Part shown: in pieces, positions 1 to 64,000 of the stretch
How the letters are laid out: every line of letters begins with the position of its first letter
Position numbering within the stretch: the first letter of the stretch is position 1
DNA from: Marinactinospora thermotolerans DSM 45154
GTDB taxonomy: Bacteria; Actinomycetota; Actinomycetes; Streptosporangiales; Streptosporangiaceae
Direction: 5' to 3'
Length of the DNA stretch: 64,000 bases
Assembly (NCBI RefSeq): GCF_900167435.1
Contig: NZ_FUWS01000005.1
Coordinates: 282,893-346,892, forward strand
Translations under genes and position numbers: made by a program
Notes under the pieces: model-generated
The model's input: the letters and a program-made list of their open reading frames with translations, nothing else
Databases searched by the model: none
Told to the model about the DNA's origin: nothing

Positions 1-718
1 GGCTGTCCACGTCGGTGTCGCCGTGGCCGGGGAAGTGTTTGACGACGGGGACCACCCCGGCCTCCTCGAACGCCTCGGCCTGCGCGGGCACCATGGTCGC
101 CACCAGCTCGGGGTCGGAACCGAAGGAGCGGACGCCGATGACCGGGTTGGCCGCGTTGACGTTGACGTCGGCGACCGGTGCGTAGTCGAGGTTGATCCCG
201 AGCGCGGACAGCTCGGCGGCGGTGGTGCCGGCGAGCGTGGCCGCGGCCTGCGGGTCCCGGGTGGCCCCGATCGCCATCGCGTCGGGGAAGCGCGCGCCGA
301 ACGGCAGCCGGGCCACCATGCCCTGCTCCTGGTCGATCCCCAGGAACAAGGGGATGCCGGCACCGCTGTCGGCGGCGAGGTCCTGAAGACCGTTGGACAG
401 GGTGGCGACCTGTTCGGGGTCGGACAGGTTCTCGGGGAAGTAGATGAGCCCCCCGGGGTGGTAGGTCTCGATCAGATCGGCGTTGTCCTGCGCCTGTGTT
501 CCGCTGACGGTGGCCACGAACAGCTGGCCGACCTTCTCCTCCAGGCTCATGTCGGCGAGCAGTTCGGCGGCCCTGGCCGCGGTGTCCGGGGAGGGTGCCG
601 TGGACCCCCGTGAGCTCGATCCGTCGTCCCCTCCCCCCTCTTCCGAGGCGCCGCCACAGGCGGTCGAGGACAGCAGGAGACCCGCGCCGACCAGCGCGAG
701 GAGACGTCGAAGGGCCAT
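1..718 (-). CDS. GH3 beta-N-acetylhexosaminidase lipoprotein (NagZ-like), 3' end outside window
   Basis: Secreted, lipid-anchored glycoside hydrolase family 3 enzyme, expected to release terminal beta-GlcNAc from chitin or muropeptide fragments outside the membrane. The first 239 residues are visible, starting at ATG 716-718. A short signal peptide ends in a lipobox (LSSTAC, Cys about 21), followed by a Gly/Ser/Asp-rich linker. The GH3 barrel then shows LFLGIDQEQG, VARLPFG, DYAPVADVN and, close to the window edge, KHFPGHGDT, the loop that carries the general acid/base His-Asp dyad in NagZ enzymes. It lies just beyond the terminator of the PTS operon, so it probably has its own promoter. Its place beside DasR and the GlcNAc PTS resembles dasD next to dasR in Streptomyces. 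The C-terminus cannot be judged. Confidence 0.9.
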   Translation of the reverse strand, partial: MALRRLLALVGAGLLLSSTACGGASEEGGGDDGSSSRGSTAPSPDTAARAAELLADMSLEEKVGQLFVATVSGTQAQDNADLIETYHPGGLIYFPENLSDPEQVATLSNGLQDLAADSGAGIPLFLGIDQEQGMVARLPFGARFPDAMAIGATRDPQAAATLAGTTAAELSALGINLDYAPVADVNVNAANPVIGVRSFGSDPELVATMVPAQAEAFEEAGVVPVVKHFPGHGDTDVDS

Positions 719-788
719 GTGGATCTTCCGGACAGGATGCTGGGAAAGTGCGGAATGGGATATTCACGCTGAGTCCCCACCATAAGCC

Positions 789-824
789 GTGGGGCGGTGG
801 GCCGTACCCGGCCCACCGCCCCAC
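789..824 (-). terminator. Terminator downstream of ptsI
   Basis: Perfect 16-bp stem with a 4-base loop, starting 17 bases after the ptsI stop. There is no clear T-run, as is common in high-GC actinobacteria. It separates the PTS operon from the hexosaminidase gene. Confidence 0.7.
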
Positions 825-840
825 ACGTCCGCCTTCGGCC

Positions 841-2523
841 CTAAAACCCCAGCTCGGCCAGGCCCGGCAGATGGTCCCGGGCCGCCCGGCCCGCGCCCTC
901 CGCGTCCCGGGCCGCGCGCGCGGCCGAAGCCGCGGCCCGGCACTCCTGGAGGGTGACCCGGGAGAGCGCCGCACGCACCGCGGGCAGCGCGCCGGCCCCC
1001 ATCGACAACGAGGTCACCCCCAGGCCGGTGAGGACACAGGCCAGGACGGGATCGGCGGCGGCCTCGCCGCACACCCCGCACTCGCGTCCCGCGGCGTCGG
1101 CCGCCTGCGCCGCCATCGCCACCAGGTCCAGCACCGCCGGCTGCCAGGGGTCCTGGAATCTGCCGAGCGCGCCGACCTCGCGATCGGCCGCGCAGGTGTA
1201 CTGGGTCAGATCGTTGGTCCCGACGCTGAAGAACCCCGCCGTCGCGGCGATGTGCGCGGCGCGTATCGCGGCGGCGGGCACCTCGATCATGACCCCCGCC
1301 CCCTCGATGCCGGCCTTGGCCGCCGCCTCGGCGAACCACGCCGCGTCGGCCTCGTCGGTCACCATCGGGGCCATGACCCGGAGTTCGGCCGCGGTGTCCC
1401 GGGCCGCCTCCGCGAGCGCGGCGAGCTGCGTCTCCAGCACCTCGGGGAACAGCCGCATCATGCGCACGCCCCGCTCCCCCAGCGCCGGATTGGGCTCTCC
1501 CGCGCTCGGCGGCAGGAAGGCCAGCGGCTTGTCGGCCCCCGCGTCGAGGGTGCGCACGACGACCTTCGCGCCCGGGAACGCCTCCAGCACGGCGCGGTAG
1601 GCGGCCACCTGCTCCTCGTGCCCGGGGGCGTCCGCCCGGTCCAGGAAGAGGAACTCGGTGCGATACAGCCCGACCCCCTCGGCCCCGTTCTCCAGCGCCG
1701 CCGGCACGTCCTTGGGGCCGCCGATGTTGGCGAGGAGGGGAACGGGATGCCCATCGGCGGTCCGCCCGGGGCCCACGCTCGCCGCGACGGCCGCGGCCCG
1801 CGCGGCGGCCCGCTCCCGGGAACGCTCGACCAGTTCCGGCGCGGGATCGACGGTGACCGTTCCACCGGCGCCGTCGACCAGCAGCGTGGTGCCGTCGGTC
1901 ACGGCACGCGCCCCCGGACAGGCCACCACGGCCGGCAGCCCCAGCGCACGCGCGAGGATCGCGGTGTGGCTGGTGGGCCCGCCCTCGGCGGTCACCAGCG
2001 CCAGCACCCGTCCGGGGTCCAGCGTGGCCGTGTCCGCCGGCGCCAGGTCGTCGGCCACCAGGACGAAGGGCTCGGCCGACTCGGGGACGCCCGGGACCGG
2101 GACGCCGAGCAACCGGGCCACGGCGCGGTCGCGCACGTCGTCGAGGTCGGCGACCCGGGCCGCGAGATACCCTCCCGCAGCCGCGAGCATGTCGCGGTAG
2201 ACCGTGAAGGCGTCGAACACGGCCCGTGCCGCCGACGTGCCCTCCTCCACGCGCCGCCGCACGTCATCGGCGAGCGCGGGATCGCGCGCCATCAGCGCCT
2301 GGGCGGACAGCACCTCCTCGGCCTCGCCCCCGGCCCGCGCGCCGCGCTCGGCGAGCTCCTCGGCGGTCCGTTCCAGCGCGTCCGCGGCGCGGGCCGCCTC
2401 CGCGGCGACGTCGCCGTCGTGGCGTTCGCCGCTCGGCGGCTCGGGAACCGCCCGCACCAGGCGCAGCGCGGGTCCCGCGCCGACCCCGGGGCTGACGCCG
2501 ACGCCGCTCAACGTGTCGGCCAT
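841..2523 (-). CDS. ptsI: PTS enzyme I (phosphoenolpyruvate-protein phosphotransferase)
   Basis: Cytosolic first enzyme of the PTS relay: it autophosphorylates from PEP and passes the phosphate to HPr. At 560 residues it has the usual EI length. Visible family features are the phosphohistidine segment GGPTSHTAILAR, the PEP-binding barrel with GLYRTEFLFLDR, the VMIEVPAA stretch, FFSVGTNDLTQY and, near the end, CGEAAADP, where the catalytic Cys lies. ATG is at 2523, only 9 bases after the ptsH stop, so the two are co-transcribed. In Streptomyces crr-ptsI is under DasR control; the same is likely here given the divergent dasR. Confidence 0.97.
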   Translation of the reverse strand: MADTLSGVGVSPGVGAGPALRLVRAVPEPPSGERHDGDVAAEAARAADALERTAEELAERGARAGGEAEEVLSAQALMARDPALADDVRRRVEEGTSAARAVFDAFTVYRDMLAAAGGYLAARVADLDDVRDRAVARLLGVPVPGVPESAEPFVLVADDLAPADTATLDPGRVLALVTAEGGPTSHTAILARALGLPAVVACPGARAVTDGTTLLVDGAGGTVTVDPAPELVERSRERAAARAAAVAASVGPGRTADGHPVPLLANIGGPKDVPAALENGAEGVGLYRTEFLFLDRADAPGHEEQVAAYRAVLEAFPGAKVVVRTLDAGADKPLAFLPPSAGEPNPALGERGVRMMRLFPEVLETQLAALAEAARDTAAELRVMAPMVTDEADAAWFAEAAAKAGIEGAGVMIEVPAAAIRAAHIAATAGFFSVGTNDLTQYTCAADREVGALGRFQDPWQPAVLDLVAMAAQAADAAGRECGVCGEAAADPVLACVLTGLGVTSLSMGAGALPAVRAALSRVTLQECRAAASAARAARDAEGAGRAARDHLPGLAELGF

Positions 2524-2532
2524 CGTCTCCCC

Positions 2533-2781
2533 CTAGCCCGCGTTCGCGATCGCGGCGAGCTCGTCCAGCAGCTCCTCGCTCTCGGCGTTGATGACGATCT
2601 CGTCGCCGTGGCGGACGTCCAGGCTCATCACCGCGAGGATGCTCTTGGCCGAGACGGGGGAGCCGTCCCCCTTGGCGACCGTCACGTCCCCGCCGGCCTT
2701 CGCCGCGGCCCCGACGAACAGCGCGGCCGGCCGAGCGTGCAACCCGACCTCGGATTCGACCTTCACGCGGCGCTCTGCCAC
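2533..2781 (-). CDS. ptsH: PTS phosphocarrier protein HPr
   Basis: Small cytosolic phosphocarrier between EI and EIIA, 82 residues, starting at GTG 2779-2781 with an upstream GAGGTGG. The active-site histidine is in GLHARPAALFV. A serine sits in the region of the regulatory Ser46 (SAKSILAVMSLDV), but no HPr kinase gene is in the window and Gram-positive style Ser phosphorylation is not established in actinomycetes. It lies between the HAD gene (28 bases upstream) and ptsI (9 bases downstream). Confidence 0.95.
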   Translation of the reverse strand: MAERRVKVESEVGLHARPAALFVGAAAKAGGDVTVAKGDGSPVSAKSILAVMSLDVRHGDEIVINAESEELLDELAAIANAG

Positions 2782-2809
2782 GATTCCACCTCTTCTTCGG
2801 CTATCGGAA

Positions 2810-3475
2810 TTACGGGGTGAGCCGAGGCCAGTCGACCTCGGTCAGGTGGTCGACGATGCGGTCCGCGCCGTCCAGCAGCTCCCTGGCGTGGGTCGTCGTG
2901 ATGGCGACGACCCGCATGCCGGCGCGCCTGCCGGCCTGGATGCCGGCCGGGGTGTCCTCGAAGACCACGATGTGCTCGGGCGCGTAACCGAGGATCTCGG
3001 CGCCTCGCAGGTATCCCTGCGGGTCGGGCTTTCCCTCGGTGACGTCGCCCGCCGTCACCAGCCCCTTGAACAACTCGCGCACCCCCAGCTGGGTGAGGGC
3101 GGTCTCGGCCCATTCCCGGCCGGCCGAGGTGACCAGGGCGAAGGGCACCCCCTCGGCGTGCAGGCGGCGCAGGAAGGAGACCGATTCGGGCAGGTGCTCC
3201 ACCGGGGGGAGGTCCGGGGCGCTGCCGTAGATCTGCAACTCGTCGATGAGCACGTCCAGCGTGACGCCGGGCAGCAGGTCGGGGTATTCGGAGAGGACGT
3301 CCTTGCCGCGCCGGCCCATGAAACGGCGCAGTGTCGTCTCGTCGTAGTCGACGTTGTGGGCGTCGAGGAGTTTGGCCCAGACGGCGACGCTGCGCGGCTC
3401 GCTGTTGATCAGCGTTCCGTCGAGGTCGAACAGTGCGGCGCGGGGCAGGTCTGCGTTGATGAGGGTTTCGTTCAC
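2810..3475 (-). CDS. HAD-IA sugar-phosphatase/mutase-like hydrolase
   Basis: Cytosolic HAD hydrolase of 221 residues. It carries all four HAD motifs: DLDGT near residue 17, a Ser/Thr motif in ALVTSAG, the lysine in EGKPDPQGYL and the acidic FEDTPAGIQAG. A helical cap follows motif I. This subgroup includes sugar-phosphate phosphatases and beta-phosphoglucomutases; the substrate cannot be told from sequence. The start is GTG 3473-3475, which overlaps the crr stop as GTGA, so it is translationally coupled to EIIA. A position inside a PTS relay suggests relief of hexose- or hexosamine-phosphate accumulation, which is inference. Confidence 0.85.
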   Translation of the reverse strand: MNETLINADLPRAALFDLDGTLINSEPRSVAVWAKLLDAHNVDYDETTLRRFMGRRGKDVLSEYPDLLPGVTLDVLIDELQIYGSAPDLPPVEHLPESVSFLRRLHAEGVPFALVTSAGREWAETALTQLGVRELFKGLVTAGDVTEGKPDPQGYLRGAEILGYAPEHIVVFEDTPAGIQAGRRAGMRVVAITTTHARELLDGADRIVDHLTEVDWPRLTP

Positions 3476-3918
3476 GCCCACTGGAACAGTTGGCTCCCCT
3501 TCTCGACTTCCCCCGCGACCGCGCGGGAGATCACATCGTGACCGGCGTCCAACGCGACCACCGGGACGACCGTGGCCATCCCCTTGGCCGCGACCTCCGC
3601 CGGGTCCCAGCGGATCAGCGGCTGTCCGGCCTCGACGTCGGCGCCCTCGTCGACGAGCCTTTCGAAGCCCTCGCCGTTGAGCTTCACCGTGTCGATGCCG
3701 AGGTGGACGAGGACCCCCCGACCACCCTCGCCCACGACGACGAAGGCGTGCGCGTGCAGCTTGGCCACCCTGCCGGCGATCGGCGCGACCGCCTCCTGCC
3801 GCCCGTTTCGGGGCAGGATCGCGGTGCCTGGGCCGACCATGCCCTGGGCGAAGACGGGATCGGGTACCTCGGACAGTCCCACGGCGGTGCCCGAAACGGG
3901 CGACAGCACGGAGAGCAT
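3472..3918 (-). CDS. crr: PTS EIIA, glucose/GlcNAc family (Crr)
   Basis: Soluble EIIA of the glucose superfamily, 148 residues. It accepts phosphate from HPr and passes it to EIIB. The two family histidines are visible in KLHAHAFVV and, as the phosphorylated one, VLVHLGIDTVKLNGEGF. The start is ATG 3918 with a strong AAGGAGGT a few bases upstream. It follows the EIIB gene after a 55-base gap that holds a perfect palindrome, and overlaps the HAD gene by a GTGA. In Streptomyces this protein serves the GlcNAc permease. Confidence 0.95.
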   Translation of the reverse strand: MLSVLSPVSGTAVGLSEVPDPVFAQGMVGPGTAILPRNGRQEAVAPIAGRVAKLHAHAFVVVGEGGRGVLVHLGIDTVKLNGEGFERLVDEGADVEAGQPLIRWDPAEVAAKGMATVVPVVALDAGHDVISRAVAGEVEKGSQLFQWA

Positions 3919-3935
3919 GGACTACCTCCTTGAAC

Positions 3936-3959
3936 GGGCGCGGCCCCGGGGCCGCGCCC
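3936..3959 (-). other. Palindromic hairpin between EIIB and EIIA genes
   Basis: A 24-base perfect GC palindrome between the EIIB stop and the crr ribosome site. It could be an mRNA-stability or partial-termination structure that sets the EIIB:EIIA ratio. Confidence 0.5.
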
Positions 3960-3973
3960 ACGTCGTCGGCGGG

Positions 3974-4210
3974 TCAGTCGAGCAGGTCGTTGATGTCGTC
4001 GGTGAGCGTGTCGGCCTCGGGGCCGACGACGACCTGGACCACGTTGCCGGACACGAGCACGCCGTGCGCGCCCGTCGCCTTCAGCGCGGCCTCATCGACC
4101 TTGCCCGGGTCGGCGACCTCGGTGCGCAGGCGGGTGATGCAGGCCTCGATCTCCTTGATGTTGTCCGCACCGCCGAGCCCTGCGACGATCGCCGCTGCCT
4201 TGTCGGCCAT
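3974..4210 (-). CDS. PTS EIIB, glucose/GlcNAc family, stand-alone
   Basis: Free-standing EIIB domain of 78 residues, probably the NagF equivalent. It carries the phospho-cysteine in the signature EACITRLR near residue 28. It receives phosphate from EIIA and hands it to sugar bound in the EIIC channel, at the inner face of the membrane. The start ATG 4210 has GGAGGAG about 8 bases upstream. Hairpins flank the gene on both sides. The EIIC gene across the divergent promoter has no fused EIIB, so these two must pair. Confidence 0.92.
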   Translation of the reverse strand: MADKAAAIVAGLGGADNIKEIEACITRLRTEVADPGKVDEAALKATGAHGVLVSGNVVQVVVGPEADTLTDDINDLLD

Positions 4211-4230
4211 GTGTCTCCTCCTGCTTCGGG

Positions 4231-4251
4231 GGCGCGGGCCGGGCCCGCGCC
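4231..4251 (-). other. Hairpin just upstream of the EIIB ribosome-binding site
   Basis: 10-bp perfect GC stem with a minimal loop, about 12 bases before the EIIB Shine-Dalgarno sequence. It may modulate EIIB translation or RNA processing; no function is proven. Confidence 0.45.
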
Positions 4252-4300
4252 GGAACCGATGGATGTGAGCAGAGCTTAGGTCCACTCACCACGGGCCTCG

Positions 4301-5344
4301 CTACGAGGTCTGGGTGACCTTGCCCAGGCCCCGCGGCGCGTCGGGGTCATAGCCGAGCCTGCGCGCCAGCTTCTCGGTGATGAGCTGGGCGGGGACGATC
4401 AGACCGATCGGCGCCAGCCATTCCGGCAGGTCGGGTCCTGGGACGGCCAGGTCGCAGGCCCCGGCGAGCGCGGCGCCGCCGCCGATGCCATAGGCGGGGG
4501 CACCCGCGGAGACGACCCGCTGGGCGAGGGCGACGGTGCCCGGGAGGGTGGGGCCGTTGTTCGCGGCGACGAGCAGCGCGGGGGTGTCGGCGTCGACGAC
4601 CGCGATGGGACCGTGCAACAGGTCCGCGTAGGACAGACCCATCGCGTGCAGGTAGCACGCCTCCTTGAGCTTGAGGGCGGCCTCCAACGCGGTGGAGAAG
4701 GCCATGCCCCGCCCGGAGACGACGGCGCCCTGGACCCCCACCAGGCGTTCGACGATCTCGTCGAGGGCGTCCTCGGAGGCCTCCAGCGTCGCCTCGATCT
4801 CGTCGGGGACCGCGCGCAGCTCTCCCGCGTCGAGGTCGGCGCCCAGTCCCAGGGCGAGCACGGCGAGCGCGGCGAGCTGGGTGGTGTAGGTCTTGGTCGC
4901 CGGGACGGCGACCTCGTCACCGGCCCGGGTGAGCAGGGAGACGTCGGCGATCTCGGTCATCGGCGAGCCGGCGCCGTTGGTGATGCCGATGGTCCGGGCG
5001 CCGCAGTCGGCGGCCCAGCGCATCGTGTCGACGATCTCCTCGGTACGGCCCGACTGCGAGATCGCCACGGCGAGAACCCCGGACAGGTCCATCTTCGCGC
5101 GGTAGGTGGTGGCGATGGAGGGGGAGGCCAGTGTCGCCAGACGCCCTCCGTGCGCCTGGATCAGGTAGCCGCCGTAGACCGCGGCGTTGTCGGAGGAGCC
5201 ACGCGCGATGAACAGGACCTGCCTGGTCTGCTGGGCGAGCGCGGCGATCTCTCCCGTCAGGGGCAGGAGGGCGTCAAGGGTCCGACGCACCGCCTCGGGC
5301 TGTTGCGCGATCTCCGAACGCATGACGCTGGTCGTCGTTGTCAT
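4301..5344 (-). CDS. Double-SIS-domain aminosugar-phosphate isomerase/deaminase (GlmS isomerase-like, NagB-II type)
   Basis: Cytosolic protein of 347 residues with two SIS domains, like the isomerase half of GlmS but without the glutaminase domain. Visible are the SIS-I phosphate loop (FIARGSSDNAA), AISQSGRTEEIVDTM, VPATKTYTTQ, SGRGMAFSTALEAALKLKE and a C-terminal GlmS-like tail (DAPRGLGKVTQT). Such proteins can act as glucosamine-6-phosphate deaminase (NagB-II). The locus has no ordinary nagB, so this is a good candidate for making fructose-6-phosphate from the imported aminosugar. A close relative lies beside dasABC-dasD in Streptomyces. The start ATG 5344 follows GGGAAGAG; an in-frame ATG 18 bases upstream is also possible. 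First gene of the PTS operon. Confidence 0.8.
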   Translation of the reverse strand: MTTTTSVMRSEIAQQPEAVRRTLDALLPLTGEIAALAQQTRQVLFIARGSSDNAAVYGGYLIQAHGGRLATLASPSIATTYRAKMDLSGVLAVAISQSGRTEEIVDTMRWAADCGARTIGITNGAGSPMTEIADVSLLTRAGDEVAVPATKTYTTQLAALAVLALGLGADLDAGELRAVPDEIEATLEASEDALDEIVERLVGVQGAVVSGRGMAFSTALEAALKLKEACYLHAMGLSYADLLHGPIAVVDADTPALLVAANNGPTLPGTVALAQRVVSAGAPAYGIGGGAALAGACDLAVPGPDLPEWLAPIGLIVPAQLITEKLARRLGYDPDAPRGLGKVTQTS

Positions 5345-5432
5345 CAGGTCTCTTCCCATCGCTCGCCTCTGCTCGGCCGGAGGCCGTATCCGCCCCGAGC
5401 AGGGGGGACACCGCGTTGTCAAAGTGTTAAAC

Positions 5433-5457
5433 GGTGTGCCGACACCAATTATTGACA
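5433..5457 (+). promoter_or_regulatory. Inverted repeat and -35-like box between the SIS gene and dasR
   Basis: GGTGT and ACACC arms flank GCCG at 5433-5446, followed by TTGACA at 5452-5457. A mirrored TGTCAA at 5417-5422 (TTGACA on the other strand) suggests divergent promoters. Clear -10 boxes are not obvious. Confidence 0.45.
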
Positions 5458-5470
5458 CAGCATTGTTTAC

Positions 5471-5496
5471 TGTGGTCTAGTCCGGCCTATACCAGT
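5471..5496. promoter_or_regulatory. DasR-responsive (dre)-like operator
   Basis: TGTGGTCTAGTCCGGC (5471-5486) matches 11 of 16 positions of the dre consensus AGTGGTCTAGACCACT. An overlapping weaker copy spans 5481-5496. TGGTCTA (5473-5479) and TATACCA (5488-5494) also form an inverted repeat. The site lies between the divergent SIS-PTS operon and dasR, where it could control both. Confidence 0.6.
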
Positions 5497-5538
5497 ACGC
5501 ACCATATCCGACCGTTACGCAACCGAACAGGCACCAGC

Positions 5539-6279
5539 ATGGCGATCGACCCCACCAGCCCCATCCCGAAGTACTCACAGCTTCGCGAGATCCTGCTCGA
5601 CTGGATCGAGGAGACCGGGCTCGGAGTGGACGACGCCATCCCCTCGGAACGTGAACTCGGCGCCCTCTACGGCCTGTCCCGCATGACCGTGCGCCAGACC
5701 ATCGACCACCTCGTCGCCGAGGGCAAGCTCTACCGCGTCCCCGGCAAGGGGACCTTCGTCGCGCGCCCCAAGATCGAGATGTCCCTCGCCCTGACCTCCT
5801 TCACCGAGGACATGCGCGCGCGGGGCTTCACCCCCGACTCCCAGGACCTCGCCCGCCGGATCGACCCGGCCAGCGGACACCTGGCCCGCATGCTGGACAT
5901 CGAACCCGGATCGCCCATCCACCACATCGAGCGTCTGCGCACCGCCGACGGCGAGCCCATGGCGCTGGAACGCTCCAACATCCCGCTCTCCCTCGTCCCC
6001 GGCCTGGACGAGCGGTCGCTCGCCGGCCGCTCCCTCTACCAGCTCCTGGAGGAGGAGTACGGGATCCTGCTCGACTCCGGTGAGCAGACCATCGAGGCGG
6101 GGATCTGCGATCCGACCGACGCCCGGCTCCTCGGCCTGCCTCCGGGCAGCGCCGTCCTTCTCATGCAGCGGCGTAGCTTCGCCAACGGCCGCTGCGTGGA
6201 GCTGGCGATCTCGACCTACCGGGCCGATCGCTACCAGCTCCACTCCACGCTGGACCCGCGCCGCAGCGGATCCGCCTAG
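5539..6279 (+). CDS. dasR: GntR/HutC-family repressor DasR-like
   Basis: Transcription regulator of 246 residues. The N-terminal winged helix shows SERELGALYGLSRMTVRQ and the wing GKGTFVA. A UTRA ligand domain begins near residue 90 (SLALTSFTEDMRARG). In DasR proteins this domain binds glucosamine-6-phosphate or GlcNAc-6-phosphate and releases dre operators. ATG 5539 gives the usual length and start (IPKYSQLREILLDWI). It is divergent from the PTS operon, 79 bases upstream of the EIIC gene, and has a dre-like site in its own promoter, so autoregulation is likely. Confidence 0.9.
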   Translation: MAIDPTSPIPKYSQLREILLDWIEETGLGVDDAIPSERELGALYGLSRMTVRQTIDHLVAEGKLYRVPGKGTFVARPKIEMSLALTSFTEDMRARGFTPDSQDLARRIDPASGHLARMLDIEPGSPIHHIERLRTADGEPMALERSNIPLSLVPGLDERSLAGRSLYQLLEEEYGILLDSGEQTIEAGICDPTDARLLGLPPGSAVLLMQRRSFANGRCVELAISTYRADRYQLHSTLDPRRSGSA

Positions 6280-6358
6280 TCCCCGTCCCGGGGACCCTGC
6301 ACCCATCCACCCCGTTTTCGAGCCACGGCTCAACGGCACCTACACGGGAGGCACAGCG

Positions 6359-7705
6359 GTGAGCTCCTCATCCACCGCGGCCGGCGGGTCCTCCGCCGCT
6401 CCGGAGAAGACGAAGAAGACGTCGAGTGCGCTGGCGATCCTGCAACGGATCGGCCGCAGCCTGATGATGCCGATCGCGGTGTTGCCGGCAGCGGCGATCC
6501 TGCTCCGGCTGGGGCAGCCCGACCTGCTCGGCGCCATCCCAGGGCTGGAGAGCACCTCCGAGGTCATCGGCCAGGCGGGTAACGCCCTGTTCGAGAGCAT
6601 GCCCCTGCTGTTCGCGATCGGCGTCGCGATCGGGTTCGCGAAGAAGGCCGACGGCTCCACCGCCCTGGCGGCCCTCGTCGGCTACCTGGTCTTCGACCGG
6701 GTCACCAAGCTGATGTTCTTCAACGCCGGCGGCGAGATCGGCGCCCGCGTCACCCTGGAACTCGCCGACGGGACGACCGCGGTGAACTGGGGTGCCAAGA
6801 ACCCCACCGACGTGCTCGGCGGCATCCTCATCGGCATCGTCGCCGCGTTGCTGTGGCAGCGCTTCTACCGGATCAAACTGCCGACCTGGCTCGGCTTCTT
6901 CGGTGGCCGGCGCTTCGTCCCGATCATCACCGCGGTGACCGCCCTGCTCCTGGGTGTCGTGTTCGGGTTCCTGTGGCCGACCATCGGCGGCTGGATCAAC
7001 GGGCTGGGCGAGTGGATCATCGGTTCCGGGGCTGTCGGGGCCGGTGTCTACGGCATGGTCAACCGCCTGCTCCTGCCGTTCGGCCTGCACCACATCGTCA
7101 ACTCCGTCGTCTGGTTCGTGTTCGGCTCCTTCGAGGGCCCCGACGGGGTCGTGCACGGCGAGATCAACCGCTACCTGGCCGGCGACCCCACCGCGGGCGG
7201 CTTCCTGTCCGGCTTCTTCCCCGTGCTGATGTTCGGCCTTCCCGCCGCCGCGCTGGCGATGTGGCGGGCCGCGCGCCCCGGCCAGCGCGCCGCGGTCGGC
7301 GGCATCATGATCTCGGCCGCGCTGACCGCCTTCGTCACCGGCATCACCGAACCGATCGAGTACGCGTTCATCTTCATCGCGCCCGTGCTGTTCGTGCTCC
7401 ACATCGTGCTGACCGGCATCTCGATGGCGGTACTCAACGCCCTGGACGCGCACCTGGGGTTCGGGTTCTCCGCCGGCCTGATCGACCTGCTGCTCAACGC
7501 GACCAAGGACAACACCACGGGGCTGGGACTGATCCTGCTCCTCGGCCTGGTGTACTTCGCCCTCTACTACGTGGTCTTCTACTTCGCGATCACCAAGCTG
7601 AACCTGCCCACACCGGGCCGGGAGCCGGAGCAGGAGAAGGTCACGGCCGACGTCCCGTCCGAGACGGGCGGCGACACGAAGGAGACGAAGACCGACACAC
7701 CCTAG
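6359..7705 (+). CDS. PTS EIIC, GlcNAc/glucose permease (NagE-like)
   Basis: Membrane permease of 448 residues that carries sugar in as its 6-phosphate when paired with EIIB. It has many hydrophobic segments from residue 35 on, an HHIVNSVVW stretch and the signature GITEPIEYAFIF. No EIIB or EIIA domain is attached; the C-terminus is a short charged Glu/Thr/Lys tail. The start is GTG 6359, 8 bases after GGGAGG. A low-complexity Ser/Ala/Lys N-terminal tail precedes the first helix. GlcNAc as substrate is inferred from DasR, the hexosaminidase and the SIS gene. Confidence 0.92.
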   Translation: MSSSSTAAGGSSAAPEKTKKTSSALAILQRIGRSLMMPIAVLPAAAILLRLGQPDLLGAIPGLESTSEVIGQAGNALFESMPLLFAIGVAIGFAKKADGSTALAALVGYLVFDRVTKLMFFNAGGEIGARVTLELADGTTAVNWGAKNPTDVLGGILIGIVAALLWQRFYRIKLPTWLGFFGGRRFVPIITAVTALLLGVVFGFLWPTIGGWINGLGEWIIGSGAVGAGVYGMVNRLLLPFGLHHIVNSVVWFVFGSFEGPDGVVHGEINRYLAGDPTAGGFLSGFFPVLMFGLPAAALAMWRAARPGQRAAVGGIMISAALTAFVTGITEPIEYAFIFIAPVLFVLHIVLTGISMAVLNALDAHLGFGFSAGLIDLLLNATKDNTTGLGLILLLGLVYFALYYVVFYFAITKLNLPTPGREPEQEKVTADVPSETGGDTKETKTDTP

Positions 7706-7721
7706 CCTCCTGCCCATGGCA

Positions 7722-7750
7722 CGGGGCCCGGCCGATCCGGCCGGGCCCCG
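7722..7750 (+). terminator. Terminator of dasR-EIIC
   Basis: Perfect 12-bp GC stem with a 5-base loop, 17 bases after the EIIC stop. Confidence 0.75.
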
Positions 7751-7822
7751 TCCGCTTTCCCGGTCCCCCGCGCGAGACCGGAAATCCCGGCGCACCGGGC
7801 ACCGCGTGCCTCCCTCGACGGA

Positions 7823-8130
7823 TCATCCCGCCGGGCGGCAGCCCGTTCGAGAGTCCAGGGACTGAACCCACCGCACCGCGACGGCGGCGACCTGGACAAG
7901 CTCGGCGCGCAGCACGCGGATCGCGTTCGGCGAGCGCCTCCGCCGTCTCCTCGGCGAGCAGACCCGCCCAGGTGGTGGGGTCCCGGCCGAGGACCGCGCA
8001 TGGTAGCCAGCACCGGAGCGACGGCACCAGCACTGCCCTCCAGACCATGCCGAACACCCCACAGACACCGCTGGGCATAGCGCTCGGCCGCCACATCGGC
8101 CAGGACGGCTTCCAAGGCGCCCGGGACACC
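7823..8130 (-). pseudogene. Frameshifted remnant of a small conserved actinobacterial protein
   Basis: Three consecutive pieces in three reading frames read like one family of small actinobacterial proteins: LEAVLADVAAERYAQRCLWG (about 8115-8053), TTWAGLLAEETAEALAERDP (about 7976-7917) and LRAELVQVAAVAVRWVQSLD (about 7912-7853). In intact homologues as I remember them, an 'LADVAAERxxQDxxWG' start leads to an 'LRAELVQVAAVA-W-ID' end. At least two frameshifts separate the pieces and no usable single frame remains. The rest of 7751-8404 shows no other gene. Confidence 0.7.
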
Positions 8131-8404
8131 CGGGGTCAGAAGCGCGGCGGCGCGCAGCCGGGGTCCCCTCTCTGGCCCCTCGGCGCGGTGCCTGACCGCC
8201 CACGGTGGGCGCCCCAACCGTCACCGGGGCGCTCCTCTCCGCCACGTCGGGCATCGGGCACCGGACGGTGCGGACCGGTTCGGCCGAGCGGCGCCCCTAT
8301 CGGCACATCCTCGTCAACGCCTCACGCGCGGCCGGGGAGCCTGCGCCCACGGCCGTCCGGCAGGCCCCCACGGAAGCGGGCCGGAGGGAAGACGGGCGAA
8401 GAGA

Positions 8405-8450
8405 CGACGGGGGCGCCCCGGGACCTGACGGTCCCGAGGCGCCCCCGTCG
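8405..8450 (-). terminator. secA terminator
   Basis: Long interrupted stem (13 bp plus 5 bp with a small internal mismatch, loop CTGACG region), 12 bases after the secA stop. Confidence 0.7.
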
Positions 8451-8462
8451 TGCGTGCCGCGC

Positions 8463-11369
<2,907 letters not shown>

Positions 11370-11588
11370 TTCCTATGCGCTCCTCACAGATCGTGACCCG
11401 CATCCGGAGGCGGGACGGATCCTTTACCCCCAGCGTTCCATCGTAGGTGAGCCTATTGCCTTGATGACGCTGAGCGGGTATCGCGACGGGATCGACATTG
11501 AGTTCACGGCGTTTAGCCAGTTCGCGCCTGGGTTATGGCCGAATGTGAAGGTTGTGGACGAGCCAGGGGCTATACCGGAGGTGCGCCG

Positions 11589-11912
11589 ATGGCCGAGAAC
11601 ACCCGCGACACTCGTTTCATCAGAGGCTCACAGGCCGAGGGCGGCGCCTTCGCCCCGACCAACAGCCACCGGGGCCGGGGACGGTCCTGGATCGCGGTCG
11701 CCGTCATCCTCGTCGCCTTCGTGTTGATCGCGGTGTCGCTGACGCTCGGCCCCGCGTGGTGGCTGCTGGGGATCGGGGTGGCGCTGATGGTGGTCGGCGG
11801 CGTGCTGTGCCTGGTCACCGACATCTTCACCGACGTGGTGCTCGACGAGCCTCGCTATGAGCCCGAGGAACCGCACTCGACGCCCCTGCACCGGATCAAG
11901 CAGGGCAAGTAG
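11589..11912 (+). CDS. Small two-TM membrane protein, unknown function
   Basis: A 107-residue protein with a polar, Arg/Thr-rich N-terminus, two hydrophobic segments (about residues 37-55 and 60-80) and an acidic/proline tail ending in basic residues. ATG 11589 is preceded by GGAGG at 8 bases; an upstream in-frame ATG at 11535 has no such site. It stands alone between divergent secA and convergent hpf. I do not recognise the family. Confidence 0.7.
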   Translation: MAENTRDTRFIRGSQAEGGAFAPTNSHRGRGRSWIAVAVILVAFVLIAVSLTLGPAWWLLGIGVALMVVGGVLCLVTDIFTDVVLDEPRYEPEEPHSTPLHRIKQGK

Positions 11913-11926
11913 CCGACGTTCCCCGA

Positions 11927-11954
11927 CCGTCGACCGGTCCGGCCTGGTCGACGG
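11927..11954 (+). terminator. Hairpin after the small membrane protein gene
   Basis: 9-bp perfect stem with a 10-base loop, starting 14 bases after the stop. Confidence 0.5.
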
Positions 11955-12116
11955 AGGGGTCCCGCGGGCGCGCGACGGGTGGGAACTCCCGTTCGCGACC
12001 GGGCGGCCCTTCTCCCCCGCGCCGGGGTGGGGCCCGGCGCGACCTCGAACCCGCCGATCCGGCATCCTCCTGCGAAGAGCCGCGGCCGACGAGAGCGGAC
12101 GCCCCCGTCCCCGCGG

Positions 12117-12150
12117 GCGTGCCGTGCCCGGAGAACCGGACACGGCACGC
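12117..12150 (-). terminator. hpf terminator
   Basis: 10-bp perfect outer stem with an inner CCGG/CCGG stem and AGAA loop, 22 bases after the hpf stop. Confidence 0.75.
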
Positions 12151-12172
12151 CGTCGTTCGGCCGGGCTCCGCC

Positions 12173-12847
12173 CTACTCCATGAGGCGCAGTACCCCGTAG
12201 TTGAAGCCCTTCCGGCGGTAGACCACGCTGGGAGCGTCACGCTCCTCGTCGCGGAACAGGTAGAAATCGTGGCCGACCAGCTCCATCTCCATGAGGGCCT
12301 GGTCGATGGTCATGGGTTTCGCGTAGTGGAACTTCTCGCGAACGATCACCGGCGCGTCCCCCTGGGTGTCGAGCTCGACGACCTCGTCGGCGAACGCCTC
12401 GTCGACGGCGGCGCCGTCGATCTCCTCGTCGTCCATCGGGGCTGTGGGAGCGGGTGGCGTCGCGACGGCCCCCAGGGGCGCGGCCTGGGCGTCGCCGAGG
12501 GAGGCGGTCGCCGCGGCCACCGAGACGGGCGTACGTCCGCCCTTGTGCACCTTGCGACGGTCGGCTGCCTTGCGCAGCCGCGATTCGATCCGGTCGAGAG
12601 CCAGATCGAGCGCCGAATAGCGGTCGTCTGCCGCGGCCTCGCCGCGGACCACCGGACCACTGGAGTGGATGGTCAGCTCAACCCGCTCGCGCTGGTCCGC
12701 CAGTTTCGGGTTGCGCTCCTTGGACACCTCCACATCGACGCTCATCCCCTTGTGCTCCCACTTGGAGAGCCTGTTCAGCTTGTTCTCGACGTGCTGTCGG
12801 AACTTGTCACTGACCCCTGTGCGCCGACCCTTGACGATGATGTCCAC
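12173..12847 (-). CDS. hpf: Long-form ribosome hibernation-promoting factor
   Basis: Stationary-phase factor of 224 residues that binds the 30S decoding region and joins ribosomes into inactive 100S dimers. The N-terminal S30AE domain (about 1-100) begins MDIIVKGRRTGVSDKFRQ and has the basic DRIESRLRKAADRRKV helix. A variable Ala/Pro linker of about 70 residues follows. The C-terminal dimerisation domain has VREKFHYAKPMTIDQALMEM and ends VVYRRKGFNYGVLRLME. The start is GTG 12847 after a GGGGG-rich site. The linker is longer than in most short-form relatives. Confidence 0.95.
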   Translation of the reverse strand: MDIIVKGRRTGVSDKFRQHVENKLNRLSKWEHKGMSVDVEVSKERNPKLADQRERVELTIHSSGPVVRGEAAADDRYSALDLALDRIESRLRKAADRRKVHKGGRTPVSVAAATASLGDAQAAPLGAVATPPAPTAPMDDEEIDGAAVDEAFADEVVELDTQGDAPVIVREKFHYAKPMTIDQALMEMELVGHDFYLFRDEERDAPSVVYRRKGFNYGVLRLME

Positions 12848-13558
12848 AAGACCCCCTTCGTCGCTTGGCTACCGGCTGATAGCCCGGCTTCGTATCGTGT
12901 GCCCGCGTCGTGGTCGCAGGCCCGAGGGACCTCCTTCCTGGGTCCACGCCGTCCCATGACGGCTCCAGTGGGAGCCGTATACCCGGGAGATCGCTGGAAC
13001 TCACCGGAAACGGGAACGATCGTCGGGCCCGGGAGAGAACGCGCGCCACAACGGCGTCGCGGGAGAGGAGGGAGTCGGGAGGGACCGACCCGGGGCACGA
13101 TACGTGGAAGAAATATGTCACCCGTCCGGCCGACCTGGTCTTCGTCCCCACATCCGCCTGCTGAGGGTCTCGCGGCGCTTGTGTGCCACTACTGCCCTTC
13201 TCCCTGACCCGGAGGACATCGGGACCTCCGGCGAGGCAGGGCTTACCTCTAAGCCGCACCGTGATCGGTCGACGAAAAGTCGCCTTACGTGGGCCGTTTC
13301 GCCTGCGGCTGGCATCGGCTTGCCGAATCGACGTCCCCACTCGGAGGACGCCGGCTACGGCGCAACCACGGACCCGGACGGGTGCCATGTCTGGAACGCT
13401 AGCCCGTGAACAGCCAGATGTCAGGTGCTGTTGGTCCTGAATCTACTTTTCCCGGGCTCGATGTTCCCTACAGACGCCGAAAGAGGAAGGAACCGGATCG
13501 TCGGGTAAAGAGTTCCTGACGATCCGAGTTTCAGGGGCCACCTCCGGCCCTACCGAGA
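12848..13558. other. Non-coding interval between hpf and comF
   Basis: About 710 bases without a convincing gene on either strand. The part near 12848-12950 should hold the hpf promoter. A locally AT-richer patch sits at 13098-13125. A hairpin lies near the comF end. An unrecognised small RNA is possible but nothing in the sequence proves one. Confidence 0.5.
13495..13525 (-). terminator. Candidate comF terminator
   Basis: 8-bp perfect stem (GGATCGTC with GACGATCC) and a 15-base loop, 34 bases past the comF stop. Confidence 0.4.
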
Positions 13559-14239
13559 CTACCCCCGTTCGCACAGCACAACGGCCCCCTGCACGGTGCA
13601 GCGCGCGGCGCGGAGCGCCCGCGCGGCCTCGGCGATGGTGGCCCCGGTGGTGAGCACATCGTCCACGATGAGGACGGGAGCGCCGCGCAGGAGGGGCATC
13701 GCGTTCGGCCGGACCGCAAGTGCGCCCGCCAGGTTGGCCCCGCGCTGGGTGGCGGTGAGCCCGACCTGATCGGCGACGCGGCGGACATGGTGCAGGCCGG
13801 CGACGACCCGGATCCGCGGCGGATGGCGGCCGGTCCCGGCCGCGGCCGCTCCGGCCAGCAGCCGAACGGGGTCATACCCCCTGTGGCGCAGAGCGGAGCC
13901 ACGGGAGGGAACGGGCACCAGGAGGACACGGCCGTGACCGCGCGCGGCCTCGGCGACCGCCCGGGCCAGCGTGTCCCCCAGGGGTCCGGCGAGGGACCTG
14001 CGTCCCCCGTTCTTGAACGCGAGCAGGAGGTCGCGGTGGGGACCGGAGTAGAACCCGCAGGACCACACCAGCGGGCAGCGGGGGCGCGGGCGGCAGGGGC
14101 GGGGTGGACGTCGCAGCACACCGGAGCAGGACGGGCACAGCCGCGTGCCGGGGACGCGGCAGCCCGCGCACCGTCGCGGCAGGACCAGGTCGACAAGGGC
14201 GGCCAGGCCGCCGGCGGGGAGGAACGACACGTCTGTCAT
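13559..14239 (-). CDS. ComF-family phosphoribosyltransferase-like protein
   Basis: Cytosolic protein of about 226 residues. An N-terminal Cys4 zinc finger (RRCAGC ... LCPSC) precedes a PRTase fold with the phosphoribosyl-binding motif VLIVDDVLTTGATI. ComF proteins act in DNA uptake in competent bacteria; the actinobacterial members have no proven job. The start is uncertain: ATG 14239 sits one base from GGGAGG, while GTG 14230 has a 10-base spacing and may be the real start. Next to lpqB, as in most actinomycetes. Confidence 0.85.
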   Translation of the reverse strand: MTDVSFLPAGGLAALVDLVLPRRCAGCRVPGTRLCPSCSGVLRRPPRPCRPRPRCPLVWSCGFYSGPHRDLLLAFKNGGRRSLAGPLGDTLARAVAEAARGHGRVLLVPVPSRGSALRHRGYDPVRLLAGAAAAGTGRHPPRIRVVAGLHHVRRVADQVGLTATQRGANLAGALAVRPNAMPLLRGAPVLIVDDVLTTGATIAEAARALRAARCTVQGAVVLCERG

Positions 14240-14302
14240 GCCTCCCAGCCTGACCGCCGGCGAAACGTCCCCGCCAGCGCGATCCACGGCCTGTGGACAA
14301 GC

Positions 14303-16183
14303 TCAGCCGGGATAGACCGGATTGGCCCCGTCGGTGACGCGCTGCCACATCAAGCGGTCGTTGGTCATGGACAGGTAGTCGTCCTCGACCCCCGCCAGCA
14401 GGGGCTGCCCGGGCGCGGCGGCGATCGTCTTCATGTCCGACCCCGCCGCGGCACCGGCGCTGGTGGACTCGGTACTGCCGTCGAGCGAGACCAGGTAGGC
14501 CTGGAGCGCTCCGCGCTCCTTGCGGCCGAGCACCGCGAGCTGGTCGGCACCGCGCCAGGCGATGTCGGAGACGTGGTCGAGATCCATGGCCAGGGGGATG
14601 AGGTGTTCCAGCGCGACGCCGCCGTCGGCGTGGACCACCCGGCCGACGAGGAGCCGAGTGCCGTCACCCTCGCCCACGAGGACCGCGACGCGGGTGCCGT
14701 CGCGCGAGGCGCGCAACTGGGTCACCGTGCGTCCGGCCAGCTCGGGCGCGTTCACCTGCACGGGGTCGGACCCACCGGGCAGCATCCACAGACGGGTCCC
14801 CGGGCTCTTGGGTTCCCGTGGGGACGGCTCCGTCCTGGGCGTGTCGCCGGGCTCGGTGTCGTCGTCGACGTCCTCGGCGTCGGCGCGTTCGGCGACGTCG
14901 CCACCGGAGGAGATGTCCTCGACCGCCCACAGGTTGCCGTAGCCGTCCCACGACAGGGCCGTGTAGTCGCCGCCGTCGAGGACAATGGCGTACTCGGAGC
15001 CGTCGACCATCTCGGTGGTCACCACCCTGTGGTGCCCGGCCGTGATGCCGGCGACCCATCGCTCGTCCAACGACACGGCGTGCTGCTCCAGCGGGGTGCC
15101 GCCCACGCCCGCGGCTCCCTCGACCCGGGCCTCCTGCTGGGAGGAGTCCAGCGACCACAGTTGGCCGTCACGGACGAAGTAGGAGCGCAGCGCCCCGTTC
15201 ACCCCCGAGGGGTTGACGGAGTTCCAGTAGTCGCCGCCGATCTGCAGGCCCTCGTCCTGCGAGCCCGGAACCTCGATCTCCTCCCCGTCGAGGCGCAGCG
15301 TCAGCTCCTGGACCTCGGGGAGCTGTTTGAGCGTCCAGACGAGCTGGGCCGCCATACCGACACGCTGCTCGGAACCGATGTACTCGGACTCGCCGGTGGT
15401 CAGCTCCACGGTGAGGTGACCGGTGTCGTAGGCGACCGCGGCGTTGGTGCCGGGCGGGAAGGCGGAGCGCACGGCCGGCTGCAGCCACTCCGTCGGCCCA
15501 CTGACCAGCATGCGGGCCAACAGGCGGGAGAGCTGGTCGGGCAGGTCGGTGGTGGACTGCACCGGGAGGAGGACCGGATCGGGCACCAGCGTGCCCATGT
15601 CGCGGTTGAAGAAGTAGAGGTTGAGGGGACGGTAGACCCGGTCGACGTCGCGGCGGCTGAGCACGAGCTCCTGCGGCAGCTCGGCGATACGCCACTCGCC
15701 CTCGACCTTCACCAAATCGAAGGTGACGTCGATGACCTGGCCGGATGTGGCCGGAACGTACTGGCCGCTCGCCTCGATGGTGGCGACCTGCTCGGTGCGC
15801 ATGCGCACCGTCGCGGTCTCCCCGCCCTCGGCGGTCGCCACGTCGAGGCCGACCGCGTCGATCTCGCCGTAGACGAGCACGGTCCCGTCCGGCCGCCATG
15901 TCGCCTGCTTCTCCGGCGTCATGTACATCCGGGGCGCGCGGTAGTCGTCCTCGACGCTGCCCATGTCCTTGAGGAAGCCCTTGACCAGCGCGGCCTCGTC
16001 GACGCCGCGCTGCGGCCCGGCGGGGATCTGGCGCACGTAGGTGCCGTCCTGTCCGGCGGCGTTGCCCCGCCCCGCGCCCTCGACGATCGGCCCACTGGTG
16101 GGCACGGTGGCGCACCCGGAGAGCGCGGCGGCCAGGCAGGCGGCCCCGGCGGCGGCCCCCAGGCGCATCGTCCGTCCCGTCAC
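14303..16183 (-). CDS. lpqB: LpqB, lipoprotein partner of the MtrAB two-component system
   Basis: Extracytoplasmic lipoprotein of 626 residues that in mycobacteria binds the sensor domain of MtrB and adjusts MtrA signalling. A signal peptide ends in the lipobox LSGC (Cys 24). A GerMN-like domain (around FPPGTNAAVAYDTGHLTVEL) and a C-terminal beta-propeller-like half follow, interrupted by an acidic Asp/Glu/Pro insert (DAEDVDDDTEPGD). The start is GTG 16183, overlapping the mtrB stop as GTGA, so it is translationally coupled. Confidence 0.95.
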   Translation of the reverse strand: MTGRTMRLGAAAGAACLAAALSGCATVPTSGPIVEGAGRGNAAGQDGTYVRQIPAGPQRGVDEAALVKGFLKDMGSVEDDYRAPRMYMTPEKQATWRPDGTVLVYGEIDAVGLDVATAEGGETATVRMRTEQVATIEASGQYVPATSGQVIDVTFDLVKVEGEWRIAELPQELVLSRRDVDRVYRPLNLYFFNRDMGTLVPDPVLLPVQSTTDLPDQLSRLLARMLVSGPTEWLQPAVRSAFPPGTNAAVAYDTGHLTVELTTGESEYIGSEQRVGMAAQLVWTLKQLPEVQELTLRLDGEEIEVPGSQDEGLQIGGDYWNSVNPSGVNGALRSYFVRDGQLWSLDSSQQEARVEGAAGVGGTPLEQHAVSLDERWVAGITAGHHRVVTTEMVDGSEYAIVLDGGDYTALSWDGYGNLWAVEDISSGGDVAERADAEDVDDDTEPGDTPRTEPSPREPKSPGTRLWMLPGGSDPVQVNAPELAGRTVTQLRASRDGTRVAVLVGEGDGTRLLVGRVVHADGGVALEHLIPLAMDLDHVSDIAWRGADQLAVLGRKERGALQAYLVSLDGSTESTSAGAAAGSDMKTIAAAPGQPLLAGVEDDYLSMTNDRLMWQRVTDGANPVYPG

Positions 16184-17925
16184 GGCGTATCCCCCAGTCC
16201 CCCCGACCACGAGGAGTCGAGTTCGGTCTGCGCCGCCGGCAACACGCGCCCGCGGCCGATGGCCATCTCCGGCGGAGCCAGGGGCAGGGGCGAACCGCGC
16301 AGTTCCGCGCCGGCCTTGCGCGGCAGCGACAACCGGAACTGGGCCCCCTTGCCCGGCATCCCCCACGCCTGGAGCCACCCCCCGTGCAGCAGCGCGTCCT
16401 CCTTGGCGATGGACAGTCCCAGACCGGTGCCCCCGGTGGTGCGGGCGCGGGCCGGGTCGGCGCGCCAGAAGCGGTCGAAGCACAGGTGCTCCTCGCCCTC
16501 CTTCAGGCCGACCCCGAAGTCGCGTACCGCGACGGCGACCGCGTCGCGGTCGCCCGCGGCGGTGACGATGACGTCCTTGCCCTCGCTGTGCTCGATGGCG
16601 TTGACGATGAGGTTGCGCAGGATCCGGTTGATGCGGCGCACGTCGAACTCCGCGACACACGGCTCGGCCGGCAGGCGCAGCACCACCTTGATCCCGCGGC
16701 GCTCCGCGAGCTGTTCGGCGTCGCCCACCGCCCGCAGGACGGCGTCGCGGATGTCGCCGGCCTCGACGGCCAGCGTCGCCGCCCCGGCGTCGTGCCGGCT
16801 GATCTCCAGCAGGTCGGCGAGCAGCTCCTCGAAGCGTTCGAGCTGACTCTGCAACAGCTCCACCGACCTGCGCATGGTCGGATCGAGTTCGTCGCGGTCG
16901 TCGTACAGCAGGTCGCCGGCCATGCGGATCGTGGTCAGCGGGGTACGCAGCTCGTGGGAGACGTCGGAGACGAACTGGCGCTGGACCTGGGAGAGCTCCT
17001 CGAGTTCGAGGATCTTCTCCTGGAGGTTGCCGGCCATGTCGTTGAACGACACCGCCAACCGGGCGAGGTCGTCCTCGCCCTGGACCTTCATCCGCTCGGT
17101 GAGGTCGCCCGAGGACAGCCGCTCCGCCGAACTCGCCGCCTGGCGTACCGGGATGACCACCTGGCGGGTGACCACGTAGGCGATGGCGGCGAGGAGCAGG
17201 ATGAGCGCCGAGACGACGAGCAGCAGCGTCCCCTGCACGAGGTCGAGCATCTCCTGCTCGTGGTCGAGCGGGAAGAGGTAGTACAGCTCGAAGGCGCTGG
17301 ACAGCTGTGAGCCGACGACGAGCCCGGGCTCGGTGCCGTTGCCCCGGATGATCTCGGTGTAGCCGTAGAACTGCTTCTCCAGCTCGGTGCTGTTGCGGAC
17401 CTCCTCGCGCATCCGCTCGGGCACGCTCGCCTCGGAGACGTCGCCGCTGGCGCGGCCGGTCATGCCGCCGACCGAGGGAAGGATGATGACCTCGTAGAGG
17501 CCGGTGGAACCGCTGCGCGCGCCCAGGTCCTCGGTGATCCGGTCGAGCTGCCGGTCGCGGTCGGACTCGGCGCTGTCCTGGAGCACGCTGAGGGCGTAGG
17601 TGAGCCCCGCGCGATGGTCGTGCAGGGCGGCGTCCTGCTTGGCGTCGAGCAGGCCCGCCTGGACCTGCTGCATGAGGAAGAAGCCGAGAACCGCGGTGAC
17701 CAGCCCGGAGATCGCCAGGGTGGTGGTGACCACCCGGAGTTGCAGGGACCGCCGCCAGCGGGTGTGGACCCCGCTCACCAGGGCACGCGCGGCCCGCTGG
17801 GCCGCCAGGTAGCACCGGCTCAGCAGTCCGGCGAGGCGTTGCCAACGCGAGAGCGCGGCGTCCTCGCCCTCTGGCGGGTACGCCGCGTTCGCGCCACCTG
17901 GGGTGACCGATGCCGAGGCCGTCAC
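16180..17925 (-). CDS. mtrB: MtrB sensor histidine kinase
   Basis: Membrane histidine kinase of 581 residues controlling cell-wall remodelling and division through MtrA. A TM segment near residue 65 precedes an extracytoplasmic sensor of about 140 residues, a second TM, a HAMP linker, the H-box VSHELRTPLTTIR, the N-box LRNLIVNAIEHSEGKD and G-boxes DFGVGLKEG and GGTGLGLSI. The start is GTG 17925 with GGAAGG 5 bases upstream. It lies 11 bases downstream of mtrA. Confidence 0.96.
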   Translation of the reverse strand: MTASASVTPGGANAAYPPEGEDAALSRWQRLAGLLSRCYLAAQRAARALVSGVHTRWRRSLQLRVVTTTLAISGLVTAVLGFFLMQQVQAGLLDAKQDAALHDHRAGLTYALSVLQDSAESDRDRQLDRITEDLGARSGSTGLYEVIILPSVGGMTGRASGDVSEASVPERMREEVRNSTELEKQFYGYTEIIRGNGTEPGLVVGSQLSSAFELYYLFPLDHEQEMLDLVQGTLLLVVSALILLLAAIAYVVTRQVVIPVRQAASSAERLSSGDLTERMKVQGEDDLARLAVSFNDMAGNLQEKILELEELSQVQRQFVSDVSHELRTPLTTIRMAGDLLYDDRDELDPTMRRSVELLQSQLERFEELLADLLEISRHDAGAATLAVEAGDIRDAVLRAVGDAEQLAERRGIKVVLRLPAEPCVAEFDVRRINRILRNLIVNAIEHSEGKDVIVTAAGDRDAVAVAVRDFGVGLKEGEEHLCFDRFWRADPARARTTGGTGLGLSIAKEDALLHGGWLQAWGMPGKGAQFRLSLPRKAGAELRGSPLPLAPPEMAIGRGRVLPAAQTELDSSWSGGLGDTP

Positions 17926-17936
17926 AGGACCTTCCG

Positions 17937-18614
17937 TCAGGCGCCGCCGGCCTTGTAGCCGACGCCGCGGACGGTAACGACGACCTCGGGGTGTTCGGGG
18001 TCCTTCTCGATCTTGGCGCGCAGCCGCTGGACGTGGACGTTCACCAGGCGGGTGTCGGCCGCGTGGCGGTAGCCCCACACCTGCTCCAGCAGAACCTCGC
18101 GGGTGAAGACCTGGCGGGGCTTGCGCGCGAGGGCGACCAGCAGGTCGAACTCCAGCGGGGTGAGGCTGATGGGCTGGCCGTCGCGGCGCACGGAGTGGCC
18201 GGCGACGTCGATCGTGATGTCACCGATCTGGAGCACCTCGGGAGCCGGCTCCTCGGTGCGGCGCAGCCGGACGCGGATACGCGCCACGAGCTCCTTGGGC
18301 TTGAACGGTTTGACGATGTAGTCGTCGGCGCCGGACTCCAGGCCGAGCACGACGTCCACCGTGTCGCTCTTGGCGGTGAGCATCACGATGGGAACACCCG
18401 ATTCGGCGCGGATCTGGCGGCACACGTCGATGCCCTCGGTTCCGGGCAGCATGAGGTCCAACAGCACGAGATCCGGCTTGGTCTCCCGGAAAGCCTCCAG
18501 GGCCTTGTCCCCGTCGTGTACGAACGACGGCTCGAAACCCTCGCCTCTGAGGACGATGCCCAACATCTCGGCGAGAGCGAGGTCGTCGTCGACGACCAGT
18601 ACGCGTCCCTTCAT
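17937..18614 (-). CDS. mtrA: MtrA response regulator
   Basis: OmpR-type regulator of 225 residues. The receiver domain has VLVVDDD, the phospho-acceptor Asp in DLVLLDLMLPG and the conserved Lys in YIVKPFKPKEL. The DNA-binding domain has LTPLEFDLLVALARKPRQVFTREVLLEQVWGY and RLRAKIE. In actinomycetes MtrA acts on cell-wall hydrolase, division and development genes. ATG 18614 (MKGRVLVVDDD) gives the family length; the frame is open further upstream. First gene of mtrA-mtrB-lpqB-comF. Confidence 0.97.
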   Translation of the reverse strand: MKGRVLVVDDDLALAEMLGIVLRGEGFEPSFVHDGDKALEAFRETKPDLVLLDLMLPGTEGIDVCRQIRAESGVPIVMLTAKSDTVDVVLGLESGADDYIVKPFKPKELVARIRVRLRRTEEPAPEVLQIGDITIDVAGHSVRRDGQPISLTPLEFDLLVALARKPRQVFTREVLLEQVWGYRHAADTRLVNVHVQRLRAKIEKDPEHPEVVVTVRGVGYKAGGA

Positions 18615-19072
18615 CGATTCTCCGGCGCTCTCCGCCCCGCGGGGCGGACCTGCGAGCGCCTTCTCCTTTCCGGACACTCAAACGGCGAAAACGTTCGATC
18701 TCTTCTGCCGGGTCCCCCCGTGGAGCGACCTTCCGTCCCTAACCTTGCCATCATCGGCCTTGCCCTCGGGCAGGGTTGCCCCGATGACCACACACAGCGG
18801 CGGGGGATTCCCACGGGCCCACAGCGCCTGCGGGTTCCCCCTCCGGTTCCCTCCGTCCGGTCCGCCACTCCCGCGAAGCGGGGGTTTGGGCTGCCAGAGG
18901 GCACGGTCGCTAGATAACGAAAGCATACAAAAAGAATGAACAACGTCGCCGTTCCGATATGGAACGAACCCTCCGTGCGGTAGGTGGGGTCCGACGCTAG
19001 GTTGAACTCACATAACGTGGGTAATCCGACGGCCGCGTTGCGGCCTTGCCGATGGAACCAACGGGAGGACCG
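18615..19072. other. Divergent promoter region between mtrA and the 19073 gene
   Basis: About 460 bases without a gene. An AT-richer stretch at 18905-18965 probably holds the mtrA promoter. TAGGTT near 19000 is a possible -10 for the rightward operon. Confidence 0.5.
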
Positions 19073-20398
19073 ATGCCCCAGGAGGACGGTCAGGCTTGGC
19101 GGGCCCCTGGAGACCGACCCGACCACCCCTCCCCGTCCGCTCCTGGCCCCTCCGGTGCGCCCGGTGGCGCCACCGGTGGCTGGGCGGCTCCCGGCGGTCC
19201 CGTCCCGCAGCCCAACGCGCCCGGCCCGCAGGGGGCCCCCGGCCCCGGCTGGCCGCCCCCGCACCAGGGCGGCGCGGGGTGGCCGCCGCACCAGCCCGGT
19301 GGGCCGGGTTGGCAGCAGCCCCACCACGGCGGGGCGGGCTGGTCCCCTCCACCCCCCGACCCCAAGCCCGGCGTCGTCGCGCTGCGCCCCTTGACGCTCG
19401 GTGACATCTTCAACGGCGCCTTCAGTTACATCCGGCACAACCCCAAGGCCACGCTGGGGCTGTCCGTCATCGTCATGGCCATCGCGAGCCTGCTCCCGGC
19501 GGTGGGGTTCGGCTCGTTCATGGACGAGTACACCTCCTACCTCGACGCCCTCGTGGCCGATCCGGCGGCCGACGTCGGCGCCTTCCCGTTCTCCTCCTTC
19601 AGCCTGATCGGGGTCTACGGCGGGGCGCTCCTCTCCCTCATCGCCGGCTACATCCTCAACGGACTGCTGGCGGTGGTGATCGGCCTGGCGGTGATCGGCC
19701 GGCGGGTCACCCTGAAGGGGGCCATCGACGCCCTCCGGGGCCGGATCGGCGCGCTCCTCGGCCTGGGCGGACTGTTCCTCCTGCTCTCCCTGCTGTGGAC
19801 GGTGGTCCTGGCGTTGGTCCTGACGGTCATCGCCCTGTCGGCCCTGGTCGACCCGTGGCTGATCGCGGTCACCGCCGTCATCGGGATCCCCGCCGTGATC
19901 GCGCTCGGCGCGTGGGTCTACATCCGCACCGCCCTGGCCATGCCGGTGGTGGTGCTGGAGCGCATCGGCCCGGGCCGCGCGCTCGGGCGTTCCTGGCGGT
20001 TGACGCGCGGAAGCTGGTGGCGGGTGTTCGGCATCCTCCTGCTCGTCCAGTTCATCGCGGGGATCGTCGCCAACCTCCTGGCGACCCCGTTCACGCTCGT
20101 CTCGCTGGCCCTCACCTTCCTGGCCCCCGACGCCGCGTGGATGCCGGTCGCCGACTCCGCCTCGTACTACCTGGGCATGGTCCTGTCCGGTGCCGTCACC
20201 AGCCCCTTCACCGCCGGAGCGGTGACCCTGCTCTACGTCGACCTGCGGATGCGCCGCGAAGGGCTGGACCTCCGGCTGCGCTCGGCGACCCGTCCGGGCG
20301 AGCGGGCCGGCGCCGAGGTGTACCTCACCGATGGCGGGTACCACCCCTCCGGCGCCCCCTCGGGCCCGGTCGGCCCGTACCCGGGAGCCCCGGCTTGA
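19073..20398 (+). CDS. Multi-TM protein with Pro/Gly-rich N-terminus (glycerophosphodiester phosphodiesterase membrane-domain-like)
   Basis: Integral membrane protein of 441 residues. The first about 100 residues are low-complexity Pro/Gly/Trp with repeated HQGGAGWPP-like units. Then comes LRPLTLGDIFNGAFSYIRHNP, the family entry helix of this GDPD-membrane-domain-like group, and about six TM segments. No catalytic domain is present. The start is ATG 19073 after GGGAGGA. First gene of an operon with DUF4129-like, DUF4350-like, MoxR and DUF58 genes, a common actinobacterial arrangement of unknown purpose. Confidence 0.8.
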   Translation: MPQEDGQAWRAPGDRPDHPSPSAPGPSGAPGGATGGWAAPGGPVPQPNAPGPQGAPGPGWPPPHQGGAGWPPHQPGGPGWQQPHHGGAGWSPPPPDPKPGVVALRPLTLGDIFNGAFSYIRHNPKATLGLSVIVMAIASLLPAVGFGSFMDEYTSYLDALVADPAADVGAFPFSSFSLIGVYGGALLSLIAGYILNGLLAVVIGLAVIGRRVTLKGAIDALRGRIGALLGLGGLFLLLSLLWTVVLALVLTVIALSALVDPWLIAVTAVIGIPAVIALGAWVYIRTALAMPVVVLERIGPGRALGRSWRLTRGSWWRVFGILLLVQFIAGIVANLLATPFTLVSLALTFLAPDAAWMPVADSASYYLGMVLSGAVTSPFTAGAVTLLYVDLRMRREGLDLRLRSATRPGERAGAEVYLTDGGYHPSGAPSGPVGPYPGAPA

Positions 20399-21036
20399 GC
20401 GGCCCTCTCCCGCACGCCGCCGAGGTGAGCCGCGAGGAGGGGGCGCGGGCGGCCCGAGAAGAGCTGTCCAAGGACATCTACCAGCGCTCCGAGCCCAGCC
20501 TCATCGAGATCATCTACACCCGGGTCATGGACTGGATCGAGGAGCTCACCCGCCGCATCGGCGACAGCGTCCCCGGCGGCTGGTGGGCGCTCGGGGCGCT
20601 GCTCGCCGTGCTGGCCGTGCTGCTGGTCGCCCTCCTCGTCCACACCCGGCCGGCCCGCCGCGCCCGGCGGCGCGGGGCGCAGGTGGACCAGGACACGCCG
20701 CTGAGCGCCTCCGGCCACCGCGCCCTGGCCGAGCGGCACGCCGAGGCCGGCGCCTACGCCGAGGCCATCGTGGAGCGGTTGCGCGCCATCAGCCGCGAGC
20801 TGGAGGACCGGGCGATCGTCCTGCCGCGGGCGGGACGCACGGCGACCGAGTTGGCCACCGAAGCCTCCCCGGCGCTCCCCGACGAGCGCGGCGCCCTGCG
20901 CGCCGCCGCCGACGTCTTCAACGACGTCCGCTACGGTGAGCGCGTGGCCACCGCGGACTCCTACGCGGTGCTGCGCGACCTTGACGAGCGGATCCAAACG
21001 GCCCGTCCCCACCACGGCCGGGAGGTGACACGGTGA
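20395..21036 (+). CDS. DUF4129-type membrane protein
   Basis: 213 residues with one TM helix (WALGALLAVLAVLLVALLVH), a basic stop-transfer patch and a cytoplasmic C-terminal alpha domain (ALAERHAEAGAYAEAIVERLRA) typical of the DUF4129 region. The likely start is TTG 20395, overlapping the upstream stop as TTGA and placed 7 bases after GGGAG; GTG 20425 is an alternative. Its stop overlaps the next start as GTGA. Confidence 0.8.
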   Translation: MSGPLPHAAEVSREEGARAAREELSKDIYQRSEPSLIEIIYTRVMDWIEELTRRIGDSVPGGWWALGALLAVLAVLLVALLVHTRPARRARRRGAQVDQDTPLSASGHRALAERHAEAGAYAEAIVERLRAISRELEDRAIVLPRAGRTATELATEASPALPDERGALRAAADVFNDVRYGERVATADSYAVLRDLDERIQTARPHHGREVTR

Positions 21037-22202
21037 CCGCCGCCCCTCCCATGGCGCCTCCGCCCACGGTGACCTCGACGAGCGCCGCCGACCTGTGGCG
21101 CCGTGTCCGCGGCCCGCTCGGCTTCCTCCTCGCGTTGACGGTCATCGCCGTCGTCCTCTCCCTGGGGTCCCGTCCCTATCCCCAGGGCGACCTCGACCCC
21201 GACTCCCCCGTTCCCGAAGGCGCGCGGGCCCTCGCCGAGGTCCTGCGCGAGCGGGGCGGCGAGGTGACCATCGCGCGCGACACCGCCGAGGCCGTGGAGT
21301 CGCTGGGGCCCGGGACCGTGCTGATCCTCACCCAGTCGCACCGGCTGCTCCCCGAGGAGCTCGACCGCCTCGCCGCGGCCCCGGGCGACCGGCTGCTCGT
21401 CCAGCCGACCACCGCGGCGCTGGAGGCGCTGGCCCCCGGTGTGGCCGTGTCCGGCCGCGTCGAAGCCGGCACGCTGTCGCCCCGATGCGGGCTACCGGCC
21501 GCGCGCGCGGCGGGGCCCGCCGACGCCGGCGGGGAGCTGTACGCCGTCGAGGAGGGCCTGGCCTGCTATCCGGCGCCGGAGGGCGCCGCCCTGGTCCGCT
21601 CCTCCGGTGACGGGGGCACGGTGACGGTGCTGGGCACCGGCGCCCCGTTGCGCAACTCCCACCTCGACCGCGAGGGCAACGCCGCGCTCGCGCTCAACCT
21701 GGTCGGCGGGCGCGACGTGGTCTGGCTCCACCCCGACGTTCCGGTCGCCGAGGGAGACGCGACCCTGTGGGAGCTGCTCCCCCAGGGGATCAGGCTGTCG
21801 GTGTGGCCGTTGGCGTTCGCGCTGGCGCTGCTCGCCCTGTGGCGCGGCCGGCGGCTCGGTCCGCTCGTCGCCGAACGGCTCCCCGTCGTGGTGCGCGCCT
21901 CGGAGACGACGGAGGGACGCGCCGGCCTGTACGCGGCACGGCGCGCCCGCGACCGCGCGGCGGCGGCCCTGCGCGCCGGATTCCTCGACCGGGTGCGGCC
22001 GCTCCTGGGGTTGAACGCCGCTTCCACGCCGCAGGCCACGGCCGAGGCGCTGGCCGAGCGCACCGGGGAGTCCCCCGACCGGCTGCTCGTCCTGCTCTAC
22101 GGCGATCCGGCGGACGAGGGTGGCGACCCCCACTCCGTCGACGACGCCGCACTGGTCCGACTCGCCGACGAACTCGACAGGATCGAGGGCTCCCTGCGAT
22201 GA
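21033..22202 (+). CDS. DUF4350 domain protein
   Basis: 389 residues. An N-terminal TM helix (GFLLALTVIAVVLSL), an extracytoplasmic domain beginning with YPQGDLDPDSPVPEGARALAE and the GxxVxxA pattern of DUF4350, then a second TM (WPLAFALALLALW) and a cytoplasmic Arg/Ala-rich tail. GTG 21033 overlaps the upstream stop. It is the usual partner of MoxR and DUF58 genes; the role is unknown. Confidence 0.82.
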   Translation: MTAAPPMAPPPTVTSTSAADLWRRVRGPLGFLLALTVIAVVLSLGSRPYPQGDLDPDSPVPEGARALAEVLRERGGEVTIARDTAEAVESLGPGTVLILTQSHRLLPEELDRLAAAPGDRLLVQPTTAALEALAPGVAVSGRVEAGTLSPRCGLPAARAAGPADAGGELYAVEEGLACYPAPEGAALVRSSGDGGTVTVLGTGAPLRNSHLDREGNAALALNLVGGRDVVWLHPDVPVAEGDATLWELLPQGIRLSVWPLAFALALLALWRGRRLGPLVAERLPVVVRASETTEGRAGLYAARRARDRAAAALRAGFLDRVRPLLGLNAASTPQATAEALAERTGESPDRLLVLLYGDPADEGGDPHSVDDAALVRLADELDRIEGSLR

Positions 22203-22290
22203 CGGGTCCAGGCTCCCGGACCGCTCCCGGTCCGTCCACGGGCCCGCGAGCGGGCGTGCCCGACCACCACAACAGAGAGGTGCCTCAGCC

Positions 22291-23274
<984 letters not shown>

Positions 23275-23320
23275 CCCCCGGATCGGCCCCGGGCCGGTGA
23301 CGAGTTAAGGAAGACGACGG

Positions 23321-24622
23321 ATGGCGATCACTGGACGGGCGGTCCTGCTCGCGTTCGCGGGCCTGCTGCTCGTGCTCATCGCGGGATCGACCGGCACGTG
23401 GGTGCTGTGGGCCGCTCTCGCCCTTCCCGCGCTGGCGATCCTCGCCGACCTGCTGCTCGCCGCCAGCGCGCGGGCGGTGACGTTCGAGCGCGCCGGCGAC
23501 ACCTCCGTGCGCCTGGGCGAGACCGCGACGGTACGGCTCGTCGTCGCCAACCCCACCCGGCGCCGGATGCGCGCGCGGGTGCGCGACGCCTGGCCGCCCA
23601 GCGCGCAGGCCCGGCCGCGCGCCCATGACGTGGTGATCCCCGCGGGAGAACGCCGCCTGCTCGCCACCGAACTGACGCCGACGCGCCGTGGCGACCAGCA
23701 GGCGGCCGGGGTGACCGTGCGCAGTATCGGCCCGCTCGGCCTGGCCGCGCGGCAGTGCACCCACGCGGTCGCCTGGCAGGTGCGCGCGCTGCCGCCGTTC
23801 CACAGCCGGCGCCACCTGCCGGGCAAGCTGTCGCGCCTGCGCGAACTGGACGGTCAGCACCGCGCGCTGGTCCGGGGGCAGGGCAGCGAGTTCGACTCGC
23901 TGCGCGAGTACGTTCCGGGCGATGACGTCCGGTCCATCGACTGGCGGGCCACCGCCCGGCGTGACGCGGTCGTGGTACGCACCTGGCGTCCCGAACGCGA
24001 CCGGCGCATCCTGCTGGTGCTGGACACCGGCCGGACCTCGGCCGGCCGGGTCGGTGACACCCCCCGGTTGGACCACTCGATGGACGCCGCGCTGCTGCTC
24101 GCCGCGCTCGCCGCGAAGGCCGGCGACCGGGTCGACCTGCTGGCCTATGACCGCCGGCCCCGCGCCCGGGTCACCGGCACGGGCCGCGGGACCATGGTGC
24201 CCGTCCTCGTCCAGGCCATGGCCACCCTCGAACCGGAGCTGGTGGAGGCCGACACGGCGGGGATGGTCGCCGAGATCCTGGGCCGAACGGGGTCGGGCCG
24301 GCGGCTCGTCGTGCTGTTCACCGACCTCAACGCCACCGCGCTGCACGAGGGCCTGCTACCCCGGCTCCCCGCCCTGACCGCCCGCCACCTCGTGCTCGTC
24401 GCCGCGGTGAGCGACCCCCGGGTGGCCGAGATGGCCGAGGGGCGGGGGGACGCGCAGTCGGTCTACGCCGCCGCCGCGGCGGAGCGCACGCTGCTGGAGC
24501 GCCGTCACGTCACCGCGGAGCTGCGCCGGCGCGGTGTGGAGGTCGTCGACGCGCCGCCGGAGCGCATCGCCCCGGCGCTGGCCGACGCCTACCTGTCGCT
24601 GAAGGCCCAGGGACGGCTGTAG
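23321..24622 (+). CDS. DUF58 domain protein
   Basis: 433 residues. Two N-terminal TM segments, a beta domain, and the DUF58 signature (EFDSLREYVPGDDVRSIDWR, then ATARRDAVVVRTW) leading into a von Willebrand A-like fold (RILLVLDTGRTS). Such proteins pair with MoxR ATPases. ATG 23321 follows AAGGAAG. Last gene of the operon, ending at a bidirectional terminator. Confidence 0.92.
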   Translation: MAITGRAVLLAFAGLLLVLIAGSTGTWVLWAALALPALAILADLLLAASARAVTFERAGDTSVRLGETATVRLVVANPTRRRMRARVRDAWPPSAQARPRAHDVVIPAGERRLLATELTPTRRGDQQAAGVTVRSIGPLGLAARQCTHAVAWQVRALPPFHSRRHLPGKLSRLRELDGQHRALVRGQGSEFDSLREYVPGDDVRSIDWRATARRDAVVVRTWRPERDRRILLVLDTGRTSAGRVGDTPRLDHSMDAALLLAALAAKAGDRVDLLAYDRRPRARVTGTGRGTMVPVLVQAMATLEPELVEADTAGMVAEILGRTGSGRRLVVLFTDLNATALHEGLLPRLPALTARHLVLVAAVSDPRVAEMAEGRGDAQSVYAAAAAERTLLERRHVTAELRRRGVEVVDAPPERIAPALADAYLSLKAQGRL

Positions 24623-24629
24623 CGGCGGG

Positions 24630-24665
24630 ACCGGCCCTGTCTCCCCGTGGTGGGACAGGGCCGGT
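24630..24665. terminator. Bidirectional terminator between the DUF58 and VOC genes
   Basis: Perfect 12-bp stem with a 12-base loop in the gap between convergent genes. Confidence 0.75.
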
Positions 24666-24677
24666 GAGCGGCGGCTG

Positions 24678-25478
24678 TCACGCGCCTACCGTGACCGCCC
24701 AGTGCTGGCCGTCGGGGTCGGTGAAGTATCCGACGTAGTCCCCCTGCCCGGTCCGCGCCTCCGCCGTGACGACCCGCCCGCCGGCGGGCTCCACGGCCTT
24801 GAGGAGGGTGATGGCGTCCTCGCGGGAGGCGGCGACGTGGGTGAGGACGACGGCCGGGAAGCCGTGGCCGCGCTCGTCGACGCCGGCGTCCTTGGCGAGG
24901 GCCGGGCGGGGCAGCAGACCCAGGCGGCACACGCCGTCGGTGACGGTGAAGTCGACGAACTTGTCCCCGTAGTCCCGGTCGACGTCCATGCCCAGCGCCT
25001 CGTAGAAGAGCTTGGCCGCCTTGGGCCGTGTGACGCCGAGGTAGGCCGCGGTCTCGGTCAGCCGCACCGGCGCATCGGAGGGCCTGGTGTCCTTCTTGGC
25101 GGCCGCGGCCAGCTTCCACACCGCCCCGTCCGGCGCCCGGTAGACCGAGGTGAACTCGCCGAAGATCCGCTTCTTCGCCGGTCTGACGACCGTCGCGCCG
25201 TTGGCGGTGGCGGCGTCGAGGAGGGTTCCGACCTCGCCGGGCTGGTCGACGATGACAGACAGGACGCAACCACGGAAACCTGACGTGTCCGGGCTCATGC
25301 CGGCGTCGGCGGCGAGCGCGTCGATTTGGCGCAGGAGGAGGCGTCCGGTGCCGTGCAGGTCCAGGCCGGCATCCTGTCCGTCGCCGATGGCCGTGGGTGA
25401 GAACACCGTGGTGTAGAAGGCGTGGGCGGCCTCCACGTGAGGCACGCCGAGGGCGATGGCGTCGAGTGAAAGCGCCAT
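24678..25478 (-). CDS. Two-domain VOC (glyoxalase/bleomycin-resistance fold) protein
   Basis: 266 residues made of two VOC modules: about 1-125 (LDAIALGVPHVEAAHAFYTT ... APDGAVWKLA) and about 140-266 (AAYLGVTRPKAAKLFYEALG ... FTDPDGQHWAVTVGA). The paired betaalphabetabetabeta units make a metal pocket in this superfamily; the substrate is unknown. ATG 25478, 61 bases after the upstream VOC stop, so probably one operon with it. Part of a cassette with an AraC regulator. Confidence 0.85.
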   Translation of the reverse strand: MALSLDAIALGVPHVEAAHAFYTTVFSPTAIGDGQDAGLDLHGTGRLLLRQIDALAADAGMSPDTSGFRGCVLSVIVDQPGEVGTLLDAATANGATVVRPAKKRIFGEFTSVYRAPDGAVWKLAAAAKKDTRPSDAPVRLTETAAYLGVTRPKAAKLFYEALGMDVDRDYGDKFVDFTVTDGVCRLGLLPRPALAKDAGVDERGHGFPAVVLTHVAASREDAITLLKAVEPAGGRVVTAEARTGQGDYVGYFTDPDGQHWAVTVGA

Positions 25479-25539
25479 GCGGGTGGTTCCTTCGTGAAGT
25501 CGGGGTGGGTGGTCTCGTCGGGCCCCTCGCGAACCCTGT

Positions 25540-25950
25540 TCAGGCGAGCTGGTTGACGCGGACGAGATTGCCGGCCGGATCGCGGAAGGCGCAGTCGCGG
25601 ACCCCGTAGCCCTGGTCGATGGGTTCTTGGACCACGTCCACGCCGGCGGCCGTCAACCGTTCGAAGAGGCCGTCGAGGTCGTCGGTGGCCAGGGTGATCG
25701 CGGTGTAGGTGCCCTTCGCGATCAGCTCCAGGATGGTGCGGCGCTCGTCCTCGGTGACGCCGGGGTCGGCGGCCGGCGGGTGCAGCACGATGGAGGTCCC
25801 GGGCTGTCCGACCGGTCCGACGGTGATCCAGCGCATGTCCTCGTAGCCGACGTCCTTGCGGACCTCGAATCCGAGGATGTCGCGATAGAAGGTCAGGGCG
25901 GCCTCGGCGTCGGTGTGCGGGAGGAAGGCGTGGTGAATGGTGATCTCCAT
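25540..25950 (-). CDS. Single-domain VOC protein, probably AraC-controlled
   Basis: 136-residue VOC protein (HHAFLPHTDAEAALTFYRDI ... CAFRDPAGNLVRVNQLA). No enzyme activity can be assigned. ATG 25950 has no Shine-Dalgarno sequence; instead TAGCGT ends 7 bases before it, so the mRNA is probably leaderless. Its promoter overlaps the last codons of the AraC gene upstream and carries an 18-bp element also found at the DUF1801 gene. VOC genes beside this AraC type are a repeated actinobacterial pairing. Confidence 0.85.
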   Translation of the reverse strand: MEITIHHAFLPHTDAEAALTFYRDILGFEVRKDVGYEDMRWITVGPVGQPGTSIVLHPPAADPGVTEDERRTILELIAKGTYTAITLATDDLDGLFERLTAAGVDVVQEPIDQGYGVRDCAFRDPAGNLVRVNQLA

Positions 25951-25956
25951 GCCCCT

Positions 25957-26001
25957 CACGCTAGACGTGGCTACCGGACGCGCGCTTCTTGATTCCTGAC
26001 C
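25957..26001 (-). promoter_or_regulatory. VOC-operon promoter with 18-bp conserved element
   Basis: On the minus strand GGTCAGGAATCAAGAAGC (26001-25984) is followed after exactly 19 bases by CTAGCGTG (25964-25957), which contains the -10 TAGCGT. The same layout is repeated at 26578-26622. It is a candidate AraC-activator site and lies inside the 3' end of the AraC coding sequence. Confidence 0.7.
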
Positions 26002-26405
26002 GGTCTGGTCACCTGCTTGGCCAGGCAGGGCGGGATGCCCGCCGCCGCCTGCGCGTGGTCGCGGCGGTAGACGCTCGGGGGCACGCCGACCAGCTCGGTG
26101 AACCTCGTGCTGAAGGTGCCCAGCGAGGACGAGCCCACCGCGAAGCAGACCTCGGTGACGCTGAGGTCCCCGCGGCGCAGCAGCGTCATCGCCCGCTCGA
26201 TCCGCCGGGTCATCAGGTAGGAGTACGGCGACTCGCCGTAGATGCGGCGGAACTCCCTGCTCAGGTGGCCGACCGACATGTGCGCGCCGCGGGCCAGCGC
26301 CTCGACGTTCAAGGGTTTGGCGTACTCGCGGTCGATCCGGTCACGGACCCGCCGGATGACCGCGATGTCGCGCAACCGCTGTTCCTCAGCGCGCCTGTTA
26401 GCCAT
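25971..26405 (-). CDS. AraC-family transcription regulator (DNA-binding domain only)
   Basis: 144 residues with the two helix-turn-helix motifs of AraC/XylS proteins (VEALARGAHMSVGHLSREFR and VTEVCFAVGSSSLGTFSTRF) and the end motif GVPPSVYRR. There is no N-terminal ligand domain. A short C-terminal extension ends RPVRNQEARVR. Start ATG 26405; in-frame ATGs just upstream (26414, 26417) are possible. Flanked by two inverted copies of an 18-bp element, it probably activates the VOC operon to one side and the DUF1801 gene to the other. Confidence 0.88.
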   Translation of the reverse strand: MANRRAEEQRLRDIAVIRRVRDRIDREYAKPLNVEALARGAHMSVGHLSREFRRIYGESPYSYLMTRRIERAMTLLRRGDLSVTEVCFAVGSSSLGTFSTRFTELVGVPPSVYRRDHAQAAAGIPPCLAKQVTRPVRNQEARVR

Positions 26406-26577
26406 GGGTGCCATCATCCCACGCCTCGTCCCGGCCCGCCGGTCACGCGCCCATCCGGAAGGATGCGGCGGGTCCCGGTCGCGGAGCCCCGGTCCACGTC
26501 GCGCGGCGGTTCGGATCGGGCGGGCGCTCTCCCGCGTCCTCGTCGAGGACGCCACGGGCTTGGGAAGGGCCTCTGGT

Positions 26578-26622
26578 GGTCAGGAATCAAGAAGCACCGG
26601 CCGTCCCGGCGGGGCTAGCGTG
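26578..26622 (+). promoter_or_regulatory. DUF1801-gene promoter with the same 18-bp element
   Basis: GGTCAGGAATCAAGAAGC (26578-26595), then 19 bases, then CTAGCGTG (26615-26622). Element, spacing and -10 are identical to those before the VOC gene, while the 19-base spacer differs. Confidence 0.7.
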
Positions 26623-26666
26623 GCGAGCGCACCACACCGGTCACGAGCAGCAGGAGGAGGACGACC

Positions 26667-27140
26667 ATGGGCGTGGACACCGAGGGACAGAACGGTAAGC
26701 GGCCGGAGGGTTTCTCCGAGCAGGAGCGTGCCGCCATGAGGGAACGCGCGGCGGAGCTGAAGAGGGAGACGGCCCGCGGACGTGGCGGCAGAGCCGCCGC
26801 TGGCGAACTCGACGTGCTGGCGAAGATCGCCGAGATGGAGCCGCCCGACCGCGCGGTGGCCGAACGTGTCCACGCCATCGTCACCGGCACCGCCCCGGAG
26901 CTGACGCCGAAACTGTGGTACGGGCAGCCGGCCTATGCCCGGAAGGGGAAGGTGGTCTGCTTCTTCCGGAGCGGCGGGGTCGACAAGGAGCGCTACTCGA
27001 CGTTCGGGTTCACCACCGAGGCGGGCCTCGACGACCCCAGCGGGCTGTGGCCGACCTCCTACGCCGTGACCGAACTGACCGAGAAGGCCGAGGAGACGAT
27101 CGCCGCCCTCGTCGAACGCGCCGTGAGCCGAGTCCCGTGA
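26667..27140 (+). CDS. DUF1801 (YdhG/iron-chaperone-like) protein
   Basis: Cytosolic protein of 157 residues. A charged N-terminal helix (EQERAAMRERAAELKRE) precedes the DUF1801 fold (DRAVAERVHAIVTGTAPELT, then PKLWYGQPAYARKGKVVCFF). Members relate to frataxin-like or YdeI-type proteins; the function is unsettled. ATG 26667 has AGGAGGAGG upstream. The transcript should start near 26628 from the element-bearing promoter. Confidence 0.85.
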   Translation: MGVDTEGQNGKRPEGFSEQERAAMRERAAELKRETARGRGGRAAAGELDVLAKIAEMEPPDRAVAERVHAIVTGTAPELTPKLWYGQPAYARKGKVVCFFRSGGVDKERYSTFGFTTEAGLDDPSGLWPTSYAVTELTEKAEETIAALVERAVSRVP

Positions 27141-27369
27141 GCCGAGCGCCCGCGGGGCCGCGCGATGGTCCGGCGGGCGCCACCTCCACGGGCCGCTTCA
27201 CGGGGACGGACGCCCGGCAAAGGCCCGGCGCTTCTCTCGGCGTGAAAGCCCCGTCCCAGAGGGCCTGCGCGCACTGCGGCCGGTTCCCGGGCCGCTCACC
27301 GGCGGCCGGGCCGAGGGCGGTACGGCCGTGCGCGGCCCCCGCCCCGGCCGCCACCCCGCGGGTCCCGGC

Positions 27370-28365
27370 TCAGCCCGCGACCGGGGCCGCGGCGGGCGCG
27401 TCCTCGATGTCACCGGTCTCGCCCTCCCGGACCGCGCGACGTCCCAACGTGAAGACATAGGCGAGGAACAGCGCCTCGGCGACCACGCCGATGCCGATGC
27501 GCAGCCAGGTGATGTGCACCCAGCCGGTGACCAGGCCCTCGATCAGACCGGAGATGAACAACACCACCACCAGGCCCAACGCGACCGCGATCGCCGGCCG
27601 CGCCTCCTCGCCCAGTGCCCGCAGCCGCGGCCTCGCCCCCGGTTCGATGATCGTCCAGCCCAGCTTGAGCCCGACCCCCGCCGCGACGAACACGGCGGTC
27701 AGCTCCAGCAGCCCGTGCGGCAGGATCAGGCCGAAGAACACGTCCCCCTTGCCGTGCGCGAACATCAGCCCTCCGGCCACCCCGATGTTGGCCCCGTTGA
27801 GGGCCAGCACGTACAGGGTGGGCACGCACAGGAAGACGCCGAAGATGAGCGCCTGGGCGGCGGCCCAGGCGTTGTTCGTCCACACCCGGGCCGCGAACGA
27901 GGCGCCCGGATACTCGACGTAGTAGTTCTCGAAGTCGTTCTCGACGTAGGCGCGGATGTCCTCGGGGGTGCCGAGGAGCGCCCGCGCCTCGGGGTCCAGG
28001 GCGATCCAGGTGCCCAGGGCGAAGGAGAGCGCGAGCGTGCCCAGCGTCGCCCCGATCCACCACCAGCGCAGCCGGTAGACCACCGCGGGGAAGGTCCGGG
28101 TGAAGAAGCGGGCGACGTCCCGCCAGGCGGGGGCGTGCGCGCCGGTGACCGCCGAACGGGCCCGCGCGACCAGACCCGACAGCCGGCCGGTGAGCACCGG
28201 ATCGTGCCCCGAGGAGCGGACCACCGACAGGTGCGTGGAGACCCGTTGGTACAGCTCGACGAGTTCGTCCACCTCGTCGCCGGACAACCGGCGCCTGCGG
28301 CGCACCAATTCGTCCAGTCGGTCCCAGTCGGGGCGGTGCGCGGCGGCGAAGACGTCGAGATCCAC
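27370..28365 (-). CDS. SpoIIM-like (stage II sporulation protein M family) membrane protein
   Basis: 331 residues. A cytoplasmic N-terminal domain (DLDVFAAAHRPDWDRLDELV) precedes five to six TM segments with the family core VWTNNAWAAAQALIFGVFLC and LPHGLLELTAVFVAAGVGL. In actinomycetes the gene travels with RDD, MoxR and DUF58 genes. The start GTG 28365 matches the family N-terminus and lies 7 bases after TAGAGT, suggesting a leaderless mRNA; ATG 28401 is an alternative. Confidence 0.88.
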   Translation of the reverse strand: MDLDVFAAAHRPDWDRLDELVRRRRRLSGDEVDELVELYQRVSTHLSVVRSSGHDPVLTGRLSGLVARARSAVTGAHAPAWRDVARFFTRTFPAVVYRLRWWWIGATLGTLALSFALGTWIALDPEARALLGTPEDIRAYVENDFENYYVEYPGASFAARVWTNNAWAAAQALIFGVFLCVPTLYVLALNGANIGVAGGLMFAHGKGDVFFGLILPHGLLELTAVFVAAGVGLKLGWTIIEPGARPRLRALGEEARPAIAVALGLVVVLFISGLIEGLVTGWVHITWLRIGIGVVAEALFLAYVFTLGRRAVREGETGDIEDAPAAAPVAG

Positions 28366-28378
28366 GTGTTCGACTCTA
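28366..28378 (-). promoter_or_regulatory. Leaderless -10 of the SpoIIM-like gene
   Basis: TAGAGT (28378-28373) ends 7 bases before GTG 28365; no Shine-Dalgarno sequence is present. Confidence 0.5.
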
Positions 28379-28498
28379 CTGACCGTGGGGATGATCGGCA
28401 TGCGGGGTGTTCCTCGCCGGTCCTGAATGGTCCGTTCCCCTGTCAGGTCCTGACAGACTGGGAAGAAGAGGGCAGCCGAGTGAAGCGGGAGAGGCACC

Positions 28499-29302
28499 GT
28501 GGCGTATCCGGGCGGTGGCGGCCACTACCAGCAGACCCACCTGGTCACCGGCGACGCGGTCGTGCTGGACCTGCGTCCGGCGGGATTCGCCACGCGGATG
28601 CTCGCGTTGCTGATCGACGTGCTCGTCCAGGTGGCGCTGTTGATCGCGCTGTCGGTCCTGACCGTGCTCGTCGGAAACGGCCTGGACGCCGCCGCCACCG
28701 CGTCCGTCCAGCTCGCGGTCGTGGTGCTGGTGCTCATCGGCTACCCCACCGCGTTCGAGACCCTCACCCGGGGCCGTTCGCTCGGCAAACTGTCGCTGGG
28801 GCTGCGGGTCGTGGGCACCGACGGTTCGCCCGAGCGGTTCCGTCAGGCGCTGGCGCGGGCGCTGTGCGCGTTCGTCGAGATCTGGCTGTTCAGCGGTGTC
28901 CCCGCGCTCATCACCTCCCTGATCAACCGTGACGGCCGGCGTATCGGGGACTTCCTGGCGGGCACGCTCGTGGTCGAGGAGCGTTCGGCGCGCGGGCACG
29001 AGGAGACGATCATGATGCCTCCCCACCTGGCGGAGTGGGCGAGCCACGCGGAACTGTCGGGCCTGTCCGCCGAGACCGCGGCGACGGCGCGTCAGTACGT
29101 GCTGCGTTACGGGGAGCTCACCGAGGAGGCGCGGCACGAGATGGGCGCGCGGATCGCCGCGGAGGTGGCCCGGTCGGTCAGCCCGCCCCCGCCCTCCCAC
29201 GCCGCCCCGCTGGACTTCCTCGCGGCGGTGCTGGCCGAGCGCCGCCGCCGCGAGGAGGAGCGGCTGGCCCGGCAGCGCCGGACCCCGCCCTACCCGGGAT
29301 AA
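28499..29302 (+). CDS. RDD-family membrane protein
   Basis: 267 residues. The RDD domain occupies about 25-165 (RPAGFATRMLALLIDVLVQV, then the second motif TRGRSLGKLSLGLRVVGTDG) with three to four TM helices. A cytoplasmic tail is Ala/Glu/Arg-rich and probably helical. The start is GTG 28499 after GGGAGAGG. It is divergent from the SpoIIM-like gene. RDD proteins are thought to be transport-related; the substrate is unknown. Confidence 0.88.
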   Translation: MAYPGGGGHYQQTHLVTGDAVVLDLRPAGFATRMLALLIDVLVQVALLIALSVLTVLVGNGLDAAATASVQLAVVVLVLIGYPTAFETLTRGRSLGKLSLGLRVVGTDGSPERFRQALARALCAFVEIWLFSGVPALITSLINRDGRRIGDFLAGTLVVEERSARGHEETIMMPPHLAEWASHAELSGLSAETAATARQYVLRYGELTEEARHEMGARIAAEVARSVSPPPPSHAAPLDFLAAVLAERRRREEERLARQRRTPPYPG

Positions 29303-29332
29303 GGCTCCGCCCCCGTCGCCGGCCGGGCCGGT

Positions 29333-30592
29333 TCAGGGCCGCCAGGAGCCCAGGTACTCCTCCTGCTCGGGGGTCATCGTGTCGATCCGCACCCCCAGGG
29401 CGGCGAGCTCCAGCGCGGCGACCTCGGCGTCGATCTCGGCGGGGACCTCCAGCACCCCCGGCGCCAGTTCCGCGTGATTGCGGGCGATCCAGGCGACGCT
29501 GAGCGCCTGCACGGCGAAGGACATGTCCATCACCGCGGCCGGGTGCCCCTCGGCCGCGCCGAGGTTGACCAGGCGCCCCTCGGCGAGCAGGACGACGCGC
29601 CGGCCGTCGGCGAGCACGTACTCGTCGGCGTGCTCGCGCACCCCCCGCCGCACCTCGACCGCCATCTCCTCCAACGCCACCAGGTCGATCTCGATGTCGA
29701 AGTGTCCCGCGTTGGCCAGCACCGCGCCGTCCTTGAGCACGGCCAGGTGCTCGGCGCGGATCACGTCGCGGTTGCCGGTCACGGTCACGAGCACGTCGCC
29801 CGCGCGGGCCGCCTCGTCCATGGGCAGCACCGTGTAGCCCTGCATGACCGCGTCCAGGGCCTTGACCGGGTCGACCTCGGTGACGACGACGCGAGCCCCC
29901 ATCCCCCGAGCCCGTTCGGCCAGGCCACGACCGCAGAACCCGAACCCGGCGACGACCAGGGTGCGTCCCGCCAGCAGGGCGTTGGTGGCCCGCATGATGC
30001 CGTCCAGGGTCGACTGCCCGGTGCCGTAGCGGTTGTCGAACATCCGCTTGGTGGCGGTGTCGTTCACCGCCACCATGGGCAGCCGCAGCGCCCCCTCGGC
30101 GCTCATGCGGCGAAGCCGCAGCACTCCCGTGGTGGTCTGCTCGCACCCGCCGACCGCCTCGGCGAGCAGTTCGGGACGTTCCAGGTGGACGATGTTGACC
30201 AGGTCGCACCCGTCGTCGAGGAGCAGGTGGGGCCGTTGTTCCAGGACCGTGACCAGGTTGCGGTCATAGGTGGCGGGGTCCATCGCCGAGCGCGCGTAGA
30301 CCGACACCCCGTACTCGGTGACGAGCGCGGCGGCGGTGTCGTCCTGGGTGGACAGCGGGTTGGAGGCGGCGAGGGCGACCTCGGCCCCGCCCGCCCGCAG
30401 CGCGCGGAGCAGGCCCGCGGTCTCGGCGGTCACGTGCATGCACGCGGCGATCCGCATCCCCTCCAGCGGACGTTCCCGCTCGAAGCGCTCCCGGATGCCC
30501 CGCAGCGCCGGCATGGATTTCTCGGCCCATTCCACGCGGCGGACCCCGGCCTGGGCCAGGCCGAGGTCCGCGATCTCGTGTGGTGGCAGCAT
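29333..30592 (-). CDS. Short (archaeal/Thermotoga-type) adenosylhomocysteinase paralogue
   Basis: 419-residue relative of S-adenosylhomocysteine hydrolase. It lacks the roughly 40-residue insert and the C-terminal KSDHYRY of the canonical enzyme just upstream. It keeps the substrate histidine (CMHVTAETAG, His 53), Asp 127/128, NDTATKRMFDNRYG (Asn 177, Lys 182, Asp 186) and the NAD loop GFGFCGRGLAERARGMGA. The catalytic-site EETTTG is EQTTTG here, so the second Glu is Gln 152. That may change the substrate (for example another nucleosylhomocysteine) or weaken activity. Only 19 bases after ahcY, so co-transcribed. No clear ribosome site at ATG 30592. Confidence 0.85.
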   Translation of the reverse strand: MLPPHEIADLGLAQAGVRRVEWAEKSMPALRGIRERFERERPLEGMRIAACMHVTAETAGLLRALRAGGAEVALAASNPLSTQDDTAAALVTEYGVSVYARSAMDPATYDRNLVTVLEQRPHLLLDDGCDLVNIVHLERPELLAEAVGGCEQTTTGVLRLRRMSAEGALRLPMVAVNDTATKRMFDNRYGTGQSTLDGIMRATNALLAGRTLVVAGFGFCGRGLAERARGMGARVVVTEVDPVKALDAVMQGYTVLPMDEAARAGDVLVTVTGNRDVIRAEHLAVLKDGAVLANAGHFDIEIDLVALEEMAVEVRRGVREHADEYVLADGRRVVLLAEGRLVNLGAAEGHPAAVMDMSFAVQALSVAWIARNHAELAPGVLEVPAEIDAEVAALELAALGVRIDTMTPEQEEYLGSWRP

Positions 30593-30611
30593 CGAAGAGG
30601 ATCGGGACGCT

Positions 30612-32048
<1,437 letters not shown>

Positions 32049-32124
32049 GACGTCGATCTCCTCCTATGGGTGCGCCTGAAGTCTAGGGCCGGAGACGGCG
32101 GGTCGGACCGCACAGGGCGCGGAA

Positions 32125-32151
32125 TTGACAATTGTTCGTTAGATTGCTCGC
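32125..32151 (+). promoter_or_regulatory. Leaderless promoter of the MerR gene
   Basis: TAGATT (32140-32145) ends 6 bases before ATG 32152, and there is no ribosome site. An 8-base palindrome ACAATTGT (32128-32135) sits just upstream and may be an operator. Confidence 0.5.
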
Positions 32152-32520
32152 ATGGAGCGGGACATTCCTATTTCGGCCGCCGCCGAACGCCTCGACCTGA
32201 CCGCCCGGATGCTGCGCTACCGCGAGGCCCTGGGGCTGCTTCCGGTGACCAAGGAGCCGCCCACCGGACGGGGACACCGGCACCGCAGGTTCAGCGAGGC
32301 CGACCTGCGTACGATCGCCGCGGGCCTGGAGCTGGAGCGCAACTACGACATCACCCCGGCCGCGCTGGCGTTCGCGCTGCGCGTCCTGGCCGAACCCGCG
32401 ACGATGGCGCGGGTCCGCTCCTACGGCGAACGGCTCGGCCGGCTCGCCCCTCCCCCGGCCCGCGCGCTCGACTTCGAGCAGCGCAAGGCACAGCGGCTGC
32501 TCCGCGGCCAGGGGCGTTGA
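32152..32520 (+). CDS. MerR-family regulator
   Basis: 122 residues with a MerR winged helix at the N-terminus (ISAAAERLDLTARMLRYREA, then the wing GRGHRHRRFSEADL) and a short C-terminal helical part without metal-binding cysteines. The ligand is unknown. Divergent from ahcY with 103 bases between; it could regulate that operon or itself. Confidence 0.85.
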   Translation: MERDIPISAAAERLDLTARMLRYREALGLLPVTKEPPTGRGHRHRRFSEADLRTIAAGLELERNYDITPAALAFALRVLAEPATMARVRSYGERLGRLAPPPARALDFEQRKAQRLLRGQGR

Positions 32521-32896
32521 GGCCCGAGGCCGGCCCCTGCCACGCCGGGAGCGCGGCCGGCAAAGCATGACCTCGGCGTCCCCGGCCCCCTGCCGGGCCG
32601 ATCCCCCGCCGCCCCACCGTGAGCGGACGGCCCATAGGCTCCGCGCCGGGACGCTCACCGACCGGGCGTGTGCGCGGGCGCGTCCTCAGACCGAGCGCGG
32701 TCCACGGACACGGCGGCCCCGGGGCGGAGGGCCGCCGAAGCAGGACGGTCCGCGCTTCCCGTCCCGGATCTCCCACGGCTCGCTCGCCCGCTCGCAGCCC
32801 GCCCGGCCGAGCGAGCCCCGGGGCGTCCCTCCCCCGGGACCGGCGTCACGGCCGGGATCCCGGTAGGCGCCGGCCCGCCCTCCCCGCCCCGCGCGT
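32521..32896. other. Non-coding interval between the MerR and acyltransferase genes
   Basis: About 375 bases, extremely GC-rich, between convergent gene ends. I see no supported gene. Short GC inverted repeats occur around 32815-32870, where terminators would be expected. Confidence 0.5.
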
Positions 32897-34978
32897 TCAC
32901 CAGCCGGTGGCACGCTCGATCTCGGCCCCCAGGGCCGGGGCCAGGGTACGGGCGAAGGTCGCGGTGAAGTGGGCGTTGTCCCAGTAGACGAGGACGTTGC
33001 CGATGACCGCGGGACATCTGCCCTCGACGCACAGGTGGTCGGTCAGGTCGACGAAGGACACGTTGCCGGACACCCCCTCCAGGTCCTGCAGGGGCGAGAC
33101 CGGCGCCAGGGAGGGCTCCGCGGTGCCGACGCACGTGTCGGCCCCCCGCTCGGCGACGCACTCGGGCGCCGCGAAGTCCAGGCGCGGGGTGTCGCGGACC
33201 GCGACCACGTCGATCCCCAGCTCCCCCAGCTCCGCCCAGCGTTCCAGGTACCCGTCCACCACGCTCTCCCCGTCATAGCCCGACGCGGGGTCGATGCTGC
33301 TGGTGGTGGCGGTGGTGAAGACCACGTCGGGGCGCAGCTCGGCCAGTTCGGCCATGACGTTGTCGTTCCACCGCGCGCAGGAGGTGTAGTCCTCCCCCTT
33401 GTAGCGCTGCGGCGCGGGGGTGAACAGGCAGGCGCCCTTGGTGATGTTGACGACCCGCCACCCCTTCTCCTCGGCGACGACCTGCAACGCGGGCAGCCAG
33501 TGGGCCGCGTGGGAGCCCCCCACCAGCGCGATCGTGCGCTCCGCCTCCTGTTCCCCGAACTCACAGGTCAGGGCCTCGCTGCCGGCGATTCCCTGGTTGC
33601 AGCCGAGCGCGTAGCTGGCCGGAAGGTCGTCGGCGGCGTCGACCGGGGCGGGATGGACCGGGACGTCGGGCAACCGCTCGTCCAGGACCCCGTCGGCGAG
33701 CACCGCCGCCCCCGGGTAGTTGGCCGGGTCGGCGGCGAGCGTCTCGGCCTGGTGCCGCTGCACGGCGAGATGGGCCGACCAGGCGCCGGCGGCCAGGGTC
33801 ACCGGGAGCAGGCAGGCGAGGGCCACCGCCAGGGTCCGCGCCGGCGTGGCCCGCGGCCCGATGACCTTCCCCATCCCGCCCTCCACGAGCCACTTCGTGG
33901 CGGCGGCGAGCGCGAACGACAGCGCCAGCACCTGGAACCCGCCGGTCAGACTCGCCTGGGTCCTGCCGGTCACCGTCAGGTAGCAGACCAGCACCGGCCA
34001 GTGCCACAGGTACAGCGCGTAGGAGATGTCGCCGATGTAGTGCAGCGGGCGCAGGGCCAGCAACCGGTCGGCACCGAAGCGGCTCCCCGTCGTCCCCGCC
34101 ATGATCACCAACGCCGCGGCGCCGGTCGGCCACAGCGCGACGTAACCGGGGAACATCGTCGAGACCTGGAGCAGCATCCCGCACGCCACCAGGCCCACCA
34201 GTCCGACCCAGCCCATCACGACCCGCAGCCGGCCGGGGATGCGCAGCCGGGGCAGCACGATCGCCAGGACGCCGCCGAGGGCGAGCTCCCACAGGCGCGC
34301 CCCCGTGTCGAAGTAGGCCCAGCGCTGGTTCGTCTCGGTGATGACCACCGAGTAGGCGAAGGAGACCACGAACACGGCCGCGACGAGGACCAGCAGCACC
34401 CGGCGCACACCGGCCCCCCGGCGCCGGGCGACCAGCAGGGCGACGGCGACCAGCACCGGCCACACCAGGTAGAACTGCCCCTGGATGGCCAGGGACCAGA
34501 AGTGCTGCGCCGGGCTCACCGCGTCCCCGCGCGACAGGTAGTCCACGGCGTTGAACGCCAGGTACCAGTTCTCGTAGTACAGGGCCGACGCCACGACCTC
34601 GGCGATCGTGTCACGCCACCGGTCCTGCGGGAGGAGGAGCGCGGTCGCGGCGAGCACGCCGGCCAGGACCACCGCCGCGGCGGGGAACAACCTCCCCGTC
34701 AGACGGGTCCAGAAGGCGGCGAATCCCACCCGCCCGTCCCGCTCGACGGCGCGCAGCAAAGACCCGGTGATGAGGAATCCGGTGAGCAGCAGGAAGACGT
34801 CCACGCCTCCGGAGACCCTGCCGAACCAGACGTGGTAGACCGCCACGAGCACCACGGCGACGGCGCGCAGCCCCTGGATCTCGGGGCGGCGCCCGCCCCG
34901 CCCCGTCCGCGCGGTGCCACGCTCCGCCACCGCCGTGCCGGTCTCGGGGGGAACGGCGACAGGGGAGGAGAGGACACG
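32897..34978 (-). CDS. OafA/YrhL-type acyltransferase with C-terminal SGNH domain
   Basis: Membrane protein of about 693 residues predicted to O-acylate an envelope glycan. The acyltransferase-3 domain starts at RRPEIQGLRAVAVVLVAVYH, whose His belongs to the family active site, with the companion motif VFLLLTGFLITGSLL and about 10-11 TM segments. The extracytoplasmic SGNH domain begins near IALVGGSHAAHWLPAL (Ser nucleophile in GGSH) and ends with YWDNAHFTATFA (Asp and His of the triad). The start is uncertain; GTG 34978 is chosen, since the upstream reading frame is low-complexity. Confidence 0.88.
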   Translation of the reverse strand, partial: RVLSSPVAVPPETGTAVAERGTARTGRGGRRPEIQGLRAVAVVLVAVYHVWFGRVSGGVDVFLLLTGFLITGSLLRAVERDGRVGFAAFWTRLTGRLFPAAAVVLAGVLAATALLLPQDRWRDTIAEVVASALYYENWYLAFNAVDYLSRGDAVSPAQHFWSLAIQGQFYLVWPVLVAVALLVARRRGAGVRRVLLVLVAAVFVVSFAYSVVITETNQRWAYFDTGARLWELALGGVLAIVLPRLRIPGRLRVVMGWVGLVGLVACGMLLQVSTMFPGYVALWPTGAAALVIMAGTTGSRFGADRLLALRPLHYIGDISYALYLWHWPVLVCYLTVTGRTQASLTGGFQVLALSFALAAATKWLVEGGMGKVIGPRATPARTLAVALACLLPVTLAAGAWSAHLAVQRHQAETLAADPANYPGAAVLADGVLDERLPDVPVHPAPVDAADDLPASYALGCNQGIAGSEALTCEFGEQEAERTIALVGGSHAAHWLPALQVVAEEKGWRVVNITKGACLFTPAPQRYKGEDYTSCARWNDNVMAELAELRPDVVFTTATTSSIDPASGYDGESVVDGYLERWAELGELGIDVVAVRDTPRLDFAAPECVAERGADTCVGTAEPSLAPVSPLQDLEGVSGNVSFVDLTDHLCVEGRCPAVIGNVLVYWDNAHFTATFARTLAPALGAEIERATGW

Positions 34979-35210
34979 CACGGCCGGACACCGCCTCGGT
35001 GAGGGAGGGAGAAAACGATCACGGCGCGCGGGCCTCCCCCGTGACACGGGTCCTGGCCTCCGGCGCGCCGGGCCATCCTCGCGCACCCCTGTTACAGGCC
35101 GGGGCGGAGCACGCCAACCACAGATGAACCCGTGGTCACCACACGATGACCGGAACCGGCAGATGACCTTCGGACACGGCGGGCCAGGTTTCCGCGGCTG
35201 CGGCCGTGGT

Positions 35211-35223
35211 TACGGTGACACTC
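35211..35223 (+). promoter_or_regulatory. Leaderless -10 of the Fic-like gene
   Basis: TACGGT (35211-35216) ends 7 bases before GTG 35224. Confidence 0.45.
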
Positions 35224-36468
35224 GTGAATACGCGACGTGGCCATGACCTCGCCCCGACCCGCTTCCCCGACGGCGTCCGCAGGCGTCTCATCTCCCTGGA
35301 CCGGCTCCGCGAGGTGTGGGCCGACCACCAGGCCCGCCGCCCCGACCACCAATGGGCCGAGGAGCGGCGACGATTCTTCCGCAGGCACGTTCTCGAACTG
35401 CGCACCCTCGCCGGGCAGGCCGAGGTCGCCGCGGCCGACGCGGCGCGGCTGGCGGCCCTCGGCTGGGACTCCGCCGACATCGCAGACGACCTGCGCGACC
35501 GGTTGCGCGCCGACGAGGAGGCGCTGGTGTCCATGGCCGAGGAGTGTCGCTCCGGCCAGCCCCTGACCCCCGGCTACCTGGACGGCCTGGCCCGCAAGCT
35601 CCCCGGTTCCGACGGCCCGGACGCGCCGTTCGAACACACCGGTGAGGATCTCGCCGAGGCGGCCGCGGTCGAGACCCACCCCCTCATCCGCGCCGCCCAC
35701 CTCCAGCTCGGCTGCGACCGGGCGCTCCGCGCCTCTTCGGCCCCGCGTCCCCGGGCCCTGGGCCCCTTCCCCTGGGCGGTGGCCTCCCTCTCCCTCATCC
35801 GCTCCCACTATCCGCCCCTGGTCATGGACCACCGGTTGGCCTCCCTCCACGGAGAGGTGCTGTCCCGGCCCAGCGAGGAGGAGCGGCTGGCCGGCCTGGT
35901 CGAGCTGTTCGCGGACCTGGAGACGGCGGCGCTGCGCGGGGAGCTGAGCTGGACGGCGCGCGCCTCCTCGCGTCCGCCCGCCAACACCGCGCCCCTGGCG
36001 ATCTCCTTGCACCGGCGCCTGCTGGAGCACCTGCGCGCCGCCTCGGCCTCGCTGCGTCTCGTCGCCCGCGAGATCGACCCCGACGCGCGGGTGAGCGTGG
36101 ACGCGGGAGACGTGTGCGACGACGAACGCCACCGGGAGCGGTTGGACGCCGCCGCCGAGCGGGCGATGTTCACCCGCGGCCCCGGTTGCTGGTGGGCGTC
36201 GCTGGAGGTCCGGGTGGACGAGGGGGAACTGCGCCTGCTCATCGCGGTCCAAGACGTCGGCGCCCCGGCCACCGGCGTGCTCGCCGTCACCGCGGACGGC
36301 CGTCTGGTGTCCGAGCGGGGCGAGCGCGACGCGCTCGACCTGGCTTCGACCGACTGCGTCACCCTGATCCCCACCGACAGCGCCGGAGAGCGCTGGCCCG
36401 ACGTGGAGAGGTTCGCCGATGACGTGGTGTCGCGCGCTGTCGGCGCGTTGATGACCGCGGTCCGCTGA
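35224..36468 (+). CDS. Fic-like protein lacking the HPFxDGNGR motif
   Basis: 414 residues, cytosolic, no TM segment. The middle part lines up by eye with actinobacterial Fic (AMP-transferase) proteins: a helix like 'WAIETG...' at 49-68 (RRFFRRHVLELRTL), 'ERPLT..YI..LH' as SGQPLTPGYLDGL (110-122), 'LRAAWLHHRF' as LIRAAHLQLG (154-163), 'ALASLVFIRAGWFPLVV' as AVASLSLIRSHYPPLVM (185-201), and a closing LVELFADLE. Where Fic enzymes have the catalytic HPFxDGNGR there is only SSAPRPRALGPF, so AMP transfer is not expected. A beta-rich domain of unknown kind follows. GTG 35224 is chosen from the -10 spacing; GTG 35206 and 35215 are also in frame. Confidence 0.6.
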   Translation: MNTRRGHDLAPTRFPDGVRRRLISLDRLREVWADHQARRPDHQWAEERRRFFRRHVLELRTLAGQAEVAAADAARLAALGWDSADIADDLRDRLRADEEALVSMAEECRSGQPLTPGYLDGLARKLPGSDGPDAPFEHTGEDLAEAAAVETHPLIRAAHLQLGCDRALRASSAPRPRALGPFPWAVASLSLIRSHYPPLVMDHRLASLHGEVLSRPSEEERLAGLVELFADLETAALRGELSWTARASSRPPANTAPLAISLHRRLLEHLRAASASLRLVAREIDPDARVSVDAGDVCDDERHRERLDAAAERAMFTRGPGCWWASLEVRVDEGELRLLIAVQDVGAPATGVLAVTADGRLVSERGERDALDLASTDCVTLIPTDSAGERWPDVERFADDVVSRAVGALMTAVR

Positions 36469-36479
36469 GCCCCGGGGGG

Positions 36480-37727
36480 TCAGGTGGCCAAGGCCGTCAG
36501 AACCAGCAACAGCAGCAGGATGATGATCGTGATGAGCACCGCGGGGATGACCCACCCCTGCGACAGCACGGGATCCTCGCCGCGCGACTGCCCCGTGTAG
36601 GCGGGCTCGCGTGGGACGTTGCGCTGCGGGATGGGGGCGCCGGGGTAGGGCGTGGAGGGGCCGGTCATCGGCGGTCGTCCCATCCCCGGATGGCCGCCGG
36701 TGGGCGGCATCTGGGACATGTGGGGGGCGTATCCCCCCTGCTGGGGGCCTGTCGCCGGGTGACCGCCGTGCGGCGTCCGGTAGGCGTTCGGGTAGGGCGT
36801 CTGGGGGCCGCTGTGCGACAGCGGGGTGTAGGCCGGGGGCTGTGGCTGCCCGCCGGTGGGGGAGCCCGCGATCCGCGCCCCCTCGGCCATGGCCTCGGCC
36901 GGGGACGGCGCGTCGTCCTCGTCGTGGCCCAGCAGCCGCATCAGGAGCTTCTGCGCCGTGGGCCGCTGCTCGGGGTCCTTGTTGAGGCAGTCCTCGATGA
37001 TGGGCCGCAGCGGCCCGGTGATGCCGTCGATGTCGGGCGGCGCGCTGACCACGCGGTGCACGACCGCGGGGACGCTGTCGGCGCCGAAGGGGGCGTTGCC
37101 GGTCGAGGCGAACGCCATGACACAGCCCCAGGCGAAGATGTCGACCTTGTCGGTGATTCCGGTGCCGGCGATCTGCTCGGGGGCCATGTAGGAGGGGGTG
37201 CCGACGATGGAGTTGGTCATCGTCGCGGTGCCGTCGACGACACGGGCGATGCCGAAGTCGATGACGCGCGGCCCGTCGGGCCCCAGCAGCACGTTGCCCG
37301 GCTTGAAGTCGCGGTGCACGATGCCGGCCTGGTGGATGGCGACGAGGGCGGTGGCGGTGGAGACGGCGAGCCGCTGGAGCGCGGCGCCCTTGCGCGGCCC
37401 CTCCTTGGCGACCGCCTCCTGCAGGGACGGGCCGGGGACGTACTCGCTGACGACGTAGGGCGGGTCGTCGTCGAGGTTGGCCTCGTGGATGGCGGCCGTG
37501 CAGAAGGAGGCGACCTTCTGGGCGGCGCGCACCTCCTTCTCGAACCTTCGACGCAGTTCGCCGTCCTGGGCCCACTGGTCGTTGAGCACCTTGATGGCGT
37601 ACTCGTCGCCCTCGGGGTCGCGGCCGAGGTAGACGACGCCCTGGCCTCCCCGCCCCAGACGTCCGACGACGCTGTAGCGGCCGAACGCGGTGGGATCGTT
37701 CGGCAACAGCGATCCGGAACCGGGCAT
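36480..37727 (-). CDS. Hanks-type Ser/Thr protein kinase with C-terminal TM anchor
   Basis: 415 residues. The kinase domain spans about 18-275: G-loop GRLGRGGQGVVYLG, ATP Lys 46 (AIKVL), catalytic loop HRDFKPGN (138-145), DFG 157-159, APE 182-184. A Pro/Gly/Tyr-rich linker of about 115 residues leads to one TM helix at the very end (VIPAVLITIIILLLLLVLTA). There is no sensor domain outside the membrane. ATG 37727 follows GGAGGAG. Last gene of a manB operon, 28 bases after the SIS gene, so it may sense or control sugar-nucleotide supply (inference). Confidence 0.93.
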   Translation of the reverse strand: MPGSGSLLPNDPTAFGRYSVVGRLGRGGQGVVYLGRDPEGDEYAIKVLNDQWAQDGELRRRFEKEVRAAQKVASFCTAAIHEANLDDDPPYVVSEYVPGPSLQEAVAKEGPRKGAALQRLAVSTATALVAIHQAGIVHRDFKPGNVLLGPDGPRVIDFGIARVVDGTATMTNSIVGTPSYMAPEQIAGTGITDKVDIFAWGCVMAFASTGNAPFGADSVPAVVHRVVSAPPDIDGITGPLRPIIEDCLNKDPEQRPTAQKLLMRLLGHDEDDAPSPAEAMAEGARIAGSPTGGQPQPPAYTPLSHSGPQTPYPNAYRTPHGGHPATGPQQGGYAPHMSQMPPTGGHPGMGRPPMTGPSTPYPGAPIPQRNVPREPAYTGQSRGEDPVLSQGWVIPAVLITIIILLLLLVLTALAT

Positions 37728-37755
37728 CAAGCTCCTCCAGGGGGTCGTGGGGGCG

Positions 37756-38874
37756 CTAGCGCACGACCAGAGTATTTGCTAACGGATCAGCGCCATACGC
37801 CACAGCAAGATACACAGTGGCGTAATCGGTTAGAGCGATCAAACCGGCCAGACGTTCCATGGGATGTCCCTCGGGAACCTCGATCCCACTTACGGGGGTC
37901 CCCCGCTCGTGCGCCGCTCGCTCGACGGCGGCGAGTTCCGCCGCCGCCTCGGGGAGCCCGTCCTCCTCGTCACGCAGGACGACCAGGCGCATCCGGACCC
38001 GGCCGTCCTCGACCGGGTCGTCGAAGATGCTGCGCGGCCCCGTGGCGCCGAAAGGCCCCTCCAGGAGAGGGTACCGGTCCCGGGCGAGCCCCGGCGGGGC
38101 GCCGGTGAGCGCCGGATAGCCCGCGGTTCCGGCGAGACGGTCGGCGAAGGCGCGGGCGGCGAGGTCGGCGATCGGGGAGGCACCGCATACCAGGGGAAGG
38201 GTCCCGGCCACGTCGAGGGCGAGGGTCTTCGCCGGATTCTCGAACGTCTCCACCGTCGGCCCGCAGCGCCGGGCCGTCTCCTCCAACCGGTCGGCGGTCG
38301 CCTCGTAGACGGTCTCGGGCAGCCCCGCGGCTCCGAGGTGGCCGGCCGCGACCAGCAGCGGCACGAGCAGCGACCACAGCATGGTGCGAGGCTCCCCCGC
38401 CAACGGGAGCGCCACGTGGGGGGCCCGCGCCCGTTCGGCGAGGTCGGCGAGGGGCCCGCCGGGGAGGCCGACGGCGAGGAAACGGCAGCCGCGCCGTACC
38501 GCCTCGGCCGCGATCCGGACGGTCGCGGCGGCCTCGTGTCCGCTTGTGGCCGCGACCGCGACCACGAGGTCGTGGCCGCCCACCCAGCCGGGCAGCCGGT
38601 GGCCCCGTACCGAGGAGATGGGGACCGGGCAGCCGTTGCCGAGGACCGCGGCCAGCACCTCGCCGGCCTGCGCGGCGACACCGCCGCCGGCGACGACGAT
38701 GGAACGCGGGCGCCCCTCGGAGGCGAGCCGGTGCAGGCCGGCCTCGACGGCCGCCGTGCGCGCCGCGCGCACCTGCGCGGCGGCCGAGGCGAACTGGCGC
38801 AGCAGGCCACCGGGATCCAGTCCGGGGTCCTCGGCGAGCGCGTCGAGACGGTGCTCGTCGAATTCCGTTGGCAC
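37756..38874 (-). CDS. SIS-domain phosphoglucose/phosphomannose isomerase-like protein
   Basis: 372 residues with two SIS-like halves. The N-terminal half has SIVVAGGGVAAQAGEVLAAV and VAVAATSGHEAAATVRIA. The C-terminal half matches the bifunctional PGI/PMI family (GLIALTDYATVYLAVAYGAD). The actinobacterial members sit beside phosphomannomutase, as here, and may convert fructose-6-phosphate and mannose-6-phosphate. The usual acidic catalytic residues are hard to place, so a regulatory role is possible. Start GTG 38874 after GGGAGG. Confidence 0.8.
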   Translation of the reverse strand: MPTEFDEHRLDALAEDPGLDPGGLLRQFASAAAQVRAARTAAVEAGLHRLASEGRPRSIVVAGGGVAAQAGEVLAAVLGNGCPVPISSVRGHRLPGWVGGHDLVVAVAATSGHEAAATVRIAAEAVRRGCRFLAVGLPGGPLADLAERARAPHVALPLAGEPRTMLWSLLVPLLVAAGHLGAAGLPETVYEATADRLEETARRCGPTVETFENPAKTLALDVAGTLPLVCGASPIADLAARAFADRLAGTAGYPALTGAPPGLARDRYPLLEGPFGATGPRSIFDDPVEDGRVRMRLVVLRDEEDGLPEAAAELAAVERAAHERGTPVSGIEVPEGHPMERLAGLIALTDYATVYLAVAYGADPLANTLVVR

Positions 38875-38926
38875 GTGACCTCCCTGTGCGCCCGGCGGCC
38901 CCGCCACCGAGGGGCGGGGACACGCG

Positions 38927-39103
38927 CTAACCGATGCGGCGCGCCTCGTCGACGAGCAGCACCGGAATCCCGTCCCGGATGGGGTAGGCCAGTCCGCTCT
39001 CGTCGCAGACGAGCTCACCGGCCTCCTCGTCGAGACGCAGCGGGGCCTTGCTTTCCGGACAGGCCAGGATCTCCAGCAGCCAGTCGTCGATCTTCGCGGT
39101 CAT
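38927..39103 (-). CDS. Trm112-family small zinc-ribbon-like protein
   Basis: 58 residues: MTAKIDDWLLEILACPESK, then VCDESGLAYPIRDGIPVLLV. The CP-x-x-K and VC segments are the Trm112/YcaR signature, although only two cysteines remain. Eukaryotic Trm112 activates methyltransferases; the bacterial role is open. ATG 39103; 36 bases downstream of manB, in the same operon. Confidence 0.9.
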   Translation of the reverse strand: MTAKIDDWLLEILACPESKAPLRLDEEAGELVCDESGLAYPIRDGIPVLLVDEARRIG

Positions 39104-39139
39104 CTCGTGGTTCTTCCTTGGGTTCTGTGGCGTTGTGGA

Positions 39140-40504
39140 TCAGGCCCGGACGATGGCGAGCACGTCGTCGCGCAGCTTCGCCATGGTCGCGGGGTCGGGG
39201 GCCTCGACGTTGAGTCGCAGCAGCGGCTCGGTGTTGGAGGCGCGCAGGTTGAACCAGCTTCCGTCGGCGAAGGACACCGTGAGCCCGTCGAGGTGGTCGA
39301 TGGTGACGTCGTCGCGGCCTGCGTAGGCGGCCTCGACGGCGGCGGAGCGGCCGGCCTGGTCGGCGACCTCGGAGTTGATCTCGCCCGAGGCGGCGTACCG
39401 GGCGTACTCGGCGGTGATCTCCGACAGCGACCGGTCCTGACCGCCCAGCACGCCGAGCACGTGCATGGCGGCGAGCATGCCGGTGTCGGCCCGCCAGAAG
39501 TCCCGGAAGTAGTAGTGGGCGGAGTGTTCGCCGCCGAAGATCGCCCCGGTCTCGGCCATGGTGGCCTTGATGAAGGAGTGGCCGACCCGGGTGCGCACCG
39601 GGTTCCCGCCGTGCTCGCGGACGATCTCGGGAACCGCCGAGGAGGTGATGAGGTTGTGGATGATGGTCGCGCCGGGCTCCTTGGCGAGTTCCTGCACCGA
39701 GACCAGCGCGGTGATCGCCGAGGGCGACACCGGCTCGCCCCGCTCGTCCACGACGAAGCAACGGTCGGCGTCGCCGTCGAAGGCCAGGCCGATGTCGGCC
39801 CCGGTCTCGCGGACGCGGGCCTGGAGGTCGACGATGTTGTCCGGGTCCATGGGGTTGGCGGGGTGGTTGGGGAAGGTCCCGTCCAACTCGAAGTACATCG
39901 GCACGATGTCCAACGGGAGCGGGTCGAGGACCTGGTCGCCCAGGACGGCGGGAACGGTGTAGCCGCCCATGCCGTTGCCCGCGTCCACGACGACCTTGAG
40001 CGGGCGGATGCCCGAAAGGTCCACCAGGGAACGCAGGTGCGCGGCGTAGTCGGCGAGCAGATCGCGCTCGGTGATGGTCCCCGCGGGGCCGTCGTGGGCC
40101 GGAACCCCTTCCTCGGCGAGCCGGCGGATCTCGTCGAGACCGGTGTCGGAGCTGATCGGCGCGGCCCCGGCACGGCACATCTTGATGCCGTTGTACTGGG
40201 CCGGGTTGTGGCTGGCGGTGAACATCGCGCCGGGGAGGTCCAGTCGGCCGGAGGCGAAGTAGAGCAGGTCGGTGGAGGCCAACCCGGCCATGACGACGTC
40301 GGCGCCCTGGCTCGCGGCGCCCTCGGCGAAGGCCCGGGCGAGTTCGGGGGAGGAGGGACGCATGTCGTGCGCGACGACGATGCCGTCCGCCTCGACGACC
40401 CGGGCGAAGGCGGCGCCGATGGCACGGGCGATGCCCGCGTCCAACGTGTCGGGAATCACACCACGAACGTCGTAGGCTTTGAAGATCTGACCGAGGTCAC
40501 CCAC
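39140..40504 (-). CDS. manB: Phosphomannomutase/phosphoglucomutase
   Basis: Cytosolic alpha-D-phosphohexomutase of 454 residues making mannose-1-phosphate (or glucose-1-phosphate) for GDP-mannose and wall glycans. Visible are IFKAYDVRG, the phosphoserine loop TASHNPAQYNGIKM, the Mg loop DGDADRCF, the sugar loop GGEHSAHYYFRDF and the phosphate loop RASNTEPLLRLN. Start GTG 40504 with GGAG upstream. It lies in an operon with Trm112-like, SIS and kinase genes, an order conserved in Streptomyces. Confidence 0.95.
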   Translation of the reverse strand: MGDLGQIFKAYDVRGVIPDTLDAGIARAIGAAFARVVEADGIVVAHDMRPSSPELARAFAEGAASQGADVVMAGLASTDLLYFASGRLDLPGAMFTASHNPAQYNGIKMCRAGAAPISSDTGLDEIRRLAEEGVPAHDGPAGTITERDLLADYAAHLRSLVDLSGIRPLKVVVDAGNGMGGYTVPAVLGDQVLDPLPLDIVPMYFELDGTFPNHPANPMDPDNIVDLQARVRETGADIGLAFDGDADRCFVVDERGEPVSPSAITALVSVQELAKEPGATIIHNLITSSAVPEIVREHGGNPVRTRVGHSFIKATMAETGAIFGGEHSAHYYFRDFWRADTGMLAAMHVLGVLGGQDRSLSEITAEYARYAASGEINSEVADQAGRSAAVEAAYAGRDDVTIDHLDGLTVSFADGSWFNLRASNTEPLLRLNVEAPDPATMAKLRDDVLAIVRA

Positions 40505-40584
40505 AGCTTCTCCGGATAAGAGTGTCGATGTGCCGCCGAGCCCGCGGACCGGTGGACCCACGGGATACCAACGTACAAGACGGC

Positions 40585-40615
40585 GGCCCCGGTCGTACGG
40601 GGCCCGATCGGGCCC
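40585..40615 (-). terminator. Candidate terminator after DUF3499
   Basis: Two adjoining GC hairpins (7 bp with a 6-base loop, then 6 bp with a 4-base loop) in the 151-base gap before manB. They may only partly stop transcription. Confidence 0.4.
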
Positions 40616-40655
40616 TTCCCGCTCGTTTGTCCGGCAAACGCGCTGGAAGACCCCT

Positions 40656-41066
40656 TCAGGCGTCTTGTGGGGGACGGTCGGGGCGACCGGGACGCCCCGA
40701 GGGGTGGCCCGGCGCGGAGGGCTCGGACTTGACGACGCGCAGGTGGCCGCGGCGGTGGGTCTCGACGCCCTGCCCGACCGGTTCGCTGGCCTGAGGGGGG
40801 CGCGCCGCCTCGCGGACGGCGTTGGCCAGCGCCTCCAGGTCGTCGCTCCCGGGTCCGCCGGTGGTGTCGGCGGGAAGCCGCACCACCTCCCACCCGCGCG
40901 GCGCGGTGAGGCGGTCGGCGTGCATCGCGCACAGGTCGTAGCAGTGGGGTTCGACGTAGGCGGCGAGCGGGCCGAGCACCGCGGTGGAGTCGGCGTAGAC
41001 ATAGGTGAGCGTGAAGACTGCTGGCTGCCTGCACGCGGTGCGTGAGCAGCGTCGTACAACGCTCAC
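40656..41066 (-). CDS. DUF3499 family protein
   Basis: 136 residues. The family start RRCSRTACRQPAVFTLTYVY and YVEPHCYDLCAMHADRLTAP contain two Cys pairs that probably bind zinc. The C-terminus is Arg/Pro/Gly-rich. The function is unknown; it is conserved next to manB in actinomycetes. GTG 41066 has no ribosome site; TACCGT ends 8 bases before it. Confidence 0.88.
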   Translation of the reverse strand: MSVVRRCSRTACRQPAVFTLTYVYADSTAVLGPLAAYVEPHCYDLCAMHADRLTAPRGWEVVRLPADTTGGPGSDDLEALANAVREAARPPQASEPVGQGVETHRRGHLRVVKSEPSAPGHPSGRPGRPDRPPQDA

Positions 41067-41074
41067 GGGCAAAG

Positions 41075-41198
41075 ACGGTATCCGTTTCGGGGCCCGCACG
41101 CCAGCATCGCGCCCCCCGCTCGTGTCTTCGCGACGTGGCGGATCGGACACCGCCGAAACCCCCAGGGGCTGCGCTCGGGGGTGGTGATGGCTTAGGCT
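41075..41198. promoter_or_regulatory. Divergent leaderless promoters of DUF3499 and zincin-like genes
   Basis: Leftward: TACCGT at 41080-41075, 8 bases before GTG 41066. Rightward: TAGGCT at 41193-41198, 6 bases before GTG 41205. Neither gene has a Shine-Dalgarno sequence. Confidence 0.5.
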
Positions 41199-41204
41199 CG
41201 ATAT

Positions 41205-41639
41205 GTGCGACGAGTGCACCTTCACCGGCCTCAAGCCAACCGAGTACGACGTAGAGACCGCCACGGCCGCGGGATCCGCGGTCCACTGACGCCTCCTGAG
41301 CTCCCCATCACCCGCAGCCGCGCCCAGCTCTTCGACGACCTGGTGCTCGACGCCGTCGAACGCCTGGAACGGGTCTGGGCTCGCGAACTCGCGAATGTGG
41401 AGTTCCTGGTCGAAGACGTCCCGCAGGTCCCACGCGGCGTCACCGCGGACGACGGCATCCCCTTCTCCCGTCTGGAGGCATCCAGGACGGGCCAGGCCCG
41501 GATCATCGTCTACCGGCGCCCTGTGGAGATCCGCACCAAGGATCCCGAGGAGATGGCGCTGCTGGTCTACGACACGGTCGTCGAGGAGGTCGCCAACCTG
41601 CTCGGACTGGAGCCGGAGACCGTCGACCCCGAGGCCTGA
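41205..41639 (+). CDS. Zincin-like (PF06262-type) metallopeptidase-family protein, active-site motif altered
   Basis: 144 residues. The order of segments matches the small actinobacterial metallopeptidase-like family: basic N-terminus (RRRDRHGRGIRGPL), SRAQLFDDLVLDAVERLE, IIVYRRPVEIRTK, EEMALLVYDTVVEEVANLLG. Homologues as I know them read ...LVHEVVVEQVA..., with His-Glu where this protein has Tyr 122-Asp 123, so zinc-dependent proteolysis is unlikely. GTG 41205 is 6 bases after TAGGCT. Confidence 0.8.
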   Translation: MRRVHLHRPQANRVRRRDRHGRGIRGPLTPPELPITRSRAQLFDDLVLDAVERLERVWARELANVEFLVEDVPQVPRGVTADDGIPFSRLEASRTGQARIIVYRRPVEIRTKDPEEMALLVYDTVVEEVANLLGLEPETVDPEA

Positions 41640-41653
41640 CGCGCGAATCCATC

Positions 41654-41678
41654 CCGGGAGCGGGCCGCCCGCTCCCGG
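41654..41678 (+). terminator. Terminator after the zincin-like gene
   Basis: Perfect 11-bp stem with a 3-base loop, 15 bases after the stop. Confidence 0.7.
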
Positions 41679-41787
41679 ATCGTCCTGGGCGGGTCCGCCC
41701 GCCATTCCCTCCGGGGCGGGGTGTCACACGATCGGGACATCCCATGTGGCGCGCCTCCGTTAGAAGAGGCGGACAGCCGGAAACGAC

Positions 41788-41832
41788 AAAAAGGGCGTGC
41801 GCCCCAGGTGCCGAACACCCAGGACACACGCC
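41788..41832 (-). terminator. whiB intrinsic terminator with T-run
   Basis: On the minus strand an 8-bp stem (one G-T pair) with an inner GGTG/CACC stem is followed directly by TTTTTG, 17 bases after the whiB stop. Confidence 0.8.
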
Positions 41833-41848
41833 AGAAGCCCCCGTTGGG

Positions 41849-42136
41849 CTACAGAGCGTCAGCCAGGAAATCGAAATCCTGACCGGCCGCTTTCTTCAGC
41901 CGACGCCGTTCGCGTTCGGAGAGTCCCCCCCAGATGCCGAAGCGTTCATCGTGCTCCAGCGCGTATTCCAGGCACTCCGCCCGCACCTCACACGAGTGGC
42001 AGACCTTCTTCGCTTCTCGTGTCGAGCCGCCCTTCTCGGGGAAGAACGCCTCGGGATCGGTCTGCGCGCACAGGGCGCGTTCCTGCCAGCCCAGATCTTC
42101 GTCTGCGCCGTGCGCCAGCGGGATAACCTCGCTCAC
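41849..42136 (-). CDS. whiB: WhiB-family iron-sulfur regulator (WhiB/WhmD type)
   Basis: 95 residues. Four cysteines for a [4Fe-4S] cluster (ALCAQTDPEAFF, then VCHSCEVRAEC), the GIWGG turn and a basic C-terminus (LSERERRRLKKAA). From WQERALCAQ onward it is nearly identical to Streptomyces WhiB, which works with WhiA in sporulation septation. GTG 42136 sits 5 bases after AGGAGG; GTG 42142 would overlap that site. The C-terminus has a short extra tail (GQDFDFLADAL). Confidence 0.95.
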   Translation of the reverse strand: MSEVIPLAHGADEDLGWQERALCAQTDPEAFFPEKGGSTREAKKVCHSCEVRAECLEYALEHDERFGIWGGLSERERRRLKKAAGQDFDFLADAL

Positions 42137-42207
42137 GCGCACCTCCTATTGCCCCCCTAGATGTACCCTCCCTTTCGACCCCCGGGAGGGTGGAAACACA
42201 CCTTGAA

Positions 42208-42237
42208 ATTACACGCGCGTGTCTCGCTATACGTCAA
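42208..42237 (-). promoter_or_regulatory. Candidate whiB promoter
   Basis: TTGACG (42237-42232), 18 bases, TGTAAT (42213-42208), in a relatively AT-rich interval. The 5' leader would be about 65 bases. Confidence 0.55.
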
Positions 42238-42350
42238 GCACGCGACGTGGTAATCCCCTGAATATCACGTGACAAACGGCGACTCACCGTTGAACCGCGA
42301 TCCCTCAGCGGATTACCACGTCAATTCGCGGTGCGCGGGGCGCGGAGGGA

Positions 42351-43775
42351 TCAGCGCCGGTCGTCGTCGCGGTACCAGCCCTGCTGGCGGTCCTCGCCCT
42401 CGGTGCTGGAACGCCGCTGCTCCGAGGAGTAGTTCTCGCCGTAGGGACTGGTCGTCTCGTGCGGGTTGGCCGTGTAGCCCCCTGTTCCGTACTGCCCGCT
42501 GTAGCCCGGCTCAACCCTCATCGTCGACTCGCTGTCGCTCTGATCCTGCTGAGGGGTCTCAGCGGCCGGGGTCTGCTGGTACCAGCCGTACTGGATGGCG
42601 TCCTGCGCCGCCTGCTCGCCGCCCTGCGCCGGGTCGTTGCCCGGAGTCACCGGCGGCTGGATCATCGTCGCCTCGGCGTCCGAGGGGTAGCCCGGCTGCT
42701 GCCCGCTGTAGGAGTGCTGCTCACCGCCGGCGTGGGCCTGGCCGGACTCGTACTCCGAGGCCCCGTAGGACTGCTGTCCGCCGGTGCCGTAGGGCGCCGC
42801 GGGCTGCTGGCCGTAGGACCCGTAGCCGCTCTGCGCGCCGCTGTCGGTGTAGCCGGGCTGGGCCGCGTAGGGCGGCTGTTCGGCCTGCGCGTAGGACTGC
42901 TGACCGTAGGCGTTCCCCTGCTGGTGCGCCCCCTGCTGCCACTCCTGGCCGTAGGACTGCTGCTGGTAGTCCCCGTAGCCCTGCTGGGCGTTCCACTCCC
43001 GGGCGGAGTCCTGTCCCCCGGTCGAGGAGTACCCCGCCTGTCCCTGGTAGGCCGACTGGTCGTAGGAGGCCGAGGGGTCGGGCTGGGCCTGGTAGGCCGG
43101 CTGTCCCCCGCTGGGCTGGGCGTACCCCTCGCCCTGGGGCTGCGGCCAACCGGTCTGCGCCGGCTCACCGTAGGTGTGGCCGTAGGCCGCGTGCGCGCCG
43201 GCCTGCGGGAATCCGGTGCCGGTCTGCGCCGCGGGGTCGGCCGGCGGCGCGAACGACTGCTGGGCACCCGTGTGCGGGGCGAACGGCTGCTGCTGGCCGT
43301 AGGGGCCGACCGACGCGGAGCTGCGCGGCACCAACGTGCGGTCACCGAAGACCTTGAGCAGGACGAAGGCGGCGACCCCGAGGATGGCCAGGTGGGCCAG
43401 TGTGACGAAGAAGTCGCTGAAGCTGATCGCCATGCTGTAGCCCGCGGAGGCGACGAAACTCATGATCAGGGTGATGAGCCCCACCAGAAGGCCCAGCCCC
43501 GCCATGATCAGGGAGGCCAACACGACGGGGAACGCCCGTGAACGTCCGGACGGGAGAACGGCGAGCGCCACCGCGGCGAGGAGCAGGGCGACGGTCACCG
43601 GACCGAAGAACAGCTCCCCCCTGGCGACGAAGTTGGCGGGGATCGATGAAGGGCCGTACTCACTGGCGTGCGCCCCGAACAGGTAGATGAGGCCGCCGAG
43701 CATCCGCACCCCTACGGCGCCGAGCAGCGCCCAGGCGGCGGGCTCCCGCAACCGTTGGATGGCTTCGTTGTTCAA
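42351..43775 (-). CDS. Four-TM membrane protein with long Gln/Tyr/Gly/Ser-rich tail
   Basis: About 474 residues. Residues 1-150 hold four TM helices with short loops. The remaining about 320 residues are cytoplasmic if the N-terminus is inside. They are low-complexity and rich in Gln, Tyr, Gly, Ser, Pro and Ala, with many YGQQ, SYGQ and GYSS-like units, and end in an acidic/basic cluster (DRQQGWYRDDDRR). The composition resembles prion-like tails that drive condensation. The likely start is TTG 43775 after GAGGGG. I do not recognise an assigned function; similar 4-TM/disordered-tail proteins occur in actinomycetes. Confidence 0.75.
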   Translation of the reverse strand: MNNEAIQRLREPAAWALLGAVGVRMLGGLIYLFGAHASEYGPSSIPANFVARGELFFGPVTVALLLAAVALAVLPSGRSRAFPVVLASLIMAGLGLLVGLITLIMSFVASAGYSMAISFSDFFVTLAHLAILGVAAFVLLKVFGDRTLVPRSSASVGPYGQQQPFAPHTGAQQSFAPPADPAAQTGTGFPQAGAHAAYGHTYGEPAQTGWPQPQGEGYAQPSGGQPAYQAQPDPSASYDQSAYQGQAGYSSTGGQDSAREWNAQQGYGDYQQQSYGQEWQQGAHQQGNAYGQQSYAQAEQPPYAAQPGYTDSGAQSGYGSYGQQPAAPYGTGGQQSYGASEYESGQAHAGGEQHSYSGQQPGYPSDAEATMIQPPVTPGNDPAQGGEQAAQDAIQYGWYQQTPAAETPQQDQSDSESTMRVEPGYSGQYGTGGYTANPHETTSPYGENYSSEQRRSSTEGEDRQQGWYRDDDRR

Positions 43776-44050
43776 GAGAGGTTCCCCTCTGCTGCTTCGC
43801 TGTCGCGTCGGTGGCAGCTTTGCATATCGACACGTTGTGCAAGGAATTCGATTGGAACGCGGGATGGTCCCCGGCATCGCCGCGCGTCACCGACGGCGGG
43901 AGCACGGTTTCGGCCACCATGCCGGAAGCGTGCGGGGACCGGGCCGGCGGTGATCGGTGTCCCCCACCGCTGCGGCGCCTCCGACCCACGCCGCCGGCTC
44001 CCCCCAGGGACACGGCGCGTCCATGATCCCACCCTGCCAGACTTGATCCC

Positions 44051-45019
44051 ATGCGGATAGTCGTGCTGGCTGGTGGTATCGGAGGGGCGCGGTTCCTGCG
44101 CGGCCTGAAATCTGTGCTCGGGTCCGGGGAGGGGACCGACGGGAGCGATCCGGAGATCACCGTCATCGGCAACACCGGTGACGACATCACCCTTTTCGGC
44201 CTCAAGATCTGTCCGGATCTGGACACCGTGATGTACACGCTCGGGGGCGGAATCAACGAGGAACAGGGGTGGGGACGCGCGGAGGAGACGTTCAGCGTCC
44301 GTTCTGAGCTGGCCGCTTACGGAATGCAGCCGCAATGGTTCGGTCTGGGAGACCGTGACGTCGCCACCCACATCGTGCGGACCCAAATGTTGTCCGCCGG
44401 CTATCCGCTCTCGGCGGTCACCGAGGCGCTGTGCGACCGTTGGCGGCCCGGCGTCCGGTTGATCCCGATGACCGACGAGCGGGTCGAGACCCACGTGGTG
44501 GTCTGCGACGACGAGGGACGCCGGGCCATCCACTTCCAGGAGTGGTGGGTGCGCCACCGGGCCGCCCTGCCCGCCGAGGCGATCCTGCCCGTCGGGGTCG
44601 AGAAGGCGACGCCGGCCCCGGGCGTGCTGGAGGCCATCGAGGCGGCCGACTTCGTCCTCTTCCCCCCGTCCAACCCGGTGGTCAGTGTCGGCACGATCCT
44701 GGCCGTCCCCGGCATCCGCGACGCGGTCGCCGCCAAGACCGTGGTCGGGGTCTCCCCGATCATCGGCGACGCGCCGGTGCGGGGCATGGCCGACGCCTGC
44801 CTGAGCGCGATCGGGGTGGAGACGAGCGCGCGCGCCGTCGCCGAGCACTACGGCGCCGAGCTGCTCGACGGCTGGCTGGTGGACGACGCCGACGCGGGCA
44901 CCCGGGTCGAAGGCATCGACGTGCGTTCCCGTCCGCTGTACATGAGCGATCCCGCCGCGACCGAGGCGATCGCGCGGGCCGCCGTCGACCTGGCACTCGA
45001 ACTCAAGGAGCGCGCATGA
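44051..45019 (+). CDS. cofD: 2-phospho-L-lactate/phosphoenolpyruvate transferase (F420 synthesis)
   Basis: 322-residue CofD/FbiA enzyme that joins the guanylyl-linked three-carbon unit to Fo, making (dehydro)F420-0. Visible are [34 protein letters not shown]-like [16 protein letters not shown] and [17 protein letters not shown] 44051 has no ribosome site; CAGACT 7 bases upstream may be a leaderless -10. Its TGA overlaps the next start as ATGA. Confidence 0.95.
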
Positions 45020-46296
45020 CCACCTCGATCTCCGTCCACGGTGTGACCGGCCTGCCCGAGATCGGGGCCGGGGACGACCTCGCCGCGTTGATCGCCGACG
45101 CGGTCGACCTCCACGAGGGGGACGTCGTGGTCGTCACGTCCAAGGTCGTCAGCAAGGCCGAGGGCCGGCTGCGCCACATGGACCGCGACGAGGCGATCGA
45201 CGCCGAGACCGTGCGCGTGGTGGCGCGGCGCGGGCGCACCCGGATCGTGCAGAACCGGCAGGGCTTCGTGATGGCGGCCGCCGGTGTCGACTCCTCCAAC
45301 GTGCCCCCGGGGACCGTGCTGCTGCTGCCCGAGGACCCCGACGCCTCGGCGCGCGCTCTACGGGCCGGACTGCGCGCGCGGTCGGGGGTGAACCTCGCCG
45401 TCATCGTCAGCGACACCTTCGGTCGCCCCTGGCGCAACGGGCAGACCGACATCGCGCTCGGTGCGGCCGGGATCGATGTCCTGGAGGACCTGCGCGGACA
45501 CACCGACTCCCACGGCAACGTATTGGAGGTGACGGTCAGCGCCGTCGCCGACGAGATCGCGGCGGCGGGCGAGCTGGTCAAGGGCAAGACGGCCGGTGTG
45601 CCCGTGGCCGTCGTCCGCGGGCTCGGCCACCTGGTGACCGCGGAGGACGGGGCCGGCGCGCGGGCGTTGATCCGTCCCGCCGACGCCGACCTGTTCCGTT
45701 ACGGTTCGCGTGACGTGGTGGCCGCCCGGCGAACGGTGCGCGAGTTCACCGGGGAACCGGTCGATCCGCAGGCCGTGCGGCGCGCGGTGGCCGCGGCCCT
45801 CACCGCCCCCGCCCCCCATCACACGACCCCGTGGCGGTTCGTCCTGGTGGAGTCCGCCCGGACGCGCAAGCGGCTGCTCGACGCGATGTTGGAAGCCTGG
45901 GTGGCCGACCTGCGCGGTGACGGCTTCGACGAGAAGGCCGTGGCCCGGCGTACGCGCCGGGGTGACGTGCTGCGCAAGGCCCCCTATCTGATCGTCCCGT
46001 GCCTGGTGGCCGATGGCGCGCACGCCTATCCGGACGAGCGCCGGGCCGGCGCGGAGCGTTCGATGTTCCTGGTCGCGATGGGCGCGGGGGTGCAGAACCT
46101 GCTCGTGGGGCTGACGATGGAGGGCCTGGGCTCGGCCTGGGTCTCGTCCACGCTGTTCTGTCCCGACGTGGTGCGCGAGGTGCTGGAACTGCCGCGGGAG
46201 TGGCAGCCGATGGGGGCGGTGGCGGTCGGGCACGCCGCCGCGGCGCCGAAGGAACGCCCTCCCCGGGATCCGGCGGCGTTCATCGAGGTGCGCTGA
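45016..46296 (+). CDS. fbiB: F420:gamma-glutamyl ligase fused to FMN nitroreductase domain
   Basis: 426 residues. The N-terminal half is CofE ([47 protein letters not shown]), adding glutamates to F420-0. The C-terminal half is a nitroreductase fold ([38 protein letters not shown]) that in mycobacterial FbiB reduces dehydro-F420-0. The start ATG 45016 is coupled to cofD by ATGA. A strong terminator follows. Confidence 0.96.
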
Positions 46297-46310
46297 GGTC
46301 TTCGTTCGGC

Positions 46311-46356
46311 GCGGGGGCGGGGTGGGCCGGTGCCGGCCCACCCCGCCCCCGCTTTT
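46311..46356 (+). terminator. fbiB terminator
   Basis: Perfect 20-bp GC stem with a 2-base apex (46311-46352), then TTTTA. Confidence 0.9.
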
Positions 46357-46380
46357 ATCGAAAAGAATCTTTCCGGTTTA

Positions 46381-46409
46381 TTGACCGCCGCGAACCGATC
46401 TCTTAACTT
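46381..46409 (+). promoter_or_regulatory. Chitinase promoter
   Basis: TTGACC (46381-46386), 17 bases, TAACTT (46404-46409), in an AT-rich pocket. The leader would be about 130 bases. No convincing dre site was seen. Confidence 0.6.
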
Positions 46410-46543
46410 TGTTTCCAATTAAATAGGCGACCGGTCGGCGACACCCCGCACAGCAGAAACCGGACGGGCCGAGCAGGGCACCCCACCCCGCCGACGCCCG
46501 CCCGGGCCGCCCCGTCGTATCTCCCCCAGCGTCAGGAGCCTCC

Positions 46544-47767
46544 GTGAACCTCAGACCACTACGCTCCGTAATGGCGGCGATCGCCTCCGCTCTCATCACC
46601 GTCGGCGGCATCACCCTCGCCGCCACCTCCGCGCACGCAGAGGACCCGCCCGCCCCCGAGCCCGCCACGACCTCGGCCTCCGGCCAGTGGCTCACCGGTT
46701 ACTGGCACAACTTCAACAACGGCTCCACCGTGCTACGCCTCAACCAGGTTCCCGACGCCTACAACCTCGTCGCGGTCGCCTTCGCCGACAACCTCGCCGG
46801 CACCCCCGGCGGCATCACGTTCAACCTCGCCTCCTCCGAACTCGGCGGCTACACCGAACAGCAGTTCAAGAACGACATCGCCGCCATCCAGGCCCAGGGC
46901 CGCAAGGTGATCATCTCGGTGGGCGGTGAGCGCGGGCACGTCAGCGTCGCCAACGCCACCGAGGCCGCCAACTTCGCCCGAACCACCTACGACCTCATGG
47001 TCGAGTACGGGTTCGACGGTGTGGACATCGACCTTGAGCACGGCATCAACGCGCAGTACATGGAACAGGCGCTACGCGACCTGGCCGGTCGGGCCGGATC
47101 CGACCTCATCATCACGATGGCCCCCCAGACCATCGACTTCCAGGCGACGACGATGCCCTACTACCAGCTCGCCCGCAACATCTCCGACATCCTCACCATC
47201 GTCAACATGCAGTACTACAACTCGGGTTCGATGCTCGGCTGCGACCAGCGGGTCTACAGCCAGGGCACCCCGGACTTCGTCGCCGCCCTGGCCTGCATCC
47301 AACTCGAAATGGGGCTGCGTCCCGACCAGGTCGGCCTGGGCGTCCCGGCCGTCCGTTCCGCCGCCGGCGGCGGCTACATGCCCCCCTCCGACGTCATCCG
47401 CGCCCTGGACTGCCTGGAGACGCGGACCAGCTGCGGTTCCTTCACCCCCTCCCGGGCCTATGGCCCCATCGGGGGGATCATGACGTGGTCGATCAACTGG
47501 GACGCCACCAACAACTACGCCTTCGCCAACACGATCGGCGCCCGGCTGGGCAGCGGTGGCGGAACCACGCCCACCCCCACCCCCGAGCCGACGCCCGAAC
47601 CCACCCCGGGCGACTGCGCCGCCCCGGCCTGGAGCGCCAGCGCCGTCTACACCGGCGGTGACCAGGTGACCTACAACGGCCGCCTCTACCAGGCGCGCTG
47701 GTGGACCCAGGGCGAGACGCCCTCCTCCGCCGCCTGGGGCGTGTGGCAGGACCTCGGTCCCTGCTGA
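46544..47767 (+). CDS. Secreted GH18 chitinase with C-terminal CBM5/12
   Basis: 407 residues. A Sec signal peptide ends after AHA about residue 32. The GH18 barrel has SVGGERGH and the catalytic DGVDIDLE (158-165, Glu 165 as acid). A Thr/Pro/Glu linker (repeated PTPEPTPEP) joins a chitin-binding domain at 355-407 with APAWSASAVYTGGDQVTYNG and ARWWTQGETPSS. The fold resembles the short ChiC/ChiD-like bacterial chitinases. The start is GTG 46544 after AGGAG. It can feed GlcNAc to the PTS locus 40 kb away, although DasR control is not visible. Confidence 0.95.
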   Translation: MNLRPLRSVMAAIASALITVGGITLAATSAHAEDPPAPEPATTSASGQWLTGYWHNFNNGSTVLRLNQVPDAYNLVAVAFADNLAGTPGGITFNLASSELGGYTEQQFKNDIAAIQAQGRKVIISVGGERGHVSVANATEAANFARTTYDLMVEYGFDGVDIDLEHGINAQYMEQALRDLAGRAGSDLIITMAPQTIDFQATTMPYYQLARNISDILTIVNMQYYNSGSMLGCDQRVYSQGTPDFVAALACIQLEMGLRPDQVGLGVPAVRSAAGGGYMPPSDVIRALDCLETRTSCGSFTPSRAYGPIGGIMTWSINWDATNNYAFANTIGARLGSGGGTTPTPTPEPTPEPTPGDCAAPAWSASAVYTGGDQVTYNGRLYQARWWTQGETPSSAAWGVWQDLGPC

Positions 47768-47780
47768 CCCGTCCCCTCCC

Positions 47781-47811
47781 CGTGGCCGTCCCCGACCTGG
47801 GGGCGGCCACG
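47781..47811 (+). terminator. Chitinase terminator
   Basis: 8-bp outer stem with an inner CCCC/GGGG stem, 13 bases after the stop. Confidence 0.75.
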
Positions 47812-47884
47812 GTCGTGTGGTGTCGCCCCGCCGCTCCACCCCGTGCGTGCCACAGTGAGAGGCGACGACACGGAGGGGGCACAC

Positions 47885-49468
47885 GTGACCGACGACGCCT
47901 ACATCCTGGCCGGGCTCATCATCGTGCTGACCGTCCTCGCGGGACGGCTGGTCGCCCCCCTGCTGCGGCTACCGGACGCGGTCGTCCTGGTGGCGCTGGG
48001 TTTCGCGGTGAGTTTCCTGCCCGGTATGCGCGAGGTCCACATCTCGCCCGAGGTCGTGCTGCTGGTCTTCCTCCCCCCGCTGATCTACAACGCGGCGTTC
48101 TTCTCCTCCCCCCGTGAAATGCGCGCCGAGGCCCGGCCGATCATCGCCCTCGCGGTCGGCGCGACCCTGGTCACCGCGCTGGCGGTGGCCGCGGCCACCT
48201 ACTACACGCTGCCCGCGACCGGTTGGCCCGCGGCGATCGCGCTCGGCGCGGCCGTCGCGCCCACCGACGCGGTCGCCGCCTCCTCCGTGCTCAAGCGGGT
48301 CGGCGCGCCACGACGGGTGGTCACCGTGCTGGAGGGCGAGAGCCTCATCAACGACGGTGTGGCGCTGACGTTGTTCGGCCTCGCGGTGACCGCCATGACC
48401 ACCCACCTCACCCCCGCCGACGGCCTGCTGGAGCTGGTGCGCGTCGTCCTCGGCGGCGTCGCCTACGGGCTGGTCGTGGCGCTCGTCGTCACCCGGGCGC
48501 GCCGGCGGATGGACGACGACAACGTCCAACTCGTCGTCTCGCTGGTGACCCCGTTCGTCGCCTACGTCCCGGCCGAGCTGGTGGGCTTCTCCGGCGTGCT
48601 GGCCGCCGTGACCGCGGGCTTCTACCTGGGCACCCGCGGCGAGGGCATCCTGCCCCCACGTGTCCGGGTGACCGGGCGGACCGTGTGGCAGGGGCTCGTC
48701 ATGCTGCTGGAGTCGGTGCTGTTCGTCCTGCTCGGGCTGCAACTGCACGAGGTGATCGCCCACGTCGCCGGACTGCCGCCGGCCGAGCTGGTGACCACCT
48801 CGCTGGCGGTCATCGTCGCCGCGGTGGTGGTCCGTCTCCTGTGGGAGGTGTTCGTCCCGCCGGTGATGCGCCGGCTGCCGGGCGGACTCCGGCTCGACCC
48901 CGGCCCGCTGCCCCACCGGCTCGTCGTCGGCTGGAGCGGGATGCGCGGCGCGATCTCGCTGGCCATCGCCCTGTCGCTGCCGCTGACCGTCGGCGGGGCC
49001 CCCTTCACCGACCGCAACCTGCTGATCTTCCTGGCCGCCGTGGTCGTGCTGGCCACCCTGGTCGGCCAGGGGACGACCCTGCCGCTCCTGCTCCGCCGGC
49101 TCGGTGTGACGGCCGAGGACCGGGTACGGCACGAGATCGCCCTGGCCGAGGCCGCCATGGGGCGCGCGGCACTGGCCCGCATCGACGACCTGCTCGCCGA
49201 CGAGCAGGTCGACGAGCGGACCGCCGAGACCTACCGGCGGGTGCACGAGCTGCGCGTGGCCCACTCCGAGGCCCTGGTGGACACCGACGGCCGCGACCAC
49301 GGCGCGCGACGCGACCTCAAGGACACGGTGTTCCTGCGACACGAGATCATCCGGGCCCAGCGGGCGGCACTGGGCCGCCTGTACCGCAGGGGCGGGATCG
49401 GTCACGAGGTGTTCCAGTCCCTGCGGCACGAGCTCGACGTCCAAGAGCCGCACCGGCCGGAGCCCTGA
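47885..49468 (+). CDS. Na+/H+ antiporter (CPA1/NhaP type)
   Basis: Membrane antiporter of 527 residues with about 12 TM segments in the first 410. Family motifs are FLPPLIYNAAFFSSPREMR, APTDAVAASSVLKRV, the transport-site VLEGESLINDGVALTLF, and GWSGMRGAISLAIALSLP. A hydrophilic cytoplasmic tail of about 120 residues (DRVRHEIALAEAAMGRAALA) follows, probably helical. The start is GTG 47885 after GGAGGGGG. Monocistronic, convergent with fbiC. Confidence 0.93.
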   Translation: MTDDAYILAGLIIVLTVLAGRLVAPLLRLPDAVVLVALGFAVSFLPGMREVHISPEVVLLVFLPPLIYNAAFFSSPREMRAEARPIIALAVGATLVTALAVAAATYYTLPATGWPAAIALGAAVAPTDAVAASSVLKRVGAPRRVVTVLEGESLINDGVALTLFGLAVTAMTTHLTPADGLLELVRVVLGGVAYGLVVALVVTRARRRMDDDNVQLVVSLVTPFVAYVPAELVGFSGVLAAVTAGFYLGTRGEGILPPRVRVTGRTVWQGLVMLLESVLFVLLGLQLHEVIAHVAGLPPAELVTTSLAVIVAAVVVRLLWEVFVPPVMRRLPGGLRLDPGPLPHRLVVGWSGMRGAISLAIALSLPLTVGGAPFTDRNLLIFLAAVVVLATLVGQGTTLPLLLRRLGVTAEDRVRHEIALAEAAMGRAALARIDDLLADEQVDERTAETYRRVHELRVAHSEALVDTDGRDHGARRDLKDTVFLRHEIIRAQRAALGRLYRRGGIGHEVFQSLRHELDVQEPHRPEP

Positions 49469-49489
49469 CCTCCGGCCGGCGACCGGACC

Positions 49490-52102
49490 TCAGGCCAGGG
49501 GGAGCCGGGTGCGGCGCAGGCTCTCGGCGACACCGTCATGCGCCTCGGCGACCGCGCGACGCTCCGGCGCCACCTCCCCGTACAGCGTCGTCCGCTGGCG
49601 CAACGGCCGCCCCGTCGGCTCGACCAGCGCCCGGATGTCGCTGATCGTCTTGAACGAGCCGTTGTCGGAACCGGCCATGCGGCTGATCGTCTCCTCCATC
49701 AGCGTCCCGCCGACGTCGTTGACGCCTCCCGCGAGCAGCAGACGGCAGGTGTCCTCGGCCAGCTTGACCCAGGAGCACTGGATGTTGTCGATGTGACCGT
49801 GCAGCAGCAGCCGCGCCAGCGCGTGCACCGCGCGGTTCTCGCGCACCGTCGGCCCGGTCCGGGCCAGACCCGCCAGGTAGATCGGCGCGTTGGTGTGCAC
49901 GAACGGCAGGAGCACGAACTCCGTGAAACCGGGGCGGCCGTTGCGTTCGACCGCCCGCTGCTGGAGCGAGCGGATCAGCTTGATGTGGGCCACCCAGTGC
50001 CGCGGGGAGTCCACGTGCCCGTACATCATCGTCGAGGTCGTCGGAATCCCCAGGTCGTGGGCGGTGCTGATGACCTCGACCCATTGGGCCGCCGGCAGCT
50101 TGCCCTTGGTCAGCACCCATCGGACCTCGTCGTCGAGGATCTCGGCCGCCGTCCCGGGGATCGAGTCCAGCCCGGCCTCGCGCGCCCTGACCAGCCACTC
50201 GCGGACCGGGAGGTCGGTGCGGGCCGCTCCGTTGACCACCTCCATGGGGCTGAAGGCGTGGACGTGCATCCGCGGAACACGTTCCTTGACCGCCCGGGCG
50301 ATGTCGAAGTACGCCTCGCCCGGCAGGTCCGGGTGGATTCCCCCCTGCATGCACACCTCGGTGGCGCCGGCCTCCCACGCCTCGGCGGCGCGGTCGGCGA
50401 CCTGGGCCACCGACAGGGTGTAGGCGTCGGCGTCGGTGCGGCGCTGGGCGAACGCGCAGAACCGGCAACCGGTGTAGCAGACGTTGGTGAAGTTGATGTT
50501 GCGGGTGACCACGAAGGTCACGTCGTCGCCCACCGCGTCGCGGCGCACGGCGTCGGCGAGCCGCGCCAGTTCCTCCAGCTCCGGACCGTCGGCGTGCAGC
50601 AGGGCGAGCGCCTGGTCGTCGTCGAGGCCGGCGGGATCCCGTTCGGCCGCGGCCAGCGCCGCGCGCACCTCGGGGTCGAAGCGCCGCGGCGCCGCGGCAC
50701 CGGAGAGCTCGGCCCGCTCGCGCAGCAGCGACCAGTCGCCGTAGACCTCGTCGAAGTCGCCGCGGCGGTCGTCGGTCCGCCCCTCGGCGTCGATGCCGAC
50801 GTGCAGGTCGGTACGGCCCGACCCGCCCAGCGCGGCCTCGGGCGCCTGCCAGGGCCGGCCCTGCACGGTGACGTCCTCGCGGGCCAGCCCGGTGGCCGGA
50901 TCCGCGAGGGCGGTGACGTGCGGGACCAGCCTCGGATCCAACCAGGGTTCGCCGCGCAGCACGTACTCCGGGTAGATCGTGAGGCGCTCGCGCAGCGCGA
51001 ACCCCGAGCGCGCGGTCTGCGCGGCCAGTTCCTCGATCTGCGGCCAGGGGCGTTCCGGGTTGACGTGGTCGGGCGTCAGCGGGGAGACGCCGCCCCAGTC
51101 GTCGATGCCGGCGCGCAGCATCAGCGCGTATTCGTCGCCGATGAGGTTGGGCGGCGCCTGCACCCGCGCCGTGGGCCCCATCACCAGCCGGGTCACCGCG
51201 ATCGTGGCGGCCAGCTCGGCGAGTTCGGCGTCGGGGCGGTGCATCATCGCCGTGTCGGGCTTGGCGCGGAAGTTCTGCACGATGACTTCCTGGATGCCTC
51301 CGTACTCCCGGGCGACCGCGCGCATCGCGAAGATCGACTCGGCCCGTTCGGCGACGGTTTCGCCGATGCCGATGAGGATGCCCGTGGTGAAGGGCACGTT
51401 GCTCCGCCCGGCGTCCTCCAGCACCCGCAGGCGGACCGCAGGGTCCTTGTCGGGGCTGCCGTAGTGGGGGCCGCCCCGTTCGGTGAACAGCCGCCGCGAC
51501 GTCGTCTCCAGCATCATCCCCATGGAGGGCGCGACCGGCTTGAGCCGCTGGAGGTCGGACCAGCCCAGCACCCCCGGGTTGAGGTGGGGCAGCAGGCCGG
51601 TCTCCTCCAGGACCAGGATCGCCATGGCGCGGACGTAGGAGAGGGTGTCGTCATACCCCTGCTCGTCCAACCAGCGCCGGGCCTGCTCCCAACGGTCCTC
51701 GGGCCGGTCGCCCAGCGTGAACAGGGCCTCCTTGCATCCCATCTCGGCGCCCTTGCGGGCGATGTCCAGCACCTCGTCGGGGGTGAGGTAGGGGGCCGGG
51801 AGCCGGCCCGGGACGGTCGCGAAGGTGCAGTAGTGGCAGCGGTCACGGCACAACCGGGTCAGCGGGATGAAGACCTTGCGACTGTAGGTGACGACACCAG
51901 GACGTCCGGCCGCTTCCAGGCCCGCGTCACGCACCCGGCCGGCGTACTCCAGCAGCGCCTCCAGCTGCTCGCCGCGCGCGTGCAACAGGACCTCGGCCTC
52001 GCCGACGTCCAGCGTCTTGCCGTCACGGGCGCGGGCCAGGGCCCGCCGTAGCGCCGAGGGGGACGGGGCCTTCTCGGTGTTCTGGTTCGTAGCACCACTC
52101 AT
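49490..52102 (-). CDS. fbiC: FbiC, 7,8-didemethyl-8-hydroxy-5-deazariboflavin (Fo) synthase
   Basis: 870-residue fusion of two radical-SAM enzymes that build the deazaflavin Fo from tyrosine and 5-amino-6-ribitylaminouracil. The CofG half has CRDRCHYC (Cys 85, 89, 92). The CofH half has [12 protein letters not shown] (Cys 542, 546, 549). Both are the CxxxCxxC cluster sites. Other landmarks are [12 protein letters not shown] and [15 protein letters not shown]. The start ATG 52102 (MSGATNQN) has no strong ribosome site; GTG 52111 is in frame. Confidence 0.97.
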
Positions 52103-52125
52103 AGGCGGCACGATACGCGCAGGTA

Positions 52126-52157
52126 GCCCTGCCCGGGGTCACCGCCCGTGGCAGGGC
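52126..52157 (-). terminator. Terminator between the GT4 gene and fbiC
   Basis: 8-bp perfect stem GCCCTGCC/GGCAGGGC with a GC-rich inner part, 27 bases past the GT4 stop. Confidence 0.55.
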
Positions 52158-52183
52158 CGCCTGTCGGTCGGTCCGCGGCGGGG

Positions 52184-53362
52184 TCAGGCCGCCGTACGGG
52201 CGCGCTTGGCCGCGATCCGCTCGTCCAGGAAGGACTCCCAGCGCTCGGTGACCAGGGACAGGTCGTAACGGGCGGCCGACTTCAGCGCCTCCTCGCCCAT
52301 CCGCTTGCGCTCCTCCCGGTCGCGGACCAGCCGCAGCAGCGACTGGGCGAGGGCGTCCACGTCCTGGTGCGGCACCAGCAGACCGTCACGCTCATGGGTG
52401 ATGATCTCGCGCGGACCGTGCGGGCAGTCGAAGCTGACCGCCGGCACCCCCACCGCGAAACCCTCGATGATGGTCATGCCGAACCCCTCGGCCTTGGAGC
52501 TGACGGCCAGGATCGACGCCTTGGCGAGCTCGCCGGTCAGGTCCTTGGTGCGGCCCATGATCATCACCTGGTTGTGCAGGCCCATCTTGGCGATCTTGGA
52601 CTTGAGGGCGGACTCCTTGCCCCCGCCCCCGTAGATCCGCAGCCGCCACTCGGGGTGCTCGCGGGCGACGATCGCGAAGGCGTCGATCAGCTTGGGGTAC
52701 TGCTTGATCGGGGTGAGCCGGCCGGCCGCCGCGATGATGGGGTTGTCCAGCGTGGAACGCGGGTACTCGCCCGGGGGCAGCGCGTTGGGCATCGTGGTGA
52801 GCCAGCCGGGGCTGACCGGGAGGAAGTCCTCGTAGGCGCGTTTGTCGGCCTCGGTGAGCACGGTCAGACCGTCGAGGCGGGGATAGAGCCGCTGGATCGC
52901 CCGGCGCACGTCCTCCTTGTGGTTGTCGAGGTGGACGTGCTCCTGGCCGATCGTGACCAGCCGGGGCGGCGCCCACCTGGCCAACAGCATGTTGACGCCC
53001 GGCCGGGTGCCGACGACGACGTCGGCGTCCGTGGTGCGCAGGAACTTGCGCAGTTCGTGGGAGGTGCGAGCGTTGAAGGCGCCGTTCTTCTCGGCCTCGG
53101 TCTTGGCCACCGTGGGGCAGGGGCGGGACTCCCGCCAACGGTCGATCAGCCCCTGACGCGGACGGTCGGTCCACCCGGGGGTGGGGGCCAGCGCCCGGAT
53201 GGGAACCCCTTCGGGCAGGTCGAAGAAGGGGGTGGTGCGGTGCTGGACGAGGCTGACGATCTCGACCTCGTGGCGGGTGGACAGACCGCCCGCGATGTTG
53301 AACACGGTGCGGATGGTGCCGCCCATGCCGTACCCGTTGGCGATGATCAGGGCGATCTTCAT
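52184..53362 (-). CDS. GT4-family glycosyltransferase
   Basis: Cytosolic GT-B enzyme of 392 residues. The N-terminal MKIALIIANGYGMGGTIRT binds acceptor; the C-terminal half has AAGRLTPIKQYPKLIDAF, IYGGGGKESALKSKI and the EX7E region SSKAEGFGMTIIEGFAVGVP, ending in CPHGPREII. The CPHGP variant is typical of a group that works on teichoic-acid-like or poly-glycosyl chains. ATG 53362 overlaps the upstream stop as ATGA, so it is coupled to the protein of unknown function. Confidence 0.9.
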   Translation of the reverse strand: MKIALIIANGYGMGGTIRTVFNIAGGLSTRHEVEIVSLVQHRTTPFFDLPEGVPIRALAPTPGWTDRPRQGLIDRWRESRPCPTVAKTEAEKNGAFNARTSHELRKFLRTTDADVVVGTRPGVNMLLARWAPPRLVTIGQEHVHLDNHKEDVRRAIQRLYPRLDGLTVLTEADKRAYEDFLPVSPGWLTTMPNALPPGEYPRSTLDNPIIAAAGRLTPIKQYPKLIDAFAIVAREHPEWRLRIYGGGGKESALKSKIAKMGLHNQVMIMGRTKDLTGELAKASILAVSSKAEGFGMTIIEGFAVGVPAVSFDCPHGPREIITHERDGLLVPHQDVDALAQSLLRLVRDREERKRMGEEALKSAARYDLSLVTERWESFLDERIAAKRARTAA

Positions 53363-54192
53363 CAGCGGTCTCCTTCCGAGGCCGTGCCGCCGTCCTTGGC
53401 CAGCAGGGAGAGGCCGTCGTAGATCGTGTAGTAGGGGCGGATCGCCACCTTGCGCTCCCCCTTGTCGAGCAGGGTCCGGGGAAACCTCACCCGGTTCTTC
53501 TTGCCGACCACGTCGTCGGCGTGCGAGGCCAGGCGCAGCTCGGCGTCCAGGGCGGGGACGGCCAGCCACAGATCCCACTCGTTGTGCTTGCGCGCGAAGT
53601 CGTGCGCCTCGACCAGGGGCTCCAGCGCCATCCGGACGTCGAAGGCCGCACCCTCCACCTCGGTGGGGATCTCGCTCACCCCCGACAGGCCCCGTTGCCG
53701 GGCGACCAGCCGGGCCTCGTGGCGTCCCTCGCCCAGCGCGGCGTAGGCGAGCACGCCGGCCAGGCGCACCTCGGTCGCCTCGACGTCGACCCACTGGACT
53801 TCGGCGTGCGGCTTCACCGCCGCGGCGCGCACCCGAAGCCGCCCGTCGGGAGATCGAAGGACCCGCAGGTCGCGCTCGCGCGGACGGGCGATGTAGGCCT
53901 CGCGCTCGGCGAGGCTGAACCCGGGATCGGAGGTCCGCACCGGGACCTCGGCGCCGTCCGGATCGATCCACAGCACCTCCCAGGTGCCGTCGCGCAGCTC
54001 GATCCCGCCCAGGTCGGCGCGGATCCGGCCGTTGTCGACCGGCAGTTCCCCGACCTCGACGGTCTCGGGCTCCTCCCCCAGCAGACGCAGCGCCAGGCGC
54101 GCGCGGCTGATGTCCGAAGGACGCCCGTCCGCCGCGCGAAGACGCAAGTCGAGCACGTCCTCCGGGTCGATCCGGTTCACCACTGTTTGCAC
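53362..54192 (-). CDS. Protein of unknown function, translationally coupled to the GT4 enzyme
   Basis: 276 residues, no signal or TM segment. It appears beta-rich, with repeated segments such as DLRLRAADGR, DLRVLRSPDGRLRVRA and EVQWVDVEATEVRLAGVLAY that look like stacked beta-sandwich modules. The end is basic (RFPRTLLDKGERKVAIRP). It may be a binding or scaffold partner for the glycosyltransferase, with which it shares an ATGA overlap. GTG 54192 has GGGGGAA just upstream; GTG 54183 and 54180 are alternatives. Confidence 0.65.
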   Translation of the reverse strand: MQTVVNRIDPEDVLDLRLRAADGRPSDISRARLALRLLGEEPETVEVGELPVDNGRIRADLGGIELRDGTWEVLWIDPDGAEVPVRTSDPGFSLAEREAYIARPRERDLRVLRSPDGRLRVRAAAVKPHAEVQWVDVEATEVRLAGVLAYAALGEGRHEARLVARQRGLSGVSEIPTEVEGAAFDVRMALEPLVEAHDFARKHNEWDLWLAVPALDAELRLASHADDVVGKKNRVRFPRTLLDKGERKVAIRPYYTIYDGLSLLAKDGGTASEGDR

Positions 54193-54499
54193 TGTTCCCC
54201 CATGCCATGCCCATGGGCGCGCAGCGGACCGCGGTGTCACGGCCGGGCGCACCAAGGCGTCAAGTGGACTGGGCCGTGAGCGGGACGGTCCTCGAAAGGT
54301 CAGGGGCGGGCGTCGTCCCATTCGTCGGAACGGCCACGGTTCCCCTGGTGAGCACGCACCATACGACCACCCGGTTAAAGGGTAGTTAAGAAAAGGCGTC
54401 CCGTCACTCCAGGCGACGGGTACGACACCCCACCGCGCTCCCCTCCCGGACGCGCCCGGCGCGACTCGCCCGCGGCGCGCCGCAGACCGATCTTCGAGG
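54193..54499. other. Non-coding interval before the glycosyltransferase operon
   Basis: About 307 bases between two leftward genes. It holds an AT-richer island at 54375-54400 (TTAAAGGG, TTAAGAAAA), a plausible promoter region for the 54192 operon. No gene is seen. Confidence 0.5.
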
Positions 54500-55213
54500 T
54501 CAACGTTTGCGGGCGCGCACCAGCACGATACTGCCCCGCGTGTCGGGGGCGCGGCGGTCCCCCAGCGCGACCAGGGGGATGAGCGGCGCCGCGACGTTGA
54601 ACCCGAACCGGCCACCTCGGGCCGACAGGGTCAGATACCCCCGCTCGGCGAGGGCGCCGCGGAACTGGTAGGTGTGTTCGCGCACGTCCAGGCCGCACTC
54701 GTCCAGGATGCGGGCGAGGCTGTCGTGGGTGTAGGTGCGCTGCACGTGGTAGCGCCGGCGGTGCGCCTCGAACAGCCCGGGCCACCGGTCACGGCGGGAC
54801 AGGCAGTCGGCCGACATCACCAGCTCGCCGCCGGGCCGCAGCACCCTCGCCATCTCGCGCAACGCGGCCGGGCCGTCGTCGAAGTGCTCGATGGCGCAGA
54901 TGGACATCACCTTGTCCACCGACTCGTCGCGCATCGGCAGCCGCAGCGCGTCCCCCTCGACGAGCGCGGGGGCCGATCGCAGCCGCCGGCCCCGCAGCAT
55001 CTTGTGGCGGGCGAGGTCGAGGGACACGGCCCGGGCCCCGCGCCGCCGCGCCTGGGCCGCCCAGTAGCCGTCCCCTCCGGCCACGTCGAGCACGACCTGG
55101 CCCCGCAGGTCGCGACCGAGCCAGCGCAGCAGGGTCCCGGCCTCGCGGTAACGGCAGACGTGGATCTGGTGACCGGCGAAGGCCACGACATCAGGCAGGC
55201 GCACGGGACTCAC
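54500..55213 (-). CDS. Class I SAM-dependent methyltransferase
   Basis: 237 residues. The SAM fold shows VVLDVAGGDGYWAAQARRRG (motif I), a Lys-rich acceptor segment, VEGDALRLPMRDESVDKVM, the ubiE-like CAIEHFDDGPAALREMARVL and LRPGGELVMSAD. The substrate is unknown; the neighbours suggest a glycan or glycolipid. Start GTG 55213 after GGGGGAT. Confidence 0.85.
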   Translation of the reverse strand: MSPVRLPDVVAFAGHQIHVCRYREAGTLLRWLGRDLRGQVVLDVAGGDGYWAAQARRRGARAVSLDLARHKMLRGRRLRSAPALVEGDALRLPMRDESVDKVMSICAIEHFDDGPAALREMARVLRPGGELVMSADCLSRRDRWPGLFEAHRRRYHVQRTYTHDSLARILDECGLDVREHTYQFRGALAERGYLTLSARGGRFGFNVAAPLIPLVALGDRRAPDTRGSIVLVRARKR

Positions 55214-55299
55214 TCTAGATCCCCCGGGCGATCGCCCCGGCCACGGCGCGAACGCCGCCGTGGGACGGGCTGGCGGCGGCGTGGGGAGCCGGACGGCCC

Positions 55300-55311
55300 T
55301 AGTCTGGCGTG
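55300..55311 (+). promoter_or_regulatory. Leaderless -10 of the flippase-like gene
   Basis: TAGTCT (55300-55305) ends 6 bases before GTG 55312; there is no ribosome site. Confidence 0.5.
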
Positions 55312-56238
55312 GTGTTCAGCCGTCTGCGCGCCGACCGCAGGATCCGCGCCGCGATCGTCCTGGTCGTCCTGTGCTGCGCCGGTTACACGCTGTACGACCG
55401 CTGGGACCAGGCGCGCGCGGCGCTGGCCGTGCTCTCCCCGTGGGTGGTCGCCGGGTCGCTGGCGGCCGCGCTGGCCGGACTGGGGGCGCAGATGCTGGCC
55501 TGGCGCGCGCTGCTGGCCGATCTCGGCTCTCCACTGTCCGTGGGCGTCGCGGCGCGGGTGATGTTCGTGGGTCAGCTCGGCAAGTACCTGCCGGGGTCGG
55601 TGTGGGCCTTCGCCGCGCAGGTGGAACTCGCCCGCGACCACGAGGTGGGACGCCGGCGCGGCGCCTTCGCGACCCTGCTCGCCGTGGTGGTGACGTTGAC
55701 GGTGAACCTGGTGGTGGCGGCGCTGACGCTGCCGTTCGCCGCCGAGGAGGCCGCCCGCCGCTGGTGGTGGGCGCTGGCCTGCGCCCCCCTCCTCCTCGTG
55801 GCGCTGCACCCGCGCGTGGTGACCTGGCTCCTGCGGGCCGTCCCCCGGTCGCTGCGTCGCGAGCCGGCCGCGCGGCGGGAGGAGGCGGAGCGGGTGAGCG
55901 GGGCCGGCATGGCGACCGCGGTGGGCTGGTCGCTGCTGGCCTGGCTGCCCCTGGGACTGCACGTCTGGCTGCTGGTGGACGGGGTGGGCGGCGCGGGCGT
56001 CTCGGCGTTTCCCGTGGCCACCGGCGCCTACGCGCTGGCGTGGACACTGGGGGTCGTCGTGGTCATCGCCCCGGCCGGGTTCGGGGTGCGCGAGGTCGTG
56101 CTCGTGGCCGCTTTGGCACCGGTGCTCGAACCGGGGCCCGCCCTGGTCGTGGCGGCGCTGTCACGGCTGGTGATGACGCTCACCGACCTGCTGTGGGCGG
56201 GGTTGGCCATGGCGGTGGCCCGTCCCGCCCCCCGCTGA
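55312..56238 (+). CDS. Lysylphosphatidylglycerol-synthase-TM/UPF0104-like membrane protein (putative flippase)
   Basis: 308 residues with about eight TM segments. The family motifs are the central FVGQLGKYLPGSVWAFAAQ and the late VVVIAPAGFGVREVVLVAAL. The soluble lysyl-transferase domain is absent. Such proteins sit with polyprenol-linked sugar genes and are suspected to flip lipid-linked sugars. GTG 55309 or 55312 could start; the -10 spacing favours 55312. Its last 59 bases overlap the convergent glycosyltransferase gene. Confidence 0.82.
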   Translation: MFSRLRADRRIRAAIVLVVLCCAGYTLYDRWDQARAALAVLSPWVVAGSLAAALAGLGAQMLAWRALLADLGSPLSVGVAARVMFVGQLGKYLPGSVWAFAAQVELARDHEVGRRRGAFATLLAVVVTLTVNLVVAALTLPFAAEEAARRWWWALACAPLLLVALHPRVVTWLLRAVPRSLRREPAARREEAERVSGAGMATAVGWSLLAWLPLGLHVWLLVDGVGGAGVSAFPVATGAYALAWTLGVVVVIAPAGFGVREVVLVAALAPVLEPGPALVVAALSRLVMTLTDLLWAGLAMAVARPAPR

Positions 56239-57352
56239 CCGGCCGCGCCGAGCCCGGTCGGCCGAGCAGCGCCGCCAGGTAACGCTCCCAGTAGGGGGCG
56301 GGTTCGACCGGCCGGACCCCCGAGCGCAACCGGGCGGGCTCGCCCGGCGCGTAGAACGCCCGCAGCGCGCGCGTCAGGTCGCCGACGTCGTCCGGGTCGC
56401 ACAGCACCCCGTCCACGCCGTCGCGGACGTGGTCGGGCAGTGTCCCGGCGCGCGTGGCGATGACGGGGAGCCCGTGCTCGTGGGCCAGCCACACGTTCTG
56501 CGACGCCGTGGCCGTCCGGTAGGGCAGCACGAGGGCGTCGGCCGCGGCGAACAGGGCCGGCAGTTCCCCCACCGGGACGTAGCCCTCGCGGAACTCGACC
56601 CGGTCGGCGACCCCGAGGTCGGCGGCGAGCCGGCGCAACCCCTCCGAGCCGCCCCAGAACTCCCCCGCGACGGTCAGCGCGATGCCGGGCGGCCCCGCGG
56701 CCAGCGCCCGCAGCAGGACGTCCACCCCCTTGTAGGGCCGGACGATGCCGAGGAAGAGCAGACGGCCCCGCGCCCCGGTGTCGCCCTCCCCCGCGCCGTT
56801 CCCCCCGCCACCTGTCCCGGGGAGGTGCGGCGGCAGGCCGGCCACACGCACCTCGGCCCGCCTCCCCGCGAGATGGCGCGCCAGCCGGGCCTGTTCGGCG
56901 GAGTGGACCAGCACCGCGTCCACCCGGCGCAACAGCGCGCGGACCAGGGGGGCGTCCACACGTCCACGCTCGTGCGGCAGCACGTTGTGGCACAGCGCCA
57001 CCGTCGCCGCCCTGTCGCCCACCCCGGCCAGGAGGACGAGGTAGGGCACGACCTGGACCGGTGAGAACAGGGTCACGACGACGAGGTCGGCGGCGCGCCC
57101 CGACCGCCGGCCGGTGGCCCACCAACCGTCCGGCCGGTACCAGGCGAGCCGGTGACGGGTGGCCGGATAGGGAACCCCCTCGGCCTCCTCGACCCGCTGC
57201 GCGCCCGGATACAACAGCGCCGGGTACTGGGCGTGCCAGGACTCCACGACGACCTCGTGGCCCGCGGCCGCGAGCCGGTGCGCCAGCTCCGTGGTATGGC
57301 GGGCGCCGCCTCCCTTGTAGGGGTGCGCGGGGCCGACCAGCACGATCCTCAT
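56180..57352 (-). CDS. GT4-family glycosyltransferase
   Basis: 390 residues. The N-terminus MRIVLVGPAHPYKGGGARHT is a classic GT-B phosphate loop. The C-terminal half has FLGIVRPYKGVDVLLRAL, REGYVPVGELPALFAAADAL, VLPYRTATASQNVWLAHEHG and PVIATRAGTLPDHV, including the donor-binding Glu. ATG 57352 lies 7 bases after the GT2 stop, so the two are an operon. Overlaps the opposite-strand gene by 59 bases. Confidence 0.92.
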   Translation of the reverse strand: MRIVLVGPAHPYKGGGARHTTELAHRLAAAGHEVVVESWHAQYPALLYPGAQRVEEAEGVPYPATRHRLAWYRPDGWWATGRRSGRAADLVVVTLFSPVQVVPYLVLLAGVGDRAATVALCHNVLPHERGRVDAPLVRALLRRVDAVLVHSAEQARLARHLAGRRAEVRVAGLPPHLPGTGGGGNGAGEGDTGARGRLLFLGIVRPYKGVDVLLRALAAGPPGIALTVAGEFWGGSEGLRRLAADLGVADRVEFREGYVPVGELPALFAAADALVLPYRTATASQNVWLAHEHGLPVIATRAGTLPDHVRDGVDGVLCDPDDVGDLTRALRAFYAPGEPARLRSGVRPVEPAPYWERYLAALLGRPGSARPVSGGRDGPPPWPTPPTAGR

Positions 57353-57359
57353 GCGTTCC

Positions 57360-58292
57360 TCAGGTCCCGTTGCGCGAGCGCACGATCAGGTCGGCCAGGA
57401 GGGCCATCGAGGCGATCATCAACCCGGTCAACACCAGCATGATCGTGTTGTTGCGGATGTAGATCGGGTCGCTGACGACGTCGTAGACGCCCTTGGCCAT
57501 CCCGATGCCGAGCAGCCACAGCGCGGGCGGCATCAACACCTTGAGCGGGTTGAAGTACATCACCATCCGCAGCACCTGGAGGATGTAGCGGTAGGCGTCG
57601 CGGACGAAGTGGAACTTGGAGTGGCCGGCGCGCTTGGCGTAGTCGATCGGCACGTAGTGCACACCGTGCTGGTTGGACAGGAAGGCCAGCGTGATCGTGG
57701 TGACGCAGGAGAACCCCGGCGGGAGGAGCCGCAGGTAGGGCAGTGACACCTCGCGGCGGAACGCGCGCAACCCGGAGTTGAGGTCGGGGATGCGGGTGTT
57801 GGTGAGGCGTTCGGCGATCTTGCGGATGAGCCACTTGGCGGGGATCCGCAGGAACCGGTGCGTCCCCATCTCCTGACTGCGCGCGCCGACCACCTGGTCG
57901 ATGCCGGGGTCGGCGTCCAAGATCGCGACGAGTTCGGGGATGCGCTCGTTCGGATAGGTCATGTCGGCGTCGGTCCACACCACGATCTCCCCGCGGGCGC
58001 GCTGGGTGCCGATGCGCCGCACGGTGCCCGACCCCCCGTTGTGCCCGAAGGCGACGATCCGCATGTGGGGGAAGCGGGGTGCCGCCTCGCGCAGCCGCGC
58101 CAGCGTCGCGTCGGTCGAGGCGTCGTCGATCGCCAGGAGCTCATAGCCGTATCCGGCGCGGTCCATGGCCGCGCAGATCCGCTCGACCTCGGCGACCACG
58201 TGGTCCTGCTCGTTGTAGCAGGGGAGGACGATCGTGACACGGGGCGCGTCCGCGCCGGGGGGCCTGTGATGTTCTTGGGACAATTCGCTCAC
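57360..58292 (-). CDS. GT2 polyprenol-phosphate-sugar-synthase-like glycosyltransferase
   Basis: 310 residues. The GT-A domain begins VTIVLPCYNEQDHV, with DDASTDAT and a DxD at WTDADMTYPNE. Two TM helices at the C-terminus (PPALWLLGIGMAKGVYDVV and IMLVLTGLMIASMALLADL) fit GtrB/dolichol-phosphate-mannose-synthase-type enzymes that load a sugar on undecaprenyl phosphate. The GT-C-like gene 49 bases upstream could use that donor outside the membrane. Start GTG 58292 after GGAG. Confidence 0.92.
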   Translation of the reverse strand: MSELSQEHHRPPGADAPRVTIVLPCYNEQDHVVAEVERICAAMDRAGYGYELLAIDDASTDATLARLREAAPRFPHMRIVAFGHNGGSGTVRRIGTQRARGEIVVWTDADMTYPNERIPELVAILDADPGIDQVVGARSQEMGTHRFLRIPAKWLIRKIAERLTNTRIPDLNSGLRAFRREVSLPYLRLLPPGFSCVTTITLAFLSNQHGVHYVPIDYAKRAGHSKFHFVRDAYRYILQVLRMVMYFNPLKVLMPPALWLLGIGMAKGVYDVVSDPIYIRNNTIMLVLTGLMIASMALLADLIVRSRNGT

Positions 58293-58341
58293 GGTGGGCT
58301 CCAGGATAGCGACGGGGCCGCCACCGCGGCACCGAGCGTGT

Positions 58342-60363
58342 TCACGGGAGGACGGCCAGCCACACGTTGCCGACGAACCGCCACGCCCCGTCCGGAGGAC
58401 GCATGAGCGTGCTCATGTCCTGCTCGGTGTTGACGTTGAAGGGCTGTGTGGCCGGAACCCCGGGCGGGAGGTAGGGGACGACCTGCTCGGCCTCGCCTCC
58501 GGCGAGGACGGGGACGCGCTCCCGTTCCCGCACCTCGGCCGTGACCCGTTCGACCTCGGCGGGCGTGGGCTGTTCCAGGTGGGCGGTCGGGACCCCGCAC
58601 ATGCCGCGGATGAGCTGACCGAAGTTGCTCATGGTGCCGCCGTCGACCACGATGACGCTGCCGTCGTCGGGGATGTCCTCGCACAGGTCCCGCGCGGCCT
58701 GGATCGACCCGACGTCGGTCCGGTACCCCATGACGCCGGCGGCGGTGATCGTGGTGGGGACCAGCAGCGCGAACACGCCCAGCGCCGCCACCGGAGCCGT
58801 GTACCACGACGTCGTGCCCCCGGCCGGGGAGGCCCCGCGCAACCGGCGCACCGCCCAGGCGGCGAACCAGACCGCGAAGAGCACGAACGCCGGGATGACC
58901 AGCACCACCAGCCGCCGCGCGGCCCACGGGTGGTCGGGGGTGATCGCGGGGCGCAGGAGCGTGGTGACGACCGACCAGGACAGGACCATCAACGGCAGCA
59001 CCCAGGCGCCCGCGCGCCGGCGCAGGATCCGGTTCAGCAGCAGCGCCACACCGGCCGTCGCCATCGCCACCGCCCCCAGGCCGACGTACCAGCCGACCCA
59101 GTACAGGCTCATCTCCTCGTAGGTGCGGTCGGGATCGATGGGCAGCCCCTCGATCTGCTGGACCTGACCGATGTAGTAGCCGGTCGCGGCGTCGCCGTGG
59201 CCGTACTCCACCCGGATGAGCGGCCGTAGCGCGAATCCCGCCATGATCAGCACCGAGACCGCGGCGACCGCCGTGGGCAGCCAGGCCGGGCGGTCCGTCC
59301 GCGGTATCCCGTGGCGCCACAGGATCGCGGTCGCGGCCGCGGTGAGCGCCACGACGCCCGCGCCGAGGGCGAGCAGCGGGTGCAACGAGTCCGACAGGTA
59401 GTCCAGGTAGGGCCGTGACAGCCCGTATCCGGCGGTGAAACCGTAGCCGAGCCCGAGGAGCAGGCCCACCAGCATCGGGACGGCCTGCCCCCGTCGGGCG
59501 ACCAACAGCAGCCCGAGGAAGCCGACCACCGGGAGGATGTCGCGCAGCGCGTCGATGCGCACCACCAGCCCCAGCCCGAAGGCCAGGCCCGCGGCGAAGG
59601 CGAGCGCGTGGGGAGCCCCCGGACGGCCACGCGCGGGCACCCGCCACGCCAGCGCGTCGACGGCCAGCAGAAGTGCGCCGATGAGCAGGATCTGCGCGGC
59701 CGGTTCGCTGTAGGTGGAGCGGGAGACCCACTGCTGCGGCAGGCTGATCGCGAGCACCAGCGCGGCGAGGGGCGCCCAGCGCGCGCCGATCAGCCGCGCG
59801 GCCAGCCCCGCGAAGGACAGGATGCCCAGCGCGCCGAGGATCGGCGGGACCAGGACCATCCCCTCCACTCCGGCGATCCAGTAGCCGATGGACAGCAGGA
59901 GCGGTGTCCCGGCGAGGAACTGGGGCCAGATGACGTCGCCCACCTCGTAGTAGGCGAGGCTGTCGTAGGAGAGGGCGGGGTCGTCCCCGGCGATGAGCTC
60001 CTCGTGCTGGGGGATCGGCAGGGAGCCGTGCTGGGCGATCCAGATCGTGAACTGGGCGTAGGAGGCGGGATCGCGCCGGATGACGAGCTGTTCGGAGTGG
60101 TAGGCGAGCTGCACGACCGCGAAGGCCACGCTGACCACGAGCACCGCGACGACCGGCCACCAGGGGGCGTCCTCGATGTCGGGCAGCAGGCGCGGGACGA
60201 ACAGCACCGCCGCGAGGACCGCCGGAACGCCGAGGAGGACCCCCGCCAGCGGTGTGAACGTCCCGACGAGCAGGAGCGGGAACGCGACGATCAGCCATGC
60301 CGAGAGCGCGAGGACGGGGACTGCGGTGACGCGGGCGAGGACGCGTCCGGGGGTCGTGCCCAT
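58342..60363 (-). CDS. Large multi-TM protein, probable GT-C glycosyltransferase
   Basis: 673 residues with about 12-13 TM helices and a C-terminal extracytoplasmic domain of about 140 residues. An acidic first loop (LVIRRDPASYAQFTIWIAQH) is placed like the Asp-rich loop of GT-C enzymes that use polyprenol-linked sugars. Similarity is at topology level only. ATG 60363 has no ribosome site; CATCGT 7 bases upstream may be a leaderless -10. Co-directional with the GT2 and GT4 genes. Confidence 0.75.
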   Translation of the reverse strand: MGTTPGRVLARVTAVPVLALSAWLIVAFPLLLVGTFTPLAGVLLGVPAVLAAVLFVPRLLPDIEDAPWWPVVAVLVVSVAFAVVQLAYHSEQLVIRRDPASYAQFTIWIAQHGSLPIPQHEELIAGDDPALSYDSLAYYEVGDVIWPQFLAGTPLLLSIGYWIAGVEGMVLVPPILGALGILSFAGLAARLIGARWAPLAALVLAISLPQQWVSRSTYSEPAAQILLIGALLLAVDALAWRVPARGRPGAPHALAFAAGLAFGLGLVVRIDALRDILPVVGFLGLLLVARRGQAVPMLVGLLLGLGYGFTAGYGLSRPYLDYLSDSLHPLLALGAGVVALTAAATAILWRHGIPRTDRPAWLPTAVAAVSVLIMAGFALRPLIRVEYGHGDAATGYYIGQVQQIEGLPIDPDRTYEEMSLYWVGWYVGLGAVAMATAGVALLLNRILRRRAGAWVLPLMVLSWSVVTTLLRPAITPDHPWAARRLVVLVIPAFVLFAVWFAAWAVRRLRGASPAGGTTSWYTAPVAALGVFALLVPTTITAAGVMGYRTDVGSIQAARDLCEDIPDDGSVIVVDGGTMSNFGQLIRGMCGVPTAHLEQPTPAEVERVTAEVRERERVPVLAGGEAEQVVPYLPPGVPATQPFNVNTEQDMSTLMRPPDGAWRFVGNVWLAVLP

Positions 60364-60521
60364 GGGGGTAACGATGCCAGCTCTACGTGTATGCGCAACG
60401 TGAAGCGGAGTGAGGCGGGTACGGCCGGTGACGTTCGCGGGGCGTTCCCCGGTCCCGCGGCGTGGACCGGCGAGTAACATGTCGAAGTCCTCGACTCCGA
60501 CCGACCCGTGAGGAAACAGCC

Positions 60522-61325
60522 GTGTCAGCGCGAACCCCTGTGGACCTGTGGCATTCCTCCCTGGCCGTGGACCCGGCGCGGCCGTTCGTCACCGCCTACG
60601 ATGACGCGACCGGTGGTCGGGTGGAGCTGTCCCACGCGACGTTCGACAACTGGGTGGCCAAGACCGCCAACCTGATCGTCGACGGGCTCGGCGCGCAGCC
60701 GGGCGAGCGGGTCGTGCTGGCCCTTCCCGCCCACTGGCAGAGCCTGGTGTGGTTGCTCGCCTGCTGGTCCGCCGGGGTGACGGCGGTGGCCGCGGACGGC
60801 GCGGTCCTGCCGGAGGGCGAGGTCGTGGTCGCCGACGCCGACCGGTTGACGGCGGCCCTGGACTCCGGCGCGCGTGAGGTCGTGGGCGCCTCGCTGCACC
60901 CGCTCGGCCTCCCCCTCGCGCAGTGCCCTGCCGCCGTGGTCGACTACGGGGTCGAGGTCCGGGGCCACGGGGATCGCTTCGTCGCGCCGGCGCCGGTGGA
61001 TCCCTCGGCGGTCGCCTTCGAGGGCGACCGTGCCTACACCGGCGCGGAGCTCGTGGAGGTGGCCGAGCGGCACGCCGTGGAATGGGGGCTGTCGGCCGCC
61101 GACAGAGTGGCGCTCGTCACTCCCCCCGCCGGCTCGCTCGGCGTTCTGGGACATGACCTGTCCCGTTTCCTGGGAGTGATCGGGGGTTCCGCGGCGCTGA
61201 TTCTGACCTCTGATATCGATTCGGCTACCCTGCAAGCACGGCTTGCCATGGAGCGCGCTACGGCCATCACCGGCGCTCGGCCCGCCCCCTCCTCCCCCAT
61301 GGGCGCCCTCAAGTCGTTGAACTGA
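60522..61325 (+). CDS. TIGR03089 family protein (truncated acyl-CoA-synthetase-like)
   Basis: 267 residues. It resembles the N-terminal part of AMP-forming acyl/aryl ligases (FDNWVAKTANLIVDGLGAQP, GERVVLALPAHWQSLVWLLA) but lacks the ATP/AMP-binding P-loop and the C-terminal domain, as is normal for TIGR03089. The function is unknown. The start is GTG 60522 after GAGGAA. It ends 21 bases before the first LCP gene, an association common in actinomycetes. Confidence 0.88.
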   Translation: MSARTPVDLWHSSLAVDPARPFVTAYDDATGGRVELSHATFDNWVAKTANLIVDGLGAQPGERVVLALPAHWQSLVWLLACWSAGVTAVAADGAVLPEGEVVVADADRLTAALDSGAREVVGASLHPLGLPLAQCPAAVVDYGVEVRGHGDRFVAPAPVDPSAVAFEGDRAYTGAELVEVAERHAVEWGLSAADRVALVTPPAGSLGVLGHDLSRFLGVIGGSAALILTSDIDSATLQARLAMERATAITGARPAPSSPMGALKSLN

Positions 61326-61346
61326 CGCCTATCCCTTTGGTGCGCG

Positions 61347-62795
61347 ATGCCCAGAAACCGTTCCTCCTCGCGTAGGGCCACCAGGGCCCGCGGCGCCGTG
61401 CGCCGCAGGCTGACCTCTGGCGGCTGGGTGGCCGTGGCCACCACGGCCATGGTGATCGGCAGCAGCCTGACCGCTTACGGCGCCTACTACGACATCTACG
61501 GCAACATCAGCCAGGAGAACATCGACACCGATGCCTTCGGGGATCGCCCCACCAAGGTCGATGGCGCCGTGAACATCATGGTCATCGGCTCCGATGTGCG
61601 CACGGGCGACAACGCCAACTACGGCACGGCCGAAGGCGAACGCCCCGACACCCTCGTCATCGCCCACCTGTCGCCCGAGCGCAACGGGGCGACGCTGGTC
61701 AACCTCCCCCGCGACTCGCTCGTCGCGCTGCCGGATTGCCCCGCCACCGAGACCAAGCCCGGCCAGTCGGCCCACACCGGCATGATCGGCGAGGCGATGA
61801 ACAACGGCGGCGTCCAGTGTCTGTGGAAGACGGTGGAGCAGCTCACCGGGGTGCACATCGACCACTTCGTCAGCGTCGACTTCACCGGCTTCAAGGGCAT
61901 GGTCGACTCCCTCGGCGGCGTCGACATGTGCATCCCCACCGACCTCAAAGACGAGAAAGCCAAACTCGACCTCAAGGCCGGCCAGCAGACCCTCAACGGC
62001 GAACAATCCCTCGCCTACGTCCGCTCCCGCTACGCCCAAGGCGACGGCAGCGACCTCGGCCGCATCGAACGCCAACAAGAATTCATGGGCGCCATGCTGC
62101 GCAAGGTCACCAGCGGCGACATCCTCTCCAGCCCCACCACCCTCTACGACTTCCTCGGCTCCGTCACCAATTCCATCACCACCGACGACGGGTTGACCGT
62201 GGACACCATGGCCGACATCGCCATCGCCATGCGTGAGGCCGACATGAGCAACATCCGCTTCATCACGGTGCCCAACGGCCCGGCGCCGCAGGACCCGAAC
62301 CGGATCGCCTGGACCGAGCCGGACGCCTCCCAGCTCTTCCAGGCCATCGCCGAGGACGCCGACCTGTCCGGTGGCGAGGAGGAGTCCTCCGGCGGTTCCG
62401 CCAAGAAGGAGGAGGAGCCCGAGGAGTCCGCTCCCGCCGTCGAGCCGTCGCAGGTGGCGGTCGAGGTCGTCAACGGCACCGGGGTGTCCGGCCTGGCCAG
62501 CGAGGTCGCCACCGCGTTGGGCGCGGAGGGCTTCCAGGTGGTCGGGACCGGCAACCCGATGGACGCCGTGCCGGAGCAGACCACGGTCTACTACGGGACC
62601 GGTCAGGAGGCCCACGCCCAGACCCTCGCCGACGCCCTGCAGACCGCCACCATCACGGAGAACCCGGCGCTCGGCACGACCGTGCAGCTCGTGCTGGCCG
62701 GCGACTGGAACGGCGTGAAGGGCGCGAGCTCCGGGGAGCTGCCCGAGTCGGCGAAGGGGACGACCGCGGAGAAGCCGGCCAACGCCTGCGGTTGA
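61347..62795 (+). CDS. LytR-CpsA-Psr (LCP) glycopolymer ligase with LytR_C domain
   Basis: 482 residues. A basic cytoplasmic N-terminus and one TM (GGWVAVATTAMVIGSSLTAY) precede the extracytoplasmic LCP domain (about 70-320): VIGSDVRTGDN, RPDTLVIAHLSPE, NLPRDSLVALP, GVDMCIPTDLKD and AYVRSRYAQGDGSDLGRIER, which hold the Arg/Asp residues for pyrophosphate-lipid and Mg binding. An acidic linker leads to the LytR_C domain (VEVVNGTGVSGLASEVATAL). LCP enzymes attach wall glycopolymers to peptidoglycan. ATG 61347 has only a weak ribosome site, 21 bases after the upstream stop. Confidence 0.95.
   Translation: MPRNRSSSRRATRARGAVRRRLTSGGWVAVATTAMVIGSSLTAYGAYYDIYGNISQENIDTDAFGDRPTKVDGAVNIMVIGSDVRTGDNANYGTAEGERPDTLVIAHLSPERNGATLVNLPRDSLVALPDCPATETKPGQSAHTGMIGEAMNNGGVQCLWKTVEQLTGVHIDHFVSVDFTGFKGMVDSLGGVDMCIPTDLKDEKAKLDLKAGQQTLNGEQSLAYVRSRYAQGDGSDLGRIERQQEFMGAMLRKVTSGDILSSPTTLYDFLGSVTNSITTDDGLTVDTMADIAIAMREADMSNIRFITVPNGPAPQDPNRIAWTEPDASQLFQAIAEDADLSGGEEESSGGSAKKEEEPEESAPAVEPSQVAVEVVNGTGVSGLASEVATALGAEGFQVVGTGNPMDAVPEQTTVYYGTGQEAHAQTLADALQTATITENPALGTTVQLVLAGDWNGVKGASSGELPESAKGTTAEKPANACG
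61851..62121 (+). repeat. 271-bp direct repeat, copy 1, in the first LCP gene
   Basis: Identical base for base with 63501-63771, 1650 bases downstream. It covers the catalytic core of the LCP domain. Confidence 0.97.
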
Positions 62796-62820
62796 TCCTC
62801 CCGCCATTCCCCCTCTTAAC

Positions 62821-62859
62821 GACAAAGACCCCGAACCGGTACGGTTCGGGGTCTTTGTC
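62821..62859. terminator. Bidirectional terminator between the LCP genes
   Basis: Perfect 18-bp stem with a GTA loop, 25 bases after the first LCP stop, with T-richer and A-richer flanks. Confidence 0.9.
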
Positions 62860-63002
62860 ATCAAAATACGTACAAGGATCCTCCCCGTGGGCTAGGGTCA
62901 CTCATGGCTGTTACGGACAACCCCACGGGACTTTTAGGGTCATCCGAACTCCCCCGGCTCGGGTCTCCACGGCCATCCCCTCCACTGACCGTTGGGTTTC
63001 CC

Positions 63003-64000
63003 ATGTCCAGAAAACGTTCCCCCGCCCGGGCGTCCAGACGGCGTAGCGTCGGCCGTTCCCTCACCTCTGGCGGCTGGGTGGCCGTGGCCACCACGGCCAT
63101 GGTGATCGGCGGCAGCCTGACCGCTTACGGCGCCTACTACGACATCTACGGCAACATCAGCCAGGAGAACATCGACCGCGACGCGCTCGGCGACAGCCCG
63201 GCCAAGGTCGAGGGCGTGGTCAACATCATGGTCATCGGCTCCGATGTGCGCACGGGCGACAACGCCGACTACGGCACGGCCGAAGGCGAACGCCCCGACA
63301 CCCTCGTCATCGCCCACCTGTCCCCTTCACGGGGAAGCGCCACACTGGTCAACCTTCCCCGCGACTCACTCGTCGCGCTGCCGGATTGCCCCGCCACCGA
63401 GACCAAGCCCGGCCAGGCCGCGCATCGGGCGATGATCGGCGAGGCGATGAACAACGGCGGCGTCCAATGCCTGTGGAAGACCGTTCAGGAACTCACCGGC
63501 GTGCACATCGACCACTTCGTCAGCGTCGACTTCACCGGCTTCAAGGGCATGGTCGACTCCCTCGGCGGCGTCGACATGTGCATCCCCACCGACCTCAAAG
63601 ACGAGAAAGCCAAACTCGACCTCAAGGCCGGCCAGCAGACCCTCAACGGCGAACAATCCCTCGCCTACGTCCGCTCCCGCTACGCCCAAGGCGACGGCAG
63701 CGACCTCGGCCGCATCGAACGCCAACAAGAATTCATGGGCGCCATGCTGCGCAAGGTCACCAGCGGCGACACCCTGTCCAGCCCCACCACCCTCTACGAC
63801 TTCCTCGGCTCCGTCACCGAATCCATCACCACCGACGACGAGTTCACGGTGGACACCATGGCCGACATCGCCATCACCATGCGCGAGGTCGATCTGGGCA
63901 ACATCAAGTTCGTCACCGTGCCCAACGGGCAGGCCCCCGACGATCCCAACCGCATCGCCTGGCGTGAGCCGGACGCCTCCCAGCTCTTCCAGGCCATCGC
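63003..64000 (+). CDS. Second LCP glycopolymer ligase, 3' end outside window
   Basis: The first 332 residues are visible. Same layout as the first LCP gene: basic N-terminus (MSRKRSPARASRRRS), TM, and an LCP domain with NLPRDSLVALP and AYVRSRYAQGDGSDLGRIER. It is nearly identical across the TM and core, while the parts around them differ. The frame stays open upstream to ATG 62904, where TAGGGT ends 5 bases earlier, so a 33-residue longer leaderless product is possible; ATG 63003 matches the paralogue. It has its own transcription start region after the terminator. Confidence 0.93.
   Translation, partial: MSRKRSPARASRRRSVGRSLTSGGWVAVATTAMVIGGSLTAYGAYYDIYGNISQENIDRDALGDSPAKVEGVVNIMVIGSDVRTGDNADYGTAEGERPDTLVIAHLSPSRGSATLVNLPRDSLVALPDCPATETKPGQAAHRAMIGEAMNNGGVQCLWKTVQELTGVHIDHFVSVDFTGFKGMVDSLGGVDMCIPTDLKDEKAKLDLKAGQQTLNGEQSLAYVRSRYAQGDGSDLGRIERQQEFMGAMLRKVTSGDTLSSPTTLYDFLGSVTESITTDDEFTVDTMADIAITMREVDLGNIKFVTVPNGQAPDDPNRIAWREPDASQLFQAI
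63501..63771 (+). repeat. 271-bp direct repeat, copy 2, in the second LCP gene
   Basis: Identical with 61851-62121, including all synonymous positions, while flanking coding sequence has diverged. Confidence 0.97.

Follow-up and report, generated by a model that had tools for sequence, protein, structure and literature searches.

A conserved 18-bp element as the probable operator of a single-domain, MarA-like AraC-type regulator in actinobacteria

The window analysed here, a stretch of 64,000 nucleotides from Marinactinospora thermotolerans DSM 45154, carries on its minus strand a gene for a single-domain AraC-type regulator of 146 aa (25971-26411), a putative class II activator. On the same strand lie the genes for a 136-aa VOC (glyoxalase/bleomycin-resistance superfamily) protein (25540-25950; Pfam PF00903) and for a second, 266-aa VOC protein assigned with Pfam (24678-25478), which from gene order and strand presumably belongs to the same operon. 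A gene for a 157-aa DUF1801 protein (26667-27140; Pfam PF08818) lies divergently on the plus strand. When the 64 kb were scanned, GGTCAGGAATCAAGAAGC was found in two exact copies, at 26001-25984 (minus) and 26578-26595 (plus), as the putative operators of the VOC and DUF1801 promoters, respectively, with the AraC gene between them. There were no further matches at up to three mismatches in the 64 kb, and 100 dinucleotide shuffles of the window gave 0 matches at this threshold, which excludes chance for the two 18-mers. Downstream of each copy, at a distance of exactly 19 bp, lies CTAGCGTG with the −10 box TAGCGT, at 25964-25957 (minus) for the VOC promoter and at 26615-26622 (plus), as read from the sequence, for the DUF1801 promoter. 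The first element and its box are kept in relatives, and elements precede DUF1801 genes in other loci as well. The two 19-bp spacers are unrelated, i.e., identical by eye at 6 of 19 positions, and copy 1 also codes for the residues VRNQEA of the AraC C-terminus (...VTRPVRNQEARVR*). Thus, the first-pass annotation had described this arrangement correctly, in the positions of the 18-mers and their boxes, in the unrelated spacers, and in the AraC gene whose 3' end contains the first copy, as confirmed by its translation.

The ATG of the VOC gene (25950) lies 7 nt past TAGCGT and 6 nt past the 8-nt box, so that the promoter appears leaderless by geometry. If this ATG is taken as +1, the element spans −34 to −51, with its centre at −42.5. 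The ATG of the DUF1801 gene (26667) is 44 nt past the −10 box, suggesting that this transcript has a leader. By eye, no TTGACA-like −35 hexamer was evident 17 bp from the −10. A third site was found on another contig of the same genome (G000:C32:33816-33799; locus L003, 1501-1518, minus), with one mismatch to the R-consensus, followed by N19, CTAGCGTG and an ATG at leaderless distance. The 82-aa ORF behind this site gave no Pfam match at E 0.001.

The 146-aa regulator belongs to the AraC/XylS family, as it matched PF12833 (E 1.2e-22, 80.4 bits, cut-off 33.6) and PF00165 (49 bits, cut-off 26.6), and no other Pfam domain was found in it. In its AlphaFold model, seven helices are predicted, AraC-type chains align within residues 1-124, and residues 132-146 have pLDDT values below 50, a tail predicted to be disordered. 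The protein is therefore a DNA-binding domain with two helix-turn-helix motifs alone. Its sequence matches in the PDB were RamA, AdpA, Rob, MarA and SoxS. An orthologue of MarA, SoxS, Rob or RamA was rejected, since the NCBIfam equivalog scores were all far under the cut-offs (RamA 53.1 of 180, Rob 37.4 of 380, SoxS 37.7 of 174 and MarA 26.9 of 202 bits).

We then analysed the spacing in loci L001-L208 only, which had been chosen without regard to a −10 box and hold 152 sites within one mismatch of the element. A CTAGCGT-like box (up to two mismatches) was found 17-20 bp away at 136 of these sites, and the other 16 sites have none. With the threshold lowered to one mismatch, 115 sites had the box, with a spacing of 19 bp in 82 cases and of 18 bp in the other 33, while random positions in the same loci reached one mismatch in 56 of 20,000 cases and two mismatches in 910 of 20,000. 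In sequence terms, the element is thus an asymmetric site in fixed orientation over the −35 place. At 76 sites without an AraC match in at least 400 nt of upstream sequence, the element positions are conserved at 0.89-1.0, except position 2 at 0.68 (G or A), compared with 0.34-0.58 upstream of it between −20 and −4. Conservation at the three adjoining bases is 0.70, 0.62 and 0.91, so that the element may in fact be 19-21 bp long. Spacers of 19 bp show mild preferences of 0.40-0.79, also at non-AraC sites, indicating that the promoters are not wholly independent or that the spacer matters. A faint CCGGTCA-like repeat in the spacer is not claimed as a second site, as the window spacers have no clear copy by eye. 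A start codon (ATG or GTG) follows 6 nt past the box at 53 of 69 AraC-end sites and 41 of 79 others, and DUF1801 promoters are mostly leadered (in 12 of 17, an ATG is absent from the interval 3-9 nt past the box).

To describe the distribution of the element, we searched genome samples with one genome per species; as the kinship of genomes inflates both the co-occurrence and the Mantel statistics, the p-values below are measures of association only. Among 60 related genomes, GGTCAGGAATCRAGAAGC with up to two mismatches occurred at 103 places in 44 genomes (reversed pattern, 7 places), and homologues of the AraC protein in 58 (E 0.001). When 296 genomes drawn from across the phylum were searched, GRTCAGGAATCRAGAAGC was present, allowing one mismatch, at 74 places in 48 genomes (reversed pattern, 3 places), and AraC homologues at E ≤1e-45 in 53 genomes. 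Of the 48 element-bearing genomes, 46 also have the AraC protein (Fisher p = 7.6e-44, 296 genomes). In one of the two exceptions (G236) the site has no −10 box, and in the other (G301) AraC tail sequence precedes the element, but the contig ends 28 bases away and cuts it off. Genomes with a site away from an AraC 3' end, sorted by hand, hold the protein in 20 of 22 cases (p = 6.5e-15), and the exceptions are again G236 and G301. Conversely, seven genomes have an AraC match at E ≤1e-45 without an element at up to one mismatch. Five of these (G107, G218, G303, G304 and G314) have a more diverged site near the AraC gene (L174, L169, L168, L172 and L175), the AraC gene match in G239 is only partial, and no element was found near the AraC gene of G249 (L167). 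A scan of titled records gave at least 118 stretches with the element; among the 80 matches listed, all but two are actinobacteria by name (Streptomyces, Micromonospora, Nocardioides, Cellulomonas, Blastococcus, Actinomadura and others), the remaining names being a Thermomicrobiales MAG and a record flagged as unverified Bacillus. The contig labelled as a Thermomicrobiales (Chloroflexota) MAG (L246) carries the AraC gene together with the element, by transfer or through misbinning of the contig.

The genes behind the element were assigned by tblastn against representatives that had themselves been assigned with Pfam and NCBIfam. Sites were collected with a seed filter at up to two mismatches, those sharing the same 60 bases were merged, and 29 of 313 sites without a −10 within two mismatches were dropped before counting. 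At the remaining 284 sites, a set that takes in loci chosen by CTAGCGTG at 18-19 bp, the next gene encodes a VOC protein in 230 cases, DUF1801 in 21, a UvrA-like protein in 15 (the representative being a fragment cut by the locus end, with 237.8 of 729.8 bits, under the curated UvrA cut-off), a deazaflavin (F420)-dependent reductase in four, and a DoxX-like and an AraC protein in one each, with 12 left without assignment. At 76 element-ascertained sites without AraC upstream, the corresponding numbers are VOC 42, DUF1801 15, UvrA-like 7, reductase 3, DoxX-like 1 and 8 without assignment. The targets form a coherent set. UvrA-like genes often lie behind a VOC gene on the same strand (L133, L198, L208, L273 and L282), which suggests a VOC/UvrA-like operon. 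By eye, a small membrane-type protein, with HRW near its start and then LPLLPL...SGLY-like stretches, recurs behind the element in L069, L126, L248, L251 and L309, five of the 12 cases without assignment; the 65-aa protein of L309 had no Pfam match. Neighbouring copies of the element in divergent orientation, each before a gene, were observed in L087 (1271/1280; VOC/DoxX-like), L056 (1518/1564; VOC/DUF1801) and L069 (1216/1334; DUF1801/membrane protein).

At the AraC genes themselves, the element is embedded in the coding sequence in most cases, being read in the same frame, as VRNREA-like residues, at 144 of 148 AraC-end sites. The AraC stop codon falls within the −10 box at 138 of the 148 (CTAGCG-TGA at 99, C-TAG-CGTG at 39) and within the spacer, as in the window, at five. 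For loci L001-L208 alone, which were not chosen by the box, the stop codon is in the box at 62 of 69 sites. The codons used in the element were counted in homologues found by protein or coordinates, with loci taken by number range (65, of which 43 have a recognisable tail), and are AGG in 42 of 43, AAT in 35 of 43 and GAA in 42 of 43. Elsewhere in these AraC genes, the same codons make up 2.1%, 7.6% and 12.2%, respectively, of those for their amino acid, a count based on sites chosen by the exact element, which would be circular for the element codons and was hence used outside the element only. Moreover, 127 sites with at least 400 nt of upstream sequence have no AraC match there. This set was reached from 136 sites without an AraC match in up to 600 nt upstream by removing nine with less than 400 nt (e.g., L205, L269, L277 and L314), where an AraC gene may be cut off.

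Several loci depart from this layout. The order is inverted in L009, L032/L116 (one locus) and L318, with the VOC gene before the AraC gene; there the element stands in front of the VOC gene (with three mismatches in L032), and the AraC tails read VRRRPA, VRSRVS and IRSHQA. In L242 and L174 the element follows the AraC stop codon by 26 and 234 nt, respectively, and in L273 it is read in another frame. L007 and L031/L117 have no VOC1 orthologue following on the available strand, and their element lacks a −10 or is decayed. The VOC1 gene follows AraC without an element between them in L226 and L282, where a nearby element serves a VOC3/UvrA-like unit, and with a weaker, diverged element and then an ATATAAT box in L208. 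The first-pass annotation had regarded operator and C-terminus as locked together. The overlap is indeed the usual state, as the AraC-end sites attest, but it is not obligatory, since after rearrangement the element is still found at the VOC gene and the AraC tail is altered. Because it is broken where the VOC gene lies elsewhere, the overlap is better described as a by-product of gene order than as a lock.

We also compared the AraC proteins with their elements. A site downstream of the own gene was recognisable in 160 of 173 distinct homologues (116 of 122 at ≥73% identity, 43 of 50 at 55-73% and the single one below), at least two of which (L031 and L318) are poor matches. The downstream search found no site for the other 13, and L009 and L032 have it elsewhere. 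In the 116 orthologues at ≥73% identity, the element and −10 lie at or after the gene end, usually then followed by a VOC gene. In less similar homologues, the element varies in its middle and at its 5' end (for example, GAGCAGGATCGGAGAAGC), and CAGG and GAGAAGC are mostly kept, a retention that is partly built in, as the search required those letters within two mismatches. GAGC-type sites are borne by 11 homologues of 54-65% identity at or near their own 3' ends. Overall, protein and element distances are correlated (Mantel r = 0.60; 0 of 2000 permutations as high). Genome descent alone does not explain the variants in paralogues, since G048 and G055 each have paralogues that bear their own different elements. 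A search of the 60 genomes with the variant pattern gave eight places (reversed, 0), seven of which coincide with or closely follow the 3' end of a gene for an AraC homologue; the remaining one (G053) lies elsewhere, in a genome that has a diverged AraC homologue. In the recognition helix, residue 48 is Gly in 135 of 135 canonical and 14 of 14 intermediate proteins, while the GAG-type proteins have Ala or Ser there (11 of 11), and residues 47, 50, 99 and 102 also differ between element classes. Lack of enrichment near this AraC family in other genomes had been named beforehand as the outcome that would speak against the proposal. Instead, the enrichment is strong, as seen in the genome co-occurrence, the 18-19 bp spacing, the VOC and DUF1801 targets, and the variant elements accompanied by variant AraC proteins. 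The two-promoter mini-regulon proposed at first should be replaced by a regulon that comprises several families of targets and is found repeatedly among actinobacteria.

On these grounds we consider it probable (about 0.85) that the single-domain AraC protein encoded next to the 18-mer uses it as an asymmetric operator and acts as a MarA-like class II activator of VOC, DUF1801, UvrA-like and F420-dependent reductase genes, with binding and activation inferred. The protein would bind the 18-mer, probably as a monomer through its two helix-turn-helix motifs, so that the bound site covers the place of the −35 hexamer, 18-19 bp from the CTAGCGT −10 box. From there it would activate, in class II fashion like MarA, SoxS and RamA, and switch on the four kinds of target genes. 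The VOC promoter of the home locus falls within the activator gene or at its 3' end, and the −10 box usually contains the stop codon of the activator. We infer the monomeric state and a detoxification purpose of the regulon. The assignment as a MarA-like class II activator is suggested by the geometry with the centre at −42.5, by the sequence and fold matches to RamA, AdpA, Rob, MarA and SoxS, and by the lack of an evident −35. MarA-type class II sites are described in forward orientation over the −35 in passages of PMC6900184 and PMC12052159, and RamA at micF is placed at about −41 in a passage of PMC8811837.

An element over the −35 place would suit a blocker too, and the AraC protein could bind it as a repressor that keeps RNA polymerase out until a signal releases it, as some AraC-type proteins repress at some promoters. 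We regard this as unlikely, since a blocker has no need of a spacing fixed at 18-19 bp from the −10, no further Pfam domain for a releasing ligand was found in the protein, and inspection by eye showed no consensus −35 with which the promoter could work unaided; geometry and the absent −35 favour activation over repression. Still less probable is that another regulator or an alternative (ECF-type) sigma factor reads the element and that the AraC gene is merely a linked target, even though linkage alone cannot prove the binder and GGAAT resembles an ECF −35 motif. In ECF sigma promoters, a GGAAC-like −35 motif stands about 16-17 nt from the −10. At both window promoters, the distance from GGAAT to TAGCGT is 28 nt, too far for a −35/−10 pair, and the ECF promoter was rejected on this gap. 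By eye, no sigma factor gene was recognised among the ORFs at 22-30 kb, four of which were searched with Pfam. Against any other reader speak the variant elements, all eight of which occur in genomes with a diverged AraC homologue and seven at or just after that gene, as well as the recognition helices, which differ by element class.

The shared reading frame at the AraC-end sites could also mean that the conservation is a coding effect, in which the peptide VRNREA at the C-terminus is what counts and the DNA match simply follows. We give this hardly any weight. The rare codons, the 127 sites without an AraC match, the tail predicted to be disordered, and the loss of the peptide in the rearranged loci all indicate that the DNA, and not the peptide, is conserved, and a coding-only explanation was rejected for these reasons.

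As to how such a regulon could grow, we tentatively put forward, as a possibility less likely than not, that it does so by copying of the activator's own 3' end before other genes. Since operator, spacer, −10 box and stop codon form a compact, portable promoter, duplication of the tail before another gene would recruit that gene at once. The AraC-tail consensus was found with at least 70% identity over 15 nt (−18 to −4) at 16 of the 127 non-AraC sites vs 2 of 6350 shuffles, and tail peptides are readable in L089 (SSCVAKQVTRP, before a UvrA-like gene) and L094 (EGMPACVTKQVARP, before a VOC5-type gene). Seven of the 16 tail-like sites precede VOC1 genes, for which duplication of the whole unit with loss of the AraC body explains the finding at least as well; the remaining nine lie before VOC3, VOC5 or UvrA-like genes or before genes left without assignment. 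AraC 3'-end remnants (e.g., CVAKQVTRP) were noticed before non-AraC sites in L089, L094, L071, L043 and others.

Taken together, the results point to a widespread, apparently undescribed gene set under one MarA-like activator in actinobacteria. In titles and starts of abstracts of open-licence papers, no description of this regulon was found, although this scope makes the absence weak evidence. With TCAGGAATC as the search string, the matches listed were unrelated by title, and longer stretches gave none in the open-licence papers. Passages of PMC10763038 name, among the LmbU candidates in Streptomyces lincolnensis, one AraC gene and one VOC gene, as separate entries and without a link to this element.

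If the proposal is true, actinobacteria would have a regulon of the MarA kind whose operator is sharp and searchable, and a regulator and a testable condition would become attached to orphan VOC, DUF1801, UvrA-like and F420-reductase genes. Some families among these have links to drug resistance. Because the operator varies naturally along with helix residues 47, 48, 50, 99 and 102, AraC-type specificity would become directly testable, and a promoter within the final codons of the activator, whose stop codon is mostly in the −10 box, is an unusually compact layout.

Among known systems, AdpA of Streptomyces likewise has an AraC-type DNA-binding domain, to which the predicted model of the present protein can be fitted (3w6v, Z 15.1, 111 aligned, rmsd 2.2). 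In AdpA, this domain is joined to a further one at the N-terminus, and its site is degenerate, whereas the present protein is the DNA-binding domain alone. SiwR of mycobacteria, described in PMC10693628 as a WYL-domain activator of genotoxic-stress genes, resembles the present case as an actinobacterial activator of adjacent genes under stress but belongs to another protein family, not AraC. The closest likeness is offered by MarA, SoxS, Rob and RamA with the marbox in enterobacteria, described in passages of PMC6900184, PMC12052159 and PMC8811837 as AraC-type proteins with two helix-turn-helix motifs, small and monomeric for MarA and RamA, acting at an asymmetric, oriented site over the −35 place, with regulons tied to drug resistance and stress. 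The predicted model also matches the fold of MarA (1bl0, Z 13.2, 107 aligned, rmsd 2.7). The marbox, given in PMC6900184 as 5'-GCAHWWWWTGYYAAA-3', differs in sequence, and the present element is much less degenerate. While efflux and porin genes are named as targets of MarA, here they are VOC, DUF1801, UvrA-like and F420 reductase genes, and, unlike in the MarA systems, the VOC promoters appear leaderless by geometry and the operator usually lies inside the activator gene.
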